Positions 1 to 64,000 of a DNA stretch of 64,000 nucleotides are shown here, one piece after another; within the stretch, counting starts at the first letter, position 1; the number at the start of each line of letters is the position of its first letter. The stretch is taken from contig CANJLD010000003.1 of NCBI GenBank assembly GCA_947475165.1, positions 186,001 to 250,000 on the forward strand, written 5' to 3'. The stretch is from Bacteroidota bacterium (GTDB lineage: Bacteria; Bacteroidota; Bacteroidia; Chitinophagales; LD1). Below the pieces are notes generated by a model. That model ran no database searches, was not told the origin of the DNA, and saw nothing but the letters and a program-made list of their open reading frames with translations. A program made the position numbers and the translations under genes.

Positions 1-394
1 GGCGGGCATCAAACACCACCACCTCGCTGATTGGCGTAGTGCTGTGCGAAGGCACAGCACGGCCTATTTTAAAGTTAAAAACCGCCTCATCTGCTTCCAC
101 TGCACCAGGGCTTGCAGCCATAATGTTCAGTAGCGGCTGAGCGAAGGTTTTAAAATCTTTCATAAAATTTTTAACCGCCTCTTTTACCGCAGCAGTGCTT
201 TGCAGCGGGTCGCTGTATTTAGGGTAAAGGGTACCTACCCAATAGGTTTTCTTGTCTTCCCAATCGGTAATGTTGGTTGGGCTAAGCCCCAGGCGCGCAC
301 CGTTGGTAGTAGGGGTGCCTGCGGCTACATAAGTGCCGGTGTTGGTGATGTAGGTATTGAAACCTGGAATGGATGTTGATATTCTTGTAGGCAT
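1..394 (-). CDS. Uncharacterised Bacteroidota family protein, C-terminal part beyond window
   Basis: The reading frame is open from an ATG at 394 to the left edge of the window, so about 131 N-terminal residues are visible and the 3' end is missing. The protein begins MPTRISTSIPGFNTYI and shows no signal peptide and no domain I can name. The middle (LGLSPTNITDW, then a helix-rich stretch with KNFMKDFKTFAQPLL) resembles in layout the protein at 23312-23980: an N-terminal segment, a short Leu-x-x-Pro/Ser...Ile/Val-x-Asp motif, a variable loop, then a basic amphipathic helix. I take the two to be distant members of one family known to me only as hypothetical proteins in Bacteroidota. A 21-bp tandem array lies 62 bp upstream of the start. 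Function unknown; that it is coding is likely, because the frame is open and composition is protein-like. Confidence 0.7.
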   Translation of the reverse strand, partial: MPTRISTSIPGFNTYITNTGTYVAAGTPTTNGARLGLSPTNITDWEDKKTYWVGTLYPKYSDPLQSTAAVKEAVKNFMKDFKTFAQPLLNIMAASPGAVEADEAVFNFKIGRAVPSHSTTPISEVVVFDAR

Positions 395-455
395 GAGATT
401 AGATTTTTGAGTTTAAAAATGTTTAACCGTGGTTTTTAAAAAATAAGGAGAGGTT

Positions 456-665
456 GGCAACTTATTTCCGTGAGGAACTAAGTTGTTTCCTGAAGGACGA
501 AGATTATCTCCTGCAGGAACTAAATTGTTTCCTGAAGGACGGAACTTATTTCCGCGAGGAACTAAGTTATTTCCTGATGGACGGAACTTGCTTCCGTTAG
601 GAACTAACTTGTTTCCGTGAGGACGAAGGTTAGTTCCGCGAGGCAGAACTTCTCTGCCCCTTGCT
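456..665. repeat. 21-bp tandem array 1 (nine clear units plus one decayed)
   Basis: Units start at 456, 477, 498, 519, 540, 561, 582, 603 and 624, each exactly 21 bp, with a decayed tenth at 645. Eight of nine contain the inverted motif TCC-N4-GGA at the same place. Units alternate between those beginning ACTAA and those beginning CGAAG or CGGAA, so there is also a 42-bp dimer period. On the minus strand the array stays open and would encode heptapeptides of the form (V/R)PxGNx(L/F), within an open frame 413-754. I treat it as a repeat array first and as possible protein second, because the equivalent arrays elsewhere in the window contain stops. It ends 62 bp upstream of the minus-strand gene starting at 394. 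Confidence 0.9.
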
Positions 666-872
666 AAAATTAAATTTACTACTGCTGAAACGTTTGGCGC
701 GTGTGTTTCAGCTACCCATATTTCAATGAACGATTGTGCAAAAGAGAACAGCATTTTGCAAAAGCGAGGCGCAAAGAATGGTTAATCAGAAAGGGGTAAT
801 CAATTCTGATTAACCATTTTTTGTTGGTGAGTTTTGGGGGAGATTGTTTTATTGGGGTGCAATACGAAGAAT

Positions 873-955
873 GCGTCATTGCGAGGCTCTGCGAAGCAAT
901 CCCTTCATTCGCTGGGAGATTGCTTCGTCCGCAGAGCCTACCTCGCAATGACGCG
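873..955. repeat. REP-like palindromic element, full copy
   Basis: An 83-bp inverted repeat: GCGTCATTGCGAGG at 873-886 is matched by CCTCGCAATGACGC at 942-955, and the inner arms CTCTGCGAAGCAATC and GATTGCTTCG...GCAGAG also pair. Related copies are at 40452-40535 (less perfect) and 7830-7858 (one arm only). This copy ends about 40 bp past the 3' end of the LuxR-type gene at 995-1246. This type of intergenic palindrome is common in many bacterial genomes and is thought to be moved by REP-associated (Y1/RAYT) transposases; none is present in this window. Confidence 0.85.
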
Positions 956-994
956 CTTTTCATTGCCGGTCGCCCAACCATCAACAAATCCCTT

Positions 995-1246
995 TCAATC
1001 TTTCTTAGGCGTGTAACTGCCTTTACTGTCAAAGCCGTTAGCGTGTCCCCAGTTAATAAACTCGGTAATTTTTCCCACACCTGTTTTTAAAAAGACGTAG
1101 CGCATGTGGGTGTTCAAAGTTTCATCGGGCATGTTCAGGGCTTTAGCCATTTCCTTGCGCGATATACCGGTCATGGCAACTTTCATTACTTCAAACTGGC
1201 GCATGCCAAAATTAATGCCGCCAATCAGGATGGTTTTCTCTTCCAT
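995..1246 (-). CDS. Small LuxR/GerE-type HTH regulator
   Basis: An 83-residue protein that is essentially a single DNA-binding domain. Residues about 18-70 (FEVMKVAMTGISRKEMAKAL, then DETLNTHMRYVFLKTGV) match the GerE helix-turn-helix pattern: a hydrophobic first helix, the G-x-S-x-x-E-x-A turn, and the T-x-x-x-H recognition helix. There is no receiver or sensor domain, so any signal must come through a partner or through the short N-terminus. ATG at 1246 is the only good start. A candidate promoter lies just upstream (1269-1300). The gene is isolated, between a REP-like palindrome downstream and atpD in the opposite direction. It is one of two small DNA-binding proteins in this window that sit close to a 21-bp array. 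Target genes unknown. Confidence 0.75.
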   Translation of the reverse strand: MEEKTILIGGINFGMRQFEVMKVAMTGISRKEMAKALNMPDETLNTHMRYVFLKTGVGKITEFINWGHANGFDSKGSYTPKKD

Positions 1247-1268
1247 AGGGTAGTGTTTTCATGGTTGG

Positions 1269-1300
1269 TAAAAATACAGCACCACTAACGTTATTTCCAA
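1269..1300 (-). promoter_or_regulatory. Candidate Bacteroidota promoter of the LuxR-type gene
   Basis: Read on the minus strand: TTG (1298-1300), a 21-bp spacer, then TATTTTTA (1269-1276), close to the TAnnTTTG -7 element. It lies 23 bp upstream of the ATG. The match is approximate. Confidence 0.35.
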
Positions 1301-1417
1301 GTTTCAATTGTCATGGTTTTGTCATTTTTTTGAGGAAACTATAAAGCCGTTACACCAGCCTGAGTGCCTGATTGCAGGCTTGTTTTTTCTACCTGCAAAC
1401 TCTCTTCTCCACAATCA

Positions 1418-1448
1418 TTTTGAAAATTGAGTTTTACGTCTATTTTCG
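1418..1448 (+). promoter_or_regulatory. Candidate promoter of atpD
   Basis: TTTTG at 1418-1422, an 18-bp spacer and TATTTTCG at 1441-1448 fit the Bacteroidota primary sigma pattern (TTG, 17-23 bp, TAnnTTTG with one mismatch). Transcription would start near 1455, inside the palindrome at 1448-1474. Confidence 0.5.
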
Positions 1449-1474
1449 CGCCCTGTCTGCCGACAGGCAGGCGC
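1448..1474. repeat. GC-rich palindrome in the atpD leader
   Basis: GCGCC...GGCGC flank an inner CCTGTC-TGCC-GACAGG stem. The element overlaps the predicted transcription start of atpD and could form a hairpin at the very 5' end of the mRNA. It resembles dispersed CTGTCGGCAG-type palindromes, but I see only this copy here. Confidence 0.55.
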
Positions 1475-1501
1475 ATTTTAAAAAACACAATCAATATATA
1501 G

Positions 1502-3019
<1,518 letters not shown>

Positions 3020-3028
3020 CAAGTAGTA

Positions 3029-3094
3029 AATGGCGAGTGGTAAGTAGTAAAAACTACGATGCTAACCACTCGCCACTAACCACTCGCCACTAAC
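3029..3094. repeat. Hairpin and 14-bp tandem repeat between atpD and atpC
   Basis: TAACCACTCGCCAC occurs twice in direct tandem (3063-3076 and 3077-3090), and an inverted copy (GGCGAGTGGT, 3032-3041) pairs with ACCACTCGCC at 3065-3074 or 3079-3088. The atpD-atpC spacer can therefore form two alternative 10-bp stems. It has no T-tract, so it is not an obvious terminator; it may affect processing or the atpD/atpC expression ratio. Confidence 0.75.
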
Positions 3095-3103
3095 TAATTA
3101 AAA

Positions 3104-3352
3104 ATGACTCTCGATATACTTACACCAGAAAAGAAACTTTACAGCGGAGATGCCACTTTGGTACAACTTCCGGGTGTAGATGGTTTATTTGAAATTCTTG
3201 ATAAGCACGCGCCTATTATTTCAGCTCTCGGCAACGGCACGGTAAAAGTAAAATCAGCCTCGGGCGATAAGAACTTTACTATCAGCGGTGGATTTGTAGA
3301 GTGCCTGAACAATAAGGTAATAGTTTGCGCTGAAGGCGGTAAAGCACAATAA
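3104..3352 (+). CDS. atpC: F1 ATP synthase subunit epsilon, short form
   Basis: 82 residues matching the N-terminal beta-sandwich of the epsilon subunit (begins MTLDILTPEKKLYSGDA, then LPGVDGLFEIL and HAPIISALGNG). The usual C-terminal helical hairpin, which inhibits ATP hydrolysis in many bacteria, is absent. Short epsilon subunits of this sort are common in Bacteroidota, so this is probably the natural form and not a truncation. It lies 84 bp after atpD in the same direction, which fits co-transcription. No clear Rho-independent terminator follows. Confidence 0.95.
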   Translation: MTLDILTPEKKLYSGDATLVQLPGVDGLFEILDKHAPIISALGNGTVKVKSASGDKNFTISGGFVECLNNKVIVCAEGGKAQ

Positions 3353-3558
3353 CCCCGCGGAGGTTTCCGCAGCGAAGCACCCCCCCTTATCCCAACGCTA
3401 AACCTTTCTTAACTGATTGGCTCATTCAATTCAGTATCTAATTCCATTTTTATTTCCGTTTATTTAGTTGTCGGAACACACAAAGCATGAACGTGCTTGT
3501 AAGTATCACTTCTGTAGGGAAGATTTATTAGCAGGTTTATGTAACATTTCGTTCACTA

Positions 3559-3585
3559 TTTTGTAAAACCACAAGGTTAACTTTG
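3559..3585 (+). promoter_or_regulatory. Candidate promoter of the histidine kinase
   Basis: TAACTTTG at 3578-3585 matches the -7 consensus TAnnTTTG exactly. The nearest TTTTG (3559-3563) is 14 bp away, shorter than usual, so the -33 assignment is weak. The ATG follows 17 bp after the -7 box. The rest of 3353-3602 shows nothing else I can interpret. Confidence 0.45.
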
Positions 3586-3602
3586 TTTAAACTAATAATC
3601 CT

Positions 3603-4997
3603 ATGGCAAAATTCTACGAAAGCACTTCAGAGTTAACACTCACCGACCAATCAAATGAATACACGCAAAAAGTAGAAGCTAATGAGATGAATCTGCTCAA
3701 GTCGGTTTATCTCGGTTTGCTGAACTTGGGTGCCGATACGGTTACAGACCGAAACCAGAAAAAGTATATCCGAATTACCAATTTCGTTGCCGGAATCACT
3801 TTTCTCGGCACGTTGCTGTATCTTACTTTCGCCATTTTTTGGGATAAATGGTACTGGCTGTATGCCATGCTATCGTTAAGCATTACTTGTCTTGGTGTTT
3901 TGGCTTTAAATAGTTTTGGTAGAACAACTGCCTCGCGGGTTACCTATATATTAGGGTTCAACTGGCTTATTTTTCTCAATACCTTGTTTGTAGGACCCAA
4001 TGTAATGGGTTATAACTATCTCTTTATTTCGCTCATTGTTCCGTTTCTGATTTTTGATGTAAAGAAAGTCTGGTTTGTAGCCATGGGTATTGTTATTCCG
4101 CTGGTGCTTATTTATGCTTTCGATTTTGTGGTTCCTTATTTCAGTAATTACAATCTGGATTTTGAGCAGCAGCAGATTTTGCAGAAAGTTGGAATTGTTT
4201 TGCAATGTGCTTTTCTTCTTTTATCGGTTTATCAGTTTGTGTATTACAACAACAAAACCGAAAAGCAGTTACAGAACTCCAATGGTCAGATGATGTTACA
4301 GACCAGTGAGTTGAGGCGTTCTAATTCTGATTTGGAACAATTCGCCTACATCATTTCACACGATTTAAAAGCACCGGTGCGCAATATTTCCGGTTTCATG
4401 AGTTTGCTGGTAAGTAAATACGGCAGCACCATGAACCCCGAAGCGCGTGAGTTTGTAGATTATTCGCAAAGCGGAGCAAAACGGTTGGAGCGTTTGATTG
4501 ACGATGTGCTGGCGTATTGCCGTATAGGAACTAATCTTCCTAAGCCAATACCGGTTAATTTGAATGATGTTGTCAGTACTATTCGCTTTGAGCTGCGCGA
4601 TAAACTGAATTCAAGCAATGCTAAAATCAATATCAATAAAGAACTACCTGTAATCAACAACGTGCATTCATCACTCATGTATCACGTATTCCAGAATCTA
4701 ATCAGCAACGGATTAAAGTTTAACAAGAAGGAGAACCCGGAAATAAATATCAATTACACCAACTCGCTTAACTATTACACTTTCTCAATAAGTGATAACG
4801 GTATTGGAATCTCGAAAGAATATTCAACTACCATCTTCCAAATGTTTAAACGTCTGCATAACGAAACCGAGTATGATGGAACGGGAATCGGTCTCGCCAT
4901 CTGCAAGAAGATTGTAGAATACTACCACGGAGAGGTTTGGTTTGATAGTGTAGAAGGAGAGGGAACTACTTTCCATTTTACCATTCGTAAATTCTGA
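3603..4997 (+). CDS. Membrane-bound sensor histidine kinase
   Basis: 464 residues. The first part (about 55-210) has five or six hydrophobic segments with short loops, a membrane sensor module without recognisable PAS or CHASE domain. A short linker leads to the dimerisation/phosphoacceptor helix with the H-box AYIISHDLKAPVRNI (phosphorylated His253) and then the HATPase domain: N-box NLISNGLKFNKKE, G1 DNGIGI, and G2 GTGIGLAICKKIVE near the end. No receiver domain is fused and no response regulator gene is adjacent, so this is an orphan kinase here. The H-box and the close spacing to the ATPase domain resemble the bacteriophytochrome-like HisKA families common in Bacteroidota. It ends in a strong bidirectional terminator shared with the metK side. 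Confidence 0.93.
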   Translation: MAKFYESTSELTLTDQSNEYTQKVEANEMNLLKSVYLGLLNLGADTVTDRNQKKYIRITNFVAGITFLGTLLYLTFAIFWDKWYWLYAMLSLSITCLGVLALNSFGRTTASRVTYILGFNWLIFLNTLFVGPNVMGYNYLFISLIVPFLIFDVKKVWFVAMGIVIPLVLIYAFDFVVPYFSNYNLDFEQQQILQKVGIVLQCAFLLLSVYQFVYYNNKTEKQLQNSNGQMMLQTSELRRSNSDLEQFAYIISHDLKAPVRNISGFMSLLVSKYGSTMNPEAREFVDYSQSGAKRLERLIDDVLAYCRIGTNLPKPIPVNLNDVVSTIRFELRDKLNSSNAKININKELPVINNVHSSLMYHVFQNLISNGLKFNKKENPEININYTNSLNYYTFSISDNGIGISKEYSTTIFQMFKRLHNETEYDGTGIGLAICKKIVEYYHGEVWFDSVEGEGTTFHFTIRKF

Positions 4998-5007
4998 TTT
5001 AGAACTA

Positions 5008-5053
5008 TAAAAGCAAAATGCTCTTTCAAATTTGAAAGAGCATTTTGCTTTTA
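5008..5053. terminator. Perfect 46-bp palindromic terminator
   Basis: 5008-5030 and 5031-5053 are exact reverse complements (TAAAAGCAAAATGC... and its mirror), giving a stem with A-rich and T-rich ends that would work in both directions. It separates the histidine kinase from metK. Confidence 0.9.
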
Positions 5054-5084
5054 TAATCATTGCATACTGTTGCTTTTTCCTGTC

Positions 5085-5114
5085 TTGCTACTTCCACTCA
5101 TTTATTTATTTTCA
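5085..5114 (+). promoter_or_regulatory. Candidate promoter of metK
   Basis: TTG at 5085-5087, a 19-bp spacer and TATTTTCA at 5107-5114, one or two mismatches from TAnnTTTG. The start codon is 28 bp downstream. I looked for a SAM riboswitch in the short leader and saw none. Confidence 0.45.
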
Positions 5115-5141
5115 CGCCTCATTTAAAAAATCAACATACAC

Positions 5142-6422
5142 ATGCCTTATCTCTTTACATCCGAGTCGGTTTCTGAAGGTCACCCTGATAAAGTTGCTGA
5201 TCAGATTTCAGACGCACTTATTGATAACTTTTTAGCGTACGACCCACAGTCGAAAGTTGCCTGCGAAACGTTGGTTACTACAGGTCTGGTAGTACTTGCA
5301 GGAGAAGTGAAATCCAAAGCATATCTTGATGTGCAGGACATAGCACGAAAAGTAATTGAGCAAATCGGATATACCAAGGCTGAATATATGTTTGAAGCAA
5401 ATAGCTGCGGAATTCTTTCAGCTATTCATGAGCAGTCTGCGGACATCAATCAGGGAGTTGACAGAAAAGCGACGCAGTTGAGTTTTGAGGCCAAAGCAAA
5501 CGCACAAGGAGCCGGAGACCAGGGAATGATGTTTGGTTACGCTACGCGTGAGACTGACAACTACATGCCTTTAGCACTTGATCTTGCACACAAAATTTTG
5601 CAGGAACTTTCTAAAACGCGCAGAGCAGGAAAAGAGTTGAAGTATCTTCGCCCAGATGCAAAGAGCCAGGTGACTATCGAGTATGATGATAACAACCAGC
5701 CGGTGAGAATAGATACCATTGTGGTTTCTACACAGCATGATGATTTCGGAAAGGAAAAGGAAATGTTGGCTATCATTAAGAAAGAGATAGTAGACATTAT
5801 CATTCCGCGAGTGAAGAAGCAATTGAAGCCTTCTATTCAAAAATTGTTCAACGATAAAATCACTTACCACATTAACCCTACAGGAAAGTTTGTAATTGGT
5901 GGACCACACGGAGATACAGGGTTAACCGGAAGAAAGATAATTGTAGATACCTACGGAGGTAAAGGCGCACACGGAGGTGGTGCATTCAGCGGAAAAGACC
6001 CAAGTAAGGTTGACCGTTCGGCTGCTTATGCTACACGCCATATTGCGAAAAACCTTGTAGCTGCCGGTTTATGCGATGAAGTTTTGGTACAAGTTTCTTA
6101 TGCAATAGGTGTAGCAAAACCTTGCGGATTATTTGTAAATACCTACGGCACTTCTAAAGTTAAATTGAATGACGGACAGATAGCGAAAATAGTGGAAAAG
6201 ATTTTTGATATGCGCCCTTATGCTATTGAGCAACGATTTAAATTGAGAAACCCGATTTATTCTGAAACTGCTTCTTACGGTCACATGGGTCGCGAACCAA
6301 AGACGGTGACTAAGGTGTTCAACAAAGGAAAGGACAACGAGAAAAAAGTGACAGTGGAATTATTTACATGGGAAAAATTAGACTATGTGAAGCAGGTTAA
6401 AGATGCTTTCAAACTGAAGTAA
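5142..6422 (+). CDS. metK: S-adenosylmethionine synthetase
   Basis: 426 residues. It makes S-adenosylmethionine from methionine and ATP in the cytoplasm. Visible signatures are GHPDK at residues 13-17, [12 protein letters not shown] in the first third, the P-loop-like [18 protein letters not shown], and [15 protein letters not shown] near the C-terminal domain. Length is slightly greater than E. coli MetK (384), with an insertion in the middle ([14 protein letters not shown] region) that is usual in Bacteroidota. Monocistronic: it has its own promoter and a terminator at 6441-6468. SAM made here feeds, among others, the radical-SAM enzyme MtaB encoded 5 kb downstream. Confidence 0.98.
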
Positions 6423-6440
6423 CCCAGACTTAAATATTAA

Positions 6441-6468
6441 AAAAGGCGATTTTCGAATCGCCTTTTTT
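6441..6468 (+). terminator. Rho-independent terminator of metK
   Basis: AAAAGGCGATT-TTCG-AATCGCCTTTT hairpin followed by further T residues, 19 bp after the metK stop codon. Confidence 0.93.
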
Positions 6469-6485
6469 ATTTCACCTTTACGTAA

Positions 6486-7829
6486 GTGAAACTACAGCTA
6501 AACTATTTTATTCTCTCACTGCTTGTAGTTGCATTGCTTCCGTATTTCATTATCTGTTTTTATGCCTTCCCATTTGCCGATGACTTTTGTTTTGGTTGGA
6601 CTGCATCGGAAAATATTTCATTTGCGCAGAAATTTCTGAACCAGTATTTGTATTGGAACGGAAGATATACCGCAGATGTGCTGGTGAATCTCCATCCGCT
6701 TATTAATGGGAAAATAGTTTGGTATCAGTCAGCAATTTTTGTTTCGCTTTTAGCTACCCCCTTTGTATTGTGGCTTTGTATCAGGCAGTTTATTGGAGAC
6801 TCTCTCATCTCCATTATTGCTTCATTATTCATCACTCTTTTCTATTTAAACTATCAACCAAATATTACCGAAGGAGTTTACTGGTTTATAGGAATCTCGA
6901 ATTACCATTTATGCAACTTGTTTGTCCTTATTCAACTTACATTGCTTTTGAAATCTTTTTCAGCAAGTGGTAGAGGCAAGATATTTCTTCAAGCAGCATC
7001 ATTACTTCTTTTGGTTGTAGTAGTTGGGTTTAATGAAATAGGAGCAATGCTGATTCCCTGTTTCTACTTATGCGGTGCTGTATTTAATCGTCAATCGTCA
7101 ATGGTCAATCGTCAAGTATTGGTTGTGTTCACGTTCGTTGCAATTATATCTTCTGCCTTTGTTTTCTTTTCTCCCGGTAATTTTGTTCGTGCCCATGAAT
7201 TTGAGAATCGTTTCGATTTACTGCACTCGCTTTTGTATTCATCGGCACAAACTATTCGGTTTTTAGGTCAATGGATGTTGAATGTTCCGTTTGTGTTGCT
7301 GAGTTTGATTGTAATTGTGAATGCTGATAAAGTAAAGAGCAGAACGATTGATTACAGATTGCTCATAACCGCTTTGCTCTTTGTTGTTTTTGTTGGTTCG
7401 TTTCTTCCGTATTTTGCGACAGGCGTATTAGGTCAACACCGCACAATCAATTTTGTCTTCTTCTCTTTTATTCTACTTTGGATTTTGTTTCTGCTTTCTG
7501 TTTCCGAAAGATTTCTTCTGCATGAAAAAATGAATGTGCTGAAAAATGAAACGGTAACTGCAATATTACTTTTGGTAAGCGTGCTTGTAATTGTGCATAG
7601 CGGAAACGGCTATAAAATTATCAGCGATTACCATCAGGATAATTTCAGGAAATATGAAACATCCTTTTTGCAAAGGCAAACTGAAGTTCTTCGAAACCCC
7701 GGTGCCCCGATTAGGAAGCTGAGCGTAATTCCAAATACCTTTCAGGTTGTTGATGTGCGCGAAGATTCAACGTGGTGGGTAGATAAGTGTATGAAGAAAT
7801 ATTATTTGTCTAAGGTTGCGTTAAAGTGA
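6486..7829 (+). CDS. Polytopic membrane protein, GT-C-like (DUF6056-like)
   Basis: 447 residues with about ten hydrophobic segments. The first periplasmic loop carries FPFADDFCFG, an acidic pair after the first membrane helix as in GT-C glycosyltransferases that use lipid-linked sugars; the loop then reads YLYWNGRYTADVL. The overall pattern suggests the DUF6056-type family of unknown function. The start is GTG at 6486, just past the metK terminator; no better ATG is seen upstream. Between helices (7083-7111) the coding sequence contains the repeated word CAATCGTCAA, giving an odd Ser/Asn/Gln-rich loop. It converges on the sugar transferase gene at 7863, so a role in envelope polysaccharide or glycoprotein assembly is plausible but not shown. 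Confidence 0.65.
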   Translation: MKLQLNYFILSLLVVALLPYFIICFYAFPFADDFCFGWTASENISFAQKFLNQYLYWNGRYTADVLVNLHPLINGKIVWYQSAIFVSLLATPFVLWLCIRQFIGDSLISIIASLFITLFYLNYQPNITEGVYWFIGISNYHLCNLFVLIQLTLLLKSFSASGRGKIFLQAASLLLLVVVVGFNEIGAMLIPCFYLCGAVFNRQSSMVNRQVLVVFTFVAIISSAFVFFSPGNFVRAHEFENRFDLLHSLLYSSAQTIRFLGQWMLNVPFVLLSLIVIVNADKVKSRTIDYRLLITALLFVVFVGSFLPYFATGVLGQHRTINFVFFSFILLWILFLLSVSERFLLHEKMNVLKNETVTAILLLVSVLVIVHSGNGYKIISDYHQDNFRKYETSFLQRQTEVLRNPGAPIRKLSVIPNTFQVVDVREDSTWWVDKCMKKYYLSKVALK

Positions 7830-7858
7830 GATTGCTTCACAGAGCCTCGCAATGACGG
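7830..7858. repeat. REP-like element, single arm
   Basis: GATTGCTTCACAGAGCCTCG followed by CAATGACGG is one arm of the palindrome seen complete at 873-955. It occupies the whole gap between two convergent genes. Confidence 0.75.
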
Positions 7859-7862
7859 AAAT

Positions 7863-9281
7863 CTATTTTCCTCTACCATAAATAACGGTAAGCACGGTGT
7901 AAACCATAATCTTAAAATCCATCATTATGCTCATGTTCTCAATGTAGATGATGTCATATTTCAGGCGCTTTACCATTTCCTCTACGGTTGATGCATAGCC
8001 GTATTTCACCATACCCAAAGAAGTAATACCCGGTTGCACTTTAAACACATGACGATAGTGCGGGGCAAGTTTGGTAATACGGTCGGCAAAATATCTGCGC
8101 TCGGCACGCGGACCAACAATACTCATTTCGCCTTTTAATACGTTGATGAATTGCGGCAATTCATCAATGCGGTACTTGCGGATTGTTTTGCCGATGCTGG
8201 TAATGCGGTCGTCATTCTCTTGTGTAAGTTGTGGTCCGCTGCTTTCAGCATTCATCTTCATAGAGCGGAATTTATAAATACTGAAAGTGGTTCCGTATTG
8301 TCCCAATCTTTCCTGCATGTAAAAGATGGGCCCGCCATCAATCATTTTTATTCTGAGCGCAACAAAAAGCGTAACCGGTAGGGAAGCGAACAAGGCAAAG
8401 AGCGAAGCCCATACATCGAACCAGCGTTTGGTGATTCGCTCCCATTCGTTTAAAAGTTGAGGAGGAATTTCGATAAACGCTTCGCCAATGGCGTGGTTCA
8501 TTCGCACAGTTCCTGAAAGAATATCATACATGTCAGGAATAATGCGGATGGTTACATTTTTATCGGCAAGGCGAATGAGAATATCGTTTAGCTGATGATG
8601 TTCGGACGATTCGATAGCAATAATCACTTCTTCTATTTCCTGGTTTTGGTCAATCACTTTTTCCAAATCGCTTAGCTTGCCCAGTTCTTTAAGTTCGGTT
8701 GTGAGTGTGTTTTTGGTGCTGCCGTTCAACTCCAGGTAACCTGTGAAATGAAAGCCGAAAGAGCGTTCTTCCTTTTTCATTTCTTCATACAATTCATTTG
8801 CTTTTTGGCTGCTGCCAATCAGGAGCGTGCCGAAACCAACTTTGCCGCTCCAGATATTTTTCTTGACCACATACAGTAAAATGAAACGCCCCCAAAAGGT
8901 GAAAAAGAATTGCAGCGAAAATAAAACAGCGAAGGTGAGGTAGTAATCGGAATACCTGCGCACGTAATCATCGAGCAGGAGCAGAAAGAAAATAATGATG
9001 CTGCCGAAGAACGAAACGATAAAAGTTTTTCCCAATTCCTGTAGCCGCGATTTTTTATAAAGGTCGGTGTAGGTTCCGGTAAGGTAATGGAACAGCAGCC
9101 AAAGCTCGGGCACTATGGCCATGGCTACCCAGAAATTACTGTCGCTGAAAGGGAGTTGGAAATTGAAATGTTTGCCCTCAATAAATATTTTCCGGAACAG
9201 GAAAAGAAAATACCACGCCAGCACGGAAGCCACATAGTCGCTGAACGCATACCAGCCGAGAATGGATTTTCGTTTGTTCAT
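7863..9281 (-). CDS. Polyprenyl-phosphate sugar-1-phosphate transferase
   Basis: 472 residues with the WbaP/CpsE-like architecture: four or five N-terminal membrane helices (about 10-130), a central cytosolic nucleotide-binding-like domain (about 145-260), one more membrane helix, and a C-terminal bacterial sugar transferase domain. The catalytic domain shows YMQERLGQYGTTFSIYKFRS, DELPQFINVLKGEMSIVGPR and the final GITSLGMVKYGYAS. Such enzymes transfer a sugar-1-phosphate from a UDP-sugar to undecaprenyl phosphate, starting capsule or exopolysaccharide repeat units. The donor sugar cannot be told from sequence. It lies 11 bp after the lipoprotein gene at 9293-10117 and probably shares its transcript. 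Confidence 0.92.
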   Translation of the reverse strand: MNKRKSILGWYAFSDYVASVLAWYFLFLFRKIFIEGKHFNFQLPFSDSNFWVAMAIVPELWLLFHYLTGTYTDLYKKSRLQELGKTFIVSFFGSIIIFFLLLLDDYVRRYSDYYLTFAVLFSLQFFFTFWGRFILLYVVKKNIWSGKVGFGTLLIGSSQKANELYEEMKKEERSFGFHFTGYLELNGSTKNTLTTELKELGKLSDLEKVIDQNQEIEEVIIAIESSEHHQLNDILIRLADKNVTIRIIPDMYDILSGTVRMNHAIGEAFIEIPPQLLNEWERITKRWFDVWASLFALFASLPVTLFVALRIKMIDGGPIFYMQERLGQYGTTFSIYKFRSMKMNAESSGPQLTQENDDRITSIGKTIRKYRIDELPQFINVLKGEMSIVGPRAERRYFADRITKLAPHYRHVFKVQPGITSLGMVKYGYASTVEEMVKRLKYDIIYIENMSIMMDFKIMVYTVLTVIYGRGK

Positions 9282-9292
9282 ATGCAGTTACT

Positions 9293-10117
9293 TCAAAAAT
9301 GAACGAGCTTCACATTATCTATATAAACACTGCCGCCAGTTGAACCGTAAGGACGCAGGGCTTCAAAGTAAACGCTGTAGGTATCTGCCCGCATAGCACC
9401 TATATAGTTGCTGAACTTTACATAAACTTTGTTCCAGGTAGGTTGTGCAGTAACAAATAACACCGGTGCCGGATAAGGAGACAGGTTGCTACCAAAGTAT
9501 CCGTTAAAGCCAATGAAAAAAGGCACTTCACTTTTGTAATCCACCTCAAGCCATATTTCCTGCCCTTCGGGTAAATCGTATTTATCAAATCCTGTAACCA
9601 TTTCGCTCGAATCAGCAGCCGATACGCTGAATTTTACGCAGCGCGTTCCGTTATAGCCCGAATCGTTCACTGGAGTTGCCCCGGCAAACGAGTTGCCCGA
9701 ATCAAAATTTTCATCAATCGAAAACTCCGCAGCACTCACATATTTAAAAACCGGTTTGTGCGTATACTGCGTGCCCGGTGTGGCGGTAATAGAAAAAGTA
9801 TCTGTTGTATAAAACGGATAAATGACCCGCAAGCCCGACTGTCCGCTTTCTTTAATTCCCGCACTTACCACAAAACGCACATCGTTTTGCTGCAACACCG
9901 GAATATTGCATGGCAAGCCAAACGCGCCTACGTTATCGGTATTGGCTTCTGTCCATACATCTACAATGCCGTTCGATACTTCGGTGTTTGCCGCATCCAA
10001 AACCTTAACCGAATCCATACTTATATAAAAAGGAATGCCATCGTTAGGCATTTTGCAACCCGAAAAGGCGAACACCAAAAGGCAAATGGCAAAAAAGAAA
10101 GAGGAGAGAGTCTTCAT
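9293..10117 (-). CDS. Hypothetical lipoprotein, beta-rich
   Basis: 274 residues beginning with a lipoprotein signal peptide (MKTLSSFFFAICLLVFAFSG then Cys20). The mature part starts KMPNDGIPFYISMDSVKV and is rich in beta-strand patterns; the last 130 residues (NFDSGNSF...GGSVYIDNVKLV) look like a carbohydrate-binding jelly-roll ending in the typical YIDNVKL strand. I do not know a named family. Its place between an oxidoreductase of nucleotide-sugar type and a sugar transferase suggests a role at the cell surface linked to polysaccharide, possibly export or anchoring. Same strand as both neighbours. Confidence 0.75.
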   Translation of the reverse strand: MKTLSSFFFAICLLVFAFSGCKMPNDGIPFYISMDSVKVLDAANTEVSNGIVDVWTEANTDNVGAFGLPCNIPVLQQNDVRFVVSAGIKESGQSGLRVIYPFYTTDTFSITATPGTQYTHKPVFKYVSAAEFSIDENFDSGNSFAGATPVNDSGYNGTRCVKFSVSAADSSEMVTGFDKYDLPEGQEIWLEVDYKSEVPFFIGFNGYFGSNLSPYPAPVLFVTAQPTWNKVYVKFSNYIGAMRADTYSVYFEALRPYGSTGGSVYIDNVKLVHF

Positions 10118-10200
10118 AAGTAAAAGCCTAAACGCTTCTTGTTTTAAAAGATTGCGAATAAAGGAAAAAATAACCTCATCAGCCTATAGGGGGCGAAGGA

Positions 10201-10232
10201 TTAAATGCCCCCTTTAGGAGGTTTGGGGGTGG
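10201..10232 (-). repeat. 3' end repeat (CCCC...GGGG family), copy at oxidoreductase stop
   Basis: On the minus strand ACCCCCAAACCTCC then TAAAGGGGGCATTTAA. It is a diverged member of the repeat found after three other genes in this window, here overlapping the last codons and stop of the oxidoreductase gene. Confidence 0.7.
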
Positions 10233-11223
10233 TTGCCGTAATCTGCGCATTGATTTTGTCGAGAATGCTCTGCGCCAAATGCATGGCATTGTAGCCATCG
10301 AGCATGGTTACCGGCACCGGTTTGTTTTGGGTAATAGATTTATGAAAAAGTTCCAATTCCATTTGAATGGCATTTACATCTTTCTTTTCGGCAGTTTCGT
10401 AAGTAATATATTTTTTCGTGTTATCAGGCAAATCAATTTCGAAGTGATTGGCTTCAGCATTGGCAGAAGGCTTATCATCTTCAATGCGGAACAGGTCGCT
10501 TTTCTTTTTCAAAAAATCCATGCTGATGTAAGCCCCCGGTTGAAAGATGCGCATTTTACGCATGCTCTTGACCGAAATGCGGCTGGCGGTTACATTCGCT
10601 ACACAGCCGTTGTCAAATTCAATACGTGCGTTGGCAATATCCGGACTTTTTGAAAGGATGGCCACACCGCTGGCAGAAACTTTTTTCACGTTAGCTTTTA
10701 CCAGGCTTAAAATAATGTCCAGGTCGTGAATCATTAAATCAAGCACTACCGAAACATCAGTGCCGCGCGGGTTAAATTCCGCTAATCGGTGCACCTCGAT
10801 AAACATGGGCTTTATATTTTTTTTGTTCAGCGAAAGCAGAGCAGGGTTAAATCTTTCTACATGACCTACCATTGCTTTTACACGCGCTTCATCTACCAAC
10901 TCCACTAACTCCTTCGCTTCTTTTACAGTAGTAGCCAGCGGCTTTTCAATAAAAATGTGCTTGCCTTTTTTAATAGCATCGGTGGCTATTTGAAAGTGCG
11001 TTGTAGTTGGAGAAACAATATCAATAGCATCGCAACCCTCAATTAATTTTTTGGCAGAATCAAACCGCTTAATACCGAAATCTGTTTCGGCTTTATCCGC
11101 GTTTTTATCATCAGGGTCATAGAAACCGATAATGTCGTAACCTGAAATTTCTTTAAGAAGCTTTACGTGAATTTTGCCGAGGTGACCAACACCAAACACT
11201 CCAACCCGAACTTTTCTTGCCAT
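10201..11223 (-). CDS. Gfo/Idh/MocA family oxidoreductase
   Basis: 340 residues. The N-terminal Rossmann fold has GVFGVGHLGKIHVKLL, and the EKPLATT motif (lysine of the Gfo/Idh/MocA active site) is present about residue 97. The C-terminal alpha/beta domain includes VDLMIHDLDI-type sequence (here VVLDLMIHDLDIIL). Such enzymes oxidise or reduce sugars or nucleotide sugars with NAD(P); next to a sugar transferase, UDP-sugar oxidation is a reasonable guess. The last codons (TPKPPKGGI) and the stop are made by a sense-oriented copy of the CCCC...GGGG dispersed repeat, so the natural C-terminus may have been replaced. First gene of a minus-strand run with the two genes that follow. Confidence 0.9.
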   Translation of the reverse strand: MARKVRVGVFGVGHLGKIHVKLLKEISGYDIIGFYDPDDKNADKAETDFGIKRFDSAKKLIEGCDAIDIVSPTTTHFQIATDAIKKGKHIFIEKPLATTVKEAKELVELVDEARVKAMVGHVERFNPALLSLNKKNIKPMFIEVHRLAEFNPRGTDVSVVLDLMIHDLDIILSLVKANVKKVSASGVAILSKSPDIANARIEFDNGCVANVTASRISVKSMRKMRIFQPGAYISMDFLKKKSDLFRIEDDKPSANAEANHFEIDLPDNTKKYITYETAEKKDVNAIQMELELFHKSITQNKPVPVTMLDGYNAMHLAQSILDKINAQITATTPKPPKGGI

Positions 11224-11353
11224 GCAACGAATGTATACGGCTGCAAAAACTGAACACGGTTATTTCTTCAAATGATGTGCAAAAACTTTTGTGGATTGGC
11301 TGTTTTTGCCTACTGCTTATAGTCATTGCCTACTTTCCTATATTCGCGCCCCA

Positions 11354-12688
11354 ATGTATTACAACCGTAAAATAGCACTGTACACCCTCGGCTGTAAGCT
11401 GAACTTCTCCGAAACTTCAGCTATTGCCCGCATTCTTACGGAGCAGGGTTTTCAAAAGGTTGAATTCAGCGACCGTGCGGATTATTACATCATTAATACA
11501 TGCTCAGTTACAGAGAACGCTGATAAAGAAACCAAGCAGGTGGTAAAAGCGGCTTTAAAAACGAACCCCGAAGCGAAGATTGTTATTGTAGGGTGCTACG
11601 CGCAGCTAAAGCCTGAAGAAATTTCGAAAATAAAAGGAGTCAATCTGGTGTTGGGCGCGAATGAAAAATTTAAGATTCATGAATACCTTGAACAACTGGA
11701 AGAACAAACCGCACCGGTAATTATAAGTGGCGATATAGATAACATAGATTTTTATGCCGATTCGTATTCGCAAGGTGAGCGCACCCGTAGTTTCCTGAAA
11801 GTGCAGGATGGCTGCGATTATTTTTGCTCGTTCTGTACCATTCCATTAGCGCGCGGAAAAAGCAGAAGCAATTCAATTGAACACACGGTTGAACTAGCAA
11901 AGAAAGTGGCTGCCACCGGAGTAAAAGAAATTGTGCTCACCGGTGTAAACATTGGCGACTACGGAAAAACCACCAATGGCAATGAAAGAACAGAAGACAA
12001 TTTTTACTTGCTGATAAAAGAATTAGAAAAGAATGTAGAAGTAGAACGATTCCGCATTTCTTCTATAGAACCTAATTTGCTTACCAACGAAATTATAGAG
12101 TTTGTTGCGGGCAGCAGCAAGTTCATGCCACACTTTCATATTCCGCTGCAAAGTGGCAGCGACAAAATTCTGAAACTGATGCGCAGGAAATATCTGCGCC
12201 AGCTTTACAAAGAGCGGGTAGAGAAAATAAAAGCGGTAATGCCGCATGCATGTATTGGTGTAGATGTAATTGTTGGTTTTCCCGGTGAAACGCACGAGCA
12301 GTTTTTAGAAACTTACAATTTCGTGAACGAACTGGATATTTCTTATCTGCATGTTTTCACTTACAGCGAGCGTGCAAACACGCGCGCGTTAAATATCACT
12401 CCTATAGTTCCGGTGCCTGAAAGAAAAGAACGAAACAAAATGCTGCGCATACTTTCTGAAAAGAAAAAGCGCAAATTCTACAGCGAGCATGTAAACTCTG
12501 AACGTCCGGTTTTGTTCGAAGCAGAAAATGATAACGGAATCCGTTATGGTTTTACCGACAATTATATCAAAGCGGGGATTCCTTACGAAGAAGAAATGTG
12601 GAACACGATTCAAACTATCCGGCTGAATGAGGTTTCTGATTTTGGTTATGTAAAAGGAACCAAGCATTTGGAATATTCGCTGGCTTAA
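11354..12688 (+). CDS. mtaB: tRNA threonylcarbamoyladenosine methylthiotransferase MtaB
   Basis: 444 residues from the ATG at 11354. It adds a methylthio group to t6A37 in tRNAs, using SAM and two iron-sulfur clusters. The N-terminal MTTase domain has Cys14 (TLGCKLN), Cys50 (NTCSVTE) and Cys81 (GCYAQ); the radical-SAM triad is CDYFCSFC, followed by TGVNIGDYG and HIPLQSGSDKILK; a short C-terminal TRAM-like region ends the protein. The GCKLN and NTCSVTENAD forms fit MtaB better than MiaB or RimO. An upstream in-frame start at 11291 would add 21 residues with no family similarity, so I use 11354. A copy of the CCCC...GGGG repeat starts at the stop codon. Confidence 0.93.
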   Translation: MYYNRKIALYTLGCKLNFSETSAIARILTEQGFQKVEFSDRADYYIINTCSVTENADKETKQVVKAALKTNPEAKIVIVGCYAQLKPEEISKIKGVNLVLGANEKFKIHEYLEQLEEQTAPVIISGDIDNIDFYADSYSQGERTRSFLKVQDGCDYFCSFCTIPLARGKSRSNSIEHTVELAKKVAATGVKEIVLTGVNIGDYGKTTNGNERTEDNFYLLIKELEKNVEVERFRISSIEPNLLTNEIIEFVAGSSKFMPHFHIPLQSGSDKILKLMRRKYLRQLYKERVEKIKAVMPHACIGVDVIVGFPGETHEQFLETYNFVNELDISYLHVFTYSERANTRALNITPIVPVPERKERNKMLRILSEKKKRKFYSEHVNSERPVLFEAENDNGIRYGFTDNYIKAGIPYEEEMWNTIQTIRLNEVSDFGYVKGTKHLEYSLA

Positions 12689-12719
12689 ACCCCTAAATCC
12701 TCTAAAGGGGACTTAAATA
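12687..12719 (+). repeat. 3' end repeat (CCCC...GGGG family) after mtaB
   Basis: AACCCCTAAATCC followed by TCTAAAGGGGACTTAAAT, starting at the mtaB stop codon and in the sense orientation. The CCTCTAAAGGGG part can form a short stem. Confidence 0.85.
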
Positions 12720-12794
12720 CAAATACGTTCATTCAAATTATTTGTCACTTTCGCACTTGTATTTACTATTCACTATTTACTATTAACTAAGTAC

Positions 12795-14009
12795 ATGACT
12801 TTACTGCGTTGCTATCCAAGAGTTACCGAATTTATTTACGAGTTTTTTAATCATGCCTCCTGGGCAGATTTTCGTTTTCTGCCGGTATACAGCTATGGTT
12901 TTTTTGTTGCCTGTGGTTTTTTTGTTGCCGCCACTTTAGCGGTTGCCGAAATGCGCAGAAGAGAAAAACTAGGTTTGCTTAAAGGTCAGGAAGCAGAAAT
13001 AATTGTGGGCGAAGCACCAACTACTACTGAAATTGCTGTCTATTTTCTTTTCGGGTTCGTAGCGTTCTTTAAAATTTTCGGTCTAATCGCTTACAGACCG
13101 GAATTGAGCCATGGAATTATTTCTATCAAGGATTTTATGCTATCAGCTTCAGGTAGCTGGATTGGAGGAATTATTGGCGGGAGTGTTTTGGCTTATTACT
13201 ACTTCTATTCAAAAAACAAGGAGAAACTTACACAGCCTGAAAAAAAGAAAATCACAATTTATCCCTCAGACGGAATTGGCGATTTAGTAGTAATAGCAGC
13301 GGTGCTTGGTGTTACCGGTGCCAATTTTTTCAACTATCTCGAAAACCCGGGTGACTATGCAAATTTTTGGGCTGACCCGCTCGGCTCTATGTTCAGCGGA
13401 CTTTCGGTTTTTGGAGGATTGATTTTTGCCGGTATCGGCTTTGGTATTTATGCATGGAGAAAGAAATTTAGCATCGCTCATTTTTTCGATTCTGTAGCAC
13501 CTGGTTTTATTCTGGCAAACGGTATTGGAAGAATAGGCTGCCATGTTTCAGGCGATGGGGATTGGGGTTTGGCAAATCCATACAACAAGCCTTCGTGGTT
13601 TCCGCAGTTTTTGTGGAGCAATGACTATGCGCACAACATTATTGATGCAGAGCCGCAAAATGTTTTGCCCAATTGCATGGAAGAGCATTGTACTTATTTA
13701 TCGCATGCCGCTTATCCAACTCCGCTTTACGAATTGCTGATGTGCACCACTATCTTTATTATACTCTGGAGCATCCGCAAAAAAATGACTTACAAACCAG
13801 GCATCATCTTTACCATCTTCATGATTCTTATCGGCATTCAGCGTTTTGCCATTGAGCAATGGCGCGATTTAGGAGGAAGAGATACTTATCATTTTGGAAA
13901 CATGGAACTCCGTCAAAGCGAAGTCATTTCTATTATAATGGTAACCTTAGGTATTGCGGCAACGGTTTATCTTTGGAGGAAATACAATCAGGAAGTAAAT
14001 ACGAAATAG
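12795..14009 (+). CDS. lgt: Prolipoprotein diacylglyceryl transferase-like protein
   Basis: 404 residues, a polytopic inner-membrane protein with about eight hydrophobic segments. Lgt transfers diacylglycerol from phosphatidylglycerol to the lipobox cysteine of prolipoproteins. The Lgt signature is visible as NGIGRIGCHVSGDGDWG (family: H-G-R-x-G-N-x-x-N-G-E), and PTPLYELL near the C-terminus also fits, as does IEQWRDL. Deviations from the classical motif (GCHVSGDG instead of GNFINGE) and the long loops place it in the divergent Lgt-like group seen in Bacteroidota. Many lipoproteins in this window would be substrates. First gene of a tight run that continues with P450, gmhA, hddC and gmhB (gaps 6, 23, 6 and -4 bp). 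Confidence 0.85.
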   Translation: MTLLRCYPRVTEFIYEFFNHASWADFRFLPVYSYGFFVACGFFVAATLAVAEMRRREKLGLLKGQEAEIIVGEAPTTTEIAVYFLFGFVAFFKIFGLIAYRPELSHGIISIKDFMLSASGSWIGGIIGGSVLAYYYFYSKNKEKLTQPEKKKITIYPSDGIGDLVVIAAVLGVTGANFFNYLENPGDYANFWADPLGSMFSGLSVFGGLIFAGIGFGIYAWRKKFSIAHFFDSVAPGFILANGIGRIGCHVSGDGDWGLANPYNKPSWFPQFLWSNDYAHNIIDAEPQNVLPNCMEEHCTYLSHAAYPTPLYELLMCTTIFIILWSIRKKMTYKPGIIFTIFMILIGIQRFAIEQWRDLGGRDTYHFGNMELRQSEVISIIMVTLGIAATVYLWRKYNQEVNTK

Positions 14010-14015
14010 AGAATT

Positions 14016-15389
14016 ATGGAAACTGTTACTGAGCCTAAAAAGAAATCCGTTCCACCTTTTCCGGAAGAAAAACACTGGCTGTTTGGCAGCGGTTATGTGT
14101 TGCGCGAAAAAGCGCATGAAGTAATGCCCGGTCTGATTAAAAAGTACGGAGAAATTTTTTCGCTTTCCTTACCGCTAACGCGTTTAGTAATTGCTGCAAA
14201 ACCTGAGTATGCGAAATATGTTTTGGTAGATAACAACAAAAATTATCACAAGAGTTTAGCCTATGATATGCTGAAGCTTTTACTCGGTAATGGCTTGCTC
14301 ACCAGCGAAGGGGAAGTTTGGAAGAAGCAGCGCAGATTAGCTCAACCGGCTTTTCATAAACAAAAGTTAGCAGACCTTACCGCTATGATGGTAAGACGCG
14401 CACAACACGAAGTAGACAGCATGAAAGCGAAAGCGGAAAGCGGAGAATACTTTGATGTGGCTCCGCAAATGACCAACCTCACGCTTGAAATTATTTCGGA
14501 GGCAATTTTTAGTAATGGAGTAGATGATAAAGCTGATTTGATAAGTAAGCAGATTACTTTGTTGAATCAATACGCAACTGATAAACTAAATGCACCTATT
14601 CGTTTTCCTGCACTTTTTCCAACACCGGCAAACGTAAAGGAACGCAAAGCGATAAAAATTCTCGACAAAATAATTTTCGACATTATTGATAAGAGAAGAA
14701 AGGAAGGAATTTCGAAAAGCGACTTGCTTTCGATGTTGCTGGATGCGCGCGATGAAGAAACCGGTGAGGCGATGGATAATCGTCAGCTCCGCGATGAAGT
14801 AATGACCATTTTTATTGCCGGTAATGAAACTACCGCGAATGCTATGGCGTGGACACTTTATCTGCTTTCACAGAATCCGGAAGCTGAGGCTAAGATGATT
14901 AAAGAAATTGATGAGAAGTTAGATGCGGGAGTTGAACTCAATTTCCAAAACGTTCTTGGTTTTCAATACGTACGTCAGGTAATTGATGAAAGTATGCGCC
15001 TGTTTCCACCGGCATGGATTGTTGGTAGAAGAAATCAGGAAGAAGATGAAATTGGTGGCTATCGGATTAAGAAAGGCACAAACGTATTAATGCCCATTAT
15101 GTATTTCCATCGCAGTGAAAAATATTGGGATGAACCATTGAAGTTTAAACCGGAACGTTTCGCACCGGAACTGAAAAACAACATTGACCGGTACGTTTAT
15201 TTTCCATTTGGCGGAGGCCCACGCCTTTGTATAGGAAATAATTTTGCTATTATGGAAATGCAGATTATTCTGATTCTGATGTACCGCAGATACAAATTTC
15301 GCTTGCAGGATGGCTTTAAAGTAGAGCCGGAGCCTCTCATAACTCTTCGCCCGAAATACGGTATGGTAATGAAGATAGAGAAGCGATAA
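14016..15389 (+). CDS. Cytochrome P450
   Basis: 457 residues, full length. It has the I-helix motif AGNETTA (268-274), the K-helix ExxR at Glu325-Arg328 (ESMRLFPP), the PERF segment (FKPERF), and the heme loop FPFGGGPRLCIG with ligand Cys405. No membrane anchor at the N-terminus, so it is a soluble bacterial enzyme; the FGGGPRLCIG and ESMRLFPPAW forms resemble CYP102/CYP4-like fatty-acid hydroxylases. No redox partner gene is adjacent. It lies between the lgt-like gene and the heptose genes with 6- and 23-bp gaps, so it is probably co-transcribed with envelope functions. Substrate unknown; a fatty acid or lipid is a guess. Confidence 0.95.
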   Translation: METVTEPKKKSVPPFPEEKHWLFGSGYVLREKAHEVMPGLIKKYGEIFSLSLPLTRLVIAAKPEYAKYVLVDNNKNYHKSLAYDMLKLLLGNGLLTSEGEVWKKQRRLAQPAFHKQKLADLTAMMVRRAQHEVDSMKAKAESGEYFDVAPQMTNLTLEIISEAIFSNGVDDKADLISKQITLLNQYATDKLNAPIRFPALFPTPANVKERKAIKILDKIIFDIIDKRRKEGISKSDLLSMLLDARDEETGEAMDNRQLRDEVMTIFIAGNETTANAMAWTLYLLSQNPEAEAKMIKEIDEKLDAGVELNFQNVLGFQYVRQVIDESMRLFPPAWIVGRRNQEEDEIGGYRIKKGTNVLMPIMYFHRSEKYWDEPLKFKPERFAPELKNNIDRYVYFPFGGGPRLCIGNNFAIMEMQIILILMYRRYKFRLQDGFKVEPEPLITLRPKYGMVMKIEKR

Positions 15390-15412
15390 ACTGTTTTCTT
15401 TATGTTTGCGCT

Positions 15413-15994
15413 ATGAGCAAAATCAAATCCATTATTTTCTCTTCTATCGAAGTCAAGAATAAAATTCTGGCTGATGAGTTTTTTATAAAGCGAATTGAAG
15501 AGGTTTCTAAGCTTATTGCGAATGCTTTTGAAAACGGCCACCGGTTATATTTATGCGGTAACGGTGGTAGCGCGGCTGATGCACAACATCTTGCGGCAGA
15601 ATTTACCGGCAGGTTTTACAGCGACAGAGAACCGCTTCCTGCCGAGGCATTGCATGTAAATACTTCTTTTCTTACAGCGGTGGCGAATGATTACAGTTAC
15701 GACCAGATTTACGAGCGCGCCATTAAAGCGCATGGCAGAAAAGGTGATGTGCTGATTGGAATTTCAACTTCAGGCAATTCAAAGAATATTTTGTTGGCAC
15801 AAATTGAAGCGAAGCAACGCGGCATGCACGTTATTTCTTTTACCGGTGAAGGTGGAGGTAAAATGAAAGACAGTTGCGATTATCTTTTTAATGTGCCAAG
15901 CAAAGACACTCCGCGTATTCAGGAGAGCCATATTCTTGTTGGTCATATAATATGTCAGTTAGTTGAGGAACAACTTTTTTCGCCAGAAAAATAA
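15413..15994 (+). CDS. gmhA: Phosphoheptose isomerase (SIS domain)
   Basis: 193 residues. GmhA converts sedoheptulose 7-phosphate to D-glycero-D-manno-heptose 7-phosphate, the first step of heptose biosynthesis for LPS or S-layer glycans. The SIS fold motif GNGGSAADAQHLAAEFTGRF lies about residues 45-64, ISTSGNSKNIL is the phosphosugar-binding loop, and the C-terminus has RIQESHILVGHIICQLVE, with the conserved E and H pair. Length equals the family. ATG at 15413 with a 23-bp gap from the P450 gene. Followed directly by a nucleotidyltransferase and a phosphatase of the same pathway. Confidence 0.93.
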   Translation: MSKIKSIIFSSIEVKNKILADEFFIKRIEEVSKLIANAFENGHRLYLCGNGGSAADAQHLAAEFTGRFYSDREPLPAEALHVNTSFLTAVANDYSYDQIYERAIKAHGRKGDVLIGISTSGNSKNILLAQIEAKQRGMHVISFTGEGGGKMKDSCDYLFNVPSKDTPRIQESHILVGHIICQLVEEQLFSPEK

Positions 15995-16000
15995 TTTCTC

Positions 16001-16723
16001 TTGCAATCTTCAATCTTCAATCTTCAACCTTCAATCCCTGCTATTATTTTGGCAGGAGGTTTAGGAACCCGTCTCCGAGGGGTGATTAATGATTTGCCGA
16101 AGCCGATGGCGATGATTAACAACAAGCCGTTTCTTCACTACGTTTTTCTTTACCTCACTAAACAGCGTATCGACAAGGCGATTCTTTCTATTGGCTATAA
16201 AGCACAGATAATTGAAGCGTATTTCGGTGATAAATATCTGGATGTTGAAATAGTTTACAGCAGGGAAGAAGAACCGCTTGGCACCGGTGGCGGAATTAAG
16301 AAAGCGTTTGCTCTGGTGGATGATTCTGCTTTTGTGCTGAATGGCGATACTTTTTTTGATATTGATTTGAATGCATTGAAGGATTTTCATGCGGAGACAA
16401 AGGCAGATATTTCTCTCGCTTTAAAAACTATGCAGAATTTTGACCGCTACGGAACAGTGGAAATGAAAGGTGAGCGAATAATAAAATTTGAGGAGAAGAA
16501 ACCGGTGGAGGAAGGATTGATAAACGGAGGTGTTTATCTTTTGAACAGAGAAATGCTTGACAGGGTAGACGCAGATAAATTTTCCTTTGAGAAAGAAGTG
16601 TTGGAGAAGTATGTGAGTGTTCGTCAAATCAACGGCAAGGTTTTCAAAAACTATTTTATTGATATCGGCATTCCGGAAGATTATACTAAGGCACAACTGG
16701 ATTTTATAAAACTGTTTGAATGA
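16001..16723 (+). CDS. hddC: Nucleotidyltransferase, heptose-1-phosphate guanylyltransferase-like
   Basis: 240 residues of the sugar nucleotidyltransferase fold: IILAGGLGTRLRGVINDLPKP at the N-terminus, the GTGGGIKKAF loop, NGDTFFDID as metal-binding site, and NGGVYLLNRE. Set between gmhA and a gmhB-like gene, it most likely makes GDP-D-glycero-alpha-D-manno-heptose, as HddC does. No ATG precedes the conserved core: the frame opens with TTG at 16001, and the first dozen codons consist of the repeated word CAATCTT / CAACCTT, so the start was probably provided by an intergenic repeat. It overlaps the next gene by 4 bp (ATGA). The heptose kinase (HddA) is not in this window. Confidence 0.8.
   Translation: MQSSIFNLQPSIPAIILAGGLGTRLRGVINDLPKPMAMINNKPFLHYVFLYLTKQRIDKAILSIGYKAQIIEAYFGDKYLDVEIVYSREEEPLGTGGGIKKAFALVDDSAFVLNGDTFFDIDLNALKDFHAETKADISLALKTMQNFDRYGTVEMKGERIIKFEEKKPVEEGLINGGVYLLNREMLDRVDADKFSFEKEVLEKYVSVRQINGKVFKNYFIDIGIPEDYTKAQLDFIKLFE
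16003..16037. repeat. Word repeat at the start of the hddC-like gene
   Basis: CAATCTT, CAATCTT, CAATCTT, CAACCTT, CAATCCC in direct succession. Such repeated short words occur in many intergenic gaps of this window; here they run into the reading frame. Confidence 0.75.
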
Positions 16724-17283
16724 TACTGAGTGAACTGCCGATTGATAAGACCTGGACGCTCTTCTTAGACAGAGATGGAGTAATCAATCTTCATTACCCG
16801 AACGATTATGTGAAGAAGTGGGACGAGTTTTATTTTCTGGAAGGAGTATTGGATGCGCTGAAAAATCTTTCGAATGTTTTTAAGCGAATAATTGTGGTGA
16901 CCAACCAGCAGGGAGTAGGGAAGGAGTTGATGAGCAAGAATGATTTGCAGTTTATTCATGATGAAATGCTGAAAGAAGTGCGCAAATACGGAGGGCGGAT
17001 TCATGCTATTTATGCTGCCACCGATTTAATTGCCAACGATGTGCAGCAATTGCGCAAGCCTAATATTGGTATGGCACTAAAGGCGAAGAAAGATTTCAAG
17101 GAGATAGATTTTTCTAAATGCCTGATGGTTGGCGATACCGGCAGCGATATGCAGTTCGGTAAGAATGCAGGTATGTATACGGTGTTTGTAGGCGACAACT
17201 CAAAAATCAAGAAGGAGGAAAAGCCCTTGGTTGATTTTAAATACAATTCGCTGATTGGGTTTTCTAATGCGCTAACTCGCTGA
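16720..17283 (+). CDS. gmhB: HAD phosphatase, heptose 1,7-bisphosphate phosphatase-like
   Basis: 187 residues of the HAD superfamily, histidinol-phosphatase/GmhB branch. Motif I is FLDRDGVIN with Asp17 and Asp19; motif II is VVTNQQGVGKEL; the RKPNIGM segment and GDTGSDMQFGKNAG (motif IV) follow. GmhB removes the C7 phosphate of heptose bisphosphate, and the place behind gmhA and hddC supports this. Unusually, the zinc-binding loop of typical GmhB (Cys-x-His...Cys-x-Cys just before RKP) is missing: the sequence there is IYAATDLIANDVQQLRKP with no cysteine. It overlaps the preceding gene by 4 bp and its 3' end overlaps the convergent aminotransferase by 20 bp. Confidence 0.8.
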   Translation: MILSELPIDKTWTLFLDRDGVINLHYPNDYVKKWDEFYFLEGVLDALKNLSNVFKRIIVVTNQQGVGKELMSKNDLQFIHDEMLKEVRKYGGRIHAIYAATDLIANDVQQLRKPNIGMALKAKKDFKEIDFSKCLMVGDTGSDMQFGKNAGMYTVFVGDNSKIKKEEKPLVDFKYNSLIGFSNALTR

Positions 17284-18478
17284 CAGGAATTTTAGCGTAA
17301 ACTTTCAAACCTTCTTCTAAACATTTTATAGCAGCAGTTAAATCACCGGTGTTCAGAACATAGGCAATGCGCACTTGATTTTTGCCGGAAGCATTGGTAG
17401 AATAGAAGCCGGAAGCCGGAGCCATCATTACGGTGGCGTTGTTGTAAGCAAAACTTTCGAGCATCCATTGGCAGAACGCATCGGTATCTTTTACCGGTAA
17501 AGAAGCAACGGCATAAAAAGCACCACCGGGGTTGGGACAAACTACACCGGGGATTTTGTTCAGCAGTTCTACCATTACATCTCTGCGCTTTTGATACTCT
17601 GCAACAATGCCATTGTAGTAATCTTGCCCGAGGTCGAATAAATTTTCTCCGGCAATTTGCCCAAGAGAATTAGGAGAGAGACGCGCTTGCCCGAACTTAA
17701 GGGCAGAGGCGAGAACTTCTTTATTGCGCGTAACAATAGCACCAATGCGCGCTCCGCAAGCAGAAAATCTTTTTGAAATAGAATCAAACACTACTACGTG
17801 TTCATCCATGCCTTCCAGATTAAGTGCGCTGAAGAATGCGTTGCCGCCATAGAGGAACTCGCGGTATACTTCATCAACAAACAGAAACAAATCGTGCTTT
17901 AAACAAATTTCGCGGAGCACTAAGAGTTCTTCTTTGCTATAGAGGTAACCGGTGGGGTTGTTCGGATTGCAAATGAGAATGGCTTTGGTTTTTGCTGTAA
18001 TGGCTTTCTCAAAATCTTCGATAGGCGGGAGAGCAAAGCCGGTTTCGATAGAAGTGGGAATAGGCTTTACTTTAATTTTTCCAACGGTGGCAAAGCCGAT
18101 GTAGTTGGCATACATAGGCTCGGGGATAATAATTTCATCGCCTTCATCTAAACAACTCAACATGCCGAAAGAGAGCGCTTCGCTCGCGCCTTCGGTAATC
18201 ATAAAGTCGGCAGCAGTAACAGGCATGCCGGCCTTGTTGTAATACTCTGCAAACTTTTTGCGATACGATTCAATACCGTTGCTGGGGCAATACTCCAGCA
18301 CTTTTACATCGAGCGTTTTCAGCTTATCCCAAAACTGCGGGGGCGTTTCTAAATCGGGCTGACCGATGTTGAGGTGATATACTTTCACGCCTTTCTTCTT
18401 CGCGGTATCGGCATAAGGCACGAGCTTGCGGATGGGAGAGGCGGGCATTTCTAATCCTTTATTGGAAACTTTAGGCAT
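17264..18478 (-). CDS. PLP-dependent aminotransferase, class I/II
   Basis: 404 residues of the aspartate aminotransferase fold type I. The PLP lysine is in DSISKRFSACGARIG, preceded by ILICNPNNPTGYLYS and FVDEVYREF, with the invariant arginine near NQVRIAYVL at the C-terminus. N-terminal SPIRKLVPYADTAKKKGVKVYHLNIGQPD is typical of the AspC/pyridoxal subfamily Igamma. Substrate cannot be decided; aspartate, aromatic or branched amino acids are possible. It is a single gene, separated from the DUF1573 gene by 114 bp with a terminator, and its end overlaps gmhB on the other strand. Confidence 0.92.
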   Translation of the reverse strand: MPKVSNKGLEMPASPIRKLVPYADTAKKKGVKVYHLNIGQPDLETPPQFWDKLKTLDVKVLEYCPSNGIESYRKKFAEYYNKAGMPVTAADFMITEGASEALSFGMLSCLDEGDEIIIPEPMYANYIGFATVGKIKVKPIPTSIETGFALPPIEDFEKAITAKTKAILICNPNNPTGYLYSKEELLVLREICLKHDLFLFVDEVYREFLYGGNAFFSALNLEGMDEHVVVFDSISKRFSACGARIGAIVTRNKEVLASALKFGQARLSPNSLGQIAGENLFDLGQDYYNGIVAEYQKRRDVMVELLNKIPGVVCPNPGGAFYAVASLPVKDTDAFCQWMLESFAYNNATVMMAPASGFYSTNASGKNQVRIAYVLNTGDLTAAIKCLEEGLKVYAKIPVSELAH

Positions 18479-18531
18479 GAACTACAATTTGATGATGTGA
18501 CGATTAGATAATTTGATAATGGACGCGAAGA

Positions 18532-18565
18532 AAACAAAAATGCTCCGTTTGATAAACGAAGCATT
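18532..18565 (-). terminator. Rho-independent terminator of the DUF1573 gene
   Basis: On the minus strand AATGCTTCGTTT-ATC-AAACGGAGCATT followed by a T-rich run (18540 to 18532), 28 bp past the stop codon at 18593. Confidence 0.88.
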
Positions 18566-18592
18566 TCTGTTGGTTTCTGCCTAAGCAGATGG

Positions 18593-19147
18593 TTAATTTT
18601 TTGGCGAAAGCAAACTCGGTTGTTCAACCGGTACTGATTTTTCAGGCTCTGCTTTTACTACTTCGCCTTTTATGTAAATAATCTTATCGGGCGTATCGCT
18701 GTTTGAGTTGATGGTAACTGATTTATTAAATACCCCCGGTCTGCCCTGTGTGTTATAGGTAACCAGAATAACGGCATCCTTTCCGGGAAGAACCGGTTCT
18801 TTAGGCCAGCTTGGCGTAGTGCATCCGCAACTCGCGCGCACGTTGGTAAGAATCAACGGCTCTTTACCGGTGTTGCTGAATTTAAATTCGTGCGTTACCT
18901 GCGGACCTTCGGGAACTTCTTTAAAGTCATAAGTTTCTTCTTTGAAAGCGATTTTGGCAGCATTAGGATTTGGTGCTGCCGGTTTGTTGGCTTCGGTGCT
19001 TTGCGCAGCAGGAGCATCGTGATTGTGGCCGTCATGCGAATGGTCTACTGCCGGTGTGGCTTCTTTCTTTGCACCCACGGTGGTGGTTTGTGCATATGAA
19101 GTTGATACTACTGTAAGAACTAAAAGAGAGGCGATGATTTTTTTCAT
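18593..19147 (-). CDS. DUF1573 domain protein, secreted
   Basis: 184 residues from the ATG at 19147 (signal peptide MKKIIASLLVLTVVSTSYAQ); a longer frame reaches 19201 but adds no sensible signal sequence. A low-complexity His/Ala/Pro stretch (residues about 30-60, with HSHDGHNHD) could bind metal. The rest is a DUF1573 Ig-like domain: FKEETYDFKEVPEG, VTHEFKFSNTGKEPL, then RASCGCTTPSWPKEP and GKSV-type strands. DUF1573 proteins are numerous in Bacteroidota, exported, and of unknown function. Alone in its transcript, with a terminator after it. Confidence 0.9.
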   Translation of the reverse strand: MKKIIASLLVLTVVSTSYAQTTTVGAKKEATPAVDHSHDGHNHDAPAAQSTEANKPAAPNPNAAKIAFKEETYDFKEVPEGPQVTHEFKFSNTGKEPLILTNVRASCGCTTPSWPKEPVLPGKDAVILVTYNTQGRPGVFNKSVTINSNSDTPDKIIYIKGEVVKAEPEKSVPVEQPSLLSPKN

Positions 19148-19231
19148 AAGACTATTATTTGCGATAAAAGTAATTGGTTGATGCGAAGAAAGAAAAAGCA
19201 AGGGAATGTGTTTACAAAAATTAACCGCTCC

Positions 19232-19933
19232 TTAAATATCGCCCAGTATAGGTCGGAGCAGTATTTCTTCTACCACCGTATTGGCTGAAAGATGGTAAAT
19301 ATCCCAAACTGTTTGTGCTACATCTTCGGGTTTCATAAATCTATCGGGCGGCAGGTCGCTTGCTTTCCATGAATCGGTGTAAGTGGCACCGGCAATAAGA
19401 GCGGTTACTTTAATAGCATGTTCTTTCAGTTCTTCGCGCAATGCTTTTGATAAACCGAGAAGCGCAAACTTGCTGATGGAATAAGAGCCGCCATTCGGAT
19501 AAGCCTGAATACTGGCTACTGAACAGAGATTAAAAATATGGCCGGTATTCTTTTTAATCATCTCAGGCAACAATGTTCTGCTTAGATGATAGGCACTGTA
19601 AAGATTTGTTTCTATAAGGGTTTCGAGAGTGCCGTCAGCTTCATTAATAACCTGACCGGGCAGGAAGATACCTGCGTTGTTCACTATAATATCTACTGCA
19701 CCAAACTTGCTGTTTATCTTCTCTGCAAAAGCTTTTACTTCTTCCTTCTTGCTTACATCGCACTTCATGGTGAGAATTTGAGCGTGCGAATTGACCAATG
19801 CGAACTTTAATCCGGCAAGGTCTGTTTCATTTCTGGCGCACAGGGCTAAATACCAACCTTCTTTCGCAAACTTTTCGGCAATGGCGCGGCCTATTCCTTT
19901 GGTGGCACCGGTTATTACAATCTTCTTGTTCAT
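19232..19933 (-). CDS. Short-chain dehydrogenase/reductase
   Basis: 233 residues. Cofactor motif TGATKGIGRAIAEKF at residues 8-22, NNAGIFLPG, and the catalytic YSISKFALLG (Tyr-x-x-x-Lys) follow the classical SDR plan. Substrate unknown; the short length and KKNTGHIFNLCSVAS segment resemble the FabG-like/sepiapterin-type oxidoreductases. The start at 19933 lies 100 bp from the divergent mlaE gene, so the two share an upstream region. Confidence 0.9.
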   Translation of the reverse strand: MNKKIVITGATKGIGRAIAEKFAKEGWYLALCARNETDLAGLKFALVNSHAQILTMKCDVSKKEEVKAFAEKINSKFGAVDIIVNNAGIFLPGQVINEADGTLETLIETNLYSAYHLSRTLLPEMIKKNTGHIFNLCSVASIQAYPNGGSYSISKFALLGLSKALREELKEHAIKVTALIAGATYTDSWKASDLPPDRFMKPEDVAQTVWDIYHLSANTVVEEILLRPILGDI

Positions 19934-20033
19934 GCAACAAACTTATAAATTACAACTATCAATTCTCAAATCAGCAGTTTCTCTTCTAATCGCATTGTCA
20001 TTATTATATTTTTCTTTTCTTAGCCGCATACTT

Positions 20034-20777
20034 ATGGTTAAATTTTTCGAGCAGTTAGGTGGTTACCTTATCCTTATGCGTCAGGCATTTGCAAAGCCGG
20101 AGAAGGCGCGGATGTATTGGAACGAAACGTTTCGTCAGGCGAAAGATATCGGAGTAGGCTCGCTTCCCATTATTGCTATTGTATCTACTTTTATTGGAGG
20201 TGTAAGTGCGGTGCAGTTTGCGTATCAGTTCCGCAGTATAAGCTTAGTGCCTATGTGGTGGATTGGATCTATTGTGCGCAAGGGGATGATTCTGGAATTA
20301 GCACCAACTGTATCGGCATTATTGTTAGCGGGTAAAGTAGGAAGCAACATAGCATCGGAATTAGGAACCATGCGTATTAGCGAACAGATAGATGCTTACG
20401 AAATTATGGGTGTGAACACACCGGCTTATCTCATCGGTCCCAAAATTGCCGCCTCGGTTGTTGTAGTACCAATGCTGGTAGTAATAGCAGTTGTGTTAGG
20501 TATTTTAGGAGGATGGGGCGCGGGCTTGTTAGGCAACTTCTTTTCTACCACCGAATACTTTCGCGGTGTACAGGACGGGTTTGACGGTTACGATGTATTT
20601 ATCATGCTGGTGAAAGCCGTGTTGTTCGGCTTTACACTTTCTTCTATCTCTTGCTACAAAGGCTTTACGGTGCAGGGCGGTGCGGTAGAAATTGGAAAAT
20701 CTTCCACGCAGGCGGTGGTGCTGAGCTCTATTGTAATGATGATTGTAAACTTCTTCGTAGCCTTCCTTTTACTGTGA
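20034..20777 (+). CDS. mlaE: MlaE-type ABC transporter permease
   Basis: 247 residues from the ATG at 20034; the frame is open further upstream but overlaps the divergent SDR, and the family length fits this start. It has the MlaE features: N-terminal amphipathic EQLGGYLILMRQAF, the conserved GVGSLPIIAIVSTFIGGVSAVQ, LAPTVSALLLAGKVGSNIASELGTM and SEQIDAYEIMGVN. MlaE forms the membrane part of the Mla lipid transport system that keeps outer-membrane lipid asymmetry. The stop codon overlaps the GTG start of mlaF. No mlaD gene follows directly. Confidence 0.92.
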   Translation: MVKFFEQLGGYLILMRQAFAKPEKARMYWNETFRQAKDIGVGSLPIIAIVSTFIGGVSAVQFAYQFRSISLVPMWWIGSIVRKGMILELAPTVSALLLAGKVGSNIASELGTMRISEQIDAYEIMGVNTPAYLIGPKIAASVVVVPMLVVIAVVLGILGGWGAGLLGNFFSTTEYFRGVQDGFDGYDVFIMLVKAVLFGFTLSSISCYKGFTVQGGAVEIGKSSTQAVVLSSIVMMIVNFFVAFLLL

Positions 20778-21532
20778 TAGAAATAAGAGACATAAAGAAA
20801 AATTTTGGAACGCAGCAGGTGCTCAAGGGCATTTCGGCTACGTTTGATAACGGCAAGTGCAACCTGATTATAGGTAAGTCCGGTTCCGGTAAAACGGTTA
20901 CGCTTAAGTGCATGGTGGGTTTGTTTGAACCGGATGAGGGAAATATTTTTTACGATGGCAGGAATATTACCGAGATGAATTTTCATGCACGGAAAGATAT
21001 TCGCAGAGAGATTGGTATGCTGTTTCAGGGCACTGCTCTTTTCGATTCGCTTACCGTTGAAGAGAACGTGCAGTTTCCGCTCGATATGTTTACCAACCAA
21101 ACCGAGGCCGAGAAGAAAGAGCGCGTGAACTTTTGTTTGGGACGTGTTAATCTTCCCAACACCAACAAAAAATACCCCGGTGAGTTATCGGGCGGTATGA
21201 AGAAGCGCGTGGGTATTGCCCGCGCTATTGTAATGAACCCTAAGTATTTGTTTTGCGATGAGCCGAATAGCGGTCTTGACCCTAAAACGGCTATCGTAAT
21301 CGACCACCTGATTAAAGAAATTACCGAGGAGTATAACATTACCACCGTGGTGAACACGCACGATATGAACTCGGTAATGGGTATTGGCGATAAGGTTGTT
21401 TTTCTGCACGAGGGTTTAAAATACTGGGAAGGAAACAAGGACGAGATTATGCAGATTACTGACGGTGAGCTTTTTGATTTTATATTCGCGTCCGACTTTT
21501 TGAAGGACCTGCGCAGAAATGCTAAATACTAA
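20774..21532 (+). CDS. mlaF: MlaF-type ABC transporter ATP-binding protein
   Basis: 252 residues from the GTG at 20774, which overlaps the mlaE stop by 4 bp (GTGA). The P-loop is GKSGSGKT at residues 34-41, the signature is LSGGMKKRVGIARAI, Walker B is YLFCDEPNSGLD, and the switch histidine is in VVNTHDMNSVM. It powers the MlaE permease. FEPDEGNIFYDGRNIT and the GLDPKTA stretch agree with the MlaF/TrgD family. sucD follows 45 bp downstream without an obvious terminator between. Confidence 0.93.
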   Translation: MIEIRDIKKNFGTQQVLKGISATFDNGKCNLIIGKSGSGKTVTLKCMVGLFEPDEGNIFYDGRNITEMNFHARKDIRREIGMLFQGTALFDSLTVEENVQFPLDMFTNQTEAEKKERVNFCLGRVNLPNTNKKYPGELSGGMKKRVGIARAIVMNPKYLFCDEPNSGLDPKTAIVIDHLIKEITEEYNITTVVNTHDMNSVMGIGDKVVFLHEGLKYWEGNKDEIMQITDGELFDFIFASDFLKDLRRNAKY

Positions 21533-21577
21533 AGCGCAGTAATAACTAACCATAAACAAGAAACAACAAACCATAAC

Positions 21578-22462
21578 ATGAGTGTACTCGTAAATAAGAA
21601 TTCGAAAATTGTAGTGCAGGGCTTTACCGGTAAAGAAGGAAGCTTTCATGCCGAGCAGATGATTGCCTATGGTACTAATGTGGTTGGCGGTGTTACCCCC
21701 GGTAAGGGCGGTGAAACGCATTTAAGTAAACCGGTGTTCAACACCGTAGCCGATGCGCGCAAGGCTACCGGTTGCAACGTGAGTATTATTTTTGTTCCGC
21801 CAGCTTTTGCTGCCGATGCTATTATGGAAGCGGCTGATGCCGGTATAGAAGTAGTGGTGTGCATTACCGAAGGCATACCGGTGCAGGATATGGTAAAAGC
21901 AAAAAGTTATTTGAGCGATAAATGCACGCGATTAATTGGTCCTAACTGTCCGGGTGTTATTACACCGGACGAAGCCAAGGTGGGTATTATGCCCGGCTTT
22001 GTTTTCAAGAAAGGAAGAATTGGTATTGTGAGCAAAAGCGGGACGCTTACTTACGAAGCGGCTGACCAAGTGGTGAAGGCAGGTCTCGGTGTTTCAACCG
22101 CAATTGGTATTGGTGGCGACCCAATCATTGGCACTACTACTAAAGAAGCCGTTGAGCTTTTTATGAACGACCCTGAAACAGACGGCATTATTATGATTGG
22201 CGAAATTGGCGGAAGTCTGGAAGCCGAAGCCGCACGTTGGGTAAAAGATAACAACCGTAAACCGGTGGTTGGTTTTATTGCGGGGCAAACCGCTCCTGCC
22301 GGTAGAAGAATGGGTCATGCCGGTGCCATTATTGGTGGTAAAGACGATACCGCTGCTGCCAAAATGCAGATTATGCGCGAGTGCGGCATAACCGTGGTAG
22401 ACTCTCCCGCAGCTATTGGCGAAACTATGGCTAAGGTGCTGAGCGGAGTTGCGGCTAAGTAG
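21578..22462 (+). CDS. sucD: Succinyl-CoA ligase subunit alpha
   Basis: 294 residues. With SucC it makes succinate and ATP (or GTP) from succinyl-CoA in the TCA cycle. CoA-binding residues lie in [20 protein letters not shown], followed by [19 protein letters not shown], and the phosphohistidine His247 in GHAGAI. Length equals the family. sucC is not adjacent. A clear terminator follows at 22502-22538. Succinate dehydrogenase, which uses the product, is encoded at 48-51 kb. Confidence 0.97.
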
Positions 22463-22501
22463 AAGCGAGTAAGCAGTAGGCAAAATACAGTAGGCAAATA
22501 G

Positions 22502-22540
22502 AACAATGCCATCGCCATCAGCGGTGGCATTGTTGTTTTA
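22502..22540 (+). terminator. Rho-independent terminator of sucD
   Basis: AACAATGCCATCGC-CATCA-GCGGTGGCATTGTT, a 14-bp stem with one G-T pair, followed by GTTTT. Confidence 0.88.
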
Positions 22541-22580
22541 AGAACTTTACTAACTTTACTAAACAACAAAAACATCTGCT

Positions 22581-22940
22581 ATGACACTTCTATATCTCAT
22601 TCTTGTAAGCGGTATAATAGGCGCGGCTATGGGGGCAACGGTTTTCTTTTCCAAAGAAGAACCCTATAAAATTGAAATTATAGTGGCTTCGGCACTGAGG
22701 AATATTTTAGTGGGTTTGTTAATCATGTTTACTGTTTTTGGCTTATACCTCTTTACTACACCAACACTTCTTAGTTTAGTAGGCTTTGGTGCGCTGTATG
22801 GTTTCCTTTCCACGCTGGTGGTTTTCATATCAAAGGGACGCGATAAGTTTATTTCGCATCTGCCTATGCTTGCGCTCGGAACGGTTGCCGGTGTTCTTAC
22901 CGGTTTGGCGTGTTATGTTATGGAGGCAATCTTAAAATAA
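22581..22940 (+). CDS. Small integral membrane protein, unknown
   Basis: 119 residues with four hydrophobic segments (about 3-22, 40-60, 66-85 and 95-115) separated by short charged loops (FSKEEPYKIE, SKGRDKF). No signature I recognise. ATG at 22581, own hairpin terminator downstream at 22976-22994, and the sucD terminator upstream, so it is an independent unit. The real-gene call rests on the membrane-protein pattern and the flanking terminators. Confidence 0.7.
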   Translation: MTLLYLILVSGIIGAAMGATVFFSKEEPYKIEIIVASALRNILVGLLIMFTVFGLYLFTTPTLLSLVGFGALYGFLSTLVVFISKGRDKFISHLPMLALGTVAGVLTGLACYVMEAILK

Positions 22941-22975
22941 CGGAGAGGATGTTTCCTTCCGGTAGAGTTTCCACT

Positions 22976-22994
22976 GCCACCAGCGGTGGCTTTT
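22976..22994 (+). terminator. Short hairpin terminator after the small membrane protein
   Basis: GCCACC-AGC-GGTGGC followed by TTTT, 36 bp after the stop codon. Confidence 0.7.
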
Positions 22995-23024
22995 CTATTC
23001 CCTCCCCTGCCTATACGCCAAACC

Positions 23025-23049
23025 CCGAAAGGATTCCGACCCCTTTCGG
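23025..23049. repeat. CCGAAAGG hairpin, copy 1
   Basis: CCGAAAGG (23025-23032) pairs with CCTTTCGG (23042-23049). A closely similar hairpin is at 63777-63801. Both sit in gene-free gaps; this one is just left of the second 21-bp array. Confidence 0.6.
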
Positions 23050-23061
23050 CATTCTTCCTGC

Positions 23062-23229
23062 AACTTCTGAATAACTATTCAGATTTTCGGAATGCTTATT
23101 CAGGTTTTAAGAGTGCTTATTCTGAACTTAAGAATAACTATTTCTAATTTTAGAATAAGCATTGTAATTTTCAGAATACTTATTCCTGTTTTCTGAATGC
23201 TTATTCAGAAGTTCTTGGAGCAATATTTT
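23062..23229. repeat. 21-bp tandem array 2 (seven clear units plus one decayed)
   Basis: Units start at 23062, 23083, 23104, 23125, 23146, 23167 and 23188, exactly 21 bp each; a decayed eighth starts at 23209. Four units have the perfect inverted motif GAAT-N4-ATTC and the other three differ from it by one base. Units 1 and 4, 2 and 6, and 3 and 7 are most alike. One forward frame reads as heptapeptides of the type xFxNAYS but contains stops, so the array is not translated as a whole. It ends 83-104 bp before the start codon at 23312, with a good promoter in between. Confidence 0.92.
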
Positions 23230-23242
23230 CTTTAAAAAGAGC

Positions 23243-23273
23243 TTTGTTTTCTCCAAAAGCCTGTTTATTTTAG
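23243..23273 (+). promoter_or_regulatory. Candidate promoter downstream of array 2
   Basis: TTTG at 23243-23246, a 19-bp spacer and TATTTTAG at 23266-23273, one mismatch from TAnnTTTG. It lies between the 21-bp array and the ATG at 23312, so the array sits where an activator or repressor would bind. Confidence 0.55.
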
Positions 23274-23311
23274 CAGTAAGCTTTATAGTTTAACCATAAA
23301 ACAGAACACCT

Positions 23312-23980
23312 ATGGCAAAAGATTATATCCCTCGCGGTAAAAACGAATTCTTTACCTTTCAGCAAGCCTTAGTCACCACCATAACCAACTATGCCGCAGC
23401 CTGGAACCTTCCTGCTGCCGATGTCAGCGACCTTTCCGATGCCTCTGCGGAGTATGCTACGCTGTATACTATAACCGGTAACAAAAAGCATTGCACCGCC
23501 ACGCAGCGCGAGGAACACAATAAATTCCGCACGGCATACGAAAAGCAAATCCGCAAATTTGTGAACCGGTTTCTGCGCGATAATCCCGATACCAATGCCG
23601 CTGTGCTGCACAGCGCAGGTATTAGGCAAATGGGTAAATTAAGAAGGTCGCGCGCGGCTATTACGGTGGGGGTAGACCTGAGCGGCAAGGCCATGGAAGG
23701 TTGCCGCGTTAAGTTTTCTTGCTGCATTCCTCACCACGATGGCGGGGCCAGCCTGCACCCCGAAGCCGATGCGGTGGAAATTCGCTATTCGCTCGACAAA
23801 AGACCGGCACATGCCGAGGAGTGCCCGCACAGCATCATCATTAAAAAGGCACATCCGGTTTTAGAGTTTGATTACGCCATGCTTGGCAAGTATGTTTATG
23901 CTTTTGCCCGTTGGGTAAATCTGAGCAAGGCAAACCACTCCGGTCAATATGGTAATATGTTTACGGTTATGCTACATTAA
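23312..23980 (+). CDS. Uncharacterised Bacteroidota family protein (array-associated)
   Basis: 222 residues, start MAKDYIPRGKNEFFTFQQAL. No signal peptide. The N-terminal half is mostly helical and resembles a family of hypothetical proteins I associate with Bacteroidota (IPxxxxEFxxWQ...-type start, AAAWNLPAADVSDL, then AYEKQIRKFVNRFLRDNP). The C-terminal half is beta-like with an unusual density of His and Cys (VKFSCCIPHHDGG, PAHAEECPHSI), ending ARWVNLSKANHSGQYGNMFTV. This part could bind metal, but no canonical motif is seen. The partial gene at 1-394 seems a distant relative, and both are preceded by a 21-bp array. Function unknown. Confidence 0.8.
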   Translation: MAKDYIPRGKNEFFTFQQALVTTITNYAAAWNLPAADVSDLSDASAEYATLYTITGNKKHCTATQREEHNKFRTAYEKQIRKFVNRFLRDNPDTNAAVLHSAGIRQMGKLRRSRAAITVGVDLSGKAMEGCRVKFSCCIPHHDGGASLHPEADAVEIRYSLDKRPAHAEECPHSIIIKKAHPVLEFDYAMLGKYVYAFARWVNLSKANHSGQYGNMFTVMLH

Positions 23981-24043
23981 AACTGCCAATTGCACCTTTA
24001 CTTCATTCTTTTATTTTTACATCAACCAAAAACAAACTCTATT

Positions 24044-24445
24044 ATGAAAATTAAACTCACTCTTATTGCGGCCGTATTTATACTGGCTCTTTCATCGTGC
24101 AAAAAAGATTTAGCTACCGCCTGGATAGGCACTTATAACGGCAGCACCTCGGGTGGTAATAATGTAAGCCGTGTGGTAATAACCAAGGTAAATGACAATA
24201 CCATTAAAATAGAATTACAAACCAATGTGCTTGGCGCATATTACACCTACGCTACTATTGGTAACGGTAGTCTTACTTCTGCCAATGCAGTAGGCATTAA
24301 CGAAGATGGAACGGTTTACGGTTACACCGGCACCTGGCATTTCAGCGGTGGTGGTTCGTTGAGCGGCAATGCGCTTACACTGAACGGTTCGGCTACTCAA
24401 ACCGGGCAAAGCACCTTGTATTATGCTTTTAGCGGCAGCAAATAA
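24044..24445 (+). CDS. Hypothetical small lipoprotein
   Basis: 133 residues from the ATG at 24044. Signal peptide MKIKLTLIAAVFILALSS with the lipobox cysteine at residue 19, then KKDLATAWIGTYNGSTSGGN. The mature part alternates short beta-strand patterns (VSRVVITKVNDNTIKIELQT, TLNGSATQTGQSTLYYAFSG) like a small beta-barrel or lipocalin-like fold. A longer frame from 23990 lacks a sensible signal sequence. Followed by a strong terminator. Function unknown. Confidence 0.8.
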   Translation: MKIKLTLIAAVFILALSSCKKDLATAWIGTYNGSTSGGNNVSRVVITKVNDNTIKIELQTNVLGAYYTYATIGNGSLTSANAVGINEDGTVYGYTGTWHFSGGGSLSGNALTLNGSATQTGQSTLYYAFSGSK

Positions 24446-24469
24446 TTTATCAGCGTATCAAAAACAAAA

Positions 24470-24498
24470 AACCTTCCCGATTGAGGAAGGTTTTTTTG
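24470..24498 (+). terminator. Rho-independent terminator
   Basis: AACCTTCC-CGATTGA-GGAAGGTT followed by TTTTT, 25 bp after the lipoprotein stop. The A-run on the left side means it may also end transcripts from the convergent PorP/SprF gene. Confidence 0.9.
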
Positions 24499-24520
24499 TT
24501 TGTCTTTTACCCGTTGAGTT

Positions 24521-25441
24521 TTAATTCAAATACCTTGGAGATTTATAGAAAGTTCTCTTCTCTTTCATACCGTTAATGCGGTAAATCAACTGCACCTCAT
24601 GCGAGCCGGTTTGGTAAGGGCTCAGCTTTCCGAAATTAAAATCGTAAGCATAGCTCGCCAGCAAATGCTTGGTAATGTGCACACCCAGCATAGCACCGGC
24701 TGCATCGTTGCTGCGATACAGAAGACCTACAACAATTCTTTTGTTCCAGGTTAAAGCAAGGTTCACTTCTGCCTGAGCAATAAAATCAATACTGCGCACA
24801 AACACAGCAGGGGTTAAATTGAACTTGGTGTTAATGTCCCAGTTGTATTTAGCATAAGCGAAATAATGGCGCGGAACTTTAAACGGAGTGGCACTCTTTA
24901 AACCCTGGTCGAGATTAGAAACTGAGAAACCGATAGTAGTATTGTAACCGCTGAACTCGATACCGGCAGAAAGAAACGCCTTGAACTTATTGGTATTAGT
25001 AAGCAGTGCACTCTGGTCAACATTGTAATGGTCCTGATAAATCAACTCTGTTCCCTTTACAAAACTGTTGAACAAGCCAATACCCAAACCGATAGATAAA
25101 CGCGACCGGTCGTTCAATCGCTGCGAGTAAGCGTAAGAAATTTTAGCCGTAGTAAACCGCTGCTTGCCCAGCATATCGTTGCTGATAACCAAACCCACAC
25201 CGCCTTTAATTTTGGTAATGCCTGCATAAGCATTCACCAAAAAAGTAGAAGGAGCCTCCTTAAAGCCCACCCACTGCTGACGGTACAAAGCACCGATATA
25301 AATATCGCGCGTGTTACCGCTCACTGCCGGATTAAACACATTCGTGTGATAAGCAAAATGCGCCACCACCGGTTCGTTCTGCGCAAATAATCCCTGATAA
25401 CTGAGGATTGTGATTGCTGCTGCTGTAAAGATTTTTTTCAT
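24521..25441 (-). CDS. PorP/SprF family type IX secretion membrane protein
   Basis: 306 residues with signal peptide (MKKIFTAAAITILSYQGLFAQ). The start of the mature part, VVAHFAYHTNVFNPAVSGNTRDIYIGALYRQQWVGFKEAPST, is the typical PorP/SprF opening, and the remainder alternates beta-strands as in an outer-membrane barrel. SprF-type proteins are needed for secretion or attachment of large type-B-CTD cargo such as SprB. Here it follows an OmpA/TPR gene and a type-B cargo on the same strand, the usual arrangement of such modules. Confidence 0.93.
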   Translation of the reverse strand: MKKIFTAAAITILSYQGLFAQNEPVVAHFAYHTNVFNPAVSGNTRDIYIGALYRQQWVGFKEAPSTFLVNAYAGITKIKGGVGLVISNDMLGKQRFTTAKISYAYSQRLNDRSRLSIGLGIGLFNSFVKGTELIYQDHYNVDQSALLTNTNKFKAFLSAGIEFSGYNTTIGFSVSNLDQGLKSATPFKVPRHYFAYAKYNWDINTKFNLTPAVFVRSIDFIAQAEVNLALTWNKRIVVGLLYRSNDAAGAMLGVHITKHLLASYAYDFNFGKLSPYQTGSHEVQLIYRINGMKEKRTFYKSPRYLN

Positions 25442-25465
25442 ACCAATTTCTTTTTTGTATTTGGA

Positions 25466-25496
25466 TTTAAGTCCCCTTCAGGGGATTTAGGGGTTC
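25466..25496 (-). repeat. 3' end repeat (CCCC...GGGG family) at the OmpA/TPR gene
   Basis: On the minus strand AACCCCTAAATCCCC then TGAAGGGGACTTAAA. The last residues (Asn-Pro) and the TAA stop of the OmpA/TPR gene lie within it. Sense orientation, as in the other copies. Confidence 0.85.
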
Positions 25497-27376
25497 TGAA
25501 TAACCTGAAAAGCCGTTCTTCTGTTCTGCTGATGTTCCTCTTCCGTCTTAGCACCTTTAATAACCGGTGAAGAAAAACCAAAGCCCTTAGAAGTTAAGTG
25601 TGCAGGGTTAATGCCCTTGCTCACTAAATAATCAACTACACTCTTCGCGCGGTTCTCCGAAAGTTTGGTATTGTATTCCAGCTTTCCTCTTTCATCGGTA
25701 TGCGAATTAATCTGCACATAAGCATCCGGTGTATCTTCCAGAATCTTCACCAGCTTATCTAAACTCGGTTTCGATTCTTCGCGCAGCACAAAACTGTCAA
25801 GGTCATAATAGATATTATCAATCTTGATTTCTGTTTTAGGAATGCGCTTGATAGAGAAATCGTAATTGTTGCCGTTGGCTTTAGAAAACTCCTTCGAGAA
25901 CTTCTCTCCCTGCGTAGTCAGCTTCTTCGAATCACCGAAGTAGCCTGGATTCAGAACATTTATTTTGTAGTCCTTATCGGCATCCAGGTTAAAACTGTAT
26001 TCACCGTTAGCGTTGGTGGTAGTAGTGTCGGTCTTACCGTCAGCGGTAGTCAGCACCACCGTAGCACCGGCAAGCGGAGAACTGTTGTCTACATCGGTTA
26101 CTCTTCCTTTTACTACTAAGTTAACCGGTGTTAGGAAGAACGAATAAATATCATCGCCACCGGCACCACCTGTGCGGTTCGAAGAAAAATAACCGCTCTT
26201 GCCATCGGCATTAAACGACACAAAGAAATCATCAGCACTGCTGTTGAAAGGTGTTTTCAGATTCTGAGGTTTACTCCATGCACCGTTTACATAAGCAGAA
26301 CTGAACAAATCCAAACCGCCATAACCCGTAAAGCCTTCGGAAGAATAACAAAGGGCAGAATCATGCATCACCGGAAACATTTCATCAAACTCGGTATTGA
26401 TAATACTTCCTGCGTTCACCGGTTCGCTCCAGCTATCACCGCTTCTGCACGTTACCCAGATATCACTGCCGCCCTGTCCGCCTTCCATACGGCTGGCGAA
26501 GTAGAGTTTGTTGCCATCGGTAGAAACAGCCGGTTGCTCCATATCAGACTTCTGCGTAAACGAAAGCGAAATAGGTTTCGGTATTCCGAAAATGTTGGTG
26601 GCATCATCATAGTTGGCTTCGTAAATGCGGCAGAAATTGTCTTTGGTTTTGCCATCGTTACAACGTGTGTAATAAACGGTTTTTGTTTTTTCGCAGTAAG
26701 CCAGCACACCATCATTCTTCTCTGCACTGATAGCCTCAATTTTCTTTGCCTTGCTCCAGGTTTTATCTTCTTTAAAATAAGCGGTCTGATACAAATCAGA
26801 AAAACCCTGCCCGTCAAACGAATAAATCTTCTCGCCTTTCTCTTCAAGGCGCGAAGAAGTAAACACCAGCAGGAACTTTAATTGAGCAGCCGCATAATCA
26901 TTGTAAAGCGTATTCAAATCTTTCTCATTCTTATAAGTATAGAACCAAGGGTCAAGCGCAGTGTTGATGGCAAACTTGCAGTTGTTGAGCAAGCGTGTAG
27001 CATCTTTATCGTTCGGCTGTGCAGCGAGAAAACTCTCAAACTTCTTCTGCGCATCTTCATACTTGCCTTGTTTCAAATAAATATTTCCCTGGTGGAACAA
27101 ATAAACCGGATTGCTGTAACCGGCAGCCTTCGCCTGATTGTAGTAAGTAACAGCATCGTCAAATTTTCCGTTGTACCGGTAGCACTCAGCTACTTTAAAA
27201 TTCACATCGGCTAAATCGGTTTTCTTCTCCGGCTTTTTCAAAACCTTTTGGAAATAATCGAGCGCGGTAGTGTACTCTTTGGCAGCGAATGCATCGTTTG
27301 CCATTTCAAGATTGGTTTGCGCATTGCACACAACAAGCGTAAACAACAAGGTGAGTGTCGTTAGAATATTTTTCAT
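25487..27376 (-). CDS. TPR / PD40 / OmpA-family protein of a type IX secretion module
   Basis: 629 residues with signal peptide (MKNILTTLTLLFTLVVCNAQ). Order: TPR-like helices (about 25-140; DYFQKVLKKPEKKTDLADVN, CYRYNGKFDDAVTYYNQAKA), a WD40-like/PD40 beta-propeller (about 190-410; KLYFASRMEGGQGGSDIWV, FFVSFNADGKSGYFSSNRTG), a carboxypeptidase-regulatory-like beta domain (about 415-500; VKGRVTDVDNSSPLAGATVV), and a C-terminal OmpA peptidoglycan-binding domain (INSHTDERGKLEYNTKLSENRA). The architecture matches PorE/SprE-neighbour OmpA proteins linking the secretion machinery or its cargo to peptidoglycan. It lies between the giant cargo gene (9 bp gap) and the PorP/SprF gene (45 bp). Its stop codon is in a dispersed repeat. 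Confidence 0.93.
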   Translation of the reverse strand: MKNILTTLTLLFTLVVCNAQTNLEMANDAFAAKEYTTALDYFQKVLKKPEKKTDLADVNFKVAECYRYNGKFDDAVTYYNQAKAAGYSNPVYLFHQGNIYLKQGKYEDAQKKFESFLAAQPNDKDATRLLNNCKFAINTALDPWFYTYKNEKDLNTLYNDYAAAQLKFLLVFTSSRLEEKGEKIYSFDGQGFSDLYQTAYFKEDKTWSKAKKIEAISAEKNDGVLAYCEKTKTVYYTRCNDGKTKDNFCRIYEANYDDATNIFGIPKPISLSFTQKSDMEQPAVSTDGNKLYFASRMEGGQGGSDIWVTCRSGDSWSEPVNAGSIINTEFDEMFPVMHDSALCYSSEGFTGYGGLDLFSSAYVNGAWSKPQNLKTPFNSSADDFFVSFNADGKSGYFSSNRTGGAGGDDIYSFFLTPVNLVVKGRVTDVDNSSPLAGATVVLTTADGKTDTTTTNANGEYSFNLDADKDYKINVLNPGYFGDSKKLTTQGEKFSKEFSKANGNNYDFSIKRIPKTEIKIDNIYYDLDSFVLREESKPSLDKLVKILEDTPDAYVQINSHTDERGKLEYNTKLSENRAKSVVDYLVSKGINPAHLTSKGFGFSSPVIKGAKTEEEHQQNRRTAFQVIQNP

Positions 27377-27385
27377 GTTCCTTTC

Positions 27386-30300
27386 TTAATCTTCGATGAG
27401 TAAAACGGTCCCTTTAATCGCGCTCTTCCGGTCGGTAATGTTGTCGAGCGTTACGATGTAATAGTAAGTTCCCGGAGAAACCTTATCGCCTTTGTATCTG
27501 CCGTCCCAACCATCGCGCCCATCATACAGCGTTTGTCCCCACCGGTTGGTGATGATAAGTTGATAGCCGTTCAGGAACACATCGTTAACGCCATCGCTGT
27601 TAGGTGTAAAGGCATTCGGGAAATCAACTATGCGAACGGTGTCTTCGCTTCTCAGACCTACGCAACCGTTAGCCGTAGCAATCACCCAAACCGAATCCAG
27701 GTTATTTATCTTGCTTGAACTCCATGTATTGGATGTTCCGGTTTGAACAGAAGTTCCGTTCCAGAAGAACTCATAATTATCAAACGAATCAGGTATAGCC
27801 GTAAAGTTCACTACTTCGTTAGGGAAAGCTGTAGGGAAATTGTTGTTCCCGTCTTTATCGCTGGTTAAAGTAACCACCGGCAGCGGAGTAACCGTAACTG
27901 TAGCAGGAACTCTTCCCTGCAAATTCGAACAACCGTTACTTGAAGTAGCTTGCGCATAAAAAGTAGTAGTCTGTGTTAAGTCACCGGTTATATAAGTGGC
28001 ACCGGTTCCTATTTCGGTTCCGCCAACCGGGTCTAAATACCAGCTAACGATAGTGCTAACCGGAGCAACGCTGGCAGTTAAAACAGTAGAAGTGTTATAG
28101 CAAATCGTGTCGTTTGTTGCTGCAATTCCAAGAACGGTCGGCACATCCACCACCACCGTAAGGTTAGCAGTAGAACCGTTTCCGCACTCGTTAGAAGCTG
28201 TTACAGAAATGGAATAGGTGCCTGCCACGGTGCCCCAGCTAACGGTAACTGAGTTTGTTCCCTGTCCACCGGTAATGTTTCCACCGGTTACTGTCCAGTT
28301 ATAAGAAGTAACATCTGAAGAAGCTGCTACTGTATAAGTTCCGTTAGTATTACCGCAAGGAGTAACAGGTCCGGTAATGGTAAGTGAAAGCGCAGGGGCA
28401 GTTTTAACCAACACAGTTAAACTTGATGTAGAAGTTCCGCAGGCGTTGGTTGCTGTAAGCGTATACGTTCCGCTGTTAATTGACTGGGCATTGCTAACCG
28501 ATGTGGTTTGTTGAGATGAAGTAAACCCGTTAGGTCCGCTCCAGCTCCATGAAGTAACATTTACACCGGTACCAGAAAGGCTGATAGTTCCACCTGCACA
28601 AAGCGTGTCGTTAGGCGAAGCAGAAACAGCAAGACCGGTAATCAGTGTATCTACCTGCACAGTTACCGAAGCACTCTGGCTTCCACAGGCGTTGTTCACC
28701 GTTACCGTGTAAGTACCGCTGTTAAAGGTAGTTGTCGGATTGATAACCGGATTTTGTTGTGTGGAAGAAAATCCATTAACACCGGTCCAGCTAAAGCTGT
28801 TGGCATTGGTACCGGTGGTTGTAAGAGTAATGCTGCTGCCGCTACAAACCAAACCATTGCTCGAAGCCGTAGCGGTTACATTTTGAATAGGGTCGTTTAC
28901 CAAAACGGCAACCGATGCCTGAGCATTTCCGCAACCGTTGGTAGCTGTTACTGTATATGTTCCGCTGGAGGCTGCAGTAGCGTTAGGCACCGAAGCATTT
29001 TGTTGTGCAGAAGTAAAATTGTTTGGTCCAACCCAACTCCATGTGTTCACATTTGTTCCGTTGGCATTTAAATTGATAGCTCCACCGGCACAAACAGTAT
29101 CGTTGGGTGAAGCAGAAGAAGTAAGATTTTCAATCAGCGTATCTACCTGAACCGAAACAGTAGCGGTCTGGTTTCCGCATGCATTGTTAGCGGTAACAGT
29201 ATAAGTACCGGTAACGGCAACTGTTGCATTATTAATGCTTAGGTTTTGCTGAGTAGAAGTAAAGCCATTAGGTCCTGTCCAGTTATAACCGTTCACATTT
29301 GTTCCGGTTGCAGTAAGGCTAATAGTTGTTCCGTTGCAAATGATAGCACCGGTAGTGGCTGTAGCCGATAAACTTGCAATGGCATTATTAACCAATACAG
29401 AAAGCGTAGCCGTTGAAGTTCCGCAGGCATTGCTTGTAGTTACCGTATAAGTTCCGCTTGCAGCAGTGGTTGAATTAGGAATAGAAGGGCTTTGCTGAGA
29501 AGAAATAAAATTGTTTGGACCTGTCCAGCTCCATGTATTTACTTGTGTGCCGCTTCCTTGTAATTGAATTGTAGCACCGGCACAAACAGTGTCGTTAGGT
29601 GTGGCATTCACACTCAAATTCTGAATTACTGTATCTACATCTACATTTACTGAAGCAGTAGTATTTCCGCACGCATTTGTAGCAGTTAATGTGTACAAGC
29701 CGCTATCGGCAAGTGTTACATTCGGCTTGGTTGGGTTTTGCGAGGTAGAACTAAAACCATTCGGACCGGTCCACGAAAATGACGAAGCGTTATTGCCGTT
29801 TCCATTCAAAGTCAAACTGGCGTTGCTGCAAATATTGGTGAGGTTAGCAGTTGCTGTTACACCTGACGGCACAGTGGCTATTGTTACCGGTACGGTGCTC
29901 TGTGTACTTCCACAAGTATTAGTAGCAGTAAACGTATAAGTGCCGGCATTGATGTTTTGAAAATTGCTGATGGTATTATTCAACTGTGAAGAAGAATACG
30001 AATTAGGTCCTGTCCAAGCATAGCTTACGGCACCGGTGGCACCTCCTGTTAAATTAAGCGTATTGCCTGCACAAACCGGATTAGGATTGGCAGAAGCACT
30101 AACTGTTGTAGGCGTTGTGTTCACGGTCACGTTTGCCGTAGCGGTTGTGTTTCCGCAAGCGTTGGTAGCAGTAAGCGTATACGTACCGGTGGCATTCTGT
30201 TGTGCATTTGACACCGAAGCGTTTTGTGTATTCGCAGTAAAACTGTTTGGTCCGCTCCAACTCCATGACGTAGCATTGGTACCGGCACCGGTTAGGTTAA

Positions 30301-32473
30301 TGGTGTTTCCTGCACAAATAGTTTGTGTACCTGGCGAAGCCGTTACGTTTTGCGGAACGTTGTTTACAACTAGAGTAAAACTGCCATTTCCGCTTCCGCA
30401 GGTACTGCTTGCAATTAAGGTATACAAACCGGCAGCCGTAGCGGTAACATTTAAAATCTGCGGGCTTTGTGTATTCGATGTAAAACCATTCGGACCTGTC
30501 CAACTCCAGTTATTTACTCCGCTTCCGGCACCGGTTAAAGTTACTGTGCCTCCTACACAAGCAGGATTCGGTGAGCCGCTGGCACCTACACCGCTTACAC
30601 CAGCAACTACCGTAACCGATAAGGTTTTAGACGTACTTCCGCAACTGTTACTTACAGTAACAGAAACTGTATAAGGTCCGCCACTGTTTGTCCAGTTGAT
30701 GGTGGCGTTTGCTGTGTTTGCCCCACTGATAGTTCCCCCACCGCTTACTGTCCATGCATAGGTGGTAGCACCGGTAGCGGTAATAGAATAATTTGCACTG
30801 CCTAAGCAAGGATTCGCACTTCCCGAAATATTGCCTACTGAAGAAGGTGCATTATTTACAGTAACGGTTACACCGGCACTTCTGTTACTCACACAACCCG
30901 GATTAGTATTGTCATCTGCTTCTACATAATAAATAGTGGTAACCGTTGGGGAAACTACTAAAGTAGCACCGCTTCCTATAGAAGTTCCACCGGATGACTG
31001 TGTATAATACTTATAAGTAACATTACTGCCTCCCGATGCTGTTAAAGTAGATGAACTGCCAGAACAAATAGTAGTTGGGTTAGCGCTAAGAGAAGGAGTA
31101 GGAGGCTTAGTGCATACGATAGTCTGACAATTAATTGTAACACCCGGAGTAGATGTTACTCCGGCAATGCCACCGCTGTTTCTTACGTTTGTTAAGGTTG
31201 GAATTACAGGAGAAAAAGAATTTACTGTCGGACCATAGCTTTGAGTGAGAATAGTAATATTAGATGGTGGACAGATGGATCCGGTTCCCTGATTTCCATT
31301 AACATCGGTCTTGGTTACACCAAAATCGTAACCCCCGCTGCCTCCGTTAATATCAGCACTTAAACTATTCATTAAAAAACCGGAATCGGCTGCCTGAATA
31401 CCGGTTGGCAGAATAGAAATGAAAGAATTATAAGAGCGTGCAAAAAGCGGAAGCCCGGTATTTCTATCTGCTTTAAACAATATGGTGGTAAAAGCGTTAA
31501 GCGAAGCCCCCGAAGCGAAAACTGCAAGATTATTATCTGCGGTCTTGGTTAAGTTACCGGCCGTAACCGGAAGCCCCGTTGCGTAATAACGCATATTTGT
31601 GCCTATAACGGAAGGGCCTGAATTAGGGGCGCTCCAGTTATAAATGTATGCACCCAGATTATCCAACCCCGACATAATAATGTTATTGCCGGCATCCTGA
31701 ATAACGGATTGCACATCTTCTGAATTGCTGTTTCCGAATCTTCTTGCCCATTGAAGAGTTCCGTTGAAATCTGTTTTAATCACCACCGCATCACTCGGTC
31801 CATCGTTAGCAGAAGTAGTAATAGAGCCTACAAAAACATATCCGTCCGATACTTCCGTAACAGCATTCAGATAATCATCATCGTCAAACGCAGTAGTGAA
31901 AAAAAACACCTTCGACCATACCACAGCACCGTTGGCATCTACTTTAACGGCATACATCTTTGATGAATCGGTCATGGCGCTGCCGTTGTTAACTTGGCTT
32001 GCACTGCCGGCTACCACAAACCCACCATCGGTTGCCTGAATAATTTTGTTGCCATAAGCACTTGCTCCTGAAACCGGAATATACCGGTACTGCCAGGTGG
32101 GGGCTCCGAAGGCAGTAGGGATTTTTGCAATCAAGCACTGGCTGTTGGCATCACCGGTTACAATATATCCACCGGAGGTCGCTTTTTTTATGTCGGCAAA
32201 ATTTACAGAAGTAGAGAACGCCCCGTTATTATACAATGTGCTTTTTACATGGTTACCGTTTTGGTCAATTTCGGTTAAGCCACCCTTAGGGCCCAGCGGA
32301 ATGCTAATACCGATTTCAAATGACGAGAAAATATAATTGCCCGATGTAGCCTGAACCATTCCCGTAGGCCAGTCGAACTGGCTGTAATTGTATTGAGTGC
32401 GGAACGTGGATTGTTGAGCGTTGGCGGAAATAAAAAACACCAGCGCAACGAACGATAAGGAGAACTTTTTCAT
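27386..32473 (-). CDS. Giant surface protein with Ig-like/PKD repeats, T9SS type B sorting domain
   Basis: 1695 residues from ATG 32473 (signal peptide MKKFSLSFVALVFFISANAQ); the frame extends to 32575 but without support. Residues about 25-450 look like a beta-propeller-type domain (GGYIVTGDANSQC, DGYVFVGSITTS, NNIIMSGLDN repeats). Then follow Ig-like modules, including nine of about 79 residues carrying the hallmark WSWTGPNGF...GTYTVTATNACG, and a final 90-residue gliding-motility-associated C-terminal domain (FPNAFTPNSDGVNDVF, ITNRWGQTLYDG). Such proteins cross the outer membrane by the type IX system and work as adhesins. Ligand unknown. Upstream gene of the OmpA/PorP module. Confidence 0.93.
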   Translation of the reverse strand: MKKFSLSFVALVFFISANAQQSTFRTQYNYSQFDWPTGMVQATSGNYIFSSFEIGISIPLGPKGGLTEIDQNGNHVKSTLYNNGAFSTSVNFADIKKATSGGYIVTGDANSQCLIAKIPTAFGAPTWQYRYIPVSGASAYGNKIIQATDGGFVVAGSASQVNNGSAMTDSSKMYAVKVDANGAVVWSKVFFFTTAFDDDDYLNAVTEVSDGYVFVGSITTSANDGPSDAVVIKTDFNGTLQWARRFGNSNSEDVQSVIQDAGNNIIMSGLDNLGAYIYNWSAPNSGPSVIGTNMRYYATGLPVTAGNLTKTADNNLAVFASGASLNAFTTILFKADRNTGLPLFARSYNSFISILPTGIQAADSGFLMNSLSADINGGSGGYDFGVTKTDVNGNQGTGSICPPSNITILTQSYGPTVNSFSPVIPTLTNVRNSGGIAGVTSTPGVTINCQTIVCTKPPTPSLSANPTTICSGSSSTLTASGGSNVTYKYYTQSSGGTSIGSGATLVVSPTVTTIYYVEADDNTNPGCVSNRSAGVTVTVNNAPSSVGNISGSANPCLGSANYSITATGATTYAWTVSGGGTISGANTANATINWTNSGGPYTVSVTVSNSCGSTSKTLSVTVVAGVSGVGASGSPNPACVGGTVTLTGAGSGVNNWSWTGPNGFTSNTQSPQILNVTATAAGLYTLIASSTCGSGNGSFTLVVNNVPQNVTASPGTQTICAGNTINLTGAGTNATSWSWSGPNSFTANTQNASVSNAQQNATGTYTLTATNACGNTTATANVTVNTTPTTVSASANPNPVCAGNTLNLTGGATGAVSYAWTGPNSYSSSQLNNTISNFQNINAGTYTFTATNTCGSTQSTVPVTIATVPSGVTATANLTNICSNASLTLNGNGNNASSFSWTGPNGFSSTSQNPTKPNVTLADSGLYTLTATNACGNTTASVNVDVDTVIQNLSVNATPNDTVCAGATIQLQGSGTQVNTWSWTGPNNFISSQQSPSIPNSTTAASGTYTVTTSNACGTSTATLSVLVNNAIASLSATATTGAIICNGTTISLTATGTNVNGYNWTGPNGFTSTQQNLSINNATVAVTGTYTVTANNACGNQTATVSVQVDTLIENLTSSASPNDTVCAGGAINLNANGTNVNTWSWVGPNNFTSAQQNASVPNATAASSGTYTVTATNGCGNAQASVAVLVNDPIQNVTATASSNGLVCSGSSITLTTTGTNANSFSWTGVNGFSSTQQNPVINPTTTFNSGTYTVTVNNACGSQSASVTVQVDTLITGLAVSASPNDTLCAGGTISLSGTGVNVTSWSWSGPNGFTSSQQTTSVSNAQSINSGTYTLTATNACGTSTSSLTVLVKTAPALSLTITGPVTPCGNTNGTYTVAASSDVTSYNWTVTGGNITGGQGTNSVTVSWGTVAGTYSISVTASNECGNGSTANLTVVVDVPTVLGIAATNDTICYNTSTVLTASVAPVSTIVSWYLDPVGGTEIGTGATYITGDLTQTTTFYAQATSSNGCSNLQGRVPATVTVTPLPVVTLTSDKDGNNNFPTAFPNEVVNFTAIPDSFDNYEFFWNGTSVQTGTSNTWSSSKINNLDSVWVIATANGCVGLRSEDTVRIVDFPNAFTPNSDGVNDVFLNGYQLIITNRWGQTLYDGRDGWDGRYKGDKVSPGTYYYIVTLDNITDRKSAIKGTVLLIED

Positions 32474-32557
32474 GTCAGGGTTAATGTGTGGACGGTAAAT
32501 ATAGAAAAGCAGATAAAAAGGAATTATTTCTTTTTTCTTAAGATTAACGGTTGCCAC

Positions 32558-32590
32558 AAAAAAAATCCCCGGCATATTTCAGCACGGGGA
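32558..32590 (-). terminator. Rho-independent terminator of the small secreted protein
   Basis: On the minus strand TCCCCG...CGGGGA with a 13-nt loop, followed by eight T residues. 25 bp past the stop codon at 32615. Confidence 0.85.
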
Positions 32591-32614
32591 CTCACCCTAT
32601 TTAACCCATTCTAT

Positions 32615-32941
32615 TTAGAAACGGTGTTGACCGTCATGTTTTTGATGATAGATGTTTCTGCTGGCTCTTGCCTGTTCGGTTTTAATAACTGCACGCTCGC
32701 AAGGAGTAATTACTCCATCTGCTTTAGCGCAGCGTTTGGTTTGACGAATTTTTGCCTGCTGCATCTCTAAGCGAACAACTTCTTTTCTGGTCAGTTTTCC
32801 GGTTTTGAATCCGTGATGAATTCGTTTTTGTTCAATACGTTGTTGATGTTTAATGCCGGGTGTGAAAGGTGTTTGTGCTTTTAAAGTTGGTGCGGTGGCT
32901 CCTAAAATAAAAAGAGCAATTCCGATGATTATCTTTTTCAT
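32615..32941 (-). CDS. Small secreted basic protein, unknown
   Basis: 108 residues with signal peptide (MKKIIIGIALFILGATAPTLKAQ). The mature part is helical and very basic: TPGIKHQQRIEQKRIHHGFK, LTRKEVVRLEMQQAKIRQTK, then KADGVITPCERAVI and SRNIYHQKHDGQHRF. ADGVITPCER resembles half an EF-hand-like loop. Similar short proteins with Lys/His-rich repeats are common hypothetical proteins in Bacteroidota; function is not known to me. Own terminator. Confidence 0.75.
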   Translation of the reverse strand: MKKIIIGIALFILGATAPTLKAQTPFTPGIKHQQRIEQKRIHHGFKTGKLTRKEVVRLEMQQAKIRQTKRCAKADGVITPCERAVIKTEQARASRNIYHQKHDGQHRF

Positions 32942-33067
32942 GATTTCTATTTTTATTGGTTACTGAATTTATTTCGTTGTTATGGTTCTATGACGAAGCG
33001 ATATAATCGAGGTTTAATCGCCCGCTTAATTTTTTTTTCTTTGTTTTGGTTTTAATAGATAAAAACA

Positions 33068-33811
33068 ATGTTGCTGAAAGGAAAAAATGCATTGATAACA
33101 GGGGGAACAAGAGGCATTGGTCATGCTATTGCAAAGAAATTTGCAGAGCAGGGATGTAATGTGGCGTTCACATTTGTTAGCAGCGAAGAGAAAGCAAAAC
33201 AATTGGAGGAAGAGTTGAACGCATTGGGCGTTAAAGCAAAAGCCTATAAAAGCGATGCCGGTTCATACAACGATGCAGAGAAATTGGTTGATGATGTTGC
33301 AAAAGAATTCGGAGCGATTGATGTGCTGGTGAATAACGCAGGTATAACACGCGATAATTTAATTCTGCGGATGAGCGAAGAACAGTGGGATGAAGTGATA
33401 CAGGCAAACCTGAAATCGGTATTCAATCTGACTAAGCATGTTTCAAAACTTATGTTGCGTCAAAAGAGTGGTTCTATTATCAATCTTACTTCTATAATAG
33501 GAGAGATGGGGCAAGGCGGACAATCCAACTACGCTGCGAGTAAAGCAGGAGTTATTGGTTTTACTAAATCAATTGCCGATGAATTTGGTTCACGAAGTAT
33601 TCGTTGCAACGCTATTGCTCCGGGTTTTATTGAAACCGATATGACAGGTGTGCTGAGCGATGAAGTGAAAAAAAATATTCTTGCACAGATTCCCATGAAA
33701 CGTATGGGCAGCGCAGAAGAAGTTGCGAATACCGCTTTGTTTCTCGCCAGCGATTTAAGTGCGTATGTAAGCGGACAAGTGATTAGTGTATGTGGTGCCA
33801 TGAGCAGATAA
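33068..33811 (+). CDS. fabG: 3-oxoacyl-ACP reductase
   Basis: 247 residues, SDR family. TGGTRGIGHAIAKKF is the NADP loop; NNAGITRDNLILRMSEEQWD is diagnostic for FabG; catalytic Tyr155 and Lys159 lie in NYAASKAGV; the C-terminus has ETDMTGVLSDEVKK and IPMKRMGSAEEVANT. It reduces 3-oxoacyl-ACP in fatty acid synthesis. Identity with true FabG is likely because NAGITRDNL is intact. Followed after 21 bp by a membrane protein gene of unrelated function. Confidence 0.93.
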   Translation: MLLKGKNALITGGTRGIGHAIAKKFAEQGCNVAFTFVSSEEKAKQLEEELNALGVKAKAYKSDAGSYNDAEKLVDDVAKEFGAIDVLVNNAGITRDNLILRMSEEQWDEVIQANLKSVFNLTKHVSKLMLRQKSGSIINLTSIIGEMGQGGQSNYAASKAGVIGFTKSIADEFGSRSIRCNAIAPGFIETDMTGVLSDEVKKNILAQIPMKRMGSAEEVANTALFLASDLSAYVSGQVISVCGAMSR

Positions 33812-33832
33812 TCCTAAATTCTAAATTTCAAA

Positions 33833-35944
33833 TTGAACTCCTCTCTCTCTTTTCAATATCCTGTTTGGTTTTTGCTTTTGTGCATTGCGCTTGGTGCAGC
33901 TTATACGGCTTTGCTTTATTACCGCGATACTTCTTTCGATGAAAAGACTTCCGGCAGTAAATGGTGGAAGTATGCGATGACCGGTTTCCGATTTGTAGCA
34001 GTTAGTGTTTTAGCTATTCTTCTTCTCTCTCCATTTATCAGAACAAGAAATACGCAAAAGTTTAAACCGGTAGTTGCTGTAATAAACGATAACAGTGAGT
34101 CGGTGCAGAACAGTTTCGGAAAGGACTCAACTGAGTATCAAAAGAAGCTCCGCGCGCTGATTGATAAGCTTAGCGACAAATACGATGTAGCACAATTTAA
34201 TGCAGGCGATGAACTGAAACGCGGAATAGATTTTTCTTATCGCGATAAATCTACTGACCTGAGTGCGGCTATTGATGAAGTGAATGATTTGTATTACAAC
34301 CAAAACCTTGGTGCAGTTGTTATTGCCAGCGATGGTATTTATAATAAAGGAATAAATCCGGTTTACTCCGCTGCTAAGGCTTCTTACTCTATTTATACCA
34401 TTGCGCTTGGCGATACAACAATTCAAAAAGACCAGAAACTTTCGAATGCGTATTACAACAAGATTGCTTACCTGAACGACCAATTTTCTCTGCGCGTAGA
34501 TGTGGAAGAAAATAATCTGTCAGGTAAGAATGTGAAGTTGAGCGTGTATGAAGTTGAAAGCGGCAGCGATGCCAAACTGCTTCAGAGCAAAGATATTTCG
34601 TATTCATCCGACAACTATTTTCAGAGTTTTGATTTTGTTCTTCCTGCCAACAAAGTTGGTATTGCGCATTACCGCATTTCGCTTTCTAACACCGAAGGTG
34701 AAGTTACTTATCGCAATAATGTGCGCGATGTATTTGTGGAGGTGATGGATGGAAGACAAAAGATACTGCTGGTGGCCAATTCTCCGCATCCTGATATTGC
34801 TGCGTTTAAAGCTGCTATTGAAAGCAACAAGAATTATCAATTGGATGTGGAGTATGCTGAAACGTTTTCAAAAAAGCTGAACGATTACAATTTAGTTATT
34901 CTTCATCAGCTTCCTTCGGCAAACAATAAAGTGAGTAATATTTTAAAAGATGCAAGAGATTTGAAGAAGTCGCTGCTGTTTGTTCTTGGTTCGCAAACGT
35001 CTCTTCCTGATTTTCAGAAAGCGCAGAATGGTTTAATTGTAAGAGGCAATGCCGATAAGTTTAATGAGGTAACTGCTAACGTGGCAAAGGATTTTTCTCT
35101 TTTCACGTTGTCGGATAAAACGGTGCAGACCATTCCTAAACTTCCTCCGTTCAGTTGTTTCTTTGGAGACTTTAATGCGAATCCTTCTTCGAAAAAACTT
35201 CTGAATCAAAAGATAAACTCAATAGAGACTGATTTCCCGCTTTGGCTTTTCAACGAAACCGGTGACGAAAAGCTGGGAGTAATTTGTGGTGAAGGTCTTT
35301 GGCGTTGGAGATTGTATGATTATCTCATCAATAAAAATCAGGATGCTACGAATGAGCTCATCAATAAAACAGTACAGTATCTTTCGGTAAAAGCAGATAA
35401 GCGTCCGTTTCGCGTTAACCTGCCTAAGAATATTTTTCAGGATAATGAAGCTATCACTTTTGATGCACAGCTTTACAATGCAAATTACGAATTGATAAAC
35501 TCTGCCGATGTAGAAATGAAAATTAAAGGTGAAGAAGGCAAGGAATACGATTATAAGTTTAACAAAACAGAGAACGCTTACAATCTGAATGCAGGTTTTC
35601 TTCCGGTAGGTAATTATAGTTACAACGCTTCAGTAAAATTTGGCAACGGAACGTATACGTCTAACGGAAAATTTTCGATAAGTCCGTTGCAGTTGGAAGA
35701 AATGCGTACGCGTGCTGACCATCAGGTCTTGTTTCAATTGGCTTCGCAACACAGCGGTGCTATGCACTACTTGAATGATTTAGAAAAGATTGCTGATGAG
35801 ATTGATTCAAAGAATCAACTCAAGCCGATTCTTTACGATACGTTTATGACAGAGAGTGCCATTAACCTGAAATGGATTTTCTTTCTGTTGCTTATCCTCA
35901 TTTCTGCTGAGTGGGTTATCCGAAAATATTTAGGCGGTTATTAA
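33833..35944 (+). CDS. Large membrane protein with vWA-like domain
   Basis: 703 residues. Two N-terminal membrane helices (about 10-30 and 50-70), a long periplasmic part, and one C-terminal helix (about 675-695). Residues 80-190 look like a von Willebrand A-type fold: VVAVINDNSESVQNSFG in place of the DxSxS MIDAS motif, and AVVIASDGIYNKGINP as the second metal-binding segment. The rest has Ig-like strands. The design matches the BatA/glutamine-amidotransferase-like membrane vWA proteins of Bacteroidota (which often occur with AAA+ MoxR), but no MoxR or DUF58 gene is here. The start is TTG at 33833, within an AT-rich repeat-like spacer; no ATG is close. Followed after 12 bp by sua5. Confidence 0.75.
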   Translation: MNSSLSFQYPVWFLLLCIALGAAYTALLYYRDTSFDEKTSGSKWWKYAMTGFRFVAVSVLAILLLSPFIRTRNTQKFKPVVAVINDNSESVQNSFGKDSTEYQKKLRALIDKLSDKYDVAQFNAGDELKRGIDFSYRDKSTDLSAAIDEVNDLYYNQNLGAVVIASDGIYNKGINPVYSAAKASYSIYTIALGDTTIQKDQKLSNAYYNKIAYLNDQFSLRVDVEENNLSGKNVKLSVYEVESGSDAKLLQSKDISYSSDNYFQSFDFVLPANKVGIAHYRISLSNTEGEVTYRNNVRDVFVEVMDGRQKILLVANSPHPDIAAFKAAIESNKNYQLDVEYAETFSKKLNDYNLVILHQLPSANNKVSNILKDARDLKKSLLFVLGSQTSLPDFQKAQNGLIVRGNADKFNEVTANVAKDFSLFTLSDKTVQTIPKLPPFSCFFGDFNANPSSKKLLNQKINSIETDFPLWLFNETGDEKLGVICGEGLWRWRLYDYLINKNQDATNELINKTVQYLSVKADKRPFRVNLPKNIFQDNEAITFDAQLYNANYELINSADVEMKIKGEEGKEYDYKFNKTENAYNLNAGFLPVGNYSYNASVKFGNGTYTSNGKFSISPLQLEEMRTRADHQVLFQLASQHSGAMHYLNDLEKIADEIDSKNQLKPILYDTFMTESAINLKWIFFLLLILISAEWVIRKYLGGY

Positions 35945-35956
35945 AAGCGGTTGGGT

Positions 35957-36904
35957 ATGTTCAATACGATTATAGGTAAAGATATTTCTGCTGTTAAAAA
36001 GTTTCTTGAAGAAGGAGAAACGCTTGGCATTCCCACCGAAACTGTTTACGGACTTGCTGCCAACGCGTTGAATGAAGATGCGGTGCTGAAGATTTTTTCT
36101 GTAAAAAATCGGCCGCACTTTGACCCGTTGATTGTTCACACACATTCTAAAGATGCGATAAAGAATTATGTGGAAGAGATTCCTGCTTTGGCAGAAAAGC
36201 TGATAGATGCCTTTATGCCTGGACCGGTAACGGTGCTGTTGAAGAAGAAAAATATTATTCCTGATTTGGTGACTTCCGGTTTAGATAACGTGGCTATCCG
36301 TATTCCGAACCATGCGCTTACATTGGAGTTGCTAAAGCAACTCGATTTTCCTTTAGCTGCACCGAGCGCAAACCCTTTTGGATATATCAGTCCTACTACT
36401 TCGCATCATGTGTTTGACCAGTTGCAGGGAAGGATTCCCTATATACTTGACGGTGGTTCTACCGAAGTGGGTGTTGAATCAACCATTGTTGGTTTTGAAG
36501 AAGATGAAGTGATTGTTTACCGGTTAGGTGGTTTGGCTATTGAAGAAATTGAAAGAGTAATTGGTGAGGTGAAAATAAATCTAAACGAAAGCTCGAACCC
36601 TAAAAGCCCGGGCATGTTGAAGAGCCATTATGCACCGAGAAAGAGATTGGTGATTGGTGAATCGGTGAATCAGTTAACTGGTAATATAGGAGTGATTGCT
36701 TTTGATGAATACGTGGATGTGATAGAACTGAAGAATCAAATTCTTCTTTCACCTAAAGGTGATTTAAACGAAGCAGCCAAGAACCTTTTTGCAGCTATGC
36801 GAAAATTAGATGCCAGTGATGTAGAGAAAATAATAGCGGTGAAGTTTCCGGAAGTAGGTTTGGGAAGAGCAATTAACGACAGACTGAAACGAGCGAGTTC
36901 TTAA
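35957..36904 (+). CDS. L-threonylcarbamoyladenylate synthase (Sua5 type)
   Basis: 315 residues from the ATG at 35957 (a TTG 6 bp earlier is possible). The YrdC domain occupies about 10-200: GIPTETVYGLAANAL, SVKNRPHFDPLIVH, PGPVTVLLKKK, LAAPSANPFGYISPT and VGVESTIVGFE. It is followed by a C-terminal Sua5 domain (SPGMLKSHYAPRKRL onward). It makes threonylcarbamoyl-AMP from threonine, bicarbonate and ATP for t6A37 in tRNA. MtaB, encoded at 11-12 kb, modifies the same base further. Its stop codon directly abuts the last base of ribE on the other strand. Confidence 0.95.
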   Translation: MFNTIIGKDISAVKKFLEEGETLGIPTETVYGLAANALNEDAVLKIFSVKNRPHFDPLIVHTHSKDAIKNYVEEIPALAEKLIDAFMPGPVTVLLKKKNIIPDLVTSGLDNVAIRIPNHALTLELLKQLDFPLAAPSANPFGYISPTTSHHVFDQLQGRIPYILDGGSTEVGVESTIVGFEEDEVIVYRLGGLAIEEIERVIGEVKINLNESSNPKSPGMLKSHYAPRKRLVIGESVNQLTGNIGVIAFDEYVDVIELKNQILLSPKGDLNEAAKNLFAAMRKLDASDVEKIIAVKFPEVGLGRAINDRLKRASS

Positions 36905-37513
36905 CTACTTCCACTCCATCATCCGCGCTACATACTTTCCTATTATATCAAACTCGAGATTTACGATGGAGCCTTTCGTTACCTGTTTAATATTAGTGTG
37001 TTCATAGGTGTAAGGAATAATTGCAACAGAAAACAAATTGTCTTTGGCATTAAAGGCTGTAAGCGAAGTTCCGTTGATGCAGATAGAACCTTTTTCTACC
37101 ACCAGATTATTTTTTGATGGAAGGTATTTGAAAGTATAAAGCCAACTTCCAGTGCCGTTGTTGGTGTTATCACCAACAACTTCTACTGAAACGCATTCAC
37201 CGGTTTGGTCTACATGACCTTGAACAATGTGACCATCTAACCGGTCGCCAACTTTTGTGCAGCATTCAAGGTTTACTTCATCGCCAATTTGTAATGAACC
37301 AAGGTTTGTCTTCTTCAATGTTTCATCAATAGCAGTTACGCGATGCATGTTACCGGTAACTTCAACTACGGTTAAACAAACACCATTATGCGAAACACTC
37401 TGGTCAATTTTTAATTCGGAAGCAATAGGAGATTGAAAAGTAAGATGAAGATTGGTTCCTTCTTTCTTTAAGTCAATTACTTTTCCTACAACTTCTATAA
37501 TGCCTGTAAACAT
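36905..37513 (-). CDS. ribE: Riboflavin synthase alpha subunit
   Basis: 202 residues from the ATG at 37513 (start MFTGIIEVVGKV is the family hallmark; an ATG 12 bp earlier is less likely). Two tandem lumazine-binding barrels: SVSHNGVCLTVVEV in the first and KGSICINGTSLTAF in the second, with GHIVQGHVDQTGEC between. It converts two 6,7-dimethyl-8-ribityllumazine molecules to riboflavin. No FMN riboswitch is seen upstream; the spacer holds only repeated words (CACTAATCAACCAATCACT). Convergent and abutting with sua5. Confidence 0.96.
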   Translation of the reverse strand: MFTGIIEVVGKVIDLKKEGTNLHLTFQSPIASELKIDQSVSHNGVCLTVVEVTGNMHRVTAIDETLKKTNLGSLQIGDEVNLECCTKVGDRLDGHIVQGHVDQTGECVSVEVVGDNTNNGTGSWLYTFKYLPSKNNLVVEKGSICINGTSLTAFNAKDNLFSVAIIPYTYEHTNIKQVTKGSIVNLEFDIIGKYVARMMEWK

Positions 37514-37557
37514 TGTATTCACCAATTTACTAATTCACTAATCAACCAATCACTTTA

Positions 37558-40377
37558 TCACTTCCCCCTTACTAAATGAATAAACCCTCCCCCCTTCTTC
37601 TGCCCGCTTAATGGTTTCTTTACTAAACCGCTTTGGTGCTGCTCGTAGTAGTAACCGGCATACAGATACACGCCTTCGCTTACATCTTTTCCTTTCTGGT
37701 CTTTACCGTTCCAGTTAATGTCGGGGTCTTCCGTGGCAAAAACTTCTTCACCCCACCGGTTGAATATTTTCATTTCAATCTTCGACACAAACCGGTATGG
37801 TTTAAACGGAGTGAATACTTCGTTTGCTCCATCACCGTTTGGTGTAAAGGCATTTGGTAAAACATAATACGGACAGTTATCAATGCAAAACACATTACTG
37901 TATACGCTTTCATTTCCAACTCTATCAAGAGCAGTAACTGCATAGCAACCGGCTAAGCTTTCGTTTAGCAAATGGTTATAGGTAGTATCATCTTTAGAGG
38001 TGATGCTGTCAATTAAAGCCATGCTGGCTGAATCGTTTCCGAAATAAAGATAGTAGTGCGTAATGTCACCGGAACATGGGTCGTTCTGATTGCTCCATCT
38101 TAAGTAGTTAATGTATTGCGGAGATATCCACGGCAGACCGTTGTATTGGTCGCAATCGTTGCGCACGGTTAAGGTTGGCGGACATGGCGGCAAGGTATCT
38201 ACCGGTACGGCACAATCTTCTTCCGAATTATTGATGAGAGGACGCGGGAAAGCATTGAGTGCATAATGCCCGTAGCCACGCACATAATAACAGTAAGTTG
38301 AATCGTTAATTAAACCGGTGTCGGTGTAGAAGTGATTGCCGTAAACCGTATCAATAGGGTCGAAGATGGAAGTTAGTTTATTGAGTTTGAAGATGGCAAA
38401 GCTGTCGTTTGTCCACGGAACGTTTTCGCTCCAGGTTAAGTAGAGCGATTGGTCGCTTGGGTTTACATTTAAGTAAATGGACGAAGCAATAGCTGTGGCA
38501 CCTACGGTATCGCTATTAGAATAGAAAAGAACTTTGTAGCTCCATGCCGAGTCTTTGGTGTTGAGATTGGTATCGGTAAAGAAAGTATCTACCAATGAAG
38601 AGAATGAACTGGCGTTTGATGTTTGAAGAATAAGTTGCGGGTTAAGCAAATTAAATCCGCTTCCTCTATATAAATCGAACCGGTAAGGTGGCGGGTTTTG
38701 AATAGTATCTAAGTTAATGCCACCGGCAAGTGGTTTGGTCCAGCGCACAAATACTTTTCCGTTGGCTATATCGGTTTGCTGTACATCTACATTAATGATA
38801 ACCGGAATGTTCACCGGTAAGAACACACATACCCCATTGCTCGCCACACTTTCGTTAGGGTCAAATTGGAATAAGCCGTTTGGCGAAAGCTTGCTGAAAT
38901 GCGCCACCACACGGTAAGTGTATTGCTGACCAACCACCGTGTTATTATCTACAAAAGTGTAAGTAAAAATATTGGCACCGGTAATCTTTGTAAAGCCTCT
39001 ACCCGCTAAACCTGTTTCGCAATACTCGGGGGTAAACAAATCGCAGCCGTCTTTACGCCAAACCGAGAAGCCTCGGAAGTCCGGTGATGATGCGCATGGA
39101 TATGGATTATCCCACGTAAGGGTAACATCATGGTTTGTTGCAACGGCAGCAAGGTTGGTAGGTGGCGGTGCAATAACGGTTATCTGCCAAGGTTCTAAAT
39201 CAACCAAGGGTATTGGGCTTGGCGGAAGCCCCGGTGGAGTGTAAGTATCTTCTGCCCTGAAAACAACAGTATACGATTGGCCGCTGATGTGGCTGCAATT
39301 GGTGTTCCATAAAAAATCGCCACTGGTTGGATTTGCCGGTACCGGATTATTTTGTGTAAAGCTTGCCGGTGAAGAAGTAAAATGAAAAGGACCGCCATCG
39401 GCAGATAAATAAACTTTTTGGGCAGTCTCAGGGTCTGTGGCAAACACGCGTACATTCAGCGGGTCACCGGCACGCACACAGGTATCCGGTGGTATGGCAA
39501 GTCGCGGAGGATTGTTCGGTTCGTTCAACACAATTATCTGCATATCGCGCAGTAGGGTTCCTAATTTTACTCCGTTGCGAAACTCGGTTACCAGTATAGC
39601 TATGTTGTAAATACCTACGCGGCAGGGGGTAGCCCAGGTTATTTGCCCGTTGTGCCGGTCGATGATAAAAGTGTTAGCCGGTTGTCCATTAAATTGGCAG
39701 TATTGGTCAGGGTAAAGATAAGCCGGTACATCGTTTCCGGAAAACTGCAAACAGGGAATCAATTGAAAATCTATACTGTCGTTATCGGGGTCGTAGGCAC
39801 ACGGGTTGTGGAAGAATGTATCATTCAGGTTAGCATAATCAATAGGCGGACAGGCAAGAATGGGAGAGGAGTTGAAACCGATGTTGGCTAAGTCTGTAGG
39901 AAAGAAAAGTGTGTCTTCTACATAAAACGCAATATTCACCGAGCCTCCGTTCTGAATATTGTTGATGCCGTCAATCCGGTTTTGGTCGTAAAACTCAATT
40001 ATATAATATCGCTTTGGCGGAGGCGGTGCACCGGGGTAAGTATGTATGCCCACATAGCGGCTCTCCTTAATGTTCTCGGGGCTGGTGGCTATTGTTACTC
40101 CGTCTTTATATCCGTTGCCATCGCCATCTACACCGTTAGCGCGGTCGAGTGTATCGAAAGGAGAACCATCGCCCCAATAGACTAACACTTGGTCTCTGTC
40201 TGCTCCTATGCTTACGCCTTCGTATTTGCTGTAAGTAATTACCGTTACCTTGTATTTATAATTTCCAATCAACTCATACAGCACTTCGCCTGCGCGGTAG
40301 TGAGTGGCGTTTGCCTTTGGCAAAAAGGCAAAGAGCAAAAGGCAAAAGGCAAAAAATGATTTGCTGAAAAACTTCAT
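37558..40377 (-). CDS. Large surface protein with FN3-like domains, T9SS type B sorting domain
   Basis: 939 residues from the ATG at 40377 (signal peptide MKFFSKSFFAFCLLLFAFLP...NA; the frame reaches 40401). The start of the mature part, THYRAGEVLYELIGNYKY, is typical of a Bacteroidota family of gliding-associated surface proteins. Then come cadherin/Ig-like strands (about 100-410), fibronectin III-like domains (PTNLAAVATNHDVTLTWDNP, IPVIINVDVQQTDIANGK), and a 95-residue type-B sorting domain (LPNAFTPNGDGANEVF, IFNRWGEEVF, EGVYLYAGYY). Its upstream side on the same strand holds a lipoprotein gene. No PorP/SprF gene is beside it, so export would depend on another. Confidence 0.92.
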   Translation of the reverse strand: MKFFSKSFFAFCLLLFAFLPKANATHYRAGEVLYELIGNYKYKVTVITYSKYEGVSIGADRDQVLVYWGDGSPFDTLDRANGVDGDGNGYKDGVTIATSPENIKESRYVGIHTYPGAPPPPKRYYIIEFYDQNRIDGINNIQNGGSVNIAFYVEDTLFFPTDLANIGFNSSPILACPPIDYANLNDTFFHNPCAYDPDNDSIDFQLIPCLQFSGNDVPAYLYPDQYCQFNGQPANTFIIDRHNGQITWATPCRVGIYNIAILVTEFRNGVKLGTLLRDMQIIVLNEPNNPPRLAIPPDTCVRAGDPLNVRVFATDPETAQKVYLSADGGPFHFTSSPASFTQNNPVPANPTSGDFLWNTNCSHISGQSYTVVFRAEDTYTPPGLPPSPIPLVDLEPWQITVIAPPPTNLAAVATNHDVTLTWDNPYPCASSPDFRGFSVWRKDGCDLFTPEYCETGLAGRGFTKITGANIFTYTFVDNNTVVGQQYTYRVVAHFSKLSPNGLFQFDPNESVASNGVCVFLPVNIPVIINVDVQQTDIANGKVFVRWTKPLAGGINLDTIQNPPPYRFDLYRGSGFNLLNPQLILQTSNASSFSSLVDTFFTDTNLNTKDSAWSYKVLFYSNSDTVGATAIASSIYLNVNPSDQSLYLTWSENVPWTNDSFAIFKLNKLTSIFDPIDTVYGNHFYTDTGLINDSTYCYYVRGYGHYALNAFPRPLINNSEEDCAVPVDTLPPCPPTLTVRNDCDQYNGLPWISPQYINYLRWSNQNDPCSGDITHYYLYFGNDSASMALIDSITSKDDTTYNHLLNESLAGCYAVTALDRVGNESVYSNVFCIDNCPYYVLPNAFTPNGDGANEVFTPFKPYRFVSKIEMKIFNRWGEEVFATEDPDINWNGKDQKGKDVSEGVYLYAGYYYEQHQSGLVKKPLSGQKKGGGFIHLVRGK

Positions 40378-40451
40378 CGGTTCAAAGAAAAGAATAATCA
40401 CTTAAACATTGCGTGGAATAATTGATTGTATGGCGAGTTGTCAAAGCATAT

Positions 40452-40535
40452 CGTCATTGCGAGGCTCTGCGAAGCAATCCTCTCTTTCGCGCGGGGGGAT
40501 TGCTTCGCTACGGAGACCTTCGCTCGCAATTACGG
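40452..40535. repeat. REP-like palindromic element, second copy
   Basis: CGTCATTGCGAGGCTCTGCG at 40452-40471 and the imperfect counter-arm GATTGCTTCG...CTCGCAATTACGG near 40498-40535. It lies 7 bp past the stop codon of the lipoprotein gene at 40543, in the gap to the large surface protein. Confidence 0.8.
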
Positions 40536-40542
40536 ATATTGT

Positions 40543-41337
40543 TTAATACAACCGCTTAGCCTGCTGCGGGGTTTTCAGGCTGAACCAGAATATATGCGTA
40601 GGCTCTTTGGTATCTACCTTTCCGTTTTTATCAGCATCCTGCCGGGCGAAGAGATACATGATATCGTTTTGCGAATCGTATTGTGAGCGCATCACCGAAT
40701 AGTCGGCCGGTATCATTTGTGTTTTTACTACACCGGTTGAATCAAAGTGATAGAACCTGCGCATGTCTTTCCGATTAATCAGCGTATCGCCATTGGTATC
40801 TTCATCGTACACCGAAACTAAATAGTAGTTGCGGTTAATGGGTTTTAAGTTCAGCGAATCCTGATTGAGCGATGGGTAATAAAGCGTTTTAATTAAACCG
40901 GGTTTTGTGAAAAGCGTGTTCAGCTTTTCGGTTTGCAAATTGTAATGCGCAATGTTTAAAAGGTTGTAGCCGTATAGTATGTCAACACCCGGCATAAAAT
41001 GTTCCCAGCGTTCGCTTTCGGTAGCATCGTTATCGTACGAGTAACCGGATGAACTGTAACTATCGCGCGCGGCTTTGCTGGCGGCTTTGTTTTTGTAAAC
41101 GGGCACTAACCGGTGAGCAGGCAAACCGGTAAGCACTACATTACTGGGTATGGTAGAAAGCTGGGTAAGCGAAACATTGCCTTGTATGGAGTTGGCAGTA
41201 TCTCTATCGTCCGGTGTTTCGGTGGCGTCTACTCTTATTTGTTCTTCTTTCGATTCGGCTTTGCGCTGGTTACAGGCAGTAAGCAGGCAGATTACAATCA
41301 AGCCTGTGGCAAGAATACTGGTTAACCGGTGGAGCAT
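40543..41337 (-). CDS. Hypothetical lipoprotein with EF-hand-like loops
   Basis: 264 residues. Signal peptide MLHRLTSILATGLIVICLLT with the lipobox cysteine at residue 22 (LLTAC). Two candidate calcium loops are in the C-terminal half: DEDTNGDTLINRKD and, in canonical spacing, DADKNGKVDTKE (D-x-D-x-N-G-x-V-x-x-x-E), each followed by a short segment that could be a helix. The spacing is 12 residues as in EF-hands. The rest, with LYGYNLLNIAHYNL and SVMRSQYDSQNDIMYLFARQ, resembles a partial beta-propeller. Function unknown; calcium binding is an inference. Followed by a REP-like palindrome. Confidence 0.8.
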   Translation of the reverse strand: MLHRLTSILATGLIVICLLTACNQRKAESKEEQIRVDATETPDDRDTANSIQGNVSLTQLSTIPSNVVLTGLPAHRLVPVYKNKAASKAARDSYSSSGYSYDNDATESERWEHFMPGVDILYGYNLLNIAHYNLQTEKLNTLFTKPGLIKTLYYPSLNQDSLNLKPINRNYYLVSVYDEDTNGDTLINRKDMRRFYHFDSTGVVKTQMIPADYSVMRSQYDSQNDIMYLFARQDADKNGKVDTKEPTHIFWFSLKTPQQAKRLY

Positions 41338-41392
41338 GTGATGGTTTTTCGTTTTATCAATAATAAGGAAAACGGATTGGATGATTTGACGA

Positions 41393-41824
41393 TTATTTCT
41401 TCATTGCCAGCCTTTCAAGAATTTCGAGCTGTGCCTTTAGCCGTATGTTTTCTTCGGCTGTTTGCCTTGTTTGTTTCAGATGCTCTTTCAGCTCTTCGTT
41501 TTCCGTTTTTAGTGCATTATTTTCTTCTTGTAGCGGATTGGCAACCGGTGGAACGTTAGGATGATAACGCAGTAGCAGGTTTTCCTGCAACACCTCACTT
41601 ACTTTCAACAACTTTTTCATACTCATAATTTTCGCCTTAAAAAGCCGGTTAATGTTTCGGTTGGTAATAGATAATGCCCTGCTAAGGTCATCGTTAGCAA
41701 TTCTTTTTTCAACGGCTATTTTCTTAATCTCAAACCCTATCGAAAAGGGACTGTATGAATACTTTGAGCTGGGGTCAACTTTAGGCAAAGTTGATGGGTG
41801 CGTTTTTTTTTCCGGTCGTGCCAT
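41393..41824 (-). CDS. XRE-like regulator with C-terminal coiled coil
   Basis: 143 residues. About 28-80 is a Cro/C1-type helix-turn-helix (IKKIAVEKRIANDDLSRALS, then ITNRNINRLFKAKIMSMKKL), and 95-143 is a leucine-rich coiled coil (EENNALKTENEELKEHLKQT, LKAQLEILERLAMKK) that should make a dimer. The N-terminus is basic and Pro-rich. The family name is not known to me; such HTH plus zipper proteins are found in Bacteroidota. Directly upstream begins the third 21-bp array, so autoregulation through the array is an obvious hypothesis. Confidence 0.75.
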   Translation of the reverse strand: MARPEKKTHPSTLPKVDPSSKYSYSPFSIGFEIKKIAVEKRIANDDLSRALSITNRNINRLFKAKIMSMKKLLKVSEVLQENLLLRYHPNVPPVANPLQEENNALKTENEELKEHLKQTRQTAEENIRLKAQLEILERLAMKK

Positions 41825-41901
41825 AGTAATAGATTTTAGTAGTTGTTTTTCCTTTCAAAAGGTCAAAAACCCTTTCAGAAGCAGTAAAAATTCTTTGTAA
41901 T

Positions 41902-42111
41902 GAAGTAGATGCGGTTTTATTTGAAGTAGTTGCATCATTAAATGAAGCAGCAGGATAATTAGTTAGTGCAACTGTGCTTTACTATGAGGTTAATACATCT
42001 TTTAATAGCCCCAAAGTTTCATTATTAGAAGTAACCGTATTCTTAGAAGAAGTAACAGGTTCTTTCGATGAAGTATCCGTTTTAACTTTTGATGCAGCCA
42101 AAAGGCTTTTT
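41902..42111. repeat. 21-bp tandem array 3 (about ten units)
   Basis: Units start at 41902, 41923, 41944, 41965, 41986, 42007, 42028, 42049, 42070 and 42091, with the opening GAAGTA (or close: GAAGCA, GAGGTT, GATGCA) in eight of ten. A partial unit may precede at 41878 (24-bp gap), and weak phase persists to 42154. No constant inverted motif is seen, unlike arrays 1 and 2. A forward frame reads as heptapeptides of the form EVxxSLx with a stop in the third unit. It ends 78 bp upstream of the XRE-like regulator start at 41824. Confidence 0.88.
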
Positions 42112-42162
42112 GCCTTTTTATACTTAATTTCTGTGGCTTTTGAGAAAAGTTTAGAGGTTTCT

Positions 42163-42206
42163 AAAAACACAAAAACCGGAAATTACTCTCCGGCTTTTGT
42201 GTTTTT
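42163..42206. terminator. Bidirectional hairpin terminator
   Basis: AAAAACACAAAAACCGGA pairs with TCCGGCTTTTGTGTTTTT across an 8-nt loop. It follows the HTTM-like gene (minus strand, stop at 42221) and closes array 3 on the other side. Confidence 0.9.
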
Positions 42207-42220
42207 AATTGTCACATTGT

Positions 42221-43090
42221 CTAATAGTCAAATCGGTCTTTCACCCAACCGGTGCCTTCGCACACTACAAAATACCCCACATACATAGGGTTAACCATAA
42301 AAATAAGCATAGGGTAAAAGATGGCTACTATCAGTATATCCATAAAAAACAAAATGCCCATGTGCATGCCCAGCAACAGCAAGCCGTAAATAAACGTGTT
42401 GCGCTTGCCGGTGAGTGCCACCCATGCCGTAAGCTCTAAAAACAACGAAGCACCAAACAGCAGAATAACAAAAAACTTATGCTGCAAAACAAAATGCGCC
42501 TTGGTTAAACCCTGCTGCAAATCGGCATAGTTGCCAGTGTCGAAATAGGCGTACGAATAGTTTTTTAAAATCTGAATAGAAGCCTGTGGCGCATCGGTAA
42601 TCCAATGAAAACCGGAAGCAATCAACTTAGAACTGCCCGCCAGAAAATAACCGGCAGCAATTATCTGTACTGCAAACTGTATCCGGTTCTGCCGAAGTTT
42701 ATCTCCCCCTTTGTAATAGGCAATGCTCTGCGCCAAAAATACCATAGTATACAAAGCGCACCGGTTCAAAATTCCGTTCGATTCTTCTAAAGTAAACAAG
42801 AGCAGGCTCAGCAAAAACATCAGAAATGTGGTGAGCATCATCCATCTTTCAAAAAGATAAAGCACCGAAAGAATAACTGCCGCTACATAAAAAAAATGCG
42901 AAGCATTGTTCACCACTAAAACTGAGCAATCGAAAAAACGGCAAATGCCATCCGGATAAGGCACATGACCGGTGTCGAGAAAAACACCATGCACAATTTT
43001 CAGCCATATCCACATCAGCGATATCTTTATAAAGAACCACTCGGCCTTGGGGTGACCGTTGAAAAATCTATGGCTTAACGCGCTGCGCAT
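42221..43090 (-). CDS. HTTM-like integral membrane protein
   Basis: 289 residues with about eight hydrophobic segments (from WFFIKISLMWIWLKIVHGVF to MLIFMVNPMYVGYFVV). The layout and motifs such as GYFLAGSSKLIASGFHWI recall the HTTM (horizontally transferred transmembrane) group, related to the membrane part of vitamin K-dependent carboxylases, but no carboxylase catalytic domain is present. Overlaps the next upstream gene by 23 bp, so the two are translated together and may form one complex. Function unknown. Confidence 0.75.
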   Translation of the reverse strand: MRSALSHRFFNGHPKAEWFFIKISLMWIWLKIVHGVFLDTGHVPYPDGICRFFDCSVLVVNNASHFFYVAAVILSVLYLFERWMMLTTFLMFLLSLLLFTLEESNGILNRCALYTMVFLAQSIAYYKGGDKLRQNRIQFAVQIIAAGYFLAGSSKLIASGFHWITDAPQASIQILKNYSYAYFDTGNYADLQQGLTKAHFVLQHKFFVILLFGASLFLELTAWVALTGKRNTFIYGLLLLGMHMGILFFMDILIVAIFYPMLIFMVNPMYVGYFVVCEGTGWVKDRFDY

Positions 43091-43499
43091 ACATTAAATC
43101 GTCTCTAAAGGTTAAAGTATCTTCCTGTAAAAAATAAAACCTGCGGTAAAGCCCCAGCGAGTCAAAATTGAAACTACCGGTGGCTTCGTCCTTTACAATC
43201 ATGCTTAATAATTCCTTGCCACCGGCTTCCATGTGCTCGGGCTTTTCTTTTCCATCGCTGTAATAAAATCCGTGATGACTGAACAGCGTGTAAAAAGTAT
43301 GCGCCACATAACCGGCACGCTTGTTTATCGAAAAATGTTTTTCATAAGGAACAGTTTCGCCCCGCTCGTTCTTCAGAAAAAAAACGTAGCCCCAGTTAGG
43401 GAAAGAATTATACATAGGGAACCGCGAAAAAGGATGAAACTCCTGCCGCACCAGCAGGGCTAAAAAAACATAAGCGGCAAAGAGGAAGTATTTTCTCAC
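43068..43499 (-). CDS. Small membrane-anchored partner protein
   Basis: 143 residues: one N-terminal membrane helix (MRKYFLFAAYVFLALLVR) followed by a soluble part starting QEFHPFSRFPMYNSFPNWGY. The motif PFSRFPMYNSF occurs in proteins that accompany HTTM/DCC-type membrane proteins, as far as I recall. The 3' end overlaps the HTTM-like gene by 23 bp, which indicates translational coupling. Alone of its kind in the window; function unknown. Confidence 0.75.
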   Translation of the reverse strand: MRKYFLFAAYVFLALLVRQEFHPFSRFPMYNSFPNWGYVFFLKNERGETVPYEKHFSINKRAGYVAHTFYTLFSHHGFYYSDGKEKPEHMEAGGKELLSMIVKDEATGSFNFDSLGLYRRFYFLQEDTLTFRDDLMYAQRVKP

Positions 43500-43602
43500 G
43501 GAATGAATATGCTGATGTGCTAATATGCTTATAAATTATAAACAGCCGGAGAGAATTTTTTTGGCTATTTGTAATTATCAATGCCCGCTTTGTATAGCTA
43601 AG

Positions 43603-43614
43603 CCTGTATACAGG
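43603..43614. promoter_or_regulatory. Perfect 12-bp palindrome, possible operator
   Basis: CCTGTATACAGG in the 255-bp gap between divergent genes (43499 minus, 43755 plus). It may be a binding site; no other copy is seen. Confidence 0.3.
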
Positions 43615-43754
43615 TGAAATCATTTTCCCGCTGATTTTGTTACACACATTAGTTATAAATTAATGGAATCAATTTAGCTGTGTTTGCGTAAGCAGTATAT
43701 ACCGGACAGCACTTTGGTTTTTCAGCGAAATATTTTGTGTAAAAATGATGTAAC

Positions 43755-46700
43755 ATGGAAAAACCTTTACTTAACCTCAAGACCTTTATTGTTATTCTGC
43801 TACTACTCTTTGCGCAAACGCAAACTGCACAAGCACAATGCACCAATTCCGATTTTGAAGATGGCACCTTAAATGGCTGGAACGGTACCTATGGTAATGG
43901 AATTTGTACAGGAACATTAACCGGTGGTAACTGTAGCGGATGTTACACCCCGGACCCATATCAGCATAATACCTTAAATCAGGGTCCGAACAATCAACCG
44001 GCTAACGGTAACGCAGGGTTCAACCATTTTATCATGACCTCCGGTTTCGATCCTATTGCGGGCGGAACCAATTTGCCGGTGATTTACAGCCCCGGTTCTT
44101 ATTCCGTACGTTTGGGCGATGCTCACGCCAACGATGCAGGGCACGGTGGTGGAGAATCTATTAATTACCGTTTTATCGTAACTCAGAGCAATTGCAATTT
44201 TATTTACCACTATGCAGTAGTGCTGAAAGACGGAGGCCATGTAACCGGTCAGCAACCTTACTTTAAAATAGGGATGGTAGATGACAACAACAACACGATT
44301 GACTGTGCTACCTTTGATGTAGATGCTACTACGGCACAAACCATAGGCGGTTTTGTTACGGTAGGCAGTATTTCGTACAAAACTTGGTCAACGGTTTCTA
44401 TTCCGCTCAATAACTATATAGGCCAAACCGTAAGTATTACGTTTACCACCCGCGATTGCGCACCTAACGGTTGCGAAGGAAGTCACTGGGCGTATGCCTA
44501 TATCGATGCCGATTGCGGTCCGCTACTAATTACATCCAGTTCACCCAGCATCTGCAATGGACAAACGGTTACGCTTACCGCACCGGATGGTGCTGCTACG
44601 TATGCGTGGAGTGGTCCGGGTATTATATCCGGTGCCAATGCGCAGCAATGCGTGGTAAACATGGCGGGTAATTATATGGTGAATATGACCACGATAGCCA
44701 GTGTGCCGTGTAACTTTTCGTTAACCACTACGCTGTCTGTAAGTCCTACAAGTCTGGTGGCTAATTTTTCAACAGGTTCATTATGTGCAGGCAGCCCTAC
44801 CTCGTTTACCGATATTTCTACACCGGTTAATACCGCCACTACTTGGGCGTGGGATTTTAATAATGATGGAAATACAGATGCAACTACACAAAACCCTACG
44901 CATACTTTTGCTGCACCGGGAACATATCCGGTGCATCTGTTAATAGGCTCGCCACCGTGTATAGATGATACCACTATTAATGTGGTGATAGCCGCTTTAC
45001 CTACCTCTTCATTTACTGCCACCATTAGTGTATGTGCAGGTGCCAGTGGAACAATTACCTATACTGGAACGGCCCCTTCTAATACTACTTATACTTGGAA
45101 TTTTGCGGGCGGAACTATTGTGTCCGGTACCGGTCAGGGTCCTTATCAGGTTAGCTGGGCTACCGGTGGAGTAAAAAATGTTATGCTAACGGTTACCTCT
45201 AACGGATGTTCCTCTGCAGTTACTACTGTACCGGTAACGGTAAATGCCTTGCCAGTGGTAACGGCAAGTCCTAATATGGCTATTTGCGCGGGCGTAAGTA
45301 CTACGATAACAGCATTTGGTGCTAATACCTATAGCTGGACTCCGTCATCGGGTTTAAGCGGAGTTACCGGAGCCAGCGTAACTGCTGCACCTTCGGCTAC
45401 TACTACTTATGCGGTAACCGGAACCTCTTCGGGTTGTGCAGATTCGGCTTCTGTAACCGTTACGGTTAATCCTGTTCCGGTAGTTACGGTAAGTCCGGAT
45501 ATATCTATTTGCGCAGGCTCAAATGCTACACTAACCGCAGCAGGTGCCACCACCTATAGTTGGACTCCTTCTGCAGGTTTAAGCAGCACTACAGGAGCCT
45601 CGATAATTGCTGCACCATCCGCTACTACCACTTATTCAGCAACCGGAAATTCTTTAGGATGTATCAATTCGGCATCGGTAACTGTAACGGTTAAGCCGGT
45701 TCCAACGGCTACTTTCACTACCACATCACCGGTATGTGCGGGAACCAATGCTGCCATTACTTATACGGGCACTGCACCGGCTAATGCTGCTTACACATGG
45801 AATTTTGCAGGCGGAACAATAACCTCGGGTACCGGTCAGGGACCTTATCTGGTAAACTGGTCAACTGCCGGAACAAAGAATATCACATTAACGGTTACCT
45901 CTACAGGTTGTTTGTCTCCGGTTATAACCGTACCGGTAACGGTGAATGCTATTCCGGTAGTAATAGTTACTCCCGATTTAGCCATCTGCCCGGGCGAAAG
46001 CGCGGCACTTACAGCCGCAGGAGCCACCACTTACAGCTGGGCTTTACCGCAAAGTTTAAGCTCCGCCACAGGAGCAGCGGTAACAGCAACGCCTGTATCT
46101 ACAACTACCTATGCGGTAACGGGAACTTCTTTAGGTTGCTCCGATTCAGCTTCGGTAACTGTCACCATAAAATCTGTTCCTGTTTCTTCCTTCACAGCTA
46201 CTTCACCGGTATGTGCCGGAGCTAACGCAGCAATTACCTATACCGGAAACGCCTTACCTAACGATATTTATTCCTGGAATTTTGCAGGCGGAACAGTAGT
46301 ATCCGGTACCGGTGCGGGTCCTTATCAGATTAAGTGGTTCACCGGTGGTATCAAGAATGTTACGCTCATGGTTGTTTCCAACGGTTGTGCTTCTGCGGTA
46401 ACTACTGTGCCGGTAACAGTTAATGCTATTCCGGTTGTTATGGTGAGTCCGGATGTGGCTATATGCATAGGCGAGAGCACTACATTGACTGCTTCGGGAG
46501 CCACTACTTATACTTGGTCACCGGTTGTTGGTTTAAGCGGAAATGCAGGTGCAAGTATCATCGCTATACCGGCTGCTACCACTACTTATGCTGTAACCGG
46601 AACCACCTTAGGCTGCTCCGATTCTGCCTCGGTGACTGTGAGCACTAAGCCAATACCAACCTCTTTGTTTGCTACTACTTCACCGGTATGTGCGGGAGCT

Positions 46701-48167
46701 AATGCAGCAATTACCTATACCGGAAATGCTTTACCTAATGCCACCTATTCATGGAGTTTTTCGGGCGGAACGGTAATGTCGGGAAGCGGTGCTGGTCCTT
46801 ATCAGGTCAACTGGTCTACTGCGGGTATTAAGAATGTTACCTTATCGGTTATATCTATCGGTTGTCCTTCACCGGTTACTACAGTGCCTGTTACCGTCAA
46901 CGCAATTCCGACAGTTGAAGTAAGCCAGGATGCTGCTATTTGCGCTGGAGAGAGTACTGCTCTTATAGCAACAGGTGCTGCTACTTACAATTGGACACCG
47001 GCTACTGCTTTAAGTGCAAACACCGGAGCAAGTGTAACAGCTACACCGGCTGCAACAACTACTTATACCGTAACGGGAGCAACAGCCGGATGTCAGGCAA
47101 GTGCTTCGGTAACAGTTAATGTAACTCCGGTTCCTATGGCAGGTTTTAGTCCAATAGCAGGTCAGTGTTTATCAAACAACAATTTTAATTTTCAGGCTAC
47201 GGGTATCTATCTTCCTGCGGCCACATTCGCATGGAACTTCGGGACAAATGCTACTCCTGCTATGTCTTCATCACAAAACCAGCAAGTAACATTCTCGTCT
47301 ACCGGCAGTAACACAGTCAGCCTTATCATTACACAGAATGGCTGTGTAAGTAACACCTATACCGATGTGGTGAACGTTTATCCAATGCCGGTGGTGAACT
47401 TTAGTGCAGATACTTTGATTGGTTGTCAAAATCTTCCGGTATGTTTTACTGATTATTCTACCGGTGCCGGCCCGCTTCTTTACCAATGGAATTTTGGAGA
47501 CGGGCAGACTTCTACTTCTTCTAACCCTTGTCATACCTATGCCAATGCGGGAAGCTATAATGTTAATCTTCAGGTTATTTCTTCAGAAGGTTGTAAAGAT
47601 GATTCAGTGGTGCAAGACATGGTTCATATAATCGCCAATCCTTTGGCAGATTTTACTTTAAGTAGTACCATTATTCAATTGCCGGCAACAACGGTTGAAA
47701 TACAGAACCTGAGCCAAAACGCGCTTTCTTACTTATGGCTGTTAGGCAATTCGGCTACAACAACGGTCCAAAATCCCGGAGTTACATCCTTTACTACTCC
47801 CGGTTATTACCCCATAACACTATATGCTTACAACGAGTTGGGTTGTGTAGATTCAGTTCAACATGCGGTAACAGTTTATCAGGAAGAAGTTCTTTTTGTT
47901 CCTAACGTATTTACTCCGAACGGAGATGGCAATAACGACTTTTTTGAAATTTTTGGAAAGAAAGACGGCTGGAAACAAATTGAAGTACTGGTATTTGACC
48001 GCTGGGGCGAAAAAGTATTTGAAAGCAACGACATGAATTTTAAGTGGGACGGTATTTATAAAGGAGAAAAGATGATGGGAGGAGTTTATGTTTACCTGCT
48101 TCGTATAGTTTATACCAACAATCATTCAGATAAAATTCATAAGGGCAGTCTTACTTTGGTAAGATAG
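43755..48167 (+). CDS. Giant surface protein with alternating PKD/Ig-like modules, T9SS type B sorting domain
   Basis: 1470 residues. Signal peptide MEKPLLNLKTFIVILLLLFA...QAQ, then a jelly-roll-like N-terminal domain (FEDGTLNGWNGTYGNG to YIDADCG, about 30-255). After a first Ig and a PKD domain come nine modules of two types: A (PVCAGANAAITYTG...) and B (AICAGESTTLTASGATTYTW...) in the order A B B A B A B A B. Two or three more PKD domains follow (VCFTDYSTG...QWNFGDGQT), and a final type-B sorting domain (VPNVFTPNGDGNNDFFEIFG, VFDRWGEKVF). Neighbouring modules are highly similar at DNA level, so the length may vary by recombination. Exported adhesin by inference; it has no adjacent PorP gene. 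Confidence 0.93.
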   Translation: MEKPLLNLKTFIVILLLLFAQTQTAQAQCTNSDFEDGTLNGWNGTYGNGICTGTLTGGNCSGCYTPDPYQHNTLNQGPNNQPANGNAGFNHFIMTSGFDPIAGGTNLPVIYSPGSYSVRLGDAHANDAGHGGGESINYRFIVTQSNCNFIYHYAVVLKDGGHVTGQQPYFKIGMVDDNNNTIDCATFDVDATTAQTIGGFVTVGSISYKTWSTVSIPLNNYIGQTVSITFTTRDCAPNGCEGSHWAYAYIDADCGPLLITSSSPSICNGQTVTLTAPDGAATYAWSGPGIISGANAQQCVVNMAGNYMVNMTTIASVPCNFSLTTTLSVSPTSLVANFSTGSLCAGSPTSFTDISTPVNTATTWAWDFNNDGNTDATTQNPTHTFAAPGTYPVHLLIGSPPCIDDTTINVVIAALPTSSFTATISVCAGASGTITYTGTAPSNTTYTWNFAGGTIVSGTGQGPYQVSWATGGVKNVMLTVTSNGCSSAVTTVPVTVNALPVVTASPNMAICAGVSTTITAFGANTYSWTPSSGLSGVTGASVTAAPSATTTYAVTGTSSGCADSASVTVTVNPVPVVTVSPDISICAGSNATLTAAGATTYSWTPSAGLSSTTGASIIAAPSATTTYSATGNSLGCINSASVTVTVKPVPTATFTTTSPVCAGTNAAITYTGTAPANAAYTWNFAGGTITSGTGQGPYLVNWSTAGTKNITLTVTSTGCLSPVITVPVTVNAIPVVIVTPDLAICPGESAALTAAGATTYSWALPQSLSSATGAAVTATPVSTTTYAVTGTSLGCSDSASVTVTIKSVPVSSFTATSPVCAGANAAITYTGNALPNDIYSWNFAGGTVVSGTGAGPYQIKWFTGGIKNVTLMVVSNGCASAVTTVPVTVNAIPVVMVSPDVAICIGESTTLTASGATTYTWSPVVGLSGNAGASIIAIPAATTTYAVTGTTLGCSDSASVTVSTKPIPTSLFATTSPVCAGANAAITYTGNALPNATYSWSFSGGTVMSGSGAGPYQVNWSTAGIKNVTLSVISIGCPSPVTTVPVTVNAIPTVEVSQDAAICAGESTALIATGAATYNWTPATALSANTGASVTATPAATTTYTVTGATAGCQASASVTVNVTPVPMAGFSPIAGQCLSNNNFNFQATGIYLPAATFAWNFGTNATPAMSSSQNQQVTFSSTGSNTVSLIITQNGCVSNTYTDVVNVYPMPVVNFSADTLIGCQNLPVCFTDYSTGAGPLLYQWNFGDGQTSTSSNPCHTYANAGSYNVNLQVISSEGCKDDSVVQDMVHIIANPLADFTLSSTIIQLPATTVEIQNLSQNALSYLWLLGNSATTTVQNPGVTSFTTPGYYPITLYAYNELGCVDSVQHAVTVYQEEVLFVPNVFTPNGDGNNDFFEIFGKKDGWKQIEVLVFDRWGEKVFESNDMNFKWDGIYKGEKMMGGVYVYLLRIVYTNNHSDKIHKGSLTLVR

Positions 48168-48242
48168 TTTGACTAAAACAAAACAGCCGAAGAGTATTTT
48201 TCTCCGGATGTTCCTTTCATTTTTGAACTTTGGTCTTTTAGC

Positions 48243-48989
48243 TTATTCGTTAATGAGTGATGCAACTAAGTATTCACGATTCATCCGCGCAATATTGGTG
48301 AGCTTAATTTCTTTAGGACACTCCGCTTCACAAGCGCCAATGTTGGTGCAGTTACCAAAACCTTCTTCGTCCATTTGGTTTACCATGTTAATGGCGCGGT
48401 TATTTTTTTCCGGTGCGCCTTGTGGTAATAAGGCCAGCTGAGAAATCTTAGCCGAAACAAACAACATAGCTGCACTGTTCGGACAAGCTGCTACACAAGC
48501 ACCGCAACCGATACAAGCCGCAGCATCCATTGCTTTTTCAGCATCGGCTTTATCTACTGGTAAGTTATTTGCGTCCTGTGCCTGACCGGTGTTAACTGAA
48601 ACAAAACCTCCTTTAGCAATAATTCTATCAAAGGCACTTCTATCAGTCACTAAATCTTTTATGATAGGGAAAGCACCGGCTCTGAAAGGCTCTACATAAA
48701 TAGTTTCGCCATCTTTAAAGCTGCGCATATAAAGCTGACAGGTAGTTGCCGCATGATGCGGGCCGTGTGCACGTCCGCTTATATACATGGAGCACATACC
48801 GCAAATACCTTCGCGGCAATCGTGGTCGAAAGCAATAGGGTCTTCGCCTTTGCGTGTAAGGTTATCGTTTAACACATCCACCATTTCCAGAAAACTCATA
48901 TCGGCATTAATGTTGTCGATAGTGTAGTCAACTAATTTGCCTTGTGCTTTAGCGTTTTTCTGACGCCATACTTTGAGATTAAACTTCAT
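48243..48989 (-). CDS. sdhB: Succinate dehydrogenase / fumarate reductase iron-sulfur subunit
   Basis: 248 residues. The plant-type ferredoxin domain has [15 protein letters not shown] and a later TTCQLYM cysteine for the [2Fe-2S] cluster; the C-terminal domain has [14 protein letters not shown] and [15 protein letters not shown] for [4Fe-4S] and [3Fe-4S]. Electrons pass between FAD in SdhA and the heme-bearing anchor SdhC. The sequence type (long inter-cluster loop, [13 protein letters not shown]) is that of the Bacteroidota/epsilon-type complex that can work in either direction. Last gene of the sdhC-A-B order, 12 bp after sdhA. Confidence 0.97.
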
Positions 48990-49001
48990 CGTGTCAAATT
49001 T

Positions 49002-50939
49002 TTATTTGTATGAACGAACTTGCAATTTGATATTCTCATAAACCAACTCCTCTTTATGCAGCACCGGGTCAGCATCAACTGCTTTGTGTTCCCAAGCGGC
49101 TACGTAAGCATACTTTTCATCATCGCGTTTTGCTTCACCGGCATCCTGATATTCGGTGCGGAAGTGTCCGCCACAACTTTCATTTCTGTTAAGTGCGTCA
49201 ATCACCATCAACTCGCCTAACTCAATAAAATCTGCCACACGTCCTGCCTTATCAAACTCCGGGTTAAACTCATCTAACGAACCCGGAATGTTTACGTTGC
49301 TCCAAAATTCTTTACGCAAATTCTGAATCAACTTACGGGCATGCGTTAAACCTTCGGCAGTGCGTGCCATACCGCAATACTCCCACATAATTTTTCCGAG
49401 CTCTTTATGGAAATCATCAACGGTTTTTTTACCCTTGGTCCCAATCAGCTTCTCAGCTCTTTCTTTTGCTTCTTTCTCTGCTTCAACAAACGCAGGATGG
49501 TCAGTAGGAATCGACTTCACAAATATTTCAGAAGAAAGATAATTCCCAATAGTGTAAGGAATAACGAAGTAGCCATCAGCCAAACCTTGCATAAGTGCAG
49601 AAGCACCTAACCGGTTAGCACCGTGGTCGCTGAAGTTCGCTTCACCTAAGCAATACAAGCCTTGCACCGAAGTCATCAACTCATAATCCACCCAAAGTCC
49701 GCCCATGGTATAGTGAACCGCAGGGTAAATTTTCATTGGTGTTTTCAAAGGGTCTTCGTTCGTGATGTTCTGATACATCGGAAACAATTCACCGTAACGG
49801 GCTTTAACTACATCAACTCCTAATCTCTTTATTGCATCAGCAAAATCCAAGAATACACCCAAACCCGATGGAACAATTCCTCTTCCATCATCACAAGCTT
49901 CTTTAGCCGCACGCGAAGCAATATCGCGCGGACAAAGATTTCCGAAGGAAGGATACTTGCGCTCCAAATAATAATCGCGGTCTTCTTCCTTTATATCAAC
50001 AGCAGTTTTCTTTCCCTCACGAATTGCCTTGGCATCTTCTTTTGTTTTAGGAACCCAAACACGTCCGTCATTACGCAACGACTCACTCATCAAAGTCAAC
50101 TTCGATTGGTAATCACCGGTAACCGGTATGCAGGTAGGGTGAATTTGAGTGTAACAAGGGTTAGCGAAGTATGCCCCCTTCTTATGTGCCTTCCATGCAG
50201 CGGTTACATTGCTTCCCATCGCATTGGTAGAAAGGAAGAAAACATTTCCGTAACCACCGGAAGCAAGAATCACCGCATGACCGAAATATCTTTCAAGCTG
50301 ACCGGTAATTAAATTACGTGCAATAATGCCGCGTGCCTTTCCTTCAATGGTCACCACCTCTACCATCTCATGACGCGAATACATTTTCACGTTGCCCAAA
50401 CCAATTTGTCTTTCCAATGCACCATAAGCACCCAACAATAACTGCTGACCTGTTTGACCACGCGCGTAGAAAGTTCTTGATACCTGCGAACCACCAAACG
50501 AACGGTTATCTAACAAGCCCCCGTACTCACGGGCAAAAGGAACACCCTGCGCCACGCACTGGTCAATAATATTTCTCGATTCTGTTGCCAAGCGATAAAC
50601 GTTGGCTTCACGCGCGCGGAAGTCGCCACCTTTAATCGTATCGTAGAACAAACGGAAAACAGAGTCTCCATCGTTCTTGTAATTCTTTGCAGCGTTGATT
50701 CCACCTTGTGCAGCAATTGAGTGCGCTCTGCGTGGAGAATCCTGAAAGCAAAATGCTTTTACCTGATAACCGAGTTCTGCAAGCGAAGCAGCAGCAGCAG
50801 CACCGGCAAGACCGGTTCCTACTACAATTACTTCGAGTTTACGCTTATTAGCCGGGTTTACCAACTTAGCATGTTCTTTGTAGTTGTCCCACTTTTCTGC
50901 GAGCGGTCCCTCGGGAATTTTTGAATTTAATTCTGACAT
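49002..50939 (-). CDS. sdhA: Succinate dehydrogenase / fumarate reductase flavoprotein subunit
   Basis: 645 residues, full length. FAD-binding [18 protein letters not shown] near residues 42-59, the histidine for covalent FAD in [14 protein letters not shown], the active-site HPTCIP and [12 protein letters not shown], and [14 protein letters not shown] near the C-terminal third. It oxidises succinate to fumarate or the reverse. Type B enzyme with a five-helix anchor (sdhC upstream, 30 bp). Aerobic TCA use is likely since sucD and sdh are both present, but direction cannot be told from sequence. Confidence 0.97.
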
Positions 50940-50969
50940 AGAAAAAAGTTAATCGTTAATGGTTAATAG

Positions 50970-51638
50970 TTATTTCACCCAACCGAAATAGAAACTGATA
51001 GGCATCAAAGCAAAAACAAGAGGAACAATAATGGCGAAAGCTGTTCCTGCAATTTCAATTGCCTTATTGTATTTCACGTTGTTTAATCCTAAGCTTTGGA
51101 AGGCACTTTTAAAACCGTGCAGCAAATGCCAGAATAAAGAGAAGCAAGCCGCTACATAGAAAATCACCATCCACACGTTGCTAAAGTCTTCCTGCATCAA
51201 CTGAAACAGATTCAATTCCTCACCGGTAGATATTTGATTCAAACGGTTAGGTCCCCAGAAATTACGAAGGTGAACAATAAGGAAGAAAAGAATCAGCGTT
51301 CCCAAAATTCCCATGCTGCGGCTATACCATTTACTATTTGCTGAAGGATTGCTGTAGGCATATTTTCCAGGGCGCGCATCGCGGTTTTGTTTCCAAAGCA
51401 GAAGCCCGTCAACTATATGCAGGATTAAACCGGCAAATAAACCTACTTCAGCAATGTGAACCAGGAAGTTAGTTCCCATAAAGTGAGCGTAGAAGAGAAA
51501 GGTTTCACCGCCATCGTTAAACCAAATGCACCCGTTAATAGAGGCATGAACAACCAAAAAGAAGATGAGGAAAAGCCCCGTCAGCCCCATGATTAGTTTT
51601 TTGCCGATGGAAGATTTTATAAGAACTGAATTTTGCAT
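50970..51638 (-). CDS. sdhC: Succinate dehydrogenase cytochrome b subunit
   Basis: 222 residues with five hydrophobic segments, the single-subunit diheme anchor (type B). Candidate heme ligands are histidines in FLVVHASINGC, HFMGTNFLVHIAEVG, LILHIVDGLLLW, FLIVHLRNFWG and LFWHLLHGFKSAF. It transfers electrons to menaquinone, by family knowledge. First gene of sdhCAB; a dehydrogenase-like gene lies 60 bp upstream on the same strand. Confidence 0.95.
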   Translation of the reverse strand: MQNSVLIKSSIGKKLIMGLTGLFLIFFLVVHASINGCIWFNDGGETFLFYAHFMGTNFLVHIAEVGLFAGLILHIVDGLLLWKQNRDARPGKYAYSNPSANSKWYSRSMGILGTLILFFLIVHLRNFWGPNRLNQISTGEELNLFQLMQEDFSNVWMVIFYVAACFSLFWHLLHGFKSAFQSLGLNNVKYNKAIEIAGTAFAIIVPLVFALMPISFYFGWVK

Positions 51639-51698
51639 GGAAGAGTTTTTAAAGCGAGGGCGAATTTATAGCGTGAAGCGTAAAAAGCAAGTTTATTT

Positions 51699-52907
51699 TT
51701 AAACAGAACCGGTAACGTAATCAGTTAAATACAAATACGGCTCGTTTAATTTGCCATATTGTGCAATTGTAGCATGGTGAATGATTTTACTGTCGGGCTT
51801 TTTCAACTCGGGCAGAATACGGCTCATCAACATATTTCCGAAATCTTCTGATGCATCGCGTGGCAATTCGTTAGGCAGATTATCAATAGCCATTACATCA
51901 ACAACATTCGGCAAAAAAGGTTCAACCACTTTTTCGGTTTGCGCATCGTATCCGTAATAGGGTTTTTCGATGGTAGAAGTTTGAATAGTGGAAGGAACAG
52001 AAGAATTGGGAGCAACATCACAAGTAATGTCAGCAATCTGTTCAATGCGGAAATCTTTTGCTTTCATTTCATCGGCACTGAAGAAAACGGGCAGACGTTT
52101 ATCCCAATAAACTCCGTTAATCATAATTTCTGCAGATTTAGTAAATGGATAAAAATTCGATTTGTATTCCTGCGGATGTTGATGAAAATCATTGCGGTCA
52201 AATTTTTCTGCTCCTTCTTTATGATACATATCGCCACTGGTTAGTTGGGTGTAAACAACTTCTTCAAACTCGTTATAACAGAAATTATAGGGCGAAACCT
52301 TTTTGATTCCCACTAAGTTCAAAAGAAAAGCTGCACCGTTAGATACTCTTCCTGTTCCGGTTAGTACAATCTTCAATTTAGGGAACTTTATTTTCTTGAA
52401 CTCCTTTTGAGCCTCTTTAAAGTTAAGGCACTCACTCATTGGTTTTATGGTAAATGTTTTTGTTCCCAAACCAATCATGCGAATGGCATGATATGCGCCA
52501 ACAATTCCAGCCCAGCGGCCGAAAGCAATTAGTCGTTTCCCTTTTTCATCGGTCAGAGTTTCCCAGTCTATTAAGCGAATGTTTTTTTCAAGAACCGCTT
52601 GTAATAGCTTTCGGTTGTGCGGTTGTTTTTTAATGACATGAGAGAAGATGATGTAGGTTTTATTCGGAATTAAATACTCAACAGGAATTTCCTTCACTCC
52701 CAGCAACACATCGCAATCGCTTAAATCGTCTTTTACCTCTATGCCCTGATAGCGGTATTCGTCATCGGTATAACAACGGTAGGTACAGCTTTGCACCACT
52801 ACTTCGGTATCGGGGTTCTCTTCCTTTAATATAGCGCATTGCGAAGGAGTAAGCGGAACGCGGTTATCCTGCGGTGTCTTGGTTTCTTTAAGAATGCCAA
52901 TCTTCAT
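51699..52907 (-). CDS. Alanine dehydrogenase / saccharopine dehydrogenase (Lys1)-like protein
   Basis: 402 residues from the ATG at 52907; a frame reaching 52997 adds 30 residues without family similarity and overlaps the tmRNA promoter. The N-terminal part MKIGILKETKTPQDNRVPLTP is the AlaDH/PNT N-terminal domain; the Rossmann part has IVLTGTGRVSNGAAFLLNLVG. The distribution of the motifs (QSCTYRCYTDDEY, FGRWAGIVGAYHAI, ITCDVAPNSSVPSTI) fits the eukaryotic-type NAD-dependent saccharopine dehydrogenase Lys1 better than alanine dehydrogenase, but substrate is uncertain. Possibly in one transcript with sdhCAB. Confidence 0.8.
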   Translation of the reverse strand: MKIGILKETKTPQDNRVPLTPSQCAILKEENPDTEVVVQSCTYRCYTDDEYRYQGIEVKDDLSDCDVLLGVKEIPVEYLIPNKTYIIFSHVIKKQPHNRKLLQAVLEKNIRLIDWETLTDEKGKRLIAFGRWAGIVGAYHAIRMIGLGTKTFTIKPMSECLNFKEAQKEFKKIKFPKLKIVLTGTGRVSNGAAFLLNLVGIKKVSPYNFCYNEFEEVVYTQLTSGDMYHKEGAEKFDRNDFHQHPQEYKSNFYPFTKSAEIMINGVYWDKRLPVFFSADEMKAKDFRIEQIADITCDVAPNSSVPSTIQTSTIEKPYYGYDAQTEKVVEPFLPNVVDVMAIDNLPNELPRDASEDFGNMLMSRILPELKKPDSKIIHHATIAQYGKLNEPYLYLTDYVTGSV

Positions 52908-52973
52908 ACGCACCAAAAGTAGAAATTTAAGCCTGTCAATATTGCTGCTACCAATCCATGGCAAGGCATTTGC

Positions 52974-52981
52974 TATCTTTG
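52974..52981 (+). promoter_or_regulatory. -7 promoter element upstream of tmRNA
   Basis: TATCTTTG is an exact TAnnTTTG match, 85 bp before the mature tmRNA 5' end. No -33 TTG is seen at the usual distance, so this is a partial match; the precursor would be trimmed by RNase P. Confidence 0.35.
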
Positions 52982-53065
52982 CCACGTTCTTTGACACTAG
53001 AATTGTTTATTGCCTTTTTGTATTTCATTCCGAAATCAAAAATCCGCAATCCGCATTTCTCAAAC

Positions 53066-53430
53066 GGGCCTGATTGGAATTGACGGGAAGCCTTGGAGGT
53101 AAACCCGCGTGCCGTGGGTGTTTGATACCACGATAATCCATCCTACAAACAATTTTAACTGGCGAATATTCATACGCCATGGCTGCTTAATCCTTAGGAT
53201 TAACCACCATTTGCCCTGCGCTTAAGGTACCATACACAGCGCACTGGCAACCAAAAATTGGTAACGTACTCGTAAAGCATCATCTACTTTGCGATGTATG
53301 AACGACAGATGTAAGAAACAAGTTGGAGGGTTGCTTATGCGGCTTGTTTACGAAAATCAATAAGTAACTACGCATGTAGAAAGTCTATCGTCAACTTATC
53401 CGGACGTGGGTTCGATCCCCACCAGGTCCA
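53066..53430 (+). ncRNA. ssrA: Transfer-messenger RNA (tmRNA)
   Basis: The 5' end GGGCCTG (53066-53072) pairs with CAGGTCC (53423-53429), giving the tRNA-like acceptor stem with discriminator A at 53430; CCA is not encoded. The T arm is GTGGGTTCGATCCCCAC (53406-53422). GATTGGAATTGACGGGAAGC near the start is the conserved D-arm side. The tag reading frame begins at GGC 53161 and reads GEYSYAMAA, then TAA at 53188-53190, close to the Bacteroides tag GETNYALAA as I recall it. tmRNA with SmpB frees stalled ribosomes and marks the peptide for proteolysis. Confidence 0.95.
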
Positions 53431-53436
53431 CTTTTT

Positions 53437-54381
53437 TTAAAAGCTCTTTGCAGAAATGTGAAGAGCTTTTTTGTTTTGCAGCGGACACAAAAACTTTAAC
53501 GCTTTCGGAACAACCGTAACTTTCATAGGAGAGTAGCCGATAAATTCTCCGTCCATATCAATAGGAAGCGGTTCGTCTGTTTCAATCAAAATTTCTTTTG
53601 CTGTATGATAACTCATTTGCGGATGATCTATTTTCAGGCATTTGCGAACCTTTCCAAGATTCATCAAATAATCCCACAAAGAAATTTCTGCACCTAAAAC
53701 AATTTCGAATTGACCATCATCCGGTTTTGCATCCGGTGCAATTCCTAAACCGGCACCAAAGTATTTTCCATTGGCAATAATGTAGCTGAGTATTTTTCCC
53801 TCATAGCTAAAATCATCAGCTTTTGTTTTTGCTTGCTTGTGTTTGAAGCTCAGGAAAGTTGTAATAATTGCTTTTTGAAAAGTAAGAAACGCTCCAAGTA
53901 ATTTTGATGAACCGGCAAGCTTTTGTGCTATGAAACCGCCTAAACCCACATCGGTAATATTTATAAAGTAACGTGATTCATCTTTGCCTTCGGTGTTCTT
54001 AAAGTGCACCAAGCCCAAATCAATTTCCTTTATAGAATCTGACTCTATTAGTTTTTTGAGCTCATCCGGATTATTTGTAGCCCCGATTGTTTTTGAAAAA
54101 TCATTCCCTGTGCCGTGAGGTAGCAAACCAACTTTTACATTTTTATTTCCTGAAAGCATAATGCCGTTGGCTACTTCGTTCATAGTTCCATCGCCACCTG
54201 CCGAAATAATATAGGTGGAATTATCCGAAGCAGCCTGTCGGGCTAATTCGACCGCATGCCGTGAAAAGTCGGTGAAATGAAAAACTATTTCGTATGAACT
54301 GTTAAATGCTTCGCGTATATCCGAAAGGAGTTTTGTATTGCCTCTGTGTTTGCCATGCAGGATGAAACTTATTTTACTCAT
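53437..54381 (-). CDS. Diacylglycerol kinase family lipid kinase
   Basis: 314 residues of the DAGK catalytic family (YegS/DgkB/BmrU type). The nucleotide loop GGDGTMNEVANG lies about residue 63, followed by LPHGTGNDFSKTIGA, and the C-terminal beta domain ends with EPLPIDMDGEFIGY, which is the family's conserved ending. It phosphorylates a lipid with ATP; the exact lipid is unknown. The start codon overlaps the end of the SDR gene (54378-54381), so the two are an operon. Its stop is only 6 bp from the tmRNA 3' end on the opposite strand. Confidence 0.93.
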   Translation of the reverse strand: MSKISFILHGKHRGNTKLLSDIREAFNSSYEIVFHFTDFSRHAVELARQAASDNSTYIISAGGDGTMNEVANGIMLSGNKNVKVGLLPHGTGNDFSKTIGATNNPDELKKLIESDSIKEIDLGLVHFKNTEGKDESRYFINITDVGLGGFIAQKLAGSSKLLGAFLTFQKAIITTFLSFKHKQAKTKADDFSYEGKILSYIIANGKYFGAGLGIAPDAKPDDGQFEIVLGAEISLWDYLMNLGKVRKCLKIDHPQMSYHTAKEILIETDEPLPIDMDGEFIGYSPMKVTVVPKALKFLCPLQNKKALHISAKSF

Positions 54382-55148
54382 ACGTCAAAAAACTTTGCCG
54401 CACCTGGCACCACTAAACTGTTAGGGAAAAGCTGGGCAGCAACTTTGCCGGCTTTATTAATCATACCAGGAACAACCACTGCTTTATTTTTCAGCAATCC
54501 ATCTAATCCAGCTTTTGCTACTACATCAGCTTTCATCATAAACTGCGAATTCTTTTCTATCACCTTTTCCATTTCTGCGGGTTTAAAAAATTCCGATTCT
54601 GTTCCACCAGGACAAAGTGCGGTTACGTGTACATTTTGTTTACGCAACTCAAACCGTATAGCTTCTGAGAACGAAACTACAAATGCTTTGGTAGCGCAAT
54701 AAACCGCCATATACGGTGTGGGCTGAAACGCACCGGTGCTGGCGGTATTCAATAAATATCTATTTTGCTTCGGGTCAGATGCGTTTAGAAATTCATGTGC
54801 CATGCGCACCATCGAATCCATGTTCAGGTGCATTACTTCTAAATGTCTGTCCAACGGTTTTTCATCAAACTTTCCGAAGTAGCCCACGCCTGCATTGTTG
54901 ATAAGCATGTTTACGTTCCATCCGTTTTGCTTTACCCAATCAAATATCTTTTTGTGAATGGCATGGTCGAGTAAATCGGCTGTATGAATTTGTACGCTGA
55001 TATTTTTCTGCGAAAGTTCTTTTTGTAACTCCTCAAGCAAGGGTTGCGAGCGCGCAACAAGAATTAAATTCATACCCCGCTCAGCACATTCGCAGGCAAA
55101 AGCTTTACCTATTCCTTTGCTAGCTCCGGTTATAAGTGTGTAGTTCAT
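54378..55148 (-). CDS. Short-chain dehydrogenase/reductase
   Basis: 256 residues from the ATG at 55148 (MNYTLITGASKGIGKAFACE); nine more codons are open upstream but add no family sequence. TGASKGIG is the cofactor loop, NNAGVGYFGKF and the catalytic YCATKAFVVSFS (Tyr-x-x-x-Lys) follow. The C-terminal part (ALCPGGTESEFFKPAEMEKV) is typical of the acyl-dehydrogenase-like SDRs of group SDR-DltE. Substrate unknown; its operon partner is a lipid kinase, so a lipid or steroid-like substrate is a guess. Confidence 0.92.
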   Translation of the reverse strand: MNYTLITGASKGIGKAFACECAERGMNLILVARSQPLLEELQKELSQKNISVQIHTADLLDHAIHKKIFDWVKQNGWNVNMLINNAGVGYFGKFDEKPLDRHLEVMHLNMDSMVRMAHEFLNASDPKQNRYLLNTASTGAFQPTPYMAVYCATKAFVVSFSEAIRFELRKQNVHVTALCPGGTESEFFKPAEMEKVIEKNSQFMMKADVVAKAGLDGLLKNKAVVVPGMINKAGKVAAQLFPNSLVVPGAAKFFDV

Positions 55149-55160
55149 GAGCGAAATGTA

Positions 55161-55200
55161 AAAACAAAAATGCAACTCACTTGAGTTGCATTTTTGTTTT
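55161..55200. terminator. Bidirectional hairpin terminator
   Basis: AAAACAAAAATGCAACTCA, a 2-nt loop, and TGAGTTGCATTTTTGTTTT: a 19-bp perfect stem. It lies after the giant surface protein (minus, stop at 55228). Confidence 0.9.
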
Positions 55201-55230
55201 AAGTCCCCTTTAGGGGATTTAGGGGTTTTA
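55199..55230 (-). repeat. 3' end repeat (CCCC...GGGG family) after the giant surface protein
   Basis: On the minus strand TAAAACCCCTAAATCCCC then TAAAGGGGACTTAA, starting at the stop codon of the gene 55228-63006. Sense orientation. Confidence 0.85.
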
Positions 55231-58200
55231 CTTATTCGTAATCAGCAATTTCTTGGTGATAATCTCATTATCATTTTTCACTTTCACAATTACATAAGCA
55301 GCTTCAAGGTTGCCGATTGATTTGGTGTAAACAGTGCTTCTGCCAAATTTCTCGTTTACCAGCTGCTGACCTAACACATTGTAAATTTCAATCGTAGCCT
55401 CCACCTTGGTTTGCTTGCTGAAGTCGATAAACACTTTGTTCTCGTTGCTCCAGATGCTGATGCCTTTGCTGTTGGTGATGTTGTTCAGACCGGTAGTTGC
55501 TTTTTCGGTTGCTGTAACGGTTTGTGTGGTAGTTGAACTGCAACCGCCAGCGTTCGTAACAGTCAAAGTAACCGTATATGTTCCTGCTGTTGTGTAAGCA
55601 TGAACTTCAGTTGTGTTTGCTGATGTTGTTCCATCACCAAAATCCCAAGCCGTTGTTGTTGCGTTTGCTGTGGTGTTGGTGAACGTCACATCATCCGTTG
55701 TTTCAACTGCTGTGGAAGAAACAGTTGCTGTTGCAGTAACCGGTTGTGTTCCGCTGATGGTGATGTTCTTCACCACCGTGTAATTGTTCGCATCAATAAG
55801 CGTAAGCGTATATGTGCCTGCTTGTGCGTTCACTGTTACCGGTGTGCTTTGATTCAATGTGCCGCTTGATATTGTTGCATTGTTGTTATCAGTAACCGTA
55901 TAAGTCCAGTTAGCTGTTCCCGGTTGAGTAATGTTGATGGTTCCAAGTGTATTGCAATTTTGATTTACTGTAGCAATTTCTGCCTTTGGTGTAAAGTGCA
56001 ATACAAAGCGATTCCAGTCATCGGCTGCATCTGAGGTAAAGTTGTAGTCACCGGTTCTTACATCGTAGAAAATATTCAACTTCTTATCTTCTAAAGTAAT
56101 GTAGCTGGTCGGGTCGAAGCTGTTTAGTCCTTCGAAGGTCAGCGTGTAGCTTCCGCTTGTTCCCGGTTCAAAGCCTACATCTACGGTTGATGTTTGTGCT
56201 ATTGAGTGAAGAATATTTCTGTTCAACCAGTAGCCGTTGTTCATGCTGTAAAGGTTGTGTCTGCCTATGCTGCCGGTTAATTTGTTGGCATCAAAATCTG
56301 CATCAAACACATCAGTAGCATTGGTGTTAAAACCAACCGTTGCCACATCATCTATGCTATTGGCATTGTTGATGGCTCTGATGCTTAACTGCTCCGGTGT
56401 GTTTTGTGCATAGAAAGTTTGTGCGGTTACTACGCGGTTGCTTCCGTTTATAGTATAGGTACTTACACCTACAAAGCTGCTTTTATGAACAAAGAATGCC
56501 TGGAACGGTGCAATAGCAATAGTGCTTGAGCCTATTACATAAGCAGTGTAGCCACCGGTTAAGGCGTTCCATACCTGTAACTGGTTATCAAATCCGCTTA
56601 CTGTTGCGCTGCTTAAATCAAGAGTGGCGTTGTATGGGTTCGAAACCAATTGCCAGCCCGAACCGAAGGCGGTTGGTGAATTGTGCTGCAGTGTTCCTTT
56701 ATTCCAGTTGCTGTTGCTTAAGCCGGATAGAGAATAGCTTGATACTGTATTCGGTGTGCCGTGAACGGTCAATGTTCCTGAACCGGTTCTGGCTACCGAG
56801 TAACCTTGAAGCGGTGTGGCATTGCTGCCACCCGCTGCTACGTTCCAACTGGCCATTGGGCAGGCTGCACCGGTTGCCTGGTTATATGTAAATACACTAC
56901 CATATGCTGATGATACGTCCAGTTGCGTTTCTGAACAGTTAGATGTTGGTGTTACCGGTGTTACTGTTCCTGAACTTCCGCTTGCTCCAAATTGGGCAAC
57001 ATCGGCATTGCTTACAGGGCTACCCATGTAGTGCTGGTTATAGCTGTTGACATTTGGAGTTGAGTAGTAGCGTTCTTCATAAATAGTTCCGCCAAATGTA
57101 AATGTTCCGCTAAAAGTAACCGGTGGAGTCTGTGTTCCAAAATCGTTGAAGATAGCATGTGCGGTGGCGTTACTTTTTAAAGTAAATAAACCACCGGTGT
57201 TGCCACTGTTATCCAATGCTCCGGCTTGTAGTTCTAAAGCTGTAAACACATCGAAGAAGCTGTTGTTTTGAACGATTACACTGCCGCTTGTTTTATTTAC
57301 GCGTAGAGTAGGGAAACTGGCTCTTCCGCTAAAGGTTTGTGTGCCGCTTCCGTTAAATATAAGTTTACCCGTGCCGTTGGTAGTAATGCTGGATGCCGTT
57401 GAAGAGCCACCGGTGAAGTTACCGCATACCGATAATGTTTGGGTGTTGTTTACTGCAATGCTTGCTCCGTCCTGAACCGTCAGGTCGCCCACGCTAATGG
57501 AGCCGCTTCCAATGACTGGATAAATCGGAGTTCCTATAGGGCTGCTTGCCGGTATAGTTGGTATAAGCACGTTATCTGAACAGGTTGTAGGAACGGCTCC
57601 GTAACTCCAGTTAGTTGGAATTATCCAGCCCGCGCTACCGCCTAGCCAGGTGTTAGGCCCACAACCTATTGTGTAAGCTGTGCCCACTGATGCGTTAGAG
57701 CAGCTGTTAGTTACCACAACGTTTCCGTTGCAAACACCACTACCCAAAGCAGGCAGCGTAACTACAATACTTGTTGATGACTCGGTAACCACAGTTAAGG
57801 TAGTAACACCAATGGTTACACTATTACCTGTGGCTGTAAAATCAGTACCGGTAATAGTTACGTTGCTGCCCGGTAGGGCATTAGCCGGCAAAATTGATGT
57901 AATGGTTGGCGATAAGAGAGCCGGTTGGCTCACCGCTTGACTAGCGGTTACTTCACAAAGCAGGGCATCTTTAACCGTTACACTATAAGTTGCTGCGGCA
58001 AGACCAGTAACATCTTCAGTAGTTGCACTGCTTGCATTGGTTGACCAGATGTAAGTAAACGGAGAGTTACCGTTGCTTACTGTTAAATTAATTGCCCCGT
58101 TACTGCCACCGTTGCAGGTTACATCAGTAGCAGCAAAGCTTAAAGTAGCAGGGGTGCCGGTAAATTCAATAGCCCCTATATCAGGCGTTGAAGTATTACG

Positions 58201-61200
58201 GGTTGCCGCTAAGTAGTCATCGGCAACATTGATAGAGAAACCTGCTGTGGTTGTAATAGGAGTTCCTTTGCCGTCTAACCAGCAGTTAGTAGTAGCATTT
58301 GGAGTTAAATCGCTGGTTGGTGGATTTGACTGGTTGAACAATACCAAATTGTTTTGCGAAAGCAAATCAATATTAGGTGTCAATACTGTTCTCCAATTGG
58401 CAATTGTGGTTTGGTTGGCAGAGTTAAACTGACCAATGAAATGGTTTGCTCCCGGAGCATACAATAAGTTGTTGTTAGAATTAAATGCAGTAGGTGCACT
58501 TGCAGGAATAACATATAAGCAATAGTGGTTAGAAGTTGCTCCACCTGTATTGCTTCTTACATTGTAGAACATGTTATTTCTCAAAACAAGACTACTTGAA
58601 TTGTCGCTTTGTATAAACGCAGCTGTTGCGTTTGTTCCTGTATTTTGACTGCCACCAAGGTAAACTGAATTATAAAAATAATTAGTTCCCAAGCCGCTAC
58701 ATTCATTTATACCGTAAATACGTACAAAATTTGTGTTGTTGTCATTGGTAAGTATAATCTGGTTGTTATATACTTTCCAAGTTCCATCCCACACGCGGAT
58801 ACCTTGTACCCCCGGCTGAAGGTAAGCGGTAGTACCGGTTGCTGTATTAGTAAAATCAGTTAGTTTGTTGCGGAAAATGCTTCCGCTTACAAACCTATCT
58901 ACACCAATGCCCACAACAGCAGGGCCTACAGCTGAAGTTGTCGCACATTTTAAACCTGATATAGTGTTATCTGAAATAGTTGGGCTTCCTCCTGAATTTG
59001 TATTGCTTATCAGAATACCGCACAACTGGTAAGTATTGCTGGTATAGGTAGTAAATGTTCCATCGTAATAAGAGTAATTGCTGCCCCTGCCGTAAGTAGT
59101 AAGGTTAGTAATGGTGTTGTGGTCAATACTAATACCTGTGCCGGAACCATCGGCTTTTATACCGCGTAGACTTGAAATTGTTCCTGTTCCATTATTGGTA
59201 ATATTTGTAATGGTATTGTAAGAAATGTTCTCAATATCCGTAGCGGCAGTGCCGATAGTGAATATGCCTCGCACTTGTGTATTACTTGCGCTAGCTCCAC
59301 CAACGGTAATACCCAATGCCGAATTAGCATTTCCAATTACGTTTCCGCTGCCTGCTTTACCAATGTTTGCTTTACCGTTCTCTACATCTATACCATAAAA
59401 ATAGGGCGATGAGTTACTGGTAAGGGCTATGTTCTGAATAAAGTTTCCTGAAATATCAGTAGGTGTTGTAGAAGCAGGTGCCGCATTGGCAGCATAGTAA
59501 ATACCTGTAATCTGTCCGTTGCTGGTTACGGTGTAAGCCAGACCTGTACCATTAGCATCTCCACCGCCTATGGTATTGCCGGTAATGATATGCCCGTTGC
59601 CGTAGTTTACATAAATACCATAGTTGGTGTATGTTCCTATAGCAATGGTAAAGCCATTTAAATAACAGCTGTTACCGGTAATACTGCAGCCATTGGCAGC
59701 ATTTACAGCGTAAATGCCTCCATAAAAATAGTTGTATACTTTGTTTGAGGTAATAGTTACTACAGCACTGGTATTGCTTACATAAATGCCATAACTTGGC
59801 AACGATGCAAGATTGGTTACGTCATTGTGTATATCGTTGTTCTCGATAGTAACGCTGGCTGTTGCAGCGGCCAGCGCATATACCTGTACTCCTGAACCGT
59901 TACTCTGAATATCGCAGTTGTTTATTTTATCGTTTACACAATCGTTACCAAAATTAATGGTGCCATAAGTGGCATCTGTATTACGCAACACCAACAACCT
60001 TTGCGTACCAGTACCTCCGCTTATGGTTACACGGTCGGCACCGATAATACGGAACAACAAATCTGCACTATAGCTGCCCGATAAAGTTCTTACTGTTCCG
60101 TCAGACTGTATGTTTAAAGTATAGTTGCCGGTTGTTGTTGCACATGTAGTTGGGTTGTATTCTGTCCACTGTGTAAGTGCGTTGGCACCGCTTTCGGTAA
60201 TGTCGCTTATAATATTAACGGTTACGTTGCCTGCTAAACCCACTGTACCAATGGTGCTAAACAATCCGCCTGTACCGGTTAAGGAAGTCATTTCCTGTCC
60301 GGTTCCTACTGAGTAAGTTCCGTTTAACCTAACGTTTACACCCGAGTAAGTATACGAGTCATTTGCAGGAGTTCCGTCTGTTTGACCGCTTGGCAAAGAG
60401 GTGGAAACCACAATACTGTTGTTTTGTATTTTGTTTAAGTTAAGTGCAGTTAAAGTAACCGTGGTAGATGCTCCCGTAGCTATAGGCGTTCCGAAAGTAA
60501 AATCCTGAAAATTGCTGCTGCCTCCGTTAATAGTATAGTTAACGCGCACACTGCTTAAGGCGTTTGTTCCAAAGTTTTTAACCGTTACAGTTAAATCCTG
60601 AGTAGGAGAGCATACCGGATTGGTAGCAAACGCTGCAAGTGTAACACCGGCATCATCAGGAATATTACAACTGCTTATAGTAACAGCATAGCCACTTGAT
60701 TGAGCGTAGCAGGTACCGTTTTTTCCAACCACTGAATACGTACCGCTGGAAGTAGCTGTGTAAGTACTGCTGTTTGAACCGGGGCCGGGAATAATACTTC
60801 CGTTCAGGAACCACTGGTAACTGGTAAAACCTGAACCCGCTGTAAGCAACAAACTGGTTGCAGGGCAGGGGTTGGTTCCGCTTCCACCACTGGCTACACC
60901 ATTAATAGTAGGCCCGGTTGTAACGGCTTGTGTAATGGTGATAGTTGCACCGGTAATATAAGTTGACGCAGTTGTATTGCATGTATTTGTATTTAAGGTT
61001 CCTGCTGCATTGCCCCAATTCGCGCCATTACCGGTTCTATTGGTAAAGGTAGCATTGGTAGCACCTCTTATACCCACCTGTGCAGAAGAGGCTGCATCTA
61101 CCGGAAGTGGAGTTTGATTGGAATAAGCTAACACAATTTGATTGCTCAGCGTTCCGCCACTTTCGTTCAGCTTAATCTGAAAATCCTGACGGTTGCAATC

Positions 61201-63006
61201 AGTATAGCCGAAACTATACCAAAGGCCGTAATAACTTGAAGCAGAATATCCGCGCCATTGTATGGTAAGTATGCGGTTTGGTGCGATAACGGTTACCGTA
61301 TAACCAATATCGCGGACAGTTGGAGCAACATAGTTTGAGTTGATAAAAGTGCCCATAGCAGAAATAATTCCATCAATGGTTCCTGTGCCGCCAAGGTTTG
61401 CCGAAGCATTGCTGAGCGGGTTGGTTGCACTGGCAAGAGGTGCACCGGTTCCGAACCAGATATAGCCATTAGTATTTAAACCAAAAGTAGTGTAGTTAGT
61501 TCCACCATAATTAAAAGTAAAGCCAATAGGCTGGTTGGTATAATTGGTATTAACAGTATTAGCTGTTTGTAAAGTAGTAGTTGGTGTAATGGCTGTCATA
61601 ATTGTACCTCCACGAACTACGCTAGCAGCACACCCACCGCTGGTGGTGCCATCCAAGGTGCTTTGAGAACTTGTTAGTGGAGTAGCAAACCAATAGCAAT
61701 TAGGGGTGGCGTTGTACTCATACACATCAAATGTATAGCCCGTAAAGTTGGCCATACCGGTTACGTTTACACTGGTACCTGTTCCGTTATACACCACAAA
61801 GTTTCCGGTGCCTGTAATAGCAGAGCCTGTTCCTGCACCAAAAGCAGTATTGGTAGTATAAGTAGCATTATAAGTAGGAAACACACGGGTAGTAGCTGTT
61901 AAGCGAGCCACTACCAGTACATTGGTTCCGCTGCCGCGCACCCAAGTGGTGGTCATAGCATTGTTGGTGATAGCGCTATAAGCTAAGCCGGTAGCATTCA
62001 ATGCCGGGGAGCAGGAAGCTGATGTTTGGGCCAGGCTTGCTGCACTGCCGTAACAGGTTCCGCTATATTCATAAACAGAATACGTATAAACGGTAGAAGG
62101 TATTAATGTATTTACATTCACCGTGGTTCCGGTGCCTACATACACTACAAAATTACCTGCCCCGGTAATAGCCGAGCCGGTTCCGGCTCCAAATGTGTTA
62201 TTAGCGGTATAAGTACTACCGCTGGTGGGCGCCACCAAAGCCGTAGCGGTTAAGCGGGCCACAACAACAACTCCTGTGGAGCCATTGCCACGCACCCAGT
62301 TTACATCGTTGCTGGTGCTTAGCAGGTTGCCAAAGGTAATGCTAGTTGCAGGCCCCGTAGGTGGAATACAGGTAGGTATTGCCTGAGAACCCGCAAGCCC
62401 TGCCGAATAACAATAGGTGGCACTGGCTTCGTAAACAGCAAAGTGGTAAGTGGTTCCTGGTGTTAAATTGCTAACCGCTACAGAACTTCCTGTGCCGGCA
62501 TAAACTACAAAATTAGATGAACCTAAGTTTGTTCCGCTTCCGAATATGCTGTTTGCGCCTGCCGTATAATTTGTTCCGGTTGAAGGTCCTGCACTTACTG
62601 CACTTGTAGCATGTGCTACCACTACACGGTTAGTGCCGCCTCCGTTGGTCCAGTTAACGGTAACACCTGTTGTGCCAAGCCCGGTAAAGTTCATGGAAGT
62701 AGCAAGCGGAGATGGTTGCGTACAAGCCGAAGTTACAGTGAACTTAACATTGGGAATTGCCGATACATTAGTCGCGTAGGCTGAAGCGCAAGTTACCGCT
62801 GCACCTCCGTTATGAATCATTTGAACAACTGCGGTATTAGTACGTCTGCATCCTCCATAACTGGTGATAAGACCTACCCCCGTAAAAGTATAACAATACT
62901 CCACCACTAAGTTACTGGTTCCGTCCCAGGTAAAATTTGTGGCAAGCGTATTGGTAACGTTATAGCCGGTTGAATTTGGAAAAGTTATGGCTGTTGGTCC
63001 AAACAC
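55228..63006 (-). CDS. Giant surface protein, T9SS type A sorting domain (part after an in-frame stop)
   Basis: 2592 residues that follow a TAA at 63052-63054 in the same frame as the gene fragment 63052-63489; the GTG at 63006 is not a natural start, so this is the interrupted body of one gene of about 2753 codons. Order of modules: repeats of the fibronectin-like type with VVVARLTATA / NFVVYVGTGT (about 80-450), a domain with GFTFNYGGTNYTTFGLNTNG, an Ig-like region, a parallel beta-helix (about 1080-1500; ITSNKVYNYFYGGIYAVN), a SprB repeat (ATDVTCNGGSNGAINLTV), an IPT/TIG domain, a PKD domain (TTAWDFGDGTTSANTTE), and the final type-A sorting domain (ATIEIYNVLGQQLVNEKF). It looks like a secreted adhesin, intact over its whole remaining length. 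Confidence 0.85.
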   Translation of the reverse strand: MFGPTAITFPNSTGYNVTNTLATNFTWDGTSNLVVEYCYTFTGVGLITSYGGCRRTNTAVVQMIHNGGAAVTCASAYATNVSAIPNVKFTVTSACTQPSPLATSMNFTGLGTTGVTVNWTNGGGTNRVVVAHATSAVSAGPSTGTNYTAGANSIFGSGTNLGSSNFVVYAGTGSSVAVSNLTPGTTYHFAVYEASATYCYSAGLAGSQAIPTCIPPTGPATSITFGNLLSTSNDVNWVRGNGSTGVVVVARLTATALVAPTSGSTYTANNTFGAGTGSAITGAGNFVVYVGTGTTVNVNTLIPSTVYTYSVYEYSGTCYGSAASLAQTSASCSPALNATGLAYSAITNNAMTTTWVRGSGTNVLVVARLTATTRVFPTYNATYTTNTAFGAGTGSAITGTGNFVVYNGTGTSVNVTGMANFTGYTFDVYEYNATPNCYWFATPLTSSQSTLDGTTSGGCAASVVRGGTIMTAITPTTTLQTANTVNTNYTNQPIGFTFNYGGTNYTTFGLNTNGYIWFGTGAPLASATNPLSNASANLGGTGTIDGIISAMGTFINSNYVAPTVRDIGYTVTVIAPNRILTIQWRGYSASSYYGLWYSFGYTDCNRQDFQIKLNESGGTLSNQIVLAYSNQTPLPVDAASSAQVGIRGATNATFTNRTGNGANWGNAAGTLNTNTCNTTASTYITGATITITQAVTTGPTINGVASGGSGTNPCPATSLLLTAGSGFTSYQWFLNGSIIPGPGSNSSTYTATSSGTYSVVGKNGTCYAQSSGYAVTISSCNIPDDAGVTLAAFATNPVCSPTQDLTVTVKNFGTNALSSVRVNYTINGGSSNFQDFTFGTPIATGASTTVTLTALNLNKIQNNSIVVSTSLPSGQTDGTPANDSYTYSGVNVRLNGTYSVGTGQEMTSLTGTGGLFSTIGTVGLAGNVTVNIISDITESGANALTQWTEYNPTTCATTTGNYTLNIQSDGTVRTLSGSYSADLLFRIIGADRVTISGGTGTQRLLVLRNTDATYGTINFGNDCVNDKINNCDIQSNGSGVQVYALAAATASVTIENNDIHNDVTNLASLPSYGIYVSNTSAVVTITSNKVYNYFYGGIYAVNAANGCSITGNSCYLNGFTIAIGTYTNYGIYVNYGNGHIITGNTIGGGDANGTGLAYTVTSNGQITGIYYAANAAPASTTPTDISGNFIQNIALTSNSSPYFYGIDVENGKANIGKAGSGNVIGNANSALGITVGGASASNTQVRGIFTIGTAATDIENISYNTITNITNNGTGTISSLRGIKADGSGTGISIDHNTITNLTTYGRGSNYSYYDGTFTTYTSNTYQLCGILISNTNSGGSPTISDNTISGLKCATTSAVGPAVVGIGVDRFVSGSIFRNKLTDFTNTATGTTAYLQPGVQGIRVWDGTWKVYNNQIILTNDNNTNFVRIYGINECSGLGTNYFYNSVYLGGSQNTGTNATAAFIQSDNSSSLVLRNNMFYNVRSNTGGATSNHYCLYVIPASAPTAFNSNNNLLYAPGANHFIGQFNSANQTTIANWRTVLTPNIDLLSQNNLVLFNQSNPPTSDLTPNATTNCWLDGKGTPITTTAGFSINVADDYLAATRNTSTPDIGAIEFTGTPATLSFAATDVTCNGGSNGAINLTVSNGNSPFTYIWSTNASSATTEDVTGLAAATYSVTVKDALLCEVTASQAVSQPALLSPTITSILPANALPGSNVTITGTDFTATGNSVTIGVTTLTVVTESSTSIVVTLPALGSGVCNGNVVVTNSCSNASVGTAYTIGCGPNTWLGGSAGWIIPTNWSYGAVPTTCSDNVLIPTIPASSPIGTPIYPVIGSGSISVGDLTVQDGASIAVNNTQTLSVCGNFTGGSSTASSITTNGTGKLIFNGSGTQTFSGRASFPTLRVNKTSGSVIVQNNSFFDVFTALELQAGALDNSGNTGGLFTLKSNATAHAIFNDFGTQTPPVTFSGTFTFGGTIYEERYYSTPNVNSYNQHYMGSPVSNADVAQFGASGSSGTVTPVTPTSNCSETQLDVSSAYGSVFTYNQATGAACPMASWNVAAGGSNATPLQGYSVARTGSGTLTVHGTPNTVSSYSLSGLSNSNWNKGTLQHNSPTAFGSGWQLVSNPYNATLDLSSATVSGFDNQLQVWNALTGGYTAYVIGSSTIAIAPFQAFFVHKSSFVGVSTYTINGSNRVVTAQTFYAQNTPEQLSIRAINNANSIDDVATVGFNTNATDVFDADFDANKLTGSIGRHNLYSMNNGYWLNRNILHSIAQTSTVDVGFEPGTSGSYTLTFEGLNSFDPTSYITLEDKKLNIFYDVRTGDYNFTSDAADDWNRFVLHFTPKAEIATVNQNCNTLGTINITQPGTANWTYTVTDNNNATISSGTLNQSTPVTVNAQAGTYTLTLIDANNYTVVKNITISGTQPVTATATVSSTAVETTDDVTFTNTTANATTTAWDFGDGTTSANTTEVHAYTTAGTYTVTLTVTNAGGCSSTTTQTVTATEKATTGLNNITNSKGISIWSNENKVFIDFSKQTKVEATIEIYNVLGQQLVNEKFGRSTVYTKSIGNLEAAYVIVKVKNDNEIITKKLLITNK

Positions 63007-63051
63007 GGTTGTTAAGCCGGTTTGAGGACTACCCCATCCTAACGATGTAGC

Positions 63052-63489
63052 TTAGGTATTCGCCATTTTAATGATAGTTCCAACTTGGTTCTTGCACGTT
63101 GCAGTACCCACAGAAGTGTTTACATCCCACGAGGCAGTTGAAATTACATAAGGAACACCAGTGGGTAAACCCGCAGTAGTTAAGGCTGAATTAATTTGGG
63201 AGGCCAGGTATAAAATCTGCAATTTTTTCCCCCCGTTGCCACTTCCAACACAAACACCGTATGGCGAAGCATTTGCGGCAGCAGTTCCTGTTGAACTTCC
63301 GACAGTAGTTACTACACCTGTTCCTACCTGAATAACCGTTTGGCTATAGGTGTGACTCATCAGGAGCACAAACACCGGTATTAAAAAGAACCGTAATTTT
63401 TTTGCAGCCGATAAAAAAGGGTTAGCGCTAGGTTTGCCTGTAGCAAAGAATAGCTTAGCAGTCTCAGGGTTAGTAGAGATTGTTGTCAT
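63052..63489 (-). CDS. N-terminal fragment of the giant surface protein, ended by in-frame TAA
   Basis: 145 residues: a long N-terminus (MTTISTNPETAKLFFATGKP), a hydrophobic segment (RFFLIPVFVLLMSHTYSQ) that looks like a signal peptide, then TVIQVGTGVV...GVCVGSGNGGKKLQILYLAS, which is the usual opening of this class of Bacteroidota surface proteins. The frame ends in TAA (63052-63054) after KMANT, and the next codons continue the same protein (ATSLGWGSPQTGLTTVF) in the same frame into the gene 55228-63006. A single-base nonsense mutation or a sequencing error is the simple reading; as it stands only this fragment would be translated and secreted. Confidence 0.8.
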   Translation of the reverse strand: MTTISTNPETAKLFFATGKPSANPFLSAAKKLRFFLIPVFVLLMSHTYSQTVIQVGTGVVTTVGSSTGTAAANASPYGVCVGSGNGGKKLQILYLASQINSALTTAGLPTGVPYVISTASWDVNTSVGTATCKNQVGTIIKMANT

Positions 63490-63541
63490 AGTATCAGGGA
63501 TTTTTTTAATTACTAATTGTTAGTACTTAGTAAATGTTGTG

Positions 63542-63573
63542 CTAATATAACAAGTATTGCGCCAGTTTGTCAA
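63542..63573 (-). promoter_or_regulatory. Candidate promoter of the giant surface protein
   Basis: On the minus strand TTGACA (63568-63573), then TATATTAG (63542-63549), with 21 bp after TTG. It matches TTG-N-TAnnTTTG with one mismatch and also the E. coli -35 TTGACA. 53 bp upstream of the ATG at 63489. 63574-63735 shows nothing I can interpret. Confidence 0.5.
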
Positions 63574-63735
63574 GTAAAATCAGGCAATTTTTTTTGTGAA
63601 AGATAAAAAAGGCGGTTTTCATAGGCACATTCCGAGTCTTAATAGTTCAAATTTTTTTAAGAAAAGATGATTGAAAGGGATTTTAATGGCGGTTTTGTCT
63701 GTTTTTGTGTAAATAAATTGTAGGCTTCAATCTAC

Positions 63736-63765
63736 AAAAAAAAGCCCCGCATAAAATGCGGGGCT
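63736..63765 (-). terminator. Rho-independent terminator of the gene at the right edge
   Basis: AGCCCCGCAT-AAA-ATGCGGGGCT (63743-63765), followed on the minus strand by TTTTTTT. 60 bp past the stop codon at 63825. Confidence 0.92.
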
Positions 63766-63776
63766 GACTTATAACC

Positions 63777-63801
63777 CCGAAAAGGTTTTGAGCCCTTTCG
63801 G
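63777..63801. repeat. CCGAAAGG hairpin, copy 2
   Basis: CCGAAAAGG (63777-63785) with CCTTTCGG (63794-63801), one bulged base. Similar to 23025-23049. It is between the terminator and the stop codon of the last gene. Confidence 0.55.
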
Positions 63802-63824
63802 AGAAGCGATGGCAACGCTTTTGC

Positions 63825-64000
63825 TTACATATCAAATTCTACTTCCCAACTGCCGGTCATAGGCGAAGAGTTATAGATATTAAAATTAGAATACGTGCCG
63901 AACTGAAAATCGCCAGCTACTTTCTCTAAGGTAGCACCACTGGCTACGGTAAACTGCGGACCGGGTCCGGGTAAATCAAGGGCACCCAGGGCCGAATAAA
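63825..64000 (-). CDS. Unidentified protein, C-terminal 57 residues only
   Basis: Only the end of the reading frame is in the window: ...SALGALDLPGPGPQFTVASG, ATLEKVAGDFQFGTYSNFNI, YNSSPMTGSWEVEFDM, then TAA at 63825-63827. The sequence alternates hydrophobic and polar residues as in beta-sheet proteins. No family recognised. The terminator immediately downstream in the same direction supports a real gene. Confidence 0.65.
   Translation of the reverse strand, partial: YSALGALDLPGPGPQFTVASGATLEKVAGDFQFGTYSNFNIYNSSPMTGSWEVEFDM

Follow-up and report, generated by a model that had tools for sequence, protein, structure and literature searches.

The DNA considered here (hereafter the window) is a stretch of 64,000 nucleotides from a Bacteroidota bacterium, part of contig C3 (255,855 bases) in a 3.88-Mb genome. 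At 23065..23211 on its plus strand, in the vicinity of succinyl-CoA-ligase-like and ATP-synthase-like genes of the contig, lies an array of seven 21-bp units (array 2, pattern TTnnGAATnnnnATTCnnnnn, located by its period-21 score), and downstream of it a gene for a 222-aa protein with an N-terminal helical and a C-terminal Fn3 domain (23312..23980, plus strand). A second array of the same class (array 1, 21/42-bp period, minus strand, 459..648, or about 457-648) lies upstream of a paralogous gene near the window edge.

Array 2, its gene and the other features of the window

Each unit of array 2 (counted from the TT preceding GAAT, hence 23065 to 23211) carries the inverted motif GAAT-N4-ATTC at constant phase, as the original prediction had it. 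Sites 1 (GAAT-AACT-ATTC, 23069..23080), 2 (GAAT-GCTT-ATTC, 23090..23101), 6 (GAAT-ACTT-ATTC, 23174..23185) and 7 (GAAT-GCTT-ATTC, 23195..23206) are perfect, and sites 3 (GAGT-GCTT-ATTC, 23111..23122), 4 (GAAT-AACT-ATTT, 23132..23143) and 5 (GAAT-AAGC-ATTG, 23153..23164) have one mismatch each; these dyads, given without strand, thus make four perfect and three imperfect sites between 23069 and 23206, in steps of exactly 21 bp. The single motif is not rare in the window (49 matches with at most one mismatch, 32.5 expected), so that the striking part is the regular spacing; perfect matches number five in all, four of them in array 2. Array 2 reaches a period-21 score of 56, whereas 300 first-order shuffles (periods 12-60) average 10.1 and do not exceed 16.0; the score continues weakly as far as 23302. 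Scores of at least 24 (periods 12-99) occur at only two places in the window, array 1 and, from 23062/23065 on, array 2, both at multiples of 21. When positions 23000-23300 were used as query in a DNA search of the genome, the place of array 2 alone was matched; since the array is self-complementary, this match appears on both strands.

Between array and gene, a possible Bacteroidota-type promoter, TTTG-N19-TATTTTAG, had been proposed at 23243..23273 (plus strand). The sequence is indeed there, with one mismatch, but matches of this type are not above chance in the window (five, 14.5 expected); in the orthologous locus of a relative (L009) the TATTTTAG part is retained and the TTTG lost. We regard this promoter as plausible from its sequence.

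The product of the 23312 gene matched no Pfam family (0 families), its best sequence match among solved structures had an E-value of 0.052, and PADLOC gave no family for it, nor for the four relatives and second-family members tried (the second family is described below). A structure model based on a four-sequence alignment (pLDDT 86.7, pTM 0.56) has three long helices (residues 10-27, 35-56 and 63-88) followed by a C-terminal beta sandwich. Residues 114-222 have the Fn3 fold (Z 11.6, rmsd 2.2 over 94 residues; best Foldseek E-value, also to Fn3, 3.2e-5). The N-terminal helical part, modelled alone (pLDDT 88.0), found no clear relative with Foldseek (best E-value 1.7), and its best hit in a fold search (Z 8.2, rmsd 3.0 over 97 residues) is in the range common for helical bundles, absence from a fold list being no proof. 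A synteny test of insertion, made with the neighbouring gene at 22581-22937, matched nothing in 16 congeneric genomes.

The paralogous gene behind array 1 encodes 242 aa in all, of which the 5' part occupies 1..393 (minus strand) and the rest runs past the window edge. A gene likewise on the minus strand, at 995..1246 and upstream of array 1, encodes a small stand-alone HTH protein of the GerE/LuxR type (83 aa; PADLOC matches in the HTH region are weak), so that this region forms a complete HTH - array - gene module (995-1246, 459-648, 1-393). Array 2, whose neighbours were checked, is without an adjacent HTH gene. Two small HTH proteins of the window had been put forward as its binders, and neither kept this role: the GerE-type protein at 995-1246, by its position on the strand of array 1 and upstream of it, is a candidate for array 1, and the gene at 41393-41824 (143 aa, with a weak Cro/C1-type HTH match below the Pfam cut-off) has no 21-bp array nearby. 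The refuting test that came with that proposal, "nuclear extract", is inapplicable, since the source is a bacterium.

Two further features of the window were observed, a perfect 14-bp tandem repeat CTAACCACTCGCCA in 2.4 copies at 3062-3094 and a tmRNA gene at 53066-53433 (Rfam RF00023, 107 bits). This gene is the only Rfam match of the whole window at the gathering threshold.

A gene family with private arrays upstream

A protein search of the organism's own genome with the 23312 product found five further places (weakest E-value 0.14), and a profile search added a sixth (C13); the paralogs lie on four other contigs. In this genome the first six family genes are each immediately preceded by an array of 21 or 42 bp, all with different sequences, and the C13 place has one likewise. 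Since the gene behind array 1 is a family member, both arrays of the window obey one rule. Family profiles found members in 8 of 60 closest-relative genomes, 22 of 298 genomes of the order and 7 of 395 of the phylum (each count including the own genome), which indicates a patchy distribution.

Among 102 scorable family genes (own genome, Chitinophagales relatives and others), 83 have a 21-, 42- or 63-bp array within 700 bp upstream, and in a downstream control of equal length, starting inside the gene, an array at a multiple of 21 was found in none of 102. The nominal Fisher p-value of 1e-38 is not to be taken literally, the loci being related. Other periods reached the threshold in 11 of 102 cases upstream (mostly beside a 21-bp array) and in one of 102 downstream; 19 of the 102 loci are without an array at a multiple of 21, and outside the order 12 of 18 loci have one. 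The loci fetched are part of the matches from the relative, order and phylum searches; L042, L046, L112, L113 and L114 were unscored (partial hits or almost no upstream sequence), L083, L096 and L109 were dropped with less than 150 bp upstream, and repeat fetches of one gene were counted once.

Some members of the family depart from the common pattern: L076 (G221:C34) has a 22/44-bp array instead of a 21-bp one, and L081, L082 and L094 have an extra 14-, 12- or 16-bp periodicity upstream of the gene. A paralog in the same genome (L004/L038, G000:C28:3814-4476) is interrupted by an internal stop codon, which may point to decay of some modules. With a distant relative (L053) as single query, no match was obtained in 72,556 plasmid records or among phages. 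In viral contigs 71 stretches fitted a pattern, and none of them was confirmed. K-mer counts upstream of the arrays gave A/T-rich words only and no other common motif.

The anatomy of the arrays was analysed in a list of 68. Left out by hand were L048 and L051 (hits inside the gene, with the array further upstream) and L076, L098, L100, L101, L103, L105, L106 and L110 (no clear 21-bp array); in the remaining omitted loci no period of 21 or 42 bp reached a score of 24 within 620 bp. With a null in which the unit columns are permuted, so that periodicity is kept and symmetry destroyed, units are dyad-symmetric in 58 of the 68 arrays at p<=0.05 (mean z 3.1; array 2 p 0.020, its ortholog L009 p 0.050). 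Mean symmetry by distance from an even axis is highest at 2.5-5.5 bp (0.59-0.66), falls to 0.37 at 0.5 bp and is lowest at 10.5 bp (0.22); the peak thus reproduces the design of half-sites around an N4 centre noted earlier for arrays 1 and 2. Around the private half-sites, 67 arrays have a frame in common, with T at -7.5 and -8.5 (z 5.3 and 6.0) and A at -1.5 (z 4.0). Of 619 spacings between sites, 610 are multiples of 21, a figure partly built in, as the arrays were picked by period 21 and only the searched 80-bp flanks are unbiased; there are no shifts of one base either way, and the exceptions are five 14-bp steps, at L081 alone, and steps of 61, 62, 83 and 127. L043, a near-copy of L032, was excluded from the shared-frame and site-spacing analyses.

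What the arrays have in common is thus period and design. The original prediction had already remarked that arrays 1 and 2 share the 21-bp period and differ in consensus, and this turns out to be the rule across the class. Mean similarity between arrays is 0.36 where the proteins are less than 40% identical, 0.37 at 40-50% and 0.40 at 50-70%, for a background median of 0.36, and reaches 0.56 in the two pairs above 70%. For L023 (array 1) and L016, with proteins 57% identical, array similarity is close to background (0.39); between array 2 (L003) and its ortholog L009, with proteins 54% identical, it is 0.49, and GAAT-N4-ATTC is kept in both. Over the 13 units of this last pair conservation amounts to 94% in the half-site columns, 69% in the N4 spacer and 61% in the linker, which is, judged from the sequences, the footprint expected of a binding site. 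The arrays look as though each gene copy owned a private switch.

Units that are alike inside an array and near background between arrays (proteins below 50% identity) are also what slippage would leave behind, and the arrays could in principle be neutral, functionless minisatellites. We consider this very improbable, given the single dominant period, the near absence of indels, the dyad symmetry, the half-site conserved against a variable linker between species and the association with gene families.

Double-stranded DNA, RNA or peptide

Palindromic units upstream of a gene may be read at the level of DNA or of a transcript. Across the dyad of the 68 arrays, G.T mispairs are observed 1224 times for 1538 expected (0.80) and A.C mispairs 1391 times for 1751 (0.79), the G.T ratio exceeding the A.C ratio in 38 of 68 arrays. 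The two halves match at 0.537 within a unit and at 0.535 at a distance of 42 bp (difference 0.002, s.e. 0.005, all arrays), and within-unit covariation at p<=0.05 is found in 5 of 66 arrays. Equal depletion of G.T and A.C, together with halves that vary independently, fits dimer sites on double-stranded DNA better than RNA hairpins. Array 2 and L009, on the other hand, have a weak within-unit covariation (p 0.042 and 0.030, true units) and rank second and first, respectively, among the 68 arrays for within-unit pairing excess; this runs counter to the operator reading developed below, and a hairpin or cruciform would fit it.

There is also a hint of transcription through some arrays. A boxA-like element, GTTCWTTRA, precedes 9 of the 68 arrays on the gene strand (L015, L018, L024 and L025, for example) and occurs in none of three control sets, the motif having been chosen post hoc, after examples had been inspected; it may indicate that some arrays are transcribed. 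The assembly was searched for SSU rRNA, with its native boxA in view, and none was found.

It could thus be argued that the array acts as transcribed RNA, either as a repeat-rich leader or as an RNA bound by the downstream product, comparable to that of type III toxin-antitoxin systems, with boxA-like antitermination; the location upstream of a gene, the boxA-like elements and the weak covariation of array 2 and L009 all go in this direction. We nevertheless find this rather unlikely: no preference for G.U over A.C and no covariation over all arrays were seen, so that mispair types and covariation gave an RNA-structure reading no support, Rfam recognised nothing in the window besides the tmRNA, and the 23312 product is a helical and Fn3 protein. 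ToxIN and other type III toxin-antitoxin loci likewise have a private repeat array directly upstream of a gene, but its unit is about 36 nt, whereas the arrays described here have 21-bp units, a symmetry of the double-stranded DNA type over all arrays and an Fn3-domain product. As to a ToxN-type endoribonuclease, PADLOC assigned the 23312 product to no family.

As 21 is divisible by 3, the arrays might alternatively encode peptides of seven-residue repeats. At least one sense frame is open in 43 of 67 arrays, and stops in the best frame are somewhat rarer than in column shuffles (mean 0.72 against 1.06). However, every sense frame contains a stop in the other 24, array 2 and its ortholog included, the codon-position pattern of variation is absent (z -0.15, s.e. 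0.12), and the palindromy would be left without explanation. We rejected this reading for array 2 and L009, which are closed in all sense frames, and hold it scarcely credible for the class: the 24 closed arrays are non-coding, and it is unlikely that the 43 others, taken individually, code.

Small HTH proteins, the operator reading and what it would mean

If the arrays are bound by dimers of a protein, its gene may be sought next to them. A small DNA-binding gene is recognisable upstream of 11 of the 68 first-family arrays: of the GerE type above the Pfam cut-off at L022, L023 (array 1) and L037, just below it at L017 and by profile comparison at L013, L024 and L038 (probability 92%, E-value 6.4e-7); of the XRE type above the cut-off at L030 and L045 and below it at L070; and of the LytTR type at L012. 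Counted as DNA-binding Pfam domains (25 families listed for each side), there are 9 in 89 upstream and 3 in 43 downstream ORFs, an unconvincing difference; the nine include a swap by hand of the longest ORF at L023 (2544-2909) for the HTH gene at 995-1246, without which the count is 8 of 89.

The reverse test is more telling. A profile of seven GerE-type proteins (A12), searched in 14 genomes, gave 64 matches, of which seven are the profile rows themselves; the test covered 24 small and 32 longer frames, leaving aside one of 132 aa (G016:C40). An array at a multiple of 21 lies near 15 of the 24 small LuxR/GerE-type frames (74-125 aa, outside the profile, flanks of about 1.5 kb; L162 and L180, both without an array, are neighbours in one stretch) and near one of the 32 longer LuxR-type frames of at least 140 aa (nominal Fisher 1e-6). 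No first-family member could be recognised in any of the 24 stretches. The array is downstream of the HTH gene in 13 of the 15, nine times at up to 350 bp and four times at 0.6-1.2 kb (L143, L145, L169 and L178), and HTH - array - gene is the commonest order of the module; at L176 and L181 (G017) the order is reversed, the array lying upstream of the small GerE-type HTH gene, which stands between it and the next gene. The sole exception among the longer frames, L191 (G000:C7:161910-162083), consists of a 287-aa LuxR-type frame, then an array of 42-bp period, then an orphan gene of 311 aa. Counting L191 with the 15, the HTH-linked arrays at other genes have a significant dyad in 8 of 16 cases and none significant in the other 8.

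The genes behind two of these arrays, L168 and L169, define a second family, without detectable homology to the first (profile comparison probability 0.4%) and present in 14 of the 298 genomes of the order. Of 37 matches, 30 had their loci taken, and 29 were scored, L223 being too short. An upstream array at a multiple of 21 is found in 19 of the 29 loci (17 of 27 minus two model rows), and 15 of the 19 are palindromic. A GerE-like HTH gene lies upstream in only 3 of the 29. The downstream control gives an array in 5 of 29, more than in the first family, perhaps because modules are clustered.

The arrays of the class have two-fold symmetric sites at constant helical phase, as an operator array of a dimeric regulator does, and for array 2 we give about an even chance to the hypothesis that it is a cis-regulatory element, a cooperative, helically phased operator for a dimeric regulator private to the locus. 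As 21 bp make two turns of B-DNA, the seven two-fold sites would lie on one face of the helix, where they would be occupied, next to one another and cooperatively, by dimers of a single sequence-specific DNA-binding protein, and the filled array would set the transcription of the 23312 gene. Each locus would have its own recognition sequence and part of the loci their own small HTH protein next door, array 2 being probably served by a non-adjacent or diverged regulator of the same small-HTH kind. The geometry proposed in the original prediction has held up in the 21-bp phase, the dyads, the double-strand type of symmetry and the association with small HTH genes across the class; we infer binding, cooperativity, the direction of regulation and a distant or diverged regulator of array 2 from these features. 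This reading is slightly weakened by the hand-picked ORF in the upstream Pfam count and by the rarity of HTH genes in the second family. Also against it count the lack of an HTH gene next to array 2, the small share of first-family arrays with a recognisable DNA-binding gene (11 of 68), the downstream arrays of the second family (5 of 29), the HTH-linked arrays with no significant dyad (8 of 16), the weak covariation of array 2 and L009 and the boxA-like elements.

Those same observations leave some room for the family protein itself, which might bind its own private array and autoregulate in the manner of iterons, the HTH genes being separate additions: the arrays are found most often with the family gene (83 of 102 genes), with a small DNA-binding gene upstream in 11 of 68. 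We find it unlikely, since such arrays also precede the non-homologous second family and other HTH-linked genes, and the N-terminal part is modelled as bundled long helices, in which no DNA-binding fold was recognised (this excludes nothing).

The hypothesis of a locus-private operator can also be set against known systems. LuxR/NarL-type and XRE-type dimeric regulators use multi-site cooperative operators with inverted half-sites on one helix face, and often, though not by definition, have the regulator gene next to them. The arrays resemble these operators in their inverted half-sites, their single face and the small HTH gene near part of the loci, and differ from them by at least seven tandem sites, the exact 21-bp spacing and a sequence private to the locus. 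Iterons, tandem direct repeats of about 20 bp before plasmid rep genes and private to each replicon, had been offered as the other possibility; the arrays are likewise tandem repeats of about 20 bp before a gene and private to the locus, but we found no Rep domain, the arrays are chromosomal, with several per genome, and their units are palindromic, so that this part of the proposal was not borne out.

Tandem repeats whose size is constant and whose sequence varies were reportedly treated for bacteria by Subirana and Messeguer in J Bacteriol in 2020. According to the available text of their article on Bacillus (Subirana and Messeguer, PMC8161180), repeats of 20-21 and 52 nt have a constant size and a variable sequence, form species-specific families and are of unknown function; those of 20-21 nt are mostly non-coding, with several families of unrelated sequence per genome, and their length is remarked to be two turns of DNA, and the 52-nt repeats often contain a characteristic short sequence and its reverse within one repeat. 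The arrays resemble the 20-21-nt repeats in their constant unit length (83 of 102 at multiples of 21), in the lack of mutual sequence conservation and, for array 2, in being non-coding; unlike them, they are exactly 21 bp, in Bacteroidota and upstream of defined gene families. Partner gene families, dyad-symmetric 21-bp units and a link to HTH genes are reported here and not in the available text of that article (PMC8161180). We take array 2 to be a member of this kind of repeat in a new setting.

Nucleoid stabilisation is one explanation offered there for the Bacillus repeats (PMC8161180), and with constant size and variable sequence in both cases, the arrays could by analogy be anchor or centromere-like sites of a nucleoid protein, any regulation of the neighbouring gene being incidental. 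This we hold quite improbable, as an anchor would not need a position upstream of particular gene families, and private sequences speak against one common sequence-specific binder.

In the open-licence literature we did not find a module of HTH gene, 21-bp array and orphan gene, and only the work of Subirana and Messeguer is pertinent. Going beyond array 2, one may propose, somewhat short of an even chance, that Bacteroidota hold many orthogonal modules, each made of a small, fast-diverging DNA-binding protein (GerE, XRE or LytTR), a private 21-bp dyad array and an orphan protein (helical and Fn3 in the family modelled here), with the specificity of the regulator and the array turning over together within a genus. 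If true, this joint turnover would give several mutually insulated switches per genome, and the satellites of 20-21 nt in other phyla might be further cases of it. Repeats of constant size and variable sequence are termed enigmatic in the available text on Bacillus, with no named partner gene (PMC8161180), whereas the arrays described here have gene families as partners, a symmetry within the unit and candidate binders. Should each neighbouring HTH protein bind its own array alone, these genomes would contain many small, natural, orthogonal pairs of regulator and operator, of use both for studies of how specificity evolves and as parts for synthetic circuits.
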